Source: a virus. From it: DNA of 28,571 bases. Each line of letters begins with the position of its first letter. The first letter of the stretch is position 1. This document shows, one piece after another, positions 1 through 28,571 of the stretch. Position numbers and translations under genes: made by a program. The notes beneath the pieces are model-generated. The model did no database searches. It was not told the origin of the DNA and saw only the letters and a list, made by a program, of their open reading frames with translations. The stretch covers positions 1 through 28,571 of IMG/VR virus record IMGVR_UViG_3300025120_000388; one strand, written 5' to 3'.

Positions 1-120
1 GTTCGTGTTTGAAACCACAATCTTCATGTGGGCCAACTCAAGATATTTCAGATCATTGTTAGTAAAAGCCAGCGTTGTGCTGGGTGATGCATAGTTCACA
101 TCATGGTAACTGTTTGGCAT
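1..120 (-). CDS. Tail fibre protein, N-terminal fragment (T7 gp17 position)
   Basis: The gene runs off the left edge; only the first 40 codons are present. It starts MPNSYHDVNY and continues with a segment of the form TLAFTNNDLKYLELAHMKIVV. A good ribosome site, GAGGATTAAA, precedes the ATG, 21 bases after the stop of the gp16-like gene. In T7 the gene after gp16 is the tail fibre gp17, whose N-terminal domain attaches the fibre to the tail. The pattern of a short F-x-x-x-YL stretch followed by a beta strand (MKIVV) resembles the start of that domain, where T7 has a phenylalanine-rich stretch before a VVVTL strand. The identification rests mainly on gene order plus this weak resemblance, and the receptor-binding part is outside the window. 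Confidence 0.6.
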   Translation of the reverse strand, partial: MPNSYHDVNYASPSTTLAFTNNDLKYLELAHMKIVVSNTN

Positions 121-141
121 TTTAATCCTCGTTAGTTTGGG

Positions 142-3100
142 TTAGTCTTCAGGAATTAGATCAGTGAATTCTCTAAGCAGTTGGTTCATCAACACGTTGT
201 TTCTCGCAGGTCCAAGGCGTATCAACCTCTGCATCTTCTTCCTGTCATATTGCTCACCAGCTATACCACCAGTAAGTTCATACAGTCCGCCACGAACAAG
301 ATCAGAGCCACTGCTGAATCCTCCTGTCACAAGCGCATACGCAGGAATGCCTGATAGAGGGGACACGTTGTATCCAGACGTTCTGAAGTAAGGGTTGAGA
401 AGAGTCTCTTCTTCAGGACTGATCATGCCTGCAATCGGGTCGAGTAGTGCAGGGAGAATTCCTGATGCACCCGACCTAGTTATAGCTGCAATAGTGTTGT
501 TGCCACCGGGAATCTTCACTCCCATAAATTCTTTCTCACCAAATGCATTCTCCAAGAATTCTTTTCTTTCTCTGCCTTCAAACTTAGTGGCACTGATATG
601 GACGTTCACCACATATCCGAGGTATCCAACAACGCATGTACCCATCAGAGTATTGAATGACTTCATGTCGTTGTGCTTCATGTTGTAGGCAAGCTGCTTC
701 TGAGTGGCGTTGATTGCAAACTTCCTGAACTGAGTGAGCAACGCACCTGTGGGGGTGTTCATCCAGTAAGGCAAGTTACCAATCTTGTTACGCTGAATAA
801 CTCGGTCGGTATCTCTTCTCAACGCGAACTGTAGTTTCATCTTTAGCTTGGGGTCCATGTTGTCAAAGTTCAAGTTGACAATCTTACGACCCGTCACCAT
901 GCCGGGAACAGTCTCAACCACGTTGGGGTTGGCGAGTTCCTCCATCAGTTCATCAATCTCAGTATCTGTGAATCCAAGGTCTTTGAACCTGTCTCGACTC
1001 TTGCTGAAGAAGCTGTTCTTGACGGGCTTGCCATTCTTGACAGTGAACGCGGTGTTGACCCAGTTCTGCATGGTTGCTCTGACATGGCCCATTCGCAGAG
1101 CTTCGTCCATCGGAGCAATACCTAAGGGGTTGAAAGGTACGTGGTACTTTCCAATCTTTACCTGCTTAGTGCCGGACACGACATCTCTGGCGAGGTCCAT
1201 GCCTCTTGCTACTCGTCCTCCACTGCCCGGAGTCACACCCATACCATCTTGAGTCTTGTGCCGAATAGAATGGCTCTTGTGGAGCATCTCACCAACAGCA
1301 CTCAACTCTGCCATCTGCTGCATAACAGTATCTTCAATCTCGCCTGTACGAGCATTACGAGTAAGTCTTCTCAATGCAGGAATTGTCTGAAGTGCCGCAA
1401 CAAGGCCATTTGATGCTGTTGAGTTATAGAACTCTGGAATCTGTGCAATGCCTACGTTGCCCATCGAGTTGATGAATGCGTAGTCACTGAGTGTCTGCAT
1501 GACAGAGCGTGATCCGGGGATGTTGATGAGATCTTCCTGACCAAGACCCATGATGTGACGGTATGTGACCATGAAACCTTTCATTTCGGTTTCAGTAAGA
1601 TCACCACCCTTTTTGAGCCACTTGATCATGTCATCAATGGTTGGAACTGTTCCTGTTCCGCTTGTCTCAATACCAAGAGCTTTGGCTGTCTTGGTTATTT
1701 CTGCGGCACCGATGACTCTTCTTGCATGTTTATCCATCAGATACTGCATGTTGTTTTCAAGGAGCATGCTGAAATCTAGTACATCACCATTCTCCATCTC
1801 CATGGAGAATCCTTCATCAAAGTTGATGCGCCTGTTTGTTGATCCTAAGTGAGCATCTTGGCTCTTAGGAATAAACAGGTCCATGATTTCTTCAAGATCG
1901 TCGCCATCTACGCCACCTTTTCTAAGTGCTTCTTCCATGGCAGCAAGACGTTTAGCATTCTTCTGAGAGCTTGTCACACGGGCGTTGGTATAACCTTCTG
2001 GATCAGATGCATAAGTCATCCAACCTCTTGCGGTTGCCTTGATCTTTTTAGGATCCATTTCAGGATCGCCACGTTTCAAGGCTCTCTCAAGGAAATCAAG
2101 AACTGCATCATCCCCGTACACATCACGGGCCATCATGACGGCAATCTTCTTGGCTTCTCTAGGAATGTAGTTAGGATTCCTAGTCATGTTTTTCAACGCT
2201 TCAATGCCTGAATTTGCGCCATAATCAGCCATCTGTTTGAAGAATGATCTGATTTCGGCGGCAGCTTCACCAGCCATTCCAGCCATATCTTCACCCGTCC
2301 TGATGGCTCTTGCAACGCTTTCATCAAACTTCTTCAGAGCTTCGTCGCCACCAGTTCGGTGTATAGCCATGCGCTTTTCCATGAAGCGTTGGACAGCGAT
2401 TTGTGAGTTCATATCAACGGCAGTTTCAACATCTCTTTTAGGCCCAAGAGTAGGGTCTTCAACAAAGATGCTCATCATGCTTCTCAGGTTCTTATTCTGA
2501 GATCTACTGGCTGTTACCGCCCAAGGTCGCAGGAAAGGTATGCGAGAAAATAGTTCACTTACCCAGCCTCGTTCTGCTGCTGGCTTTGCAAGTTCTTCCG
2601 CCCATTCATCTGGGGTGAAATTAAAGAACTTACCATCAGCATCCACGCCTTCGACAGTTTCCTCAACAGACTGCCGAATTGCAGTCTTGGCTTGTCCTCG
2701 GATGCTGGCTTCTTCCAGCTTCTTCTCAATCAGATCTTTTCTGATGTCATCAGCTTTCCTGAACACCTTCTTACCGTTTTCATTGACACGGTGAGTTTCT
2801 ACACCATTCTCTTTGGCCTGATGCAGTAGTGACTTCCTGTCAAGATTGTTTACGTCACCTGAGAACTCTCCTTTAGATCTTTCTTTCACAAGATCTTTTC
2901 GGATATCCTCGATAGGTCGTGCCTTGACTACATCCTTTGGCTTGGGTGTAGCTTTGGATCCTGATGACCCTACAAAGTCCTGAAGGTTTGGGATGTTACT
3001 TCTGCTGATTGTCATGGGTTTACCTTTTGTATACCCAGATTTGTTTGCGTTGAGGAGTGCCTCTCTAAGGGAGATGAACTGTCCCTCAGTAATACCTAAA

Positions 3101-4434
3101 GCATTCATTACAAACTCTCTATGCCTCTTTTGACTAGCACTAATATTAGTACCTTTGCCTCCAGCAAAAATAGACTTATCAATGTCATCGCCAAAAGTGG
3201 TTTCAGAGGATTGACTGTATCTAGGCTTAGCATTCTTCATTGCTTTACCCGAACTACCACCTACTTCATCATGTGTTTTAGGTACGGGGGTGGCTTCAGC
3301 TTTGCTGGTGGTTGTTGTGGGTATTCCTGATTCTTCTGCCTGTTTTACAACTTGAGCATCATCTAGTTCACTGACTTCAGCAGTCGATTTATTTAGATCG
3401 TTTTGTTTGCTGAGTTCAACATCAACAGCTTCACGAAGCTCTTCTCGGGACTTGAGTTTAATAGTCACGCCATCTCGGGTGATTGTTGTTTCACCCTGAC
3501 CGGAGCTATAAAGGGAGCGATCAATCCCCATATCATCAGCGAGTTTATTCTCGATGTCTATACGTAGTTCATCGTTTGACTTAACTGAAACACTAGCACC
3601 TTCATACTTACGGGTGTCAACTCCCAGCTTATCTGCCATGACGCGAAGGTTGTAACTGTCCGTCATCTGCTGGGCAAGACTTGCGGTAGATCCTCTTGAT
3701 GATTCAGCAGCGTTCTCAAAGATCTCTGCTGCAATCCTGCGGCGTTCAAGTTCAACCTGCTTCTTCCATCCCTTACTGAACCCGGTGGTTGTAGGGAAGG
3801 CAGCACCAATTCCTCCTGACAGGGTGGCTGACGCTGCAACATTAAAGAACAGGTGTTCGAGTTCTGCCATGTCATCCATGGCATATCTGCCGATCTCAAT
3901 AGGTACATCAACGATGCCTGCGAGTTTAAGACCTCTCATTGCTGACGCTGCTCTGACAGCCCTAGCGGTTGCCAGTCCAGTCTGGGTCGCTTTGCCCAGT
4001 AGACCTATAGATGCCACTGGCGCAGCAACAAGGAATGTGGGGTCCAGCATGGCCGCACCAAAGTTCATAGCCATGCCACTAAAGCCATGTTTACCCAGCT
4101 CTTCACGAGTCTTGAGACGCTCCTTGATGGAACGCACACGCATCATGAACTGGGCTTCGTTGGTTGAGTTCGCAACCTCTTCAACATACTGAGTAGGTAG
4201 ACCCTTGGTCTGCATCTCCATCATCTCTTCTGTCACGAAGAAGTCAGGGTCTTCATGGTCAGGGGTTTCCCACCACCTCAACAGTGAAGCATAGGAAGCT
4301 GTATCTTCCCAAGCTCCACCAAACAAACTGGAAAGGGGATTTGCTGGCTCTTGCTCAGGCTGTGAGCGTCTGATGTCTCCGGGTGTAGGGGGTAATCCAA
4401 GAGGAACATTGAGATAGCTTTTGTCTTCTGCCAT
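142..4434 (-). CDS. Internal virion protein, T7 gp16-like (1430 aa)
   Basis: This is the largest gene and has the place and size of T7 gp16 (about 1318 aa), the core protein ejected into the cell to form the DNA channel across the envelope. The first 100 residues are polar. A hydrophobic, Ala/Gly-rich stretch lies near residues 118-150 (AAMLDPTFLVAAPV and onward), a Lys/Glu/Ser-rich low-complexity region covers roughly 240-600, and another hydrophobic stretch is near the C-terminus (CVVGYLGYVVNV). The last 100 residues are Gly-rich and then basic. I see no lytic transglycosylase motif at the N-terminus, where T7 gp16 has one. The start ATG overlaps the previous stop as TAATG, implying coupled translation. 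The family call is secure from context, length and composition; channel formation is transferred from T7. Confidence 0.85.
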   Translation of the reverse strand: MAEDKSYLNVPLGLPPTPGDIRRSQPEQEPANPLSSLFGGAWEDTASYASLLRWWETPDHEDPDFFVTEEMMEMQTKGLPTQYVEEVANSTNEAQFMMRVRSIKERLKTREELGKHGFSGMAMNFGAAMLDPTFLVAAPVASIGLLGKATQTGLATARAVRAASAMRGLKLAGIVDVPIEIGRYAMDDMAELEHLFFNVAASATLSGGIGAAFPTTTGFSKGWKKQVELERRRIAAEIFENAAESSRGSTASLAQQMTDSYNLRVMADKLGVDTRKYEGASVSVKSNDELRIDIENKLADDMGIDRSLYSSGQGETTITRDGVTIKLKSREELREAVDVELSKQNDLNKSTAEVSELDDAQVVKQAEESGIPTTTTSKAEATPVPKTHDEVGGSSGKAMKNAKPRYSQSSETTFGDDIDKSIFAGGKGTNISASQKRHREFVMNALGITEGQFISLREALLNANKSGYTKGKPMTISRSNIPNLQDFVGSSGSKATPKPKDVVKARPIEDIRKDLVKERSKGEFSGDVNNLDRKSLLHQAKENGVETHRVNENGKKVFRKADDIRKDLIEKKLEEASIRGQAKTAIRQSVEETVEGVDADGKFFNFTPDEWAEELAKPAAERGWVSELFSRIPFLRPWAVTASRSQNKNLRSMMSIFVEDPTLGPKRDVETAVDMNSQIAVQRFMEKRMAIHRTGGDEALKKFDESVARAIRTGEDMAGMAGEAAAEIRSFFKQMADYGANSGIEALKNMTRNPNYIPREAKKIAVMMARDVYGDDAVLDFLERALKRGDPEMDPKKIKATARGWMTYASDPEGYTNARVTSSQKNAKRLAAMEEALRKGGVDGDDLEEIMDLFIPKSQDAHLGSTNRRINFDEGFSMEMENGDVLDFSMLLENNMQYLMDKHARRVIGAAEITKTAKALGIETSGTGTVPTIDDMIKWLKKGGDLTETEMKGFMVTYRHIMGLGQEDLINIPGSRSVMQTLSDYAFINSMGNVGIAQIPEFYNSTASNGLVAALQTIPALRRLTRNARTGEIEDTVMQQMAELSAVGEMLHKSHSIRHKTQDGMGVTPGSGGRVARGMDLARDVVSGTKQVKIGKYHVPFNPLGIAPMDEALRMGHVRATMQNWVNTAFTVKNGKPVKNSFFSKSRDRFKDLGFTDTEIDELMEELANPNVVETVPGMVTGRKIVNLNFDNMDPKLKMKLQFALRRDTDRVIQRNKIGNLPYWMNTPTGALLTQFRKFAINATQKQLAYNMKHNDMKSFNTLMGTCVVGYLGYVVNVHISATKFEGRERKEFLENAFGEKEFMGVKIPGGNNTIAAITRSGASGILPALLDPIAGMISPEEETLLNPYFRTSGYNVSPLSGIPAYALVTGGFSSGSDLVRGGLYELTGGIAGEQYDRKKMQRLIRLGPARNNVLMNQLLREFTDLIPED

Positions 4435-6770
4435 TATTCAATCCCCTTGTCAAACGTAAGATCATTGGTTTCAACTGCTTGAAGAAACTTGGGCATGTCT
4501 TTAAGGAATTTATCGGTCATAGCGTTTGGTTGGTTGCTCAGGTCAATGAGTGGTCCTGCATCTGTATCTTGACCAATAATAGCATTTTGTCTTCTGTCCT
4601 TTGCTTGCTGAACAATACGTCTTGTCTGTGCCTTTCGTATCCCTTTAATGTCATAGGTTTGATCCATGCTTTGCTGGTGTCGGTCCCTGATCTCAAACTG
4701 ACCGGGATAAATAGCACTGCTTACAAAGGTCATCATTTTCATCTGCTCTCTGTAACCAATAGTTCCAAGCTCAAACCCATGATATCCGATCACATAATCC
4801 TGCATGTCTCTGATGATTGTTCCTTCATCGTGGAGTGTTTTAGCTCTAGAGGCGTGTTCAGTGAGCTGGAAAAACAGACTTTCTGCATCCGTCTGATCAG
4901 CAACACCGGGAGACATGAGGGTGTTGATTTTGAAGTTGTCACCTTCAATGAACATGTTGTTCAGTAGGTCATCTACTCCATCTTGCATGTCTTCTGGCTT
5001 GAACAGTCCCATACCAACAGCAGTTTCACCTACTTCATAAACACGGTTTCTGAGTTCAGCAGGAATGTTTCTACCATTCATGTGCTTGTTGAAAGCTGTT
5101 GTGAATGCATTTCTTTGCGTTTCACTCATGGACTTAGGTTGATCCTGATAGGTAGCAATCCGACGAACAGCCGCACTGATGTTGCCTGATCCAACCTGAC
5201 CTTCAGTATCAAAGGCTCCAACAAACCCTGACTGACCTTTCAGAAGCTGATCAAGTAGAAAGAACGTGGACTTCTGCTCTGGGTCTAGGTACTTGTTGAT
5301 GGTCTTGGGGGATGCTTTCATGTTCTGGTATAAGGTGTATGCCTGCTCTATTGTCTGGACATCCTCTTCACCCATGTCCCGACCTTCACCCATGGCATTC
5401 ATTGCCGTTGTGAATACACCTTGGATACGAGGGTTCACATAGTCAGAATGTTCAATACCTAGTTCCATAGCACCAACGGCAGCAGCAACAGGATCTAACT
5501 GTCCATCCACCTGAAACTTCTCAATGTCCTTACTGAACTTGATTTCCAATGCCTGATCTTTGAGAGCTTTGTAATCCAAGTCTACAGGGTAGATGTTGCC
5601 ATCACGGTCACGCTGCATGACTGTCAGCTTCCCGGTGGGAGCATCATATCCAAGAGCATCAGAATTTGTGGCTAGTTCTGCGGGTGTCATGTTAGGGTTC
5701 TGGACGAGTAGCGCACTGACGTTGGCTTCTGCCTCTGCTTTAACTCCTCGATTGAACTGAGCAGCATTGAAGCTTGATCGCTGTTGCATAGCTCTTGAAA
5801 TAGTGCTTTCAGCAAGACCATAGGCCGCACTGACTGCATCATCAGAAGCAAGTATTGTCTGTCCATTACTGAGCTTGACGTTCATGAGTGCATCAAGTGC
5901 CCGGACATCGCCATCCTTAGCAAGCTCAATGAGATACGTTCCAACCTCGGTCACAACTTGTTTGTTTCCGAAAGTGGCTCTGTACTGAGGGTCACTGATG
6001 ATGGATTGAACTCTATCCTTGTAAGTACTTGGCTTGATTGGGTTTCCATCAAAGTCAACAGAACCTTCAGGGATCTCTTCATCTGGTGTGTTGAGTGCTA
6101 CACGGACATCTGAAAAGATGGCGTTCGATGTATCTTCCCTAGCCTTTTTGTTTCTAAGCCCGATGACTTCTGTTGTTGTCCTCTCTCTGAGTTGAGAGAA
6201 CTCTTTCTCAAAGTTGATGGAGTAGTAGTGATCATTGAGGATGTCTTCACTCAGCCCTAGTGGGTTGGTTCTGGATGCCATATAGGTGGCAACAGAAATA
6301 GTTGGGTCTGCCCCTTCCTGAATACCATCAGTGTTGTTGGCAAAATCACTGGCAATATTCTTGTCGCGGTTGTTCCTAATCAGCTCAACATTCATCTTGG
6401 CAAGGGCACGCTTAGATCCCACAGCAGCCCAAGGGTTTTCATCTTGACTCACAAGACCCTTGTCAACGAGATCAGCATATTTGAGCATGTTGCCTTTACG
6501 AGCTTCTGCAACAATCTCTCTCTGGTTCTTCATGGCTTCAGCCTGCGCTGACTCATAAACAGTTTCATTCTCCCTTACTTTCTCTTCTTGGAAGAAGCTG
6601 GTAAGAGTGTTAGAGAGCTGCCCGAGGAGTCTCATGGTCGGAGTGTACGTATCAATGGGAGGAGCAAGCATGCCCTCAACCGTGGCTGGTGCGCTGGGTG
6701 CTGCTTCACCAAAGGTTTCAAAGTTTGAAATAGGGGAAGCGTTTACTTGATAATTGGGTAGTTGTGTCAT
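4434..6770 (-). CDS. Internal virion protein, T7 gp15-like (778 aa)
   Basis: Length and position match T7 gp15 (747 aa), the middle component of the internal core that is ejected with gp14 and gp16 at infection. The protein is polar and mostly helical in appearance, with no signal peptide or membrane segment. It opens with a Pro/Ala-rich leader, followed by a charged helix (SFFQEEKVRENETVYESAQ) and many Asp/Gln-rich helices. No enzyme motif is visible. The start overlaps the gp14-like stop as TAATG and the end overlaps the gp16-like start in the same way, so the gp14-15-16 block is translationally coupled. Assignment depends on order and size rather than on a diagnostic motif. Confidence 0.82.
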   Translation of the reverse strand: MTQLPNYQVNASPISNFETFGEAAPSAPATVEGMLAPPIDTYTPTMRLLGQLSNTLTSFFQEEKVRENETVYESAQAEAMKNQREIVAEARKGNMLKYADLVDKGLVSQDENPWAAVGSKRALAKMNVELIRNNRDKNIASDFANNTDGIQEGADPTISVATYMASRTNPLGLSEDILNDHYYSINFEKEFSQLRERTTTEVIGLRNKKAREDTSNAIFSDVRVALNTPDEEIPEGSVDFDGNPIKPSTYKDRVQSIISDPQYRATFGNKQVVTEVGTYLIELAKDGDVRALDALMNVKLSNGQTILASDDAVSAAYGLAESTISRAMQQRSSFNAAQFNRGVKAEAEANVSALLVQNPNMTPAELATNSDALGYDAPTGKLTVMQRDRDGNIYPVDLDYKALKDQALEIKFSKDIEKFQVDGQLDPVAAAVGAMELGIEHSDYVNPRIQGVFTTAMNAMGEGRDMGEEDVQTIEQAYTLYQNMKASPKTINKYLDPEQKSTFFLLDQLLKGQSGFVGAFDTEGQVGSGNISAAVRRIATYQDQPKSMSETQRNAFTTAFNKHMNGRNIPAELRNRVYEVGETAVGMGLFKPEDMQDGVDDLLNNMFIEGDNFKINTLMSPGVADQTDAESLFFQLTEHASRAKTLHDEGTIIRDMQDYVIGYHGFELGTIGYREQMKMMTFVSSAIYPGQFEIRDRHQQSMDQTYDIKGIRKAQTRRIVQQAKDRRQNAIIGQDTDAGPLIDLSNQPNAMTDKFLKDMPKFLQAVETNDLTFDKGIE

Positions 6771-7447
6771 TAGGCCATGTTCCCTATAACGTTAGAAAAG
6801 GTTGCATCAACTCCGGGCGCGAGTCCTGCGGCTGATGCCGTGTAGGAGGACGCAAACGCACTACCCAGTCCAAGGGCCAAGTCCAATCCACCCGGCTGAT
6901 ACACGCCCTGAACCTGATCACCGGGGTAGATAGGCTGCATAGGTGCGGGCATAGCTTGGTTGATGCGGTTCTGAGTGGTCGCCTTGATAGCATTTAGCTG
7001 ACGTTGTGACTGTCTCATGGCACCCTCTAGGTTGTCATGGATGATTGCAGTAGCACGCGCCTCTACATTGGCAAACTCCTGAAGAGCAAGCTGCTTGGAC
7101 TGCCCAGTTGTTTCAGTATCACTTACTTTGAAACGGGCTGATGATGCTGCCGACTGCTTGGCATACTGATCAATTGTTCCAAACGCTTGTTTACGCCTCT
7201 GCCCAATGGCATCAAACACAGTTGCATACTGCTGGTTTGCATCGCTTTTGGCGTTGACGGCTGTCTGCTCATACCGGCTGGTATAGAAGGCCATCAAGTC
7301 CTTCTGGTACTGAACATTCCTTCTGTACTGTTCGTTGCGCTGAATCTGGAGTTGACGGGCGTATGCGTTTTGGCTTGATGCCCGAGAGCTTGACATGCCA
7401 TATTGAGCAGCGGCAAGTCCCAGTCCCAAAAAAAGACCTAGTGCCAT
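6770..7447 (-). CDS. Internal virion protein, T7 gp14-like (225 aa)
   Basis: This is the counterpart of T7 gp14 (196 aa), the internal core protein that inserts in the outer membrane after ejection. The N-terminus is hydrophobic (LGLFLGLGLAAAQYG), then comes a long Gln/Arg/Tyr-rich helical region (about residues 25-165), and the C-terminus is again Gly/Ala-rich (LGLGSAFASSYTASAAGLAPG). This hydrophobic-coiled-hydrophobic layout is typical of the family. A strong ribosome site, AAGGAG, stands 8 bases before the ATG inside the end of the gp13-like gene. The order gp12-13-14-15-16 matches T7 exactly. Confidence 0.83.
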   Translation of the reverse strand: MALGLFLGLGLAAAQYGMSSSRASSQNAYARQLQIQRNEQYRRNVQYQKDLMAFYTSRYEQTAVNAKSDANQQYATVFDAIGQRRKQAFGTIDQYAKQSAASSARFKVSDTETTGQSKQLALQEFANVEARATAIIHDNLEGAMRQSQRQLNAIKATTQNRINQAMPAPMQPIYPGDQVQGVYQPGGLDLALGLGSAFASSYTASAAGLAPGVDATFSNVIGNMA

Positions 7448-7890
7448 AGTGAAAACTCCTTAAACGGTTGTTTATGTTTGCCAATTAAATGTGTTGCTCC
7501 GAAACTAAAACCCAGCCAAGTTAGCCACTTTATCGTGAGTTCGTTTCGCTCATCAACTACGTTGAACAGCACACTGTAATTGAGCTTAAATTTGTCTACT
7601 TCTCGCCTGCTAATGCGGCATATAGATATGGGGTAATTGTCTGCCAACGTTGATGACAGCATCCAGATGCGTCCTTTATCACTTTTAGGAACTACACCGT
7701 ACATGCAGAGGATGCTGTCCTCATACAGTCCAGTGAAGCAGGGTCCATTTAGATAACCCTGCATCAGAGCAGTTCTAGGACGTACTCCGATTGCCTTAAC
7801 TTCATCCCTATCCTCCTGACGGAGATGAGGGTGAAGCCGACTAATGTCTGGAAGTATTGAGGGGCGTACCCAGCAGGTTGATTTATTCAC
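7438..7890 (-). CDS. T7 gp13-like internal virion/assembly protein (150 aa)
   Basis: The size and place fit T7 gp13 (138 aa), a small protein needed for virion morphogenesis between tail tube B and gp14. The sequence has alternating strands and helices (GPCFTGLYEDSILCMYGVVP, then RIWMLSSTLADNYP) and a C-terminal stretch KWLTWLGFSFGATHLIG. This resembles the acetyltransferase-like fold noted for gp13-family proteins, in which a polypeptide of about 140 aa carries a strand pair followed by W-x-L-x-S. The start is GTG overlapping the tail tube B stop (GTGA). A clear ribosome site is lacking, so reinitiation after the upstream gene is likely. Family assignment is probable; enzymatic activity is not implied. 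Confidence 0.75.
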   Translation of the reverse strand: MNKSTCWVRPSILPDISRLHPHLRQEDRDEVKAIGVRPRTALMQGYLNGPCFTGLYEDSILCMYGVVPKSDKGRIWMLSSTLADNYPISICRISRREVDKFKLNYSVLFNVVDERNELTIKWLTWLGFSFGATHLIGKHKQPFKEFSLWH

Positions 7891-10415
7891 CGCATTCGCA
7901 TTCTTCTTGAGGTCTGTTCTATCTCAAATTGTACTGCTTGGAAGTTGCTGGGGAGTGGAGTATCGTTGATCAGTTCGATCTTTACCCGGTCAGTCTGGGC
8001 AAAGATAGGCACTCTGAAGTCCCCATCAGTGGAAGGGACAGTGTCCACAGTAGCTGATCCGTCACCTAACTGCCTGCCTGTAAAGACATAGCTGCTTTCT
8101 GTGTTGTACTCAGGAGTGACCCTGACAGTGAACACAGCAGTGTCAGCAAACAAGATTGTCATGTATCTGATCTGCGTTCTGTTCTGCGTGGTCGAGGGAA
8201 CCATTGTTTGATTAGCTTGGAAGTTGTTGGTCTTGATGATTGGCTTAGAAAGCTCATACCGCATGGTGTACGGCTCACCAATGTAAACAGGTGTTGTTGA
8301 GTGGTCTCCTCTTGCGCTCACAGACCCTGATGCCCTGTCTGTAATCTGAAGCTGTAGTCCAGCATTGGTTATCACCTGTGAAGCTGATGATGGCGTGTAC
8401 TCAAACCCAGTCCAAGTAGTCTTGTCTGTCACCGCTGAGTAGGAACCTGTTGCCTTATAGACCCGGCGGTCTACGGTGGTCATGTAATCAGATCCAATAT
8501 CTACCAACCCAGTCTCCATCCTAATCTTCTCAAGACACAGCTTGTTATTTCTTTTGATCAGGATGTATAGCTCCGTATCAAGGAAGAATGTGGAGTATAT
8601 GTTGCCACTGAATGTGAACTTAGACCATGATGCAACCAGCCTCTGATCACCACCTTGGTAGTAGGTGAAGCAGTACATGCTGGTGTCATCAGTGTCGGTC
8701 ACGGCAATGAGCATGTTCTCGTGCGTTGTTGCTGAAAACGATTTGATATTACCTTGGATGTACTTTGGAACTTGGGCAGAGATCTCAACAGCATCGAACT
8801 GAATGTCAATCTCGTTGGCTTTGTAGAACTGCTTGACACCATTGAATGACCCACGAGGGAAAGCAAAGAACAGGTTGGATCCTGAGACAATAGGCTTTGT
8901 TCTGGGGGTGATCTCAAACTCAGTCTGAGAGGTGATTGAAGCTGTAAAAGGAGACAGGAAACCTTCACTCTGAAGACTGAACTGTGAGGTGTCTGAGAAC
9001 AGGATAAGCCTGTTAGAGAAGGGGATAGCATGTCTAAGGTTGGAGACAGAAGTACCACCAACGGCAACATCAATAACTGCTGAGTCCAATAGCTGGGCGG
9101 TTGTTGTCCTGAAGAAGTTGAAGTATTCGCCTACCTCAGACAAGATAACATTCTCACCAGATAGAAGAACAAGTCTGTTCTTGAAGAAAGCAATGCCATT
9201 GATTTTGCTGTCAATGAATGTTGGAGGGGGGTTCGTCACAAGATCGCCTACGGATCTCGCACTGAACTTGAAGTTTGTAATGGGTAATTCAGGACCGCCA
9301 TCAAATTGTCCATCAGCCTGCGTGAATTTGAATGATCCATCAGCACTGCGTACAAGAATGTGAGGAAGTGTAGTGAAATCAAAGACGTTCTTGATTCCTC
9401 CTACTGTGGTCTCAATCCACTTACCTTTGCCCAGTCCATCCAGACCATCATCGGTTTGGAATTTGACATAATAGTCATCAACATTAGACTCAGGGTCACC
9501 GATGACTTTAATCACCATTTTGTGCTGGGCGATAGGAGGAAGGTCAGCAAAGCTAGTGACTTCATCTTTGATCACTTGCAGTATGGTGTTTCCTTGACCA
9601 TCAGACCCTGTCAGATTGAATGGTCTGTTTGCAGTCATGAAGACAACATTCAGGTTTGAGGTGGTATCCGACGATGTAGTTGTGACTGCCGTATCATTTG
9701 AATCAATATCACCGTCACCATCAGTGTCTTTGGTTTTAAATGATCCATTGTGAAAAAGCTGCCTAATCCTGTCAGCAGTAAAGATAGCATCGACTGCGGT
9801 TGAAGCATCACTTCCATAACCGAAGTCGCCATCAGTGCCGTCAGTCAGAGCCAGATCAACCTTGTCCATACGTAGAGTCAGCTCACACTTAGAGAATGTA
9901 CCGGGCGATCTCTTTACCACAATGAGGGCTTCATTTGGTTGGGCACTAAGCTCTCTTGAGTAAGAGGACAAAGTGGAGGCCATCGCTGTTGTCTTCTCAG
10001 TGTTCACAAAGAAGGTCACATCAGCAATTGTTACCGCTTTCAAAGAAGTGCTGGGAGTAGCTGTTGTCATGTAGGCAAAGCCCGTTTCAGGGGCATTACC
10101 TTCTGGGTCATGGTTGATAGTTTTCTCTACACCATTCATGTCAAACACTTTGATGGTGTTCACATCGTTGCCGCCATCACACACAATGAAATACTGTTCA
10201 CTGCTGTCTCTGTTCACATGGTGGATGAAAAGATCTGAGGCGGGAGAAGAAACAAGTTCTTTAATATGTTCTGTGGGGGGTCGCTTGGTCAGTCCTTCAA
10301 CAGGACTAGAGATAGCGTTCTCTTGTGCTTCGCACTGGTTGATTAGGCGCATTGAGTCAGGCTGTTGACTGACACCGCCTACAAGGTTGGGGATATCGTT
10401 GTTTGTCAGTGTCAT
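7887..10415 (-). CDS. Tail tubular protein B, T7 gp12-like nozzle (842 aa)
   Basis: The N-terminus has the family signature (IPNLVGGVSQQPDSMRL, then EGLTKRPPTEHI), very close in form to T7 gp12 and its homologues, which make the distal nozzle of the short tail. Length is near T7 gp12 (794 aa). The body is beta-rich, as expected of a propeller-bearing nozzle protein. Residues 230-241 read DTDGDGDIDSND, a textbook 12-residue EF-hand/dockerin calcium loop with acids at positions 1, 3, 5, 9 and 12 and Gly at 6. This sits in a surface-type Ser/Thr/Asp-rich segment and is not a feature I associate with T7 gp12. The start overlaps the tail tube A stop as TAATG, with AAGGGG upstream. Confidence 0.93.
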   Translation of the reverse strand: MTLTNNDIPNLVGGVSQQPDSMRLINQCEAQENAISSPVEGLTKRPPTEHIKELVSSPASDLFIHHVNRDSSEQYFIVCDGGNDVNTIKVFDMNGVEKTINHDPEGNAPETGFAYMTTATPSTSLKAVTIADVTFFVNTEKTTAMASTLSSYSRELSAQPNEALIVVKRSPGTFSKCELTLRMDKVDLALTDGTDGDFGYGSDASTAVDAIFTADRIRQLFHNGSFKTKDTDGDGDIDSNDTAVTTTSSDTTSNLNVVFMTANRPFNLTGSDGQGNTILQVIKDEVTSFADLPPIAQHKMVIKVIGDPESNVDDYYVKFQTDDGLDGLGKGKWIETTVGGIKNVFDFTTLPHILVRSADGSFKFTQADGQFDGGPELPITNFKFSARSVGDLVTNPPPTFIDSKINGIAFFKNRLVLLSGENVILSEVGEYFNFFRTTTAQLLDSAVIDVAVGGTSVSNLRHAIPFSNRLILFSDTSQFSLQSEGFLSPFTASITSQTEFEITPRTKPIVSGSNLFFAFPRGSFNGVKQFYKANEIDIQFDAVEISAQVPKYIQGNIKSFSATTHENMLIAVTDTDDTSMYCFTYYQGGDQRLVASWSKFTFSGNIYSTFFLDTELYILIKRNNKLCLEKIRMETGLVDIGSDYMTTVDRRVYKATGSYSAVTDKTTWTGFEYTPSSASQVITNAGLQLQITDRASGSVSARGDHSTTPVYIGEPYTMRYELSKPIIKTNNFQANQTMVPSTTQNRTQIRYMTILFADTAVFTVRVTPEYNTESSYVFTGRQLGDGSATVDTVPSTDGDFRVPIFAQTDRVKIELINDTPLPSNFQAVQFEIEQTSRRMRMR

Positions 10416-11044
10416 TAATAACCACCCCTTCTCATAGCTCCTTTGCGGTTGACGATGTTGAACACGTCATTGTTGTCAAAGATGCTTCTGTCAGCGGTAT
10501 CGCCCTCAAACTCTTTGAGAGTAGACATGCATCTCATTTCGTCTTGCATGGTGAACATGTGAGACTTCTGAGATCCAACCATTCGGTCTTGGAAGACGCG
10601 AGAGGCTTTGATTGTGACATAGCGACGAGCAGGCTCAGGCATTTCCTCAAAGTCATAGAGGTACACAACAGTCATCTGGATAGATGAGTTGAAGGTGAAT
10701 GTGTTGTGGGTCTTGTCAAACAATCTGTCACCTCGCTGGACAACAGATCGGTCTTCAGAGAGACCACCAATAGTGGTAGACCCTGAACGACCTGTGTAGT
10801 TGTCTACTCTCAATACTTCATCAGCAAGAGTAATCTCATTTGATGTATTGGGGGAAAGCGTCTGGTCATAAAGAGTATTGAAATGCCATCCTTGACTCTG
10901 AACTTCTCTAGAAATCTCTGTGAGAATGTTTCGGGCAATCGTTGCGTCTGCACCCTGATTACCAGTCAGGCTGACAATGGGTGGTTCACCTACTGATGAA
11001 AGGATGGTGTTGACCGCTTCTAGTTCAGTCGTTTTAGTTGGCAT
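10415..11044 (-). CDS. Tail tubular protein A, T7 gp11-like gatekeeper (209 aa)
   Basis: This is the adaptor that joins the portal to the nozzle. The N-terminus (TELEAVNTILSSVGEPPIVSL, then ARNILTEISREVQSQGWHF) is the standard start of the T7 gp11 family, and the 209 aa length is close to T7's 196 aa. Residues about 150-185 carry the conserved helix in which a tyrosine-val-thr-ile segment precedes a basic region (RYVTIKASRVFQDRMVGS). The C-terminus is short and Gly/Arg-rich. The gene lies just after the terminator that follows the capsid gene, with ribosome site TTAGGAGTAAAC before the ATG. It is therefore expressed by readthrough, as in T7, or from a promoter not recognised here. Confidence 0.93.
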   Translation of the reverse strand: MPTKTTELEAVNTILSSVGEPPIVSLTGNQGADATIARNILTEISREVQSQGWHFNTLYDQTLSPNTSNEITLADEVLRVDNYTGRSGSTTIGGLSEDRSVVQRGDRLFDKTHNTFTFNSSIQMTVVYLYDFEEMPEPARRYVTIKASRVFQDRMVGSQKSHMFTMQDEMRCMSTLKEFEGDTADRSIFDNNDVFNIVNRKGAMRRGGY

Positions 11045-11054
11045 GTTTACTCCT

Positions 11055-11094
11055 AAAAGAAAATAGGACGGCCCACCCGAAGGTGGACCGCCCC
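11055..11094 (-). terminator. Intrinsic terminator after the major capsid gene
   Basis: On the minus strand a 12 bp stem (11066-11077 paired with 11082-11093, two G-U pairs, otherwise perfect) is closed by a UUCG tetraloop and followed by TATTTTCTTTT. It lies between capsid and tail tube A, the same place as T7's late terminator T-phi. Partial readthrough would make capsid protein more abundant than the downstream tail proteins. Confidence 0.93.
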
Positions 11095-11127
11095 GAAAGG
11101 GAGACTCAAGGTCTTTTTACTATGAGA

Positions 11128-12201
11128 TTACTTGGAAATCTCAAAGCAGCATTCTTCTCGCAGAATACCGTGTCCCATTGCGTACTTAGCCATCATCAGG
11201 GTGCCGAGGCGATCCATCTGATACTCGGATTCAACAGATAGATCGAGGAGCTTAACAGTTCCCACGCCCTCTGTCTGGAATGCCACACCAACAGTGTTAC
11301 TGAAGTTCGCACCAGAGTATCCGGTGTTTGATCCAAACAGGTCGTTGTTGATGAGGTTATCGCCGAAGAGACCATCCTGAGTCGATGACTCATTTGCTGA
11401 TGGGATGTGGTTTGACTTCATGAGTCGGAGGCCAGAAATCTGAGCCACTTCACCAGTAGCGATCGAACCCATACCACCGAAGTCGGAGTTAATGGCTGCA
11501 TTGCCACTCTTCACCAGCAGGTAGTAATGTTCAGGGTTGAGAATGCAGTAACGACCTTCAGCAGGAACGTTAGCTTCATCCATCTTCTGAGCGACTGAGG
11601 CGACAGCATCAATAAGCTCTTCAGCGGTATACGCATTATTACTTCCAGCAGTATCAACCGTGGCACCAAGGAACTTGGCATCACTTCCACCGAAGCGGTC
11701 AGTACTTTCTCGCGCCCCTGCAATGACAGTCCTGATAAGAGCCTTATCGGTGGTGTAAGCAAGCTCACGCCCAATCTGGGTGCTGTAGGCGGACCTAACA
11801 TCCCAGTGGTTCTTGGCCTCATCAATATCATGGATGAAGGCACTTGAGACAAGCATTCCATCAATTGAGATAGTACGTTCAGTGTGCTTGATAGCAGACA
11901 GGTACTTACTCACATCAGCGATTGCATCAGGAGTACTCGTAGTATCCGTACCAGCAGTCAGGATTGACTCACCGGGAGTGTGATACTTGGCACTTGCGAC
12001 ACCGACCACGGGGAACGTTGCCGTCTTGCCGCTGCTGATGTTACGAGTACTGGTAAGAGGCAGCATCATGTTAGCTTCCTCAAAAACTTGGAGAATCTCT
12101 CCACTGAAAACCTTCAGGAACAATGCATTGGCATCTCCTGCAAGGTTCTGTTGACCCAGTCGTGATGTAACCGGGTCAAAGAAAAGTCTTCCGTCAGACA
12201 T
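11128..12201 (-). CDS. Major capsid protein, T7 gp10-like (357 aa)
   Basis: The protein fits the T7 gp10A family (345 aa), HK97 fold. Visible landmarks are LFLKVFSGEILQVFEEANMM near residues 28-48 (the N-arm/E-loop entry), SGKTATFPVVG, YTPGESIL-type loop (here YHTPGESIL), ISIDGMLVSSAFIHDIDEA and the helix SAYSTQIGRELAYTTDKAL. Scaffold and portal genes precede it and a strong terminator follows. The start is ATG with AAAGGA 8 bases upstream. The 59-base gap upstream (12202-12260) is AT-rich (CAACTATTAACTTTTAATTAC on the minus strand) and is the only free space before a gene expected to be highly expressed. It would be a reasonable place for a late promoter, but I could not recognise one. I saw no obvious equivalent of the T7 10B frameshift extension. 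Confidence 0.95.
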   Translation of the reverse strand: MSDGRLFFDPVTSRLGQQNLAGDANALFLKVFSGEILQVFEEANMMLPLTSTRNISSGKTATFPVVGVASAKYHTPGESILTAGTDTTSTPDAIADVSKYLSAIKHTERTISIDGMLVSSAFIHDIDEAKNHWDVRSAYSTQIGRELAYTTDKALIRTVIAGARESTDRFGGSDAKFLGATVDTAGSNNAYTAEELIDAVASVAQKMDEANVPAEGRYCILNPEHYYLLVKSGNAAINSDFGGMGSIATGEVAQISGLRLMKSNHIPSANESSTQDGLFGDNLINNDLFGSNTGYSGANFSNTVGVAFQTEGVGTVKLLDLSVESEYQMDRLGTLMMAKYAMGHGILREECCFEISK

Positions 12202-12260
12202 GTTCTTGATCCTTTGTAATTAAAAGTTAATAGTTGACTGGGCTGAGTAAGTTGAGAATT

Positions 12261-12536
12261 CTAAGGTTGTCCCACCGCAGCAGGGCCAGAGTTATCTGGT
12301 TCTTCTTCAGCACCGATTGATCCTGCGTACCACCCCTCGGGCAGCTTGACAGGATTAGAGGACAGTTCCCATGTGGAACCATTCCAATACCATACATGGC
12401 CCCGAACATCGGAGCCTAAGCGGACAAGTCCATCGGACTCATCCACGAATACGACTCTTGAACTTCCGCACCCGTTCATCCCAAGCACTGCGCTTAGGAT
12501 TAGGGACAACGTCAGTAGCAGTCGTTTTGTGTTCAC
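12261..12536 (-). CDS. Small lipoprotein, candidate outer-membrane spanin subunit (91 aa)
   Basis: From a GTG codon at 12536 the product begins VNTKRLLLTLSLILSAVLGM and reaches a Cys at residue 23 in the context GMNGC-GSS. This is a clean lipoprotein signal: a basic n-region, about 15 hydrophobic residues, then a lipobox-like end. The mature part is about 69 aa, rich in Gly/Trp/Asp (GHVWYWNGSTWELSS) with an acidic Pro-rich tail. The reading frame is open much further upstream, but that part overlaps the holin gene and has no signal-peptide sense, so the GTG start is preferred. The start lies inside the 52 aa membrane-protein gene in another frame, the arrangement seen in Rz/Rz1. An outer-membrane spanin role is inferred from topology and context. 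Confidence 0.65.
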   Translation of the reverse strand: MNTKRLLLTLSLILSAVLGMNGCGSSRVVFVDESDGLVRLGSDVRGHVWYWNGSTWELSSNPVKLPEGWYAGSIGAEEEPDNSGPAAVGQP

Positions 12537-12597
12537 GTAGTAATTCAATAAATGGAGTGAGGATCGCAATGATGATGGCTGAAATAGCTGCATACAT
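12439..12597 (-). CDS. 52 aa single-pass membrane protein, candidate inner-membrane spanin or lysis accessory
   Basis: The ORF has an excellent ribosome site (GGAAGGGG, 6 bases before the ATG) and starts 15 bases after the holin-like stop. The product is MYAAISAIIIAILTPFIELL followed by a polar, strongly basic tail (REHKTTATDVV, later ERVRKFKSRIRG). It therefore has one N-terminal membrane segment and a cytoplasmic or periplasmic basic tail. Its second half overlaps the lipoprotein gene in another frame over about 98 bases. Position and nesting suggest the inner-membrane half of a two-component spanin, but typical i-spanins are longer and have a periplasmic coiled coil. A regulatory (antiholin-like) role is the main alternative. 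It is not homologous to anything I recognise. Confidence 0.6.
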   Translation of the reverse strand: MYAAISAIIIAILTPFIELLREHKTTATDVVPNPKRSAWDERVRKFKSRIRG

Positions 12598-12612
12598 GTG
12601 GACCCCTTCCAT

Positions 12613-12837
12613 TCACTTAGAGTCATCCTCATACTGAGCAGACTCAGCCTCTTTACCTTTAAGGTTGAGACGCGCTCCTGTGTAACCAAGAGCTACAAGG
12701 GCAGCAGACACAAGTCCAACAACCTGTAGCCATGGTCCCTCTGTTGGGATGACATCAGCGGCTACAAGTGTACCTACAATTGCGGCAGTGGCACTGAGCC
12801 AGAATTCTGTTGTTTTAATACCGGGTTTATTTTCCAC
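12613..12837 (-). CDS. Holin-like membrane protein (74 aa)
   Basis: The start is GTG with AGGAG 8 bases upstream. The sequence shows a short polar start (GIKTTEFWL), a first hydrophobic segment around residues 13-29 (SATAAIVGTLVAADVIP), a Gly/Pro/Trp turn, a second segment around 37-54 (LQVVGLVSAALVALGYTGA) and a charged C-terminal tail (KGKEAESAQYEDDSK). This two-segment pattern, with TTEFW before the first helix and a GYTGAR-type end to the second, is that of phage proteins generally called holins. It lies between scaffold and the two spanin-like ORFs, forming a compact lysis cassette. Holin function is inferred; it could be another small membrane protein. Confidence 0.72.
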   Translation of the reverse strand: MENKPGIKTTEFWLSATAAIVGTLVAADVIPTEGPWLQVVGLVSAALVALGYTGARLNLKGKEAESAQYEDDSK

Positions 12838-12848
12838 CTTAGAATCTC

Positions 12849-13604
12849 CTAGATGACGTTAGAGTTTTGCAGTTTGCGGTAGACCTCTTCACGATAAGCC
12901 GGGTCTTTCTTATATAGCGGGTTACCAATGGCTTCAGTCAATTGTGCCCGTGATTGGTATGCTGCACCACTAGCCATTGAGGATGATGTCTCACCCTGTA
13001 CAAGGGGAGTTGTGGGTATGTTTGCACCAGACTGAATGTACTGTGCATGAAGCCCGTTGATTACCATCATCATTTCTTGTTTTGATCCCGCAACCATCTC
13101 GTTGAACAGATCAATTTGATCTTCACTCATGGTCTGAGAAGCCCAAGTAAGCATCTGCTTGTACTTTTCTTCACCACCTACAGTCTGATACACCTCAGCA
13201 ATAGCTGATTCAGCCATCTGCTTTTGGCCTTGGACATACTCATCAATGAATTCACGAGGGATGCCAGACTCCGCCAGTTTTTGGCGAGACATTTCTGACA
13301 CATCACCCGTTTGGTCAAACTCTTCTGAAAGGGCGGCAAAGGTGTCGGCACCAATTCCAGATGTCTGGACTGGTTCTTCAGTCTCTGGTGTAGTTGACTT
13401 TGAGAACTCCTGTTCAAGTTGCTTGTATGCAAAGGCCATTGCCTCCGGTGTCTCGAACTTCTCAGGTAACCACTCGGGTCGTTGAGGGGTAACTTCTGGG
13501 GTCGTGACTTCCGGCGCGGCTTCCTGCTCAATACTTGCAGCCTGTTCTGGGTTCATTGCGGGAGCTACTTCTCCCTGAATTTCTACCTTCTGATAATCGG
13601 ACAT
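12849..13604 (-). CDS. Capsid assembly scaffolding protein, T7 gp9-like (251 aa)
   Basis: The protein is acidic and Glu/Gln/Pro-rich with an unstructured N-terminal third (EQAASIEQEAAPEVTTPEVT), a short conserved-looking WLPEKFETPEAMAFAYKQLE segment near residues 44-64, and a helical centre and C-terminus. The motif P-E-W/L-P-E-KF-x-x-P-E-x-x-A is typical of phage scaffold proteins of this family, which guide procapsid assembly and then leave. T7 gp9 is 307 aa, so this is somewhat short. The ATG follows the portal stop directly (AAGGAGAATAAATG), giving a ribosome site inside the portal end. In T7 the capsid gene comes next; here the lysis cassette intervenes. Confidence 0.88.
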   Translation of the reverse strand: MSDYQKVEIQGEVAPAMNPEQAASIEQEAAPEVTTPEVTPQRPEWLPEKFETPEAMAFAYKQLEQEFSKSTTPETEEPVQTSGIGADTFAALSEEFDQTGDVSEMSRQKLAESGIPREFIDEYVQGQKQMAESAIAEVYQTVGGEEKYKQMLTWASQTMSEDQIDLFNEMVAGSKQEMMMVINGLHAQYIQSGANIPTTPLVQGETSSSMASGAAYQSRAQLTEAIGNPLYKKDPAYREEVYRKLQNSNVI

Positions 13605-15119
13605 TTATTCTCCTTGAGTCTGCTCCATCATTTGAGGAGCCATTTGTTGAGCCATCATTTGTTGTTGTTGAGCCGTCTGCTGCTGTTGCTGTAGCTCGGC
13701 CAATTCTTCGTTTGATCGTACCAGACCCTTTGTATCAATACCTAGTGCCATGGCCCTACGTTTTAGATATTCACTGACATCAACGTAGGTTTGAAGCACC
13801 TCGGGACCGAGGATCTGGCCGATTCCTGCTAAGTATGTATCAAGTCGGTTGAGGTCATTACCTCGCCCGAGGGCTTCAATACCTGTAATGATCACTGGTT
13901 TAATCTTATCTTGTGGGATCTTTGGTAGTGAACCTTCAGACTTCATCTTGTTCATGACCAAGTTCACCAAGGGCAAACTCAATTCACGACTAAGAATACT
14001 GTAAATACCACCCAACTGTCTCTCGACTGCTTGGGTGACTAGCCTGACTTCTTCTGCCGTAACTCGATCTGCATTACGTATTGATCCTTCAACCAGCAGA
14101 AATGCATACGCGAGACGCTCTTGAATGTCTCGCATGGTGTTGAGTGCAACAGAGAAATCCGCAGCTTTACCACTTTGAAGCACACTGACATCATTGGCTG
14201 ATCCTTCTCTAATAGCACCATTTGGGGATTCACTAAGTGTCCGTGCCCTAGTTGTTCCGTTTGGGTTCACCAAGAATAGGATCTTGGCCGCTGCTGCACT
14301 GCCCTCAACGATAGCCTTAGTCAAGCCTTCAAGAGATTGCAGGTCACCCATATATTGTTCAACATAACCACGTCCATAGTTCTCACCATCAACTCTAGAC
14401 ATCCTCAAGGGGATGAAGGGAGCATCATCAGCATCCATGACGCGACGAGATCCTTCAATCTCTGCGCCATTAATCTCCTGAAAGACTTCAACCTTGCCAT
14501 CGTTGCGGGTGAACATCCCGGTGTAGAGGTCAATGTGATCATCATAAGAGGTTTCATCCCCCACGGCGGGGCGTACTTCCTCAGGGAGCATTGAGGGAGA
14601 TACGCTCTCCATAAGGACCACTGTCCTCACATGGCCGAGGGGGCATCTCTTAACTACATAACGATCAAGGTGTACCACACGCATGTTGCCGCCATCAGGG
14701 AAATACAGCAAGGCATTCCCTGTGACGATCAGGTGGCGGACAGCATCAAAGAGTCCGGTACGTACACCAGATCGCTCAATCTCATCCATCATTGATCGCT
14801 CAATACTTGCGAGAGAGTCCTCAACTTCAGTAATGATATTGGTATCAAGAGTTTCCAACTCCCGTTCGGTCTGCTCATCCAACTGAAGTCGGAAAAAGGG
14901 TGCGTTCGGGGGCAGGAGTGAGAGGAGGAGGGCGGATGACAAGTTGTTGACACCCCGTGCGCCTATGCTCTGGTAAGGGGTTCCATAGCGGCGGCTTGCA
15001 GTTTTACCCTCCTCTGGGAGGATCGTAGGAATAGTCAATGCACTGGCATCCCTACCCCTTTCGAGGTAGTTGTTGCGCTCACCAGCACATTTAAGGTATG
15101 TGTTTTTAAGTGTCTGCAT
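13605..15119 (-). CDS. Portal (head-tail connector), T7 gp8-like (504 aa)
   Basis: Length is close to T7 gp8 (536 aa). Landmarks include SIGARGVNNLSSALLLSLLP near residues 52-71, a wing region with PFIPLRMSRVDGENYGRGYVE, the segment RVTAEEVRLVTQAVERQLGG (about 358-377) and the C-terminal IITGIEALGRGNDLNRLDTY. All of these mirror T7-type portals (T7 has a very similar VTAEEIR...LGGVYSIL and TGLEAIGRGQDL). The last 40 residues are Gln/Met-rich (QQQQQTAQQQQMMAQQM), a low-complexity tail that probably faces the capsid interior. The start overlaps the stop of the upstream proline-rich gene as TAATG. Confidence 0.96.
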   Translation of the reverse strand: MQTLKNTYLKCAGERNNYLERGRDASALTIPTILPEEGKTASRRYGTPYQSIGARGVNNLSSALLLSLLPPNAPFFRLQLDEQTERELETLDTNIITEVEDSLASIERSMMDEIERSGVRTGLFDAVRHLIVTGNALLYFPDGGNMRVVHLDRYVVKRCPLGHVRTVVLMESVSPSMLPEEVRPAVGDETSYDDHIDLYTGMFTRNDGKVEVFQEINGAEIEGSRRVMDADDAPFIPLRMSRVDGENYGRGYVEQYMGDLQSLEGLTKAIVEGSAAAAKILFLVNPNGTTRARTLSESPNGAIREGSANDVSVLQSGKAADFSVALNTMRDIQERLAYAFLLVEGSIRNADRVTAEEVRLVTQAVERQLGGIYSILSRELSLPLVNLVMNKMKSEGSLPKIPQDKIKPVIITGIEALGRGNDLNRLDTYLAGIGQILGPEVLQTYVDVSEYLKRRAMALGIDTKGLVRSNEELAELQQQQQTAQQQQMMAQQMAPQMMEQTQGE

Positions 15120-15352
15120 TATGCGTTCAGACCTCCACCTGATGTATTCATCGGGATCTTCAACATTGCTTTGCCACGTCTTTGATTTCCACGCCGCTTG
15201 CGGGTGGGGTTAATAGCGCGGGCTTGCTCATTCTTCAGTGAAGGCATTTGTGGGAGCATTGGAGGTGGGGCAATCACAATAGGTGCAGGTGGTGCCGGAG
15301 GGGCCACAGGGGGAGGTGGTGGTGGGAGGCTCGGTGATCCGCCAATACACAT
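15119..15352 (-). CDS. Proline-rich small virion protein, T7 gp7.3-like (77 aa)
   Basis: The N-terminal half is almost only Pro, Ala, Ile and Val (PPPPPPVAPPAPPAP), the middle is basic (NPTRKRRGNQRRGKAM) and the end is MLKIPMNTSGGGLNA. Position immediately before the portal and the basic-then-Ser/Thr-Gly-Gly-Gly-hydrophobic-Asn ending recall T7 gp7.3 (99 aa), a tail-associated protein needed for adsorption, which as I remember it ends in a similar SSGGGINI. The start has AGGAG 7 bases upstream. The similarity is short and the sequence is low-complexity, so the identification is moderate. Confidence 0.6.
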   Translation of the reverse strand: MCIGGSPSLPPPPPPVAPPAPPAPIVIAPPPMLPQMPSLKNEQARAINPTRKRRGNQRRGKAMLKIPMNTSGGGLNA

Positions 15353-15353
15353 A

Positions 15354-15539
15354 TCACAACTCCTTTACTAGGTTATCTTTTTGAAGGGTGAACTCATTGA
15401 TGAGTAGTTTGACAAGCTCCCTCTTGCCTGCATATATCCAGATCTCACGCTCAGACCAGCTAGGGTCAGGACATCTCTCTGGAACACGCTCATTAAGTGC
15501 TTCAATGAGGGTCTCATCAACCGTTGGAATTTTCCTCAT
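15354..15539 (-). CDS. Hypothetical protein (61 aa)
   Basis: From the ATG at 15539 the product is MRKIPTVDETLIEALNERVP followed by a Trp-rich centre (DPSWSEREIWIYAGKRELVK) and a Leu/Lys-rich end. I prefer this start because AAAGGA stands 5 bases before it. The frame is open for 17 more codons upstream, but that part lacks a ribosome site and lies wholly inside the DUF1599-like gene. The pattern WSEREIWIYAGKRELVxLL looks like a short helical hairpin seen in small phage proteins of this gene neighbourhood. I assign no function. Confidence 0.7.
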   Translation of the reverse strand: MRKIPTVDETLIEALNERVPERCPDPSWSEREIWIYAGKRELVKLLINEFTLQKDNLVKEL

Positions 15540-15879
15540 ACTCATCCTTTCCTGTCTCTGTTTGAACGTATGCATACAAAAGGATCGCATAGTTGATTAG
15601 GTCAAGTACCGTATCCTCCAGTTTTTCGTCGGGAACTTTGTACACACCAGTGTCAATGAAGGTGATCAGACGGGAGATCTTATCGGTGATCCTCACCATA
15701 AAACCCCTCTTGGTGTCTGTGATCCCTAGTTTCTCTACCCGAGTAAAGTTAAGGAAGGGGTCTTCAGCCGCCTTGCCCCCACTGTAGTCGTGGTTCTTTT
15801 GCTCCATCAGACACACTGCTTTCTCACAGAGACGGCGGTGTGCCCTCAGTAGTTGATCTCGATTCATTTTGGTTCCCAT
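15517..15879 (-). CDS. DUF1599-like (nucleotide modification-associated) protein (120 aa)
   Basis: The sequence has the small-helical-protein pattern of the DUF1599 / 'nucleotide modification associated domain 1' family: KNHDYSGGKAAEDPFLNFTR near residues 28-47, then RITDKISRLITFI and KLEDTVLDLINYAILLYAY. The D-Y-S/G ... D-P-F-x-N-F signature and the closing E-D-x-x-D-L-x-N-Y-x-x-L are visible. The family occurs widely in phages near replication genes; its biochemical role is not settled and is suspected to touch nucleotide metabolism. The start is set by GAGGTGA six bases before the ATG, inside the exonuclease end. A second ATG four codons on would give an ATGA overlap with the exonuclease stop. 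Confidence 0.75.
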   Translation of the reverse strand: MGTKMNRDQLLRAHRRLCEKAVCLMEQKNHDYSGGKAAEDPFLNFTRVEKLGITDTKRGFMVRITDKISRLITFIDTGVYKVPDEKLEDTVLDLINYAILLYAYVQTETGKDEYEENSNG

Positions 15880-16634
15880 AGTATCACCTCATTTGTCTGG
15901 AAATTGTAATCTTTAGTTGTCAGGATCTTAGCAACCCGTGCCTGTTGCAGAGCATCCTCGTACGTGAGTCCTGCATCCTCATAGGATTCAAGGACAATAT
16001 CCCAGTAGTCCTTGGGGTCAGCTTGCTTGAGCTTGCGTTCAGCAGTCTTAGGTCCAACACCGGGACAGCCTGAGTAGCCATCAACAGCGTCACCCGTGAG
16101 TGCTTGGTACATAAAGTTATATGTTCCGTCTTCAGGAGTGACTTTGGAAATACCTTCGTGCGGCTTGTTGGGGTTGTAGTGAAGGCCGGGGATTTGAAGG
16201 AGGTCTTTATCAGCACTGACAACCACTCTTTCAAACTTACTCTGCCATAACTGTCGTCCCATGAGGAGGCCGCACACATCATCAGCTTCAAGGGTAGGTA
16301 TCTCAAAGGTCGTGTAGGTCTCCCTGACATATTCCTTCATGGCGAAGAACGCCACAGGTTTGCGTGTCTTCTTACGATTGGCCTTGTAGGTAGGAAGGAC
16401 TTCCTTTCTCCAATTGGTAGGGCCAGTGAGTGCAATTGCCATGGTGGTGGCGTTTAACTTGTCCTTGAGAGAGGCAAAGGCAATGTCTAGTTTAAGACGT
16501 ATTTCCTGAGCATCTGCATGGAGGGTCCAAAGGTCATCACCCCAATCAAATGGTTGTTCTGCTGATAGACAACATTCCCAAAGGAATATGTCTCCATCAA
16601 TCACTAAAGCTGTCTTCGTCATTACTGATTCCAT
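15864..16634 (-). CDS. 5'-3' exonuclease, T7 gp6-like (about 256 aa)
   Basis: This is a FEN/PIN-fold nuclease that in T7 removes RNA primers, degrades host DNA and processes concatemers. Visible active-site elements are LVIDGDIFLW (D13, D15), YKANRKK (83-89, DNA-contacting lysines and arginines), EADDV (116-120), VSADKDLLQI (D142, D144) and the helix-turn segment TGDAVDGYSGCPGVGPKTAE (180-199), which binds metal and DNA. Length is somewhat short of T7 gp6 (300 aa). Two in-frame starts exist, ATG 16634 and ATG 16622 (beginning MTKTALVIDG); the second has a weak GGAA upstream and I cannot decide. The gene overlaps the small ORF before it and the DUF1599-like gene after it. Confidence 0.93.
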   Translation of the reverse strand: MESVMTKTALVIDGDIFLWECCLSAEQPFDWGDDLWTLHADAQEIRLKLDIAFASLKDKLNATTMAIALTGPTNWRKEVLPTYKANRKKTRKPVAFFAMKEYVRETYTTFEIPTLEADDVCGLLMGRQLWQSKFERVVVSADKDLLQIPGLHYNPNKPHEGISKVTPEDGTYNFMYQALTGDAVDGYSGCPGVGPKTAERKLKQADPKDYWDIVLESYEDAGLTYEDALQQARVAKILTTKDYNFQTNEVILWEPK

Positions 16635-16818
16635 TCATTACTGCACACTTACCTAATTCAACAAGACCCAATACCGAATGAAACGGACCTTCAAATGCAA
16701 CCGTCACATCCTCGACGTTGCTCGTCCTATTGCTTGCTGCAAGGAACACCATGGTGTCATGCCTTTTTCGCAGCTCTTTTAATAGTGAGGTTGTTGGTAT
16801 GTAATCAAGCGACTCCAT
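16597..16818 (-). CDS. Hypothetical protein (73 aa)
   Basis: The protein starts MESLDYIPTTSLLKELRKRH and continues DTMVFLAASNRTSNVEDVTV with a short acidic tail (ISNDEDSFSD). The opening, S/T-x-x-LLxELxxRxDxxVFL, is a pattern found in many small phage proteins of unknown role and looks like a helix followed by a strand. The ATG overlaps the end of the homing-endonuclease gene by 14 bases, and the gene's own end overlaps the exonuclease start by 38 bases. The ribosome site is weak (GAAAG). Its overlap with genes on both sides supports coupled translation in one operon. No function is assigned. Confidence 0.65.
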   Translation of the reverse strand: MESLDYIPTTSLLKELRKRHDTMVFLAASNRTSNVEDVTVAFEGPFHSVLGLVELGKCAVMNGISNDEDSFSD

Positions 16819-17221
16819 TATATCTTTTCTTTCTCAGGTCACTAAGCCTGTCTATATTTGATTGTCTCATGGCTGATTTTGGTGGGTACTTACCAGAATG
16901 AAGAACAATCTCTGCCTGAGCTTTTTTATATGTGAGGTAAGGAAGTATGTGCGAAAGAACATTCAATGCCCTCTCCCCATACACACTCCACCTGTACACA
17001 TTTGCTTCCCTGCGCTGTTTGATGATGACGCTGCCGCCAAACATTGAGGCGGGCACATCAGCCAGCTCTGGCGTAACGGTTTCAACCTGAACAACTGGCG
17101 TGTCTTTGTAGCAGACATAACCTTCTCCATCCACTATGCCAGCAAGCCAAGCCAACTCAGTGGGTTTCGGCCCAGTTGGATCCGATCTTGTACTCTCCGT
17201 CGAGAGGACATCTGAACTCAT
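16805..17221 (-). CDS. Single-motif LAGLIDADG homing endonuclease (about 138 aa)
   Basis: The signature LAWLAGIVDGEGY (residues 23-35 from the ATG at 17221) is a clear LAGLIDADG motif with the catalytic acid in DGEG. One motif and this length suggest a homodimer. Later segments include VIIKQRREANVYRWSVYGER (a strand pair) and SHILPYLTYKKAQAEIVLHS (a helix with a basic, K-K-A-Q turn). This is the usual ending of small phage enzymes of this type. The ORF overlaps the last 65 bases of the DNA polymerase gene in another frame. GGTGA sits five bases before the chosen ATG, and a TTG exactly after the polymerase stop is an alternative start. It is a free-standing gene, not an intein or intron, since the polymerase is intact. 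The likely role is selfish mobility into phages lacking it. Confidence 0.85.
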   Translation of the reverse strand: MSSDVLSTESTRSDPTGPKPTELAWLAGIVDGEGYVCYKDTPVVQVETVTPELADVPASMFGGSVIIKQRREANVYRWSVYGERALNVLSHILPYLTYKKAQAEIVLHSGKYPPKSAMRQSNIDRLSDLRKKRYNGVA

Positions 17222-18986
17222 AGGGTTCACCGGCCTCACGCATCGCTTGTACCGCAATCCTTCCGACATCATCAGCCTCACTTTCTAAAACCTCAAACTG
17301 TACCTCATCATGAACGTGCATGATTTGATTTGCTGAGAGTTGGTTTTGTTTGATGTACTCATCCATGATGATAGTGGATCTCTTCATCAGTATACTACCG
17401 GCTGACTGTAGGAGTAGGTTAAGTGCTGAATGCTCTGACCTGATGGGTAACTTCCTGCCATCTATTGCAGGCAGCCAGTCCTGAGTCTTGAGCCGGTTAG
17501 CGATGGCTGACTTCAACTTCTTGAGTGCAGGAATACCATCTTCAAGCATGGTCCTCATAGTGCGCCCTTCACGGCGACCACCACCAACCAGCTTGCCCAC
17601 CAATACATCACCAGCTCCATAGAGAGTGGCATACATCACGCCCTTGCCGGGACCACGTTCAATGCCCATCTTGTCTGCATTGAATTGATGGATGTCACCT
17701 TCCAATAAGATCTTGATGTACTCGCCGCCATCCCACCTAGCCAAGTAATGAGCAAGACATCTCAACTCAAGGCCCGACATATCACAACCAACCATCACCA
17801 TTCCGGGTGAAGGCTTGAACAGTTCACGGCATTCCTTACCCCAAAGAGATCCGATAGCAGGCACCTGAGCAAGGTTCGGTCTTGAGTGTGAGCAGCGAGA
17901 GGAAATCGTACCAAGGGTGTTCACATACCCATGGATGCGTCCATCCCTAGAAGCTCTAAGCCATGACTCACGGCCCTCACTAAGCTGACCGATGCGCTTG
18001 CCGATAGTGAGATACCTCGACAATACTTTGGCCTCTGGGTAGGGCAGGGATGACAAGACTGACTCATCTACCTTCGGCCTGCCATCGCCCGTCAACTCAG
18101 TTGGCTTCCACCCATACATCTTGATGAGAGCGTTGGCAATCTGAAGTCTACTGCCGGGGTTGAAGGGAACAACCCGGCGGCGGAGGGGACCAGCCTTGAG
18201 ACGCTTCTGTACTGGATAGGTTGCGTCCTTCTTACGTGCATACCTTTCCTTGGTTTCAGTATCAATGTAATACTGAGGAGTCTTCATTGGCTCGTCTTGA
18301 GCAGGGAAGATTTCTTGAAGATCTGCCTCCATGGTTACCTTCTCACCAATCAATTCTGAGTGCAGCTTATATGCAGCCTGCTCATCAAACGCGACACCGT
18401 TGGCTTCCTGTTCGAGGATGATGTCCCTGAAGTCACGTTCAACTGCGTACACTTCAGGCTTGAAGTCGATGGATATCTTATTCCACAGAGCGAGGTTGAC
18501 CTTTACATCCTGCCGACAATACTCAGCCATCTCGTTAGTGAACTCAGACCAATCAGTCTGTTTGCCGAAGTCACCCTTCAACAGTCCAAGCCGGTGGCCC
18601 CAAGCCTCAAGGGAGTATCGGCCACGTAGCTTTTTAGGCATGTCACCATTCTGGAAGTCAATGCGTATAGCATCGGGCTGCATAATCTTTCCTGCAAGGG
18701 TGGTGTCAACAGTGGCACAGTTACTCAACGGCATAGATGGGTACATCTTCTTGAGTGCCGGGATGTCGAACTTGTCGATGTTGTGGCCGATCAATCGGTC
18801 AGCAAGACTGAGCCTGTGCATTCCATCTGCAATCTTCCACCCATTGTCATAGCTGTCTGAGTAGACATCGACAACATCAGGACTAGCCACATCACAGATA
18901 GCGATGCAGTGGACTACATGGAGATCACTAAGCTCTGCCCAATCCATGATGGCATTGGTCTCAATATCAAATACTAGCTGGTACAA
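17157..18986 (-). CDS. Family A DNA polymerase with 3'-5' exonuclease, T7 gp5-like (609 aa)
   Basis: This is the replicative polymerase. The exonuclease domain comes first: VFDIETN (D7, E9), HNIDKFD (about 69-74) and EYCRQDVKVN (about 155-164). The polymerase domain shows SSRCSHSRPNLAQVP, motif A CDMSGLELRCLAHYLARWDG (D402), motif B GKGVMYATLYGAG (K448, Y456) and motif C MHVHDEVQFEV (H559, D560). It ends GSNWAETH, matching T7's GPNWAICH-type end, so the C-terminus is complete. T7's enzyme has 704 aa. The stretch corresponding to the thioredoxin-binding insert (between TPQYY and FNPGSR) is only about 40 aa. I place the start at TTG 18986, with GAGGAG seven bases upstream; a 10-codon extension to another TTG overlaps the helicase and lacks support. 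Confidence 0.95.
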   Translation of the reverse strand: MYQLVFDIETNAIMDWAELSDLHVVHCIAICDVASPDVVDVYSDSYDNGWKIADGMHRLSLADRLIGHNIDKFDIPALKKMYPSMPLSNCATVDTTLAGKIMQPDAIRIDFQNGDMPKKLRGRYSLEAWGHRLGLLKGDFGKQTDWSEFTNEMAEYCRQDVKVNLALWNKISIDFKPEVYAVERDFRDIILEQEANGVAFDEQAAYKLHSELIGEKVTMEADLQEIFPAQDEPMKTPQYYIDTETKERYARKKDATYPVQKRLKAGPLRRRVVPFNPGSRLQIANALIKMYGWKPTELTGDGRPKVDESVLSSLPYPEAKVLSRYLTIGKRIGQLSEGRESWLRASRDGRIHGYVNTLGTISSRCSHSRPNLAQVPAIGSLWGKECRELFKPSPGMVMVGCDMSGLELRCLAHYLARWDGGEYIKILLEGDIHQFNADKMGIERGPGKGVMYATLYGAGDVLVGKLVGGGRREGRTMRTMLEDGIPALKKLKSAIANRLKTQDWLPAIDGRKLPIRSEHSALNLLLQSAGSILMKRSTIIMDEYIKQNQLSANQIMHVHDEVQFEVLESEADDVGRIAVQAMREAGEPYEFRCPLDGEYKIGSNWAETH

Positions 18987-18999
18987 ATTACTTCTCCTC

Positions 19000-20580
19000 T
19001 CAGTTGCCCGATTCAAATGGGCTGGTGTATTCGTTAAGTCTTCCAGTTGTAGGGTTGAACTCCAGAGTAGAACAAACCCCTGTGGTTCCTGCGTACCTGT
19101 TCTTCAATACTCGGATAGTTGTGTTCCGAGCCTCCAGATTATCTTGCTGATTTCTTTCACAACCGATCACAGCATCAGACAGTTGGGCGATTGCATGTGA
19201 GCCTCGCAACTGACTGAGTGAAGTGGCTGCACCTTCCTCATGTCCTCGCCCATCAGGACGCTTGAGGTGAGACACAAGGACACAATGAGCATCAGTCTCC
19301 TCCACCAACTGGCGGAGCTTCGTCATGGTGTTGTCGATCATGCGCCGCTCGTCACCCTCTTCAAGGGCACTGACCAGAATACTCAGGTGGTCAAGGAAGA
19401 TGAACTTACATCCCAATGCCTTGCACATGTACCTGACCTGACCAAGGAGACGGGCAGGATCTTGACTACCCCAGTGGTCATAGAGGACGAGGTTACCATC
19501 ACCCAATACTTCGTCGAATGCTTCCTTGCGTTTCTCATCAGGAACCTCGTCGAACTTGGTGTAAGGGATGTTGAGGTGCAGAGCCATCAAGCATTCAGCA
19601 GTCTTCTTGACTGATTCCTCAAGCGCAATGTAGCCAACCTTGTGACCATCAAGGACAAGCTGGTAGGCAAGCTCACGACAGACCGATGACTTACCGATAC
19701 CTGTACCTGCGGTAAGGGTCACAAGTTCACCACCACGCATACCGAGGAGGTTGTCGTTGAACCCCTGCCAAGGATACTCAACACACCAGCCAGTATCCTG
19801 CTTGTTGATGTGGTCCCACAGTTCATTGCCTGCGACAACACCATCAGGTCGGAAGGTCTTGGCTTCCCAGAGTGCTTGGTTCAGTTCCTTGTGCTTACCC
19901 TTGATGATGCAGTCATTCGGATCCTTCTCGGGTAGGCCATGAACAATCTTGCACTTACCGGGAGTGATCAAGGGGGCACAGGCATTGGCCGCTGCACGAC
20001 CCGCATCGTCTTGGTCAAAGCAAAGAACCACCTCGTCAAAGGTCTCAAGCCACTCAAGGCTCTTGGTTATTGCCTTGGGTGCAGAGGATGCACCGTTGGG
20101 GATAGACACAACCGGCCACTTGTTGTCAAGGATCTGACTGACGCTTAGTGCGTCGATCTCACCCTCACATATAATCACTCGTTTACCATTGGTTTCCCAC
20201 AGGTGTTCACCGAACAGGTTCACAGCCTTTGAGTCACCAAGCCATCGGAAAGACTTGTTGGCTGTGCGGATCTTCTGGGCTTTGAGGATGCCCTTGTTGT
20301 CACGGTAGTTCGCCACCTGTACAGGCTGGTTGTTGTGAGTGGAAGAACCATATCCCCACTTCTTACAGGTCTCAATCTTGATGCCCCGCTTAGTCAACGG
20401 GATAAAATCAACATCAATCATATCCATTTTAGTTGTCTCCTTTTGCACATAGGAACCATCTCCCTTACTCCGGTTTGTGCAGCCCGGAGTAAAGCAATAA
20501 GTTGAATCATCTGCATACACAGCTAGGTTATCACTACTTCCGCATCTCTCGCATGGCTCGTGTCGAACGAACTCAGCCAT
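19000..20580 (-). CDS. Bifunctional primase-helicase, T7 gp4-like (526 aa)
   Basis: The N-terminal zinc-binding module has C10, C13, C29 and C34 (CERC ... CFTPGC). A TOPRIM primase core follows with VIICEGEIDAL (E139, D143) and VLCFDQDDAGR (D189, D191). The C-terminal RecA/DnaB-type helicase has Walker A AGTGIGKSS (K297), an EES motif after VGYIAL, Walker B FIFLDHLS (D397) and the later SLSQLRGSHAIAQLSDAVIG. Size is close to T7 gp4 (566 aa). It unwinds DNA and primes the lagging strand with the polymerase encoded next. The start has GGAGG nine bases before the ATG. The C-terminus (SPFESGN) lacks the acidic, Phe-ending tail that T7 gp4 uses to bind gp5. An internal start at Met52 is described separately. 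Confidence 0.96.
   Translation of the reverse strand: MAEFVRHEPCERCGSSDNLAVYADDSTYCFTPGCTNRSKGDGSYVQKETTKMDMIDVDFIPLTKRGIKIETCKKWGYGSSTHNNQPVQVANYRDNKGILKAQKIRTANKSFRWLGDSKAVNLFGEHLWETNGKRVIICEGEIDALSVSQILDNKWPVVSIPNGASSAPKAITKSLEWLETFDEVVLCFDQDDAGRAAANACAPLITPGKCKIVHGLPEKDPNDCIIKGKHKELNQALWEAKTFRPDGVVAGNELWDHINKQDTGWCVEYPWQGFNDNLLGMRGGELVTLTAGTGIGKSSVCRELAYQLVLDGHKVGYIALEESVKKTAECLMALHLNIPYTKFDEVPDEKRKEAFDEVLGDGNLVLYDHWGSQDPARLLGQVRYMCKALGCKFIFLDHLSILVSALEEGDERRMIDNTMTKLRQLVEETDAHCVLVSHLKRPDGRGHEEGAATSLSQLRGSHAIAQLSDAVIGCERNQQDNLEARNTTIRVLKNRYAGTTGVCSTLEFNPTTGRLNEYTSPFESGN
20425..20445 (-). promoter_or_regulatory. Internal ribosome site and in-frame ATG (4B-like helicase form)
   Basis: Within the primase-helicase gene the minus strand reads AAAAGGAGACAACTAAAATG. 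The AAAGGAG is followed, nine bases later, by the in-frame ATG of Met52, just after the zinc-binding module. Initiation here would give a 475 aa protein lacking the zinc domain, parallel to T7 gene 4B (start at Met64). The evidence is direct for the site; use is inferred. Confidence 0.75.
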
Positions 20581-20971
20581 ATTCAGTTACCTCCAGTTCA
20601 ATTCTTGGTTGATCGCTGTACTCCTTCTTGGCGAGTACAGAAACTATTTGGTCATCGTCTCTCCACAAGACCTCGTTGAAGACATCAAGTGTCTTCTGAA
20701 AGTTATCTATGTCCCCACGAGGTGACAGCCGCTTGGTTGTCTTTGGTCGGGGGCAATAGAAAGTTACATCAAGGTGCAGCGTTCCGGTGAGGGGCAGCAT
20801 ACAGGGCGCGTCCCATGCTCCTAGTATTGCTGCCGCCTCAGCGCGGAACTTGCTGTAATTCTTGCCATAGTACACATGTCCACGCCGGGTGACTCTAGGT
20901 CTTGAGGCAGGGACAGGCACCACAGGAAGAGTGTACTTAAAAGTCGCTGTTACCTTCTTCAAACGTTTCAC
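20573..20971 (-). CDS. RusA-like Holliday junction resolvase (about 132 aa)
   Basis: The sequence fits the RusA family of small endonucleases (about 120-140 aa): VPVPASRPRVTRRGHVYYGK at the N-terminus, DVTFYCPRPKTTKR, the catalytic segment RGDIDNFQKTLDVFNEVLWRDDDQIV (D87, D89, N90, K93 and D105-D107), and a closing IELEVTE strand. It cleaves branched DNA, and stands where T7 has the unrelated gp3 endonuclease I. The likely start is GTG 20971, which overlaps the SSB gene by 35 bases; a TTG three codons later is possible and neither has a strong ribosome site. The stop overlaps the primase start by 8 bases. The family call is strong; the start is uncertain. Confidence 0.85.
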   Translation of the reverse strand: MKRLKKVTATFKYTLPVVPVPASRPRVTRRGHVYYGKNYSKFRAEAAAILGAWDAPCMLPLTGTLHLDVTFYCPRPKTTKRLSPRGDIDNFQKTLDVFNEVLWRDDDQIVSVLAKKEYSDQPRIELEVTEYG

Positions 20972-21551
20972 TCACTTTGGTGTCATCACTTGCTGTGTGG
21001 ACAAAGCCACCTTCACTCTTGTCAAACCCAAAGCTATCGAATGAGTCACCACCAAACTCAACAAGCTCATCAACCACAACACTCTTGAGTTGAAGAGACA
21101 GACCGCATCCAAGTGAGGGGCTAAACCACTTGTGAATACTGAAGCCGATACGGATCGTGCTGCCGCTGCCGATAGAGATGTCTTCTGACTTGATCGGAGT
21201 ACCAGCACTATCAAAGATCTTTGGCTTCTGTTCCCACTTGTTACCCGGCTTACCCGCCATGGCCTTGAGCTTGAACTTGAAGAGATGATCACCAGTCTCT
21301 TCACCCTCTTGGGTCATGTCCTTCTTGTGAGGAAGTGCATACTTCTGAATGCTTTTGCCCACTCTCTTCTGTTCAGAGTCGTGCCATTCTTCAAGGTTCT
21401 TTTCCAGCTTCGACAGGAAGATCGCACCCTCTTCAGCACCAAGTTGAAGCTGAGTTTCGTAGACACCTTCAGCATCAAACTTAGTCTCTGGCTTAGAGAT
21501 CTTCGGCCAGATAGCTGTGCCCTGTGGAGTTGTATAGTTTTTCTGTGCCAT
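20937..21551 (-). CDS. Single-stranded DNA-binding protein, T7 gp2.5-like (204 aa)
   Basis: The protein opens AQKNYTTPQGTAIWPKISKPETKF, has a beta-rich OB-fold-type body (YETQLQLGAEEG, later IRIGFSIHKWFSPSLGCGLS, LQLKSVVVDEL) and ends in an acidic tail finishing FEEGNSDF. T7 gp2.5 (232 aa) likewise has an OB fold and an acidic C-terminal tail with a terminal Phe that contacts gp4 and gp5. The position right after the RNA polymerase and before the recombination nuclease and primase matches T7 class II. It coats single-stranded DNA and coordinates leading and lagging strand synthesis. The ATG has AAAGGG eight bases upstream. Confidence 0.9.
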   Translation of the reverse strand: MAQKNYTTPQGTAIWPKISKPETKFDAEGVYETQLQLGAEEGAIFLSKLEKNLEEWHDSEQKRVGKSIQKYALPHKKDMTQEGEETGDHLFKFKLKAMAGKPGNKWEQKPKIFDSAGTPIKSEDISIGSGSTIRIGFSIHKWFSPSLGCGLSLQLKSVVVDELVEFGGDSFDSFGFDKSEGGFVHTASDDTKVSETFEEGNSDF

Positions 21552-21564
21552 TGTTATAGCCCTT

Positions 21565-23949
21565 TCATGAAAAGTAATACTGAGCCTTTAGAACTTGCGA
21601 TACATCTAGATCGCCCTGAGGTGGTGGCTCTGGTAGGTCCACCCCAGATGGTAACAAAACAGACATCTCACGATGAGTATCTGCTAATGCATTTCCTGAA
21701 AATATATTTACTGTTGCTTGTCTTGCTGCTGCTGCCATGGTGGCAACGTGTGGTGCGTGTGTCTCATAGTCATCATGAATAGCCATGAAGTCATGGACAC
21801 CATGGTCGAGTGCAAGATTGACTGACTCACCAAGCAGTCCACCTATGCCATCATAACTATGTACCCAGTTAGGTGCCATTGAGTTGACTGACTTTCGTTT
21901 TGATGGGTCACCACTATCCTTACGAATTCTTGTCTGCCTAATCACACCAAAGACATTGGTCTTGATGTTGAGATGTGACTGCTTCTCATAATGCATTCGT
22001 ACTGGAAGACCGAGAGGTGTAGTCCATTGAGGCACAACGCCGTTGTCTATACAGATGGCGGCGACCGACTGAAGCCAGTCCATGCCTTGACGTGCTGCCT
22101 TAACGGACATGCTGATGGCTTCCCATATTCTTTCAGCCAACCAGTTGCATGGAGTGTAGGTCTCCTCACCGAAGGGGTTCTCTCTACCCTTAGCAACTTC
22201 ACTATAGAACCACTCAGCAGTGTACTGCTTACACGCAAAGAACGTTGAACCATACGGGAGGGTCATGGTGCTACGCTTGGTAGTCTTACGGGTGAGTCCG
22301 AACTTGCGCCAGCCTCTTGCATACTCACTGTTGTCATTCTCAATCAGTTTGTATACCTGATCACACACTTGCTGATAGACATCATTAGGTGAGCCACATG
22401 GCATGCAGTTGGTTGCCAGTGCGCTCTCGATATCTCTGAGTACGATGGCGTATATCTGCAAGCCTTGGTTGGTTGCATCAATACCAATAGGCAAGTGAGT
22501 GTAGAAGTTTGATGTCGTTGACATCTTGTAGAACTCATTGCATGCGGCTAAGAACAGCCAAGGATCATCTGCCTTAGTCCATTCCATGCAGCCTATCGGA
22601 TCCTTTCCGATACGCATGATCATCTTCTTGTTCTGTTCAGTCCACTTGATCCTGTCTGAATACGACAGCTTGTCATGGCCGTAGCAGTTGGCAATGTGAA
22701 TGCACAACCACTGGACACCAACATCAGTCATGCGTTGTGGGTTGTGGAACAGGAAGCAGGACTTGACAAAGGATGGACCTTGAGGGTTAAGGAAGTGGGG
22801 CTGGTAATACCCTCTACCCCGGAAGTCCATACTCATTGGCTGGTAAAATTTTTGGCCAGAAAATTTCTTTGTAAGGCTCAACACTCTCAGAGCATGTAGC
22901 CTCTTAGATTGCTTACGTTCATTCTCAAAGTGTTGACGGGCTGCACTACGTCTCCATGCCTTGCGTGACTCAGCATTGGTCTTGATGTCATGGGGCTTGG
23001 CAGGCAGCGGCTCATCATCAGAGCTGACAAGTCCGTCAACCTCAAGTCCACGGGTCCAGCAATGCTCCATCGTATTCATAACAAAGTCATTGACCTTAAA
23101 GGGTGTTGACTGGAGTGCATTGATAGCCCGGTAAACCTTAGGCATTTCCGCAACTGCCGCTGTGTCAAGGTGAGTCTTGTCCGTTGTCTTGAGTAAAGGC
23201 CGCCTCCTGATGACATCAGATTGATAGCCGCCGATGAACACGTTCGTCCACGGCAGTGGCTCTACACACATGGGAAGTTGCACTGGATTGAGCATCTCCA
23301 AGTGAGCATGGGCACCCTTTAACCATGCACGTAGATCATCCGAGGGCTGAACCCATTGAAGTGATTTACCATGCTGATCTTTGCGGGCAACAATCTCAAT
23401 CAATCCTGTGGACTGCCGCATCAACTCAAGACACACAACTCCAACCCTTATCCTCTCGTCTGTTGTCCAGCGTGGCAAGACGATGTCGTGGAACCTGAGT
23501 GTCTTGTTAATGAACTTGGCCTTGTTCTTGGCTGACTTGTATCGGTCAAGAACCCTGTTCATCTGTGCCCATAGTTCAGTGTACTCATCCTTGAGTAGCA
23601 CATACTTGGCCTCATCCTCAATGAGACCGCCGATGGTTGCCGCTGTGGTGTTGAGCTTCCTACCCTGAGAGATGCAGTCGAGGGTAGCACGGGCTGTCAG
23701 TGCTGCCGCTACCTTAGGAGACACCTGTTCAACGAGAGGAAGGACACGGTGCTGCCGTCCTGATGAAGTCCGAGCATGGTGTATCCAATCCTCGAAGTGT
23801 TCAGTCAGGGCAACAACGCTGTGTTGTAATAGTTGTTGTCCGGCTGGGTGAGTGGACTCGATACCTAACTCAGTGGCACGAGATACCTTAGAGCGATATC
23901 TCTCTCGCCCACGATCCAGCATTTCTTGTTCTAAATCTGATTGTTTCAA
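21565..23949 (-). CDS. Single-subunit DNA-directed RNA polymerase, T7-like (794 aa)
   Basis: This enzyme transcribes the phage middle and late genes. Signature motifs are all present: MSMDFRGRGYYQPHFLNPQG (374-391), GIDATNQGLQ with the catalytic D491 (T7 D537), TKRSTMTLPYG (557-567, with K558 and Y566 matching T7 K631 and Y639), SMAPNWVHSYDG (690-701) and AIHDDYET with H725 and D726 (T7 H811, D812). Length is shorter than T7's 883 aa. The N-terminal EQEMLDRGRERYR resembles T7's LEHESYEMGEARFR. The start is TTG at 23949, overlapping the integrase stop as TTGA, with AGGAG six bases upstream; the next ATG is 9 codons inside. Its own promoters could not be recognised by eye. Confidence 0.97.
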   Translation of the reverse strand: MKQSDLEQEMLDRGRERYRSKVSRATELGIESTHPAGQQLLQHSVVALTEHFEDWIHHARTSSGRQHRVLPLVEQVSPKVAAALTARATLDCISQGRKLNTTAATIGGLIEDEAKYVLLKDEYTELWAQMNRVLDRYKSAKNKAKFINKTLRFHDIVLPRWTTDERIRVGVVCLELMRQSTGLIEIVARKDQHGKSLQWVQPSDDLRAWLKGAHAHLEMLNPVQLPMCVEPLPWTNVFIGGYQSDVIRRRPLLKTTDKTHLDTAAVAEMPKVYRAINALQSTPFKVNDFVMNTMEHCWTRGLEVDGLVSSDDEPLPAKPHDIKTNAESRKAWRRSAARQHFENERKQSKRLHALRVLSLTKKFSGQKFYQPMSMDFRGRGYYQPHFLNPQGPSFVKSCFLFHNPQRMTDVGVQWLCIHIANCYGHDKLSYSDRIKWTEQNKKMIMRIGKDPIGCMEWTKADDPWLFLAACNEFYKMSTTSNFYTHLPIGIDATNQGLQIYAIVLRDIESALATNCMPCGSPNDVYQQVCDQVYKLIENDNSEYARGWRKFGLTRKTTKRSTMTLPYGSTFFACKQYTAEWFYSEVAKGRENPFGEETYTPCNWLAERIWEAISMSVKAARQGMDWLQSVAAICIDNGVVPQWTTPLGLPVRMHYEKQSHLNIKTNVFGVIRQTRIRKDSGDPSKRKSVNSMAPNWVHSYDGIGGLLGESVNLALDHGVHDFMAIHDDYETHAPHVATMAAAARQATVNIFSGNALADTHREMSVLLPSGVDLPEPPPQGDLDVSQVLKAQYYFS

Positions 23950-25019
23950 CTGCTGCTCCTGTCACGTTCCGTGTCACAAGCAGCCTTCGTGTCACACGGT
24001 ATCAAATCTTCAATGTTAGTGCAAGCCTCTAGCTTCTCAATGTCAACCTTGAGCTTGCGAGTATTAAGGTGGGTGTACCTCTGTGTAGTTGAAAGGTCTT
24101 TGTGACCTGCCAACTCCTGTATTGTCCTGAGGTCCGTACCATTCTGGCTCAGACGAGAGCAGAAGGTATGCCTCATGGCATGGAGGATGTCGCCCTTACC
24201 CATACCGATCCTTGATCGAACCCCATGCCACTCCTTACAAGCTGCATCGTAGTTCATACTGAAGAACCAATTGTTTGTATCCACCTGACTGAGTAGACGG
24301 TGGACACGGGTGGTCATGGGTATTGACCTAGCTCCATCGTTCTTGGTCTCACCCTCATGAAGAACAATCAACTTCTCATCGAACAAGATGTTGTCATGAG
24401 TAAGACCGAGAGCCTCACTGATACGCATCCCGGTATCAAACAGGATGACAATCAACCTAAAGAACTCGGGGTTGTTGTTGAGCTTACATTCCTCAAGGAT
24501 CAACCGCTGTTCCTCTTCGGTGTACCACCTGAAACGAGATGGTGGCTCACCCTGACGAGGGATGTATGGCAAACGATCCAGATCCTCACGCCGATAAGAA
24601 TGCTTGAGTACCTTGGATACTACGGACAGCTTCCTGTTGATGGTGCCCGGAGAATTACCAGAGCGTTCAAGCTGGATGGTGTACTGATCAAGGATGTCGG
24701 TGGTGATTGATGACAACAACGTCTCATTACCTAGATCATCCCTGACTTGCATCATCCTATTCTTAGCGTTGCGAGCATCCTTCTGCTTAGACCACACTAG
24801 GTCATACACTTGTTGGGATACCTCACCAAAACATTTACCCTGCTTTGTCTCCTCCTTAGGAGTCTCATTAGGAAAGGGATCAAGTCCCTGCAACAGGTTG
24901 GCCTTGGCATGTATCTCACAGTCCTTAGCCTCCTGCATCGTGGGTCTGCTGCGTCGATAGCGAACACCCCTATGTACAAAGTCCACTTGGAACGATGTAC
25001 CTCTCACCTTGATAGTCAT
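23946..25019 (-). CDS. int: Tyrosine recombinase / phage integrase (357 aa)
   Basis: The full catalytic set is visible: R199 in DTGMRISEALGL, K226 in GETKND, H280 and R283 in HAMRHTFCSRL, H306 in LAGHKDL and Y315 in TTQRYTHL. The N-terminal part has an arm-binding-type basic segment (RGVRYRRSRP) and a core-binding helical domain (about residues 65-150). Such enzymes integrate phage DNA at an attachment site by strand exchange. The start is ATG 25019 with GGAGG five bases before; a TTG four codons upstream would destroy this spacing. A sigma70-type promoter precedes it, and the gene is coupled to the RNA polymerase. I could not find an attP, excisionase or repressor in the window, so whether the phage is truly temperate is open. 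Confidence 0.95.
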   Translation of the reverse strand: MTIKVRGTSFQVDFVHRGVRYRRSRPTMQEAKDCEIHAKANLLQGLDPFPNETPKEETKQGKCFGEVSQQVYDLVWSKQKDARNAKNRMMQVRDDLGNETLLSSITTDILDQYTIQLERSGNSPGTINRKLSVVSKVLKHSYRREDLDRLPYIPRQGEPPSRFRWYTEEEQRLILEECKLNNNPEFFRLIVILFDTGMRISEALGLTHDNILFDEKLIVLHEGETKNDGARSIPMTTRVHRLLSQVDTNNWFFSMNYDAACKEWHGVRSRIGMGKGDILHAMRHTFCSRLSQNGTDLRTIQELAGHKDLSTTQRYTHLNTRKLKVDIEKLEACTNIEDLIPCDTKAACDTERDRSSS

Positions 25020-25041
25020 ATCTACCTCCAATCAATTACTG

Positions 25042-25069
25042 AGCATAAACTATTGTCTCACCTTGTCAA
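25042..25069 (-). promoter_or_regulatory. Sigma70-type promoter for integrase and RNA polymerase
   Basis: The minus strand has TTGACA (25069-25064, perfect -35), a 16-base spacer, then TATGCT (25047-25042, four of six bases of the -10 consensus). Transcription would begin near 25035, about 7 bases before the integrase ribosome site. It sits in the end of the 69 aa gene. Host RNA polymerase could thus express integrase and phage RNA polymerase together. Sequence match only. Confidence 0.6.
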
Positions 25070-25259
25070 TCGCATGAGTCATCAGTTCAAGGAACTCATC
25101 AAGATCATCATCACGGTCGAGTGCGATTGCAATCCACTCAGCAAACTCAGTACCACTCAGTTCTCTCCATGACTTAGTAAACTCACGGGCCTTGGATCGC
25201 ATCACTTGTTCACGCTTGAAGCAGTCCAACATTCTCTGCATAGTTTCATTGGGTTTCAT
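25050..25259 (-). CDS. Small acidic hypothetical protein upstream of integrase (69 aa)
   Basis: The ATG at 25259 has AAGGAAACAACT before it and begins MKPNETMQRMLDCFKREQVM. A longer version would start inside the preceding terminator and is rejected. The protein is helical and charged: a basic first half (KREQVMRSKAREFTKSW) and an acidic second half (LDRDDDLDEFLELMTHAIDKV). Its gene lies alone between a strong terminator and the integrase promoter. It therefore may be expressed by readthrough, or by a promoter I cannot see. Placement next to the integrase would fit a directionality or regulatory factor, but no DNA-binding motif is visible and I do not claim one. Confidence 0.7.
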   Translation of the reverse strand: MKPNETMQRMLDCFKREQVMRSKAREFTKSWRELSGTEFAEWIAIALDRDDDLDEFLELMTHAIDKVRQ

Positions 25260-25275
25260 AGTTGTTTCCTTATGT

Positions 25276-25317
25276 AATAAAAGCCCCCGCATCGGAGGGG
25301 GTTTCCGATACGGGGGC
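25276..25317 (-). terminator. Strong intrinsic terminator at end of the early block
   Basis: The minus strand forms a 14 bp GC-rich stem (25283-25296 with 25304-25317, one G-U pair), a seven-base loop and the run TTTTATTAC. It follows the DUF932-type gene by 32 bases and separates the early genes from integrase and RNA polymerase. Early-gene transcription by host polymerase would mostly stop here. Confidence 0.94.
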
Positions 25318-25349
25318 CAACTGAAAGGGAGATGTAGAGATTTGGTTGA

Positions 25350-26210
25350 TCAGAAGTCGGAGGAGACAGGTCTAACCTGATCAACGTCATCATCATAACC
25401 TGATGTGATTGTCTTGGGTGATGCTTCAGGGGCATAATCCTTGACAATTTCGAGCAATCTGTTGTTGCTCCCGTGGCGTTGGAAGATGCTGCGACCTCTG
25501 CCGCGCTCAGTGAATGCGTTGACAAGGGACCACGCATTGCGTTCCTTGTACTCACTGTAGTTGGGATTATCCCACTTATCCCACACATCTTTGACACCGG
25601 CAGGGTTGATTACACCAGCCCTCATACTGTCCATGATGATGTGGTCAGCCATGCGGTTGGTCATCTCAGTTTGTTGGAGCGACTGGACTTGCTCCTCCTG
25701 AGTCTGGAACTGACCAAGCAACTGATCCACACCACCATAGACAATCTTGTAGATATCATCCTCAACATTCTTGGTCTGCTTGCGTCGAATAGTACCCTCG
25801 ACCTGACCGAATGTGAGACCATTGGAACAGATACACACCTCGATACCAGTGATCAACTGGATGGACATGGACTTGTCGTAGCTGTTCTGAATGAACACCT
25901 GACGATTCATAGTCATGCCACCAACCTCATCAGTGACTGAGGTGTGCCTGATATTCATCACGGTCATGAACTTTGCAGGCGCTTCTTGACCATTGACCTT
26001 GCCGTTGCCCACGTAGTGCATTGGCTCTGAGTGTTCATAGTCAGCACGGCCAAGGGCATTGGACACCATGTCGAACAGACGGTGGTGGTCTCTAGGCTTG
26101 TGAGTATCGGTGACCGGGGGAGGCGCAAGGCGACTGACCTGCTCGGTAGTGTATGCCTTGCCCCATGAACCCATGACGTTATTAGTCGGAACGGGAATAG
26201 TTGAAACCAT
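25350..26210 (-). CDS. DUF932-type phage/plasmid protein (286 aa)
   Basis: The features fit the DUF932 / phage-plasmid-like family: an N-terminal helical stretch, a beta-rich core with VFIQNSYDKSMSIQLITGIE and the hallmark VCICSNGLTFGQ (residues 125-136), and, near the end, RNAWSLVNAFTERGRGR. The biochemical role of the family is unknown; members are common on plasmids and in phages that replicate fast. Here it is the last early gene before the terminator, which suggests high early expression. The C-terminus is acidic and ends VSSDF, like the SSB's NSDF. The ATG has AAAGGA upstream, after the 247 aa gene. The family call is fairly confident; no function is claimed. Confidence 0.78.
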   Translation of the reverse strand: MVSTIPVPTNNVMGSWGKAYTTEQVSRLAPPPVTDTHKPRDHHRLFDMVSNALGRADYEHSEPMHYVGNGKVNGQEAPAKFMTVMNIRHTSVTDEVGGMTMNRQVFIQNSYDKSMSIQLITGIEVCICSNGLTFGQVEGTIRRKQTKNVEDDIYKIVYGGVDQLLGQFQTQEEQVQSLQQTEMTNRMADHIIMDSMRAGVINPAGVKDVWDKWDNPNYSEYKERNAWSLVNAFTERGRGRSIFQRHGSNNRLLEIVKDYAPEASPKTITSGYDDDVDQVRPVSSDF

Positions 26211-26223
26211 TTGAGTCTTCCTT

Positions 26224-26967
26224 TCAATTAAGACTTTTTAGTTTGACAGTGTAGTTGGAAGCACCACTGCCGTGTGCTTTAATAAATATATTCTTTGACT
26301 TTTTCTTGGCACCGCAACACAGCCCACAGTCATGACACTGAAGGTTATGTGACTCTGCCAAACATAGAAGCTCGTCACTTGTAGGCTCATCGTCAGGACC
26401 ACCAACACGGAAAGTCCTGTAGCCCATGTAGTTAGCTTCCTCCTTCTGGGTTAGGTTGTCTACTGATGCCATGACATAGGCACTCCACTCCTCATCGCAC
26501 CACTCCCACTGATGTGTGTATCCAGTGCGGGTAAGCCATTTGAAATCCATGAATGAGTCAGTGACTTGGAAGGGGACAGCAGCGGGATCACCGTAGGCAC
26601 CAAGCCTGATTGATCGGTGAGTGTGATAGAAGGCACCGAAGTCAAGAGGGTCTACCTTCTGGTACTTACCCTCGGTCCATGACTTCCAGATAGCACGGGG
26701 TGCTTGACCTACATTGACATAGCATGAACGCCGTTGTCCATCCTGTGCCCGGTGAATACAGTTGCCACAGATAGACTCATCTGCTCCAGTCTTGACGGCA
26801 TCAACAGGTGACACGTCTTGTCGGAGTATCCAAGTCTGAATCATGTTGCCTGTCTTACGGTTGGAGGAGGAGAGCGTGGCTATATAAACAATAGGACTCC
26901 CGTCAATGACGGAAGCCCCTCGCCACAACTCCACTCCCCCTAGTTGAGGGAGGGTGTTGAGTCTCAT
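26224..26967 (-). CDS. Cysteine-rich protein of unknown function (247 aa)
   Basis: The protein shows two metal-binding-like Cys groups: C67, C70 and C82 in ESICGNC ... RRSCYVNVGQAPRAIWKSW, and C211, C214, C217 and C218 in CHDCGLCCGAKKKSKN. Between them lies HRSIRLGAYGDPAAVPFQVT (119-136), a segment I recall as shared among many phage and plasmid proteins of unknown role. Lys-rich residues follow the last Cys group. The 247 aa protein lies in the early block just before the DUF932-type gene, with AAAGGA upstream of its ATG. Zinc or iron-sulphur binding is an inference from Cys spacing. I do not name a family or function. Confidence 0.72.
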   Translation of the reverse strand: MRLNTLPQLGGVELWRGASVIDGSPIVYIATLSSSNRKTGNMIQTWILRQDVSPVDAVKTGADESICGNCIHRAQDGQRRSCYVNVGQAPRAIWKSWTEGKYQKVDPLDFGAFYHTHRSIRLGAYGDPAAVPFQVTDSFMDFKWLTRTGYTHQWEWCDEEWSAYVMASVDNLTQKEEANYMGYRTFRVGGPDDEPTSDELLCLAESHNLQCHDCGLCCGAKKKSKNIFIKAHGSGASNYTVKLKSLN

Positions 26968-26969
26968 TG

Positions 26970-27161
26970 TTATTTCCTTTCAGCTTGGTTAATCAATTCT
27001 TGCAGTGCTACCGCCTCCTCATTGAGTAGCAGCACAGTCCTCTTTACATACGCACACTTGGGATGTTCTTCCTTCTGTAATCTCTTGAACTCTCTCAAGT
27101 GTTTACTGATCTCAATTCTCTTGAAGGCAAGGGCAACTTCAACGTCAGTTATTTTCTCCAT
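26970..27161 (-). CDS. Hypothetical helical protein (63 aa)
   Basis: The protein is almost entirely charged helix: MEKITDVEVALAFKRIEISK, HLREFKRLQKEEHPKC, then KRTVLLLNEEAVALQELINQ. A short coiled-coil or helical-hairpin is likely (heptad-like Leu spacing in the second half). Its start overlaps the end of the sigma-like gene by 17 bases in another frame and has a good ribosome site, AAAGGA, five bases before the ATG. It ends two bases before the 247 aa gene. Overlap with the sigma-like gene suggests stoichiometric co-translation. A partner or anti-sigma role is conceivable but not supported by any motif. Confidence 0.65.
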   Translation of the reverse strand: MEKITDVEVALAFKRIEISKHLREFKRLQKEEHPKCAYVKRTVLLLNEEAVALQELINQAERK

Positions 27162-27651
27162 TCAATTCCTTTCTAAGTTCTCTCATGCGTTGAGAGATAC
27201 GTGACTCAGTGACACCCAGTGAGCATGCAACCTGACGCTGTGTTAGACCACGCTGTAATAGGTCAGTGATCTCTCTGTATTCCTGTGGTATTTCAGGAAG
27301 CACAGTGTCGGGTTCATCTTCATACTCATAGGTGGATTCAGGTAACTCATCGGTAAAGTAAAGACGTTGAGTGTACTTTCTAGGCACGCTCTTGCCATGC
27401 CTCTGACCAAGACGAGTGATCTGAATGTCCCTCTGTTCAGCATAGCTACGGTACACAACATCCCAGATAGATGCCTTGAGGAAACTGTTGATGTTGCCAC
27501 GCGATGGATCATGACGGTGACGGATAGCAAAGTATCCAACGATCACCTCATTGACAAGTTCATGGTAGGACCAATGCTTGAACTTGGGTAGTTGCTGCTT
27601 GGCCCACCAAAATGAGAACGTCTTCAGTTGTTCCCATACATCATCGGTCAC
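27145..27651 (-). CDS. Sigma-factor-like protein (168 aa)
   Basis: The N-terminal half has the outline of sigma region 2: an ELVNEVIVGYFAIRHRHDPSR segment (31-51), then GNINSFLKASIWDVVYRSYA (52-71), with RHDPSRG ... FLKASIWDVV in place of the usual FDPSRG ... FSTYA-x-x-x-I. The C-terminal half has a clean helix-turn-helix of region 4 type (about 133-163): LLQRGLTQRQVACSLGVTES, then RISQRMRELRKEL. The middle is acidic (STYEYEDEPDTVLPEIPQEY). At 168 aa it is close to small ECF-type sigma factors. The start is GTG overlapping the upstream stop as GTGA, with AAAGGTG upstream. A role redirecting host polymerase to phage genes is an inference; a plain DNA-binding regulator is the alternative. Confidence 0.68.
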   Translation of the reverse strand: MTDDVWEQLKTFSFWWAKQQLPKFKHWSYHELVNEVIVGYFAIRHRHDPSRGNINSFLKASIWDVVYRSYAEQRDIQITRLGQRHGKSVPRKYTQRLYFTDELPESTYEYEDEPDTVLPEIPQEYREITDLLQRGLTQRQVACSLGVTESRISQRMRELRKELNGENN

Positions 27652-28052
27652 TCATCGTACACCTTTACTAGCTCGTACCTGTACCGGGTCAACTTACATG
27701 GGCCTTTCAAATCACCCGGATGCTCAACAACCTCATACTCAGAAGCATTTGGGTACTTGCGTACCATGTTCTTGAGGCAGGCATCCTTCCTGAACTTATA
27801 CAGTGCAGTGATCTGTTCACCATCAGTGAAGTTGACAATGCCCTCGAAGCGGCCCTGAGGGAAGGCATCTGTGGTTGTTCTGAACCAGCTACCTTGACCA
27901 TCAACCCAGTTCATCCAGTCTTCAGCCCGCCAGTTAGCATTAGAGACAGGAGGGGTTGGGCATCTGTAATCCCACTCAGCATTATCAAATGCCTCAGTAT
28001 CGTAGTGTGAACATGCCGCAAGTTTCTGTTCTCTTGTTGGTCCTTTAGTCAT
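27648..28052 (-). CDS. Hypothetical early protein (134 aa)
   Basis: The start is ATG 28052, with GGAGACAACG before it. A further ATG four codons upstream sits on top of that ribosome site and is rejected. The protein is Asp/Trp/Tyr-rich in its first half (SHYDTEAFDNAEWDYRCPTP, WRAEDWMNWVDGQGSWFR) and basic in its second (YKFRKDACLKNMVRKYP, KLTRYRYELVKVYDE). It looks like a small soluble mixed alpha/beta protein; I see no recognisable fold or motif. Its end overlaps the sigma-like gene start by four bases and its own start lies in the end of a 29 aa ORF, so it is part of the coupled early operon. Confidence 0.7.
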   Translation of the reverse strand: MTKGPTREQKLAACSHYDTEAFDNAEWDYRCPTPPVSNANWRAEDWMNWVDGQGSWFRTTTDAFPQGRFEGIVNFTDGEQITALYKFRKDACLKNMVRKYPNASEYEVVEHPGDLKGPCKLTRYRYELVKVYDE

Positions 28053-28134
28053 CGTTGTCTCCATTCAGTTGAGCCAATGCATCTTCAATGTCCTCACCAT
28101 CAGCGAGGATCCAATCCCAGTCTTCGTCAATCAT
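28045..28134 (-). CDS. Tiny acidic protein (29 aa)
   Basis: The ORF reads MIDEDWDWILADGEDIEDAL then AQLNGDNDD and stops inside the next start (ATGACTAA). It is preceded by AAAGGAGACAACG, and the 14 bases GGAGACAACGATGA at its start are identical at the next gene's start. Thirteen of 29 residues are Asp or Glu. It is short, but the strong ribosome site and exact overlap argue that it is translated. It may act as an anti-nucleic-acid or host-binding peptide, or only to couple translation. Confidence 0.55.
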   Translation of the reverse strand: MIDEDWDWILADGEDIEDALAQLNGDNDD

Positions 28135-28146
28135 CGTTGTCTCCTT

Positions 28147-28326
28147 TCAAGAGTGACAGTGACCATCGGTCTCAATACCGAGAGTCATCTTCATACCTGT
28201 GCTGTTGCTACTCACCTCGACCATCACACAGTCATCACATGGCAGTGAGTATGGTTCACCCACGTTGTCCCATCGCTGCTTGAGTACGTCGAGTTGTTTC
28301 TCCTGTAGTTCAGTCATCTCAATCAT
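28147..28326 (-). CDS. Hypothetical small protein (59 aa)
   Basis: The ATG overlaps the previous stop as TGATG, with AAAGGA eight bases upstream. The product is MIEMTELQEKQLDVLKQRWD, then PYSLPCDDCVMVEVSSNSTG and a short tail IETDGHCHS. The CDDC pair and the HCH ending could bind a metal together, but this is speculative. An alternative start three codons on (MTELQ) is possible. It sits in the early cluster, ending 12 bases before the 29 aa ORF. Confidence 0.62.
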   Translation of the reverse strand: MIEMTELQEKQLDVLKQRWDNVGEPYSLPCDDCVMVEVSSNSTGMKMTLGIETDGHCHS

Positions 28327-28511
28327 CAGTCAGTCCTTTCAATAGTTGTGAAGTCATGCCAGTCAACGGTACGTGTTTCAGGAAGGACTTCATGTTCTTC
28401 CTTGACCACAGCAGTACCTGCCTCTTCATCAGTAGACACCAACAGCCAGCCACTTTCCCATGACTGGCTGCCATCATCCCATACTCTTACTTGAGTCATT
28501 ACTTCAGTCAT
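28326..28511 (-). CDS. Hypothetical small protein (61 aa)
   Basis: The ATG has AAAGGAG eight bases upstream and overlaps the end of the truncated ORF at the window edge by 8 bases. The protein is beta-rich and acidic: VRVWDDGSQSWESGWLLVST, then EAGTAVVKEEHEVLPETRTV and a basic-acidic end. This looks like a small barrel or sandwich of about five strands. I recognise no family. Its stop overlaps the next start (TGATG). Confidence 0.65.
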   Translation of the reverse strand: MTEVMTQVRVWDDGSQSWESGWLLVSTDEEAGTAVVKEEHEVLPETRTVDWHDFTTIERTD

Positions 28512-28571
28512 CGAGTTGCTCCTTTACTTTCTTCCAGTATTTAATGGTGGCCTTCTTCTTGTACCCATTCG
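28504..28571 (-). CDS. 5'-truncated early gene, C-terminal 21 codons
   Basis: The only frame open from the window edge ends NGYKKKATIKYWKKVKEQLD and D before a TGA at 28504-28506. It overlaps the next start as ATGACTGA, the same arrangement (ATGAC, then stop) found between two later genes. The Lys-rich tail looks like a coding C-terminus. The rest is outside the window. Confidence 0.55.
   Translation of the reverse strand, partial: NGYKKKATIKYWKKVKEQLDD

Follow-up and report, generated by a model that had tools for sequence, protein, structure and literature searches.

Phage-encoded sigma factors are an established kind of protein, and ECF-like ones are known in phiEco32-type phages and in phage CW02. 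The classic phage sigma factors (T4, SPO1 and phiEco32) serve phages that rely on the host RNA polymerase. T7-like phages damp the host polymerase with early proteins (T7 gp0.7 and gp2), and the enzyme is inhibited by T7 itself; the T7 record's note on gp0.7 speaks of host transcription shutoff. Where a phage makes its own T7-type polymerase, a sigma factor would imply that the host enzyme is re-used and not merely shut down. The phiEco32 sigma factor has been shown to bind E. coli RNA polymerase (PMC7881722). One report gives sigma factors as absent from 86.6% of 4,350 phage genomes and describes Bacillus phages in which lytic growth does not require a sporulation-like sigma factor and factors of this kind act on host genes (PMC9429907); another mentions a sigma factor among the genomic-island genes of marine viruses (PMC6487183). 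For the T7-like phage Q19, a sigma54-like protein was claimed (PMC7693777) from an HHpred match (E 0.67) that is too weak to make it a clear precedent. Among titles and abstract beginnings, with subscription journals thinly covered, the literature search found no T7-like phage that clearly pairs a sigma factor with a polymerase of its own, and nothing on CW02 together with a sigma factor.

The phage and its early operon

The window, by which we mean the whole 28,571-base virus record analyzed here, carries all of its main genes on the minus strand. In the order of transcription, small early genes are followed by integrase, RNA polymerase, a presumed single-stranded-DNA-binding protein, a RusA-like resolvase and primase/helicase, and then by DNA polymerase, exonuclease, connector, scaffold, major head protein, two tail proteins and internal virion proteins. 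The single-stranded-DNA-binding protein and the last three virion ORFs are named by their position and not by a profile. The genes from the early region to the RNA polymerase include the following:

27648–28064, minus strand: 138-aa early protein, upstream of the sigma gene (84% identical to its homologue in the related record L002; phrog_1871 over 29 residues, E 8.6e-7)
27145–27651, minus strand: putative sigma-70-family protein (ECF-like, two-domain), 168 aa, GTG start (TIGR02937, searches with the halves, low-confidence AlphaFold model)
26970–27161, minus strand: 63-aa early protein, downstream of the sigma gene (ORF list; 92% identical in L002 and 89% in L005, a second relative)
26224–26967, minus strand: 247-aa early protein (phrog_2554, E 8.5e-74)
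25350–26210, minus strand: DUF932 protein of the early region (PF06067, 42.6 bits, cut-off 23)
25282–25318, minus strand: terminator-like hairpin between the DUF932 gene and an 80-aa gene preceding integrase (15-pair stem with 10 GC, T-rich tail)
23946–25031, minus strand: tyrosine integrase (PF00589, E 5.5e-24)
21565–23949, minus strand: single-subunit T7-type RNA polymerase, 794 aa, full-length (phrog_414, E 6.3e-216)

The sigma gene is tightly packed between its neighbors: its start overlaps the stop of the 138-aa gene by 4 bp (GTGA), and the 63-aa gene starts within its last 17 bp. Terminator-like sites were about as frequent in this region (four) as expected from shuffles (3.5). In the alignment of the RNA polymerases, T7 residues D537, K631, Y639, H811 and D812 (presumed numbering, as is that of R756) are identical in the window protein, and R756 is replaced by glycine. 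T7-like temperate podophages are marked by a single-subunit polymerase that keeps its catalytic residues, by replication and head-tail genes of the T7 type and by an integrase; judged by this gene content the phage is temperate and T7-like, with its own RNA polymerase. The 794-aa enzyme bears out the initial annotation in placing a sigma-like gene in the presumed early region of such a phage.

No tRNA was found within the 28,571-base window, in which the tRNA T-arm pattern occurs at chance level (3 against a shuffle mean of 3.1); in L002 it is somewhat above chance (6 against a mean of 2.4, matched in 2 of 100 shuffles). Two further ORFs of the window were noted. A 158-aa HNH-endonuclease-like ORF (16805–17281; phrog_5046, E 2.2e-14) shares 125 bp with the end of the DNA polymerase ORF, and a 120-aa protein (15517–15879) has a weak likeness, under the cut-off, to DUF1599, a nucleotide modification associated domain (E 1.5e-4).

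Sigma-like features of the 168-aa protein

The reading frame of the sigma-like gene is uninterrupted from 27651 to 27145 on the minus strand, and its product can be divided into three parts:

residues ~1–76: region 2-like part
residues ~95–120: acidic linker
residues ~120–164: region 4 helix-turn-helix

It had been described from the sequence as joining a region 2-like segment to a region 4-type segment, a description that profile searches support, less strongly for region 2. The segments concerned lie at residues 48–52 (DPSRG), 57–66 (FLKASIWDVV) and 136–155 (LTQRQVACSLGVTESRISQR), and the sigma70-ECF model of NCBIfam (TIGR02937) matched residues 16–164 with its positions 17–162 of 165. The match (E 4.9e-11, 42.5 bits) is 0.4 bits short of the curated cut-off of 42.9 bits and still significant. 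The same model gave 108.5 bits for E. coli RpoE, 58.0 for CW02 gp21, 53.8 for a Bacillus phage sigma factor and 23.3 for phiEco32 gp36, the last of which the window protein outscores. As a profile match, it covers both parts in their order and exceeds what a chance helix-turn-helix would yield. In Pfam, the best family for the whole protein was Sigma70_r4 (E 1.6e-4); Sigma70_r2 came sixth (E 0.03), the ranks between were taken by other helix-turn-helix families, and all matches were under their own cut-offs. In PHROGs, a transcriptional regulator family came first (E 1.8e-4) and the RNA polymerase sigma factor family second (E 2.5e-4).

Searches with the halves bear on the possibility of an unrelated helix-turn-helix protein that has no similarity to region 2. 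Residues 1–95 alone matched one of 24,736 Pfam families at E<=1, and this family was Sigma70_r2 (E 0.0069, 16.6 bits, cut-off 24); residues 96–168 matched 20 families, with Sigma70_r4 at the top (E 2.8e-5, 24.0 bits, just under the cut-off of 24.1). The comparison with region 2 and region 4 profiles that the initial annotation had proposed thereby gave a match to each, both below their cut-offs. In NCBIfam, the C-terminal 83 residues alone scored 33.3 bits with TIGR02937 and residues 1–85 alone had no match at E<=10, so region 2 adds ~9 bits to the score of the whole. When residues 1–95 were aligned pairwise with reference sigma factors, the real score was reached by 729 (CW02), 184 (RpoE), 185 (phiEco32) and 48 (RpoD) of 1000 shuffles, so that similarity was not clear for four of the five references; for the Bacillus phage sigma factor no shuffle in 1000 scored as high, in a test that is biased by the choice of this partner as the preselected best match. 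The SigB/F/G model was absent among the NCBIfam matches of the 168-aa protein up to E 10.

The single-sequence AlphaFold model of the protein is of low confidence (mean pLDDT 57, below 50 for residues 44–116), with helices at residues 3–20, 29–47, 54–71, 78–84, 91–94, 123–133, 138–145 and 149–163. In the structure prediction, also proposed earlier, each end of the model aligns with a different sigma domain, one with region 2 and the other with region 4, at low confidence and with all Z-scores below 8, the level of common arrangements. The realignment took in Foldseek's own PDB matches only. Within that set, residues 1–76 aligned with region 2 of M. tuberculosis SigH (Z 6.0, rmsd 2.8, 66 residues aligned) and with Bartonella RpoE (Z 5.3, rmsd 3.1, 66 residues aligned), and residues 109–168 aligned with many sigma region 4 domains. 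The helix-turn-helix part also aligned with response-regulator domains (DesR at rank 1 with Z 6.7; SdiA, GerE and DosR) at Z-scores similar to or higher than those for sigma region 4. Foldseek against the PDB returned no match at E<=0.001, and the matches at ranks 3–11 all carry sigma factor names (E 0.17–0.70). Among viral proteins, a sigma name stands on 20 of the best 50 of 396 matches (E<=10), from E 0.02 upward, and the only match at E<=0.001 was A0A516MFZ3 (169 aa, 27% identity, E 2.4e-5). The model and the fold matches agree with a two-domain sigma factor, short of proof. From the profiles and the predicted fold, the 168-aa protein is probably a sigma-70-family protein of the two-domain ECF-like kind, in which the assignment of region 4 is solid and that of region 2 is supported but weaker.

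No close homologue of the protein was found in the databases scanned. Viral contigs searched with the whole protein, with a 57-residue piece of region 2 and with an alignment of two sequences yielded none, nor did genome contigs searched with the 168-aa protein; these contig scans require a match to a short peptide pattern and can miss distant relatives. Likewise, no relative was found in genome contigs scanned with the RNA polymerase of the window or in viral contigs scanned with the 138-aa neighbor. Among plasmids, tblastn matched three records (best E 0.5), none of them annotated as sigma. Among 50,697 phage records it gave seven matches (best E 0.4, 24% query coverage), all of them annotated sigma factors of Bacillus phages.

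Close relatives without the gene

Six close relatives emerged when the viral collection was searched with three proteins of the window: the RNA polymerase, the 247-aa protein and the integrase. Their RNA polymerases are 94% (L002), 96% over 303 residues (L005), 70% (L003 and L004), 68–74% in two pieces (L028/L006) and 67% (L029/L007) identical to that of the window. The L003 record begins at the integrase and holds no information on the early region; the other five cover this region wholly or partly, and the sigma gene is absent from all of them. With TIGR02937, which matches the window, no sigma gene was found in any of 10 related virus records (the six close relatives and four more distant ones), and with the sigma protein itself as query none was found in the six, the window itself being detected.

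The record of L002 has 37,822 bases and is taken as a complete genome because of its 238-bp terminal repeats (237 of 238 positions identical). The 138-aa and 63-aa genes have L002 homologues (84% and 92% identical, respectively) that are directly adjacent, with no sigma gene between them. In the blastn comparison, positions 507–924 of the reverse complement of the window correspond to L002 3658–4074, and positions 1411–1608 to L002 4071–4267, which delimits the following feature:

27162–27647, minus strand: sigma cassette, 486 bp (162 codons) that the window has and L002 lacks at the same place (blastn)

This extra piece is the sigma gene minus its overlaps with both neighbors. In L005, a shortened homologue of the 138-aa gene adjoins the 63-aa homologue, and the sigma gene is likewise missing. 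The end of this shortened gene was considered as a relic of a lost sigma gene and rejected, as the shared AAAGGAA resembles the ribosome-binding sites of other genes here. Both flanking genes are visible in L002 and L005 only, and the argument from absence is carried by one complete sister (L002) and four other records. A cognate anti-sigma gene is usually adjacent to ECF sigma genes; neither neighbor (27648–28064 and 26970–27161) has a Pfam match at E<=0.1, and both are also present in L002, which lacks the sigma gene.

The early region is mosaic in other respects as well. Genes for 68-, 108-, 101- and 94-aa proteins of L002 have no match in the window, and the 247-aa gene of the window is missing from L002 at the corresponding place. 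A foreign origin of the sigma gene is not indicated by composition: its G+C is unremarkable, and its codons are used much as elsewhere in the phage (log-likelihood per codon −1.084 against an expected −1.105). Judged by these comparisons, it looks like one more optional early gene, a single-gene cassette. Since relatives lack it, including a sister with a 94%-identical RNA polymerase, basic transcription in the lineage does not depend on it. The window is an incomplete record (28.6 kb against 37.8 kb for L002): its leader is ~2.8 kb and its far end ~6 kb short of the sister's, so phage promoters that this sigma factor might use could be out of sight.

Within L002, the early region encodes a lysozyme-like protein (2476–2865; Pfam Destabilase, 34.7 bits, above the cut-off) that has homologues in L004, L005, L028 and L029; the end of its counterpart is the first coding sequence at the edge of the window. 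The leader of L002 (1–350) contains three copies of ATCAACGAYCGTTTAC, a partial palindrome that could be an operator or a promoter element, and a fourth copy is in the right terminal repeat (L030).

Possible roles and comparison with known systems

The reading that we prefer, and hold to be rather probable, is that the 168-aa protein is an accessory, phage-encoded sigma-70-family factor, carried as an optional cassette that the transcription programme of the lineage can do without. It would be made early, from an operon that the host polymerase would transcribe, and would be translationally coupled to the upstream 138-aa gene. The expected partner of a sigma-70-family protein that has regions 2 and 4 is the multi-subunit host core, not the single-subunit phage enzyme. 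Region 2, which in this family serves core binding and −10 opening, would then bind the host core and region 4 would read a −35-like element, and part of the host polymerase would start at promoters unlike those of the main host sigma factor, either at host genes or at a few extra phage promoters. Host genes, which the initial annotation had named as an alternative target, are favored here as a putative target. More tentatively, the temperate T7-like phage may combine two takeover systems. Its own polymerase would handle the later genes, and the host polymerase would be steered by a captured sigma factor toward host genes or a lysogeny-related promoter, with the sigma gene moving as a single-gene cassette of the early operon. 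The complete sister genome without the gene makes the effect of the sigma factor cleanly testable by comparing the two phages.

The other target that had been proposed, the promoter preceding integrase and RNA polymerase, is disfavored. L002 and L005 keep both genes (94–96% identical) and lack the sigma gene, so integrase and RNA polymerase can do without it in this lineage, and with both genes present in close relatives that lack it the protein is unlikely to be the main early switch. The version of this explanation in which the phage has been rewired, so that the sigma factor with the host core transcribes the integrase-RNA polymerase unit, draws on the fact that the window differs from its sister in the integrase leader as well as in the sigma gene. 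The window is without a roughly 400-bp stretch that holds a 94–110 aa gene directly ahead of integrase in L002 (6154–6438), L005 (4460–4792) and L029 (4049–4336), and it has a TTGACA-16-TATGCT site at 25069–25042, ahead of the integrase. However, this site looks like a host housekeeping promoter, and sigma-70-like sites are no more frequent than in shuffles, both in the early region of the window (5 against 6.1 expected) and in L002 (9 against 9.6). A one-for-one swap of the sigma gene and the 94–110 aa gene is contradicted by L004 and L028, which lack both. Repeated 13-mers in the window included none that stood out as a promoter family; these scans say little about the sites of this sigma factor, since sigma-70-like patterns may not be its specificity. 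For the 94–110 aa gene, Pfam gave nothing with either the L002 or the L005 copy, and NCBIfam gave nothing with the L002 copy; by eye only, its product resembles a small winged-helix regulator.

We regard it as improbable that the protein is a sigma mimic which sits on the host core and blocks or competes with the main host sigma factor, as a takeover inhibitor and not an initiator. The damping of host polymerase by early proteins of T7-like phages would fit such a role, as would a divergent region 2 half and a long, acidic linker, but the helix-turn-helix is the best-kept part of the protein, and a pure competitor would have no need of one. An ordinary helix-turn-helix regulator of the NarL/LuxR-like or phage type, with no sigma function, has an even slimmer chance. 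The fold matches to DesR, SdiA, GerE and DosR, the lack of an NCBIfam match for residues 1–85 and the mostly negative pairwise tests of residues 1–95 point in that direction; against it, the sole Pfam match of the N-terminal half is sigma region 2, and the TIGR02937 match runs through both halves in order. An assembly chimera or a decaying gene is very improbable, for although the gene is known from a single record and a 30-base pattern over the upstream junction had no match in the viral collection (from which its own record was possibly left out), it has clean borders, operon-style overlaps, a full-length ORF and codon use that matches the rest of the phage.

The preferred reading, that of an accessory sigma factor, can be set against several known systems. 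By its RNA polymerase, the phage resembles T7-like phages (Autographiviridae; pelagiphages and roseophage CRP-171), whose enzymes are 30–33% identical over 99–100% among the best 40 of 2,682 matches. Unlike the window, none of 10 annotated phage records drawn from these best 40 has a sigma70-ECF match above the cut-off, which is in line with the earlier remark that a sigma factor is unusual for T7-like takeover. Two Eistla matches at E<=1 (15.1 and 15.0 bits; E 2.0e-4 and 2.9e-4) were taken for chance, as one spans four stop codons and the other lies inside a 1285-aa frame.

phiEco32 gp36 and the other ECF-type sigma factors of Kuravirus are similarly phage-encoded, ECF-like and from short-tailed phages. 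However, phiEco32 belongs to another subfamily (Gordonclarkvirinae), the 20 kb of its record covered here has one 42-aa CDS labeled RNA polymerase, and gp36 has no significant pairwise similarity to the window protein (134 of 500 shuffles as high). Salinivibrio phage CW02 encodes an annotated sigma factor of 161 aa, gp21 (TIGR02937 E 8.6e-16), along with DNA polymerase and primase/helicase, but its record has no RNA polymerase gene, and it is on the region 4 side that gp21 resembles the window protein (shuffles as high: 3 of 1000 for the C-terminal part and 729 of 1000 for the N-terminal part). The sigma factor encoded by gene 51 of Bacillus phage 276BB001, one of the seven tblastn matches, is colinear over region 2 and scores 78 locally against residues 1–95 (shuffles 27.9, sd 4.6, none of 1000 as high; biased by the choice of the best match as partner), whereas its tblastn E-value is 0.4–0.5 and its host is a Bacillus. 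The sporulation-like sigma factors of Bacillus phages are SigF/SigG-like and belong to phages of spore-formers, unlike the window protein, which has no SigB/F/G match; they resemble the role proposed here in that a phage sigma factor is described as non-essential for lytic growth and as acting on host genes (PMC9429907).
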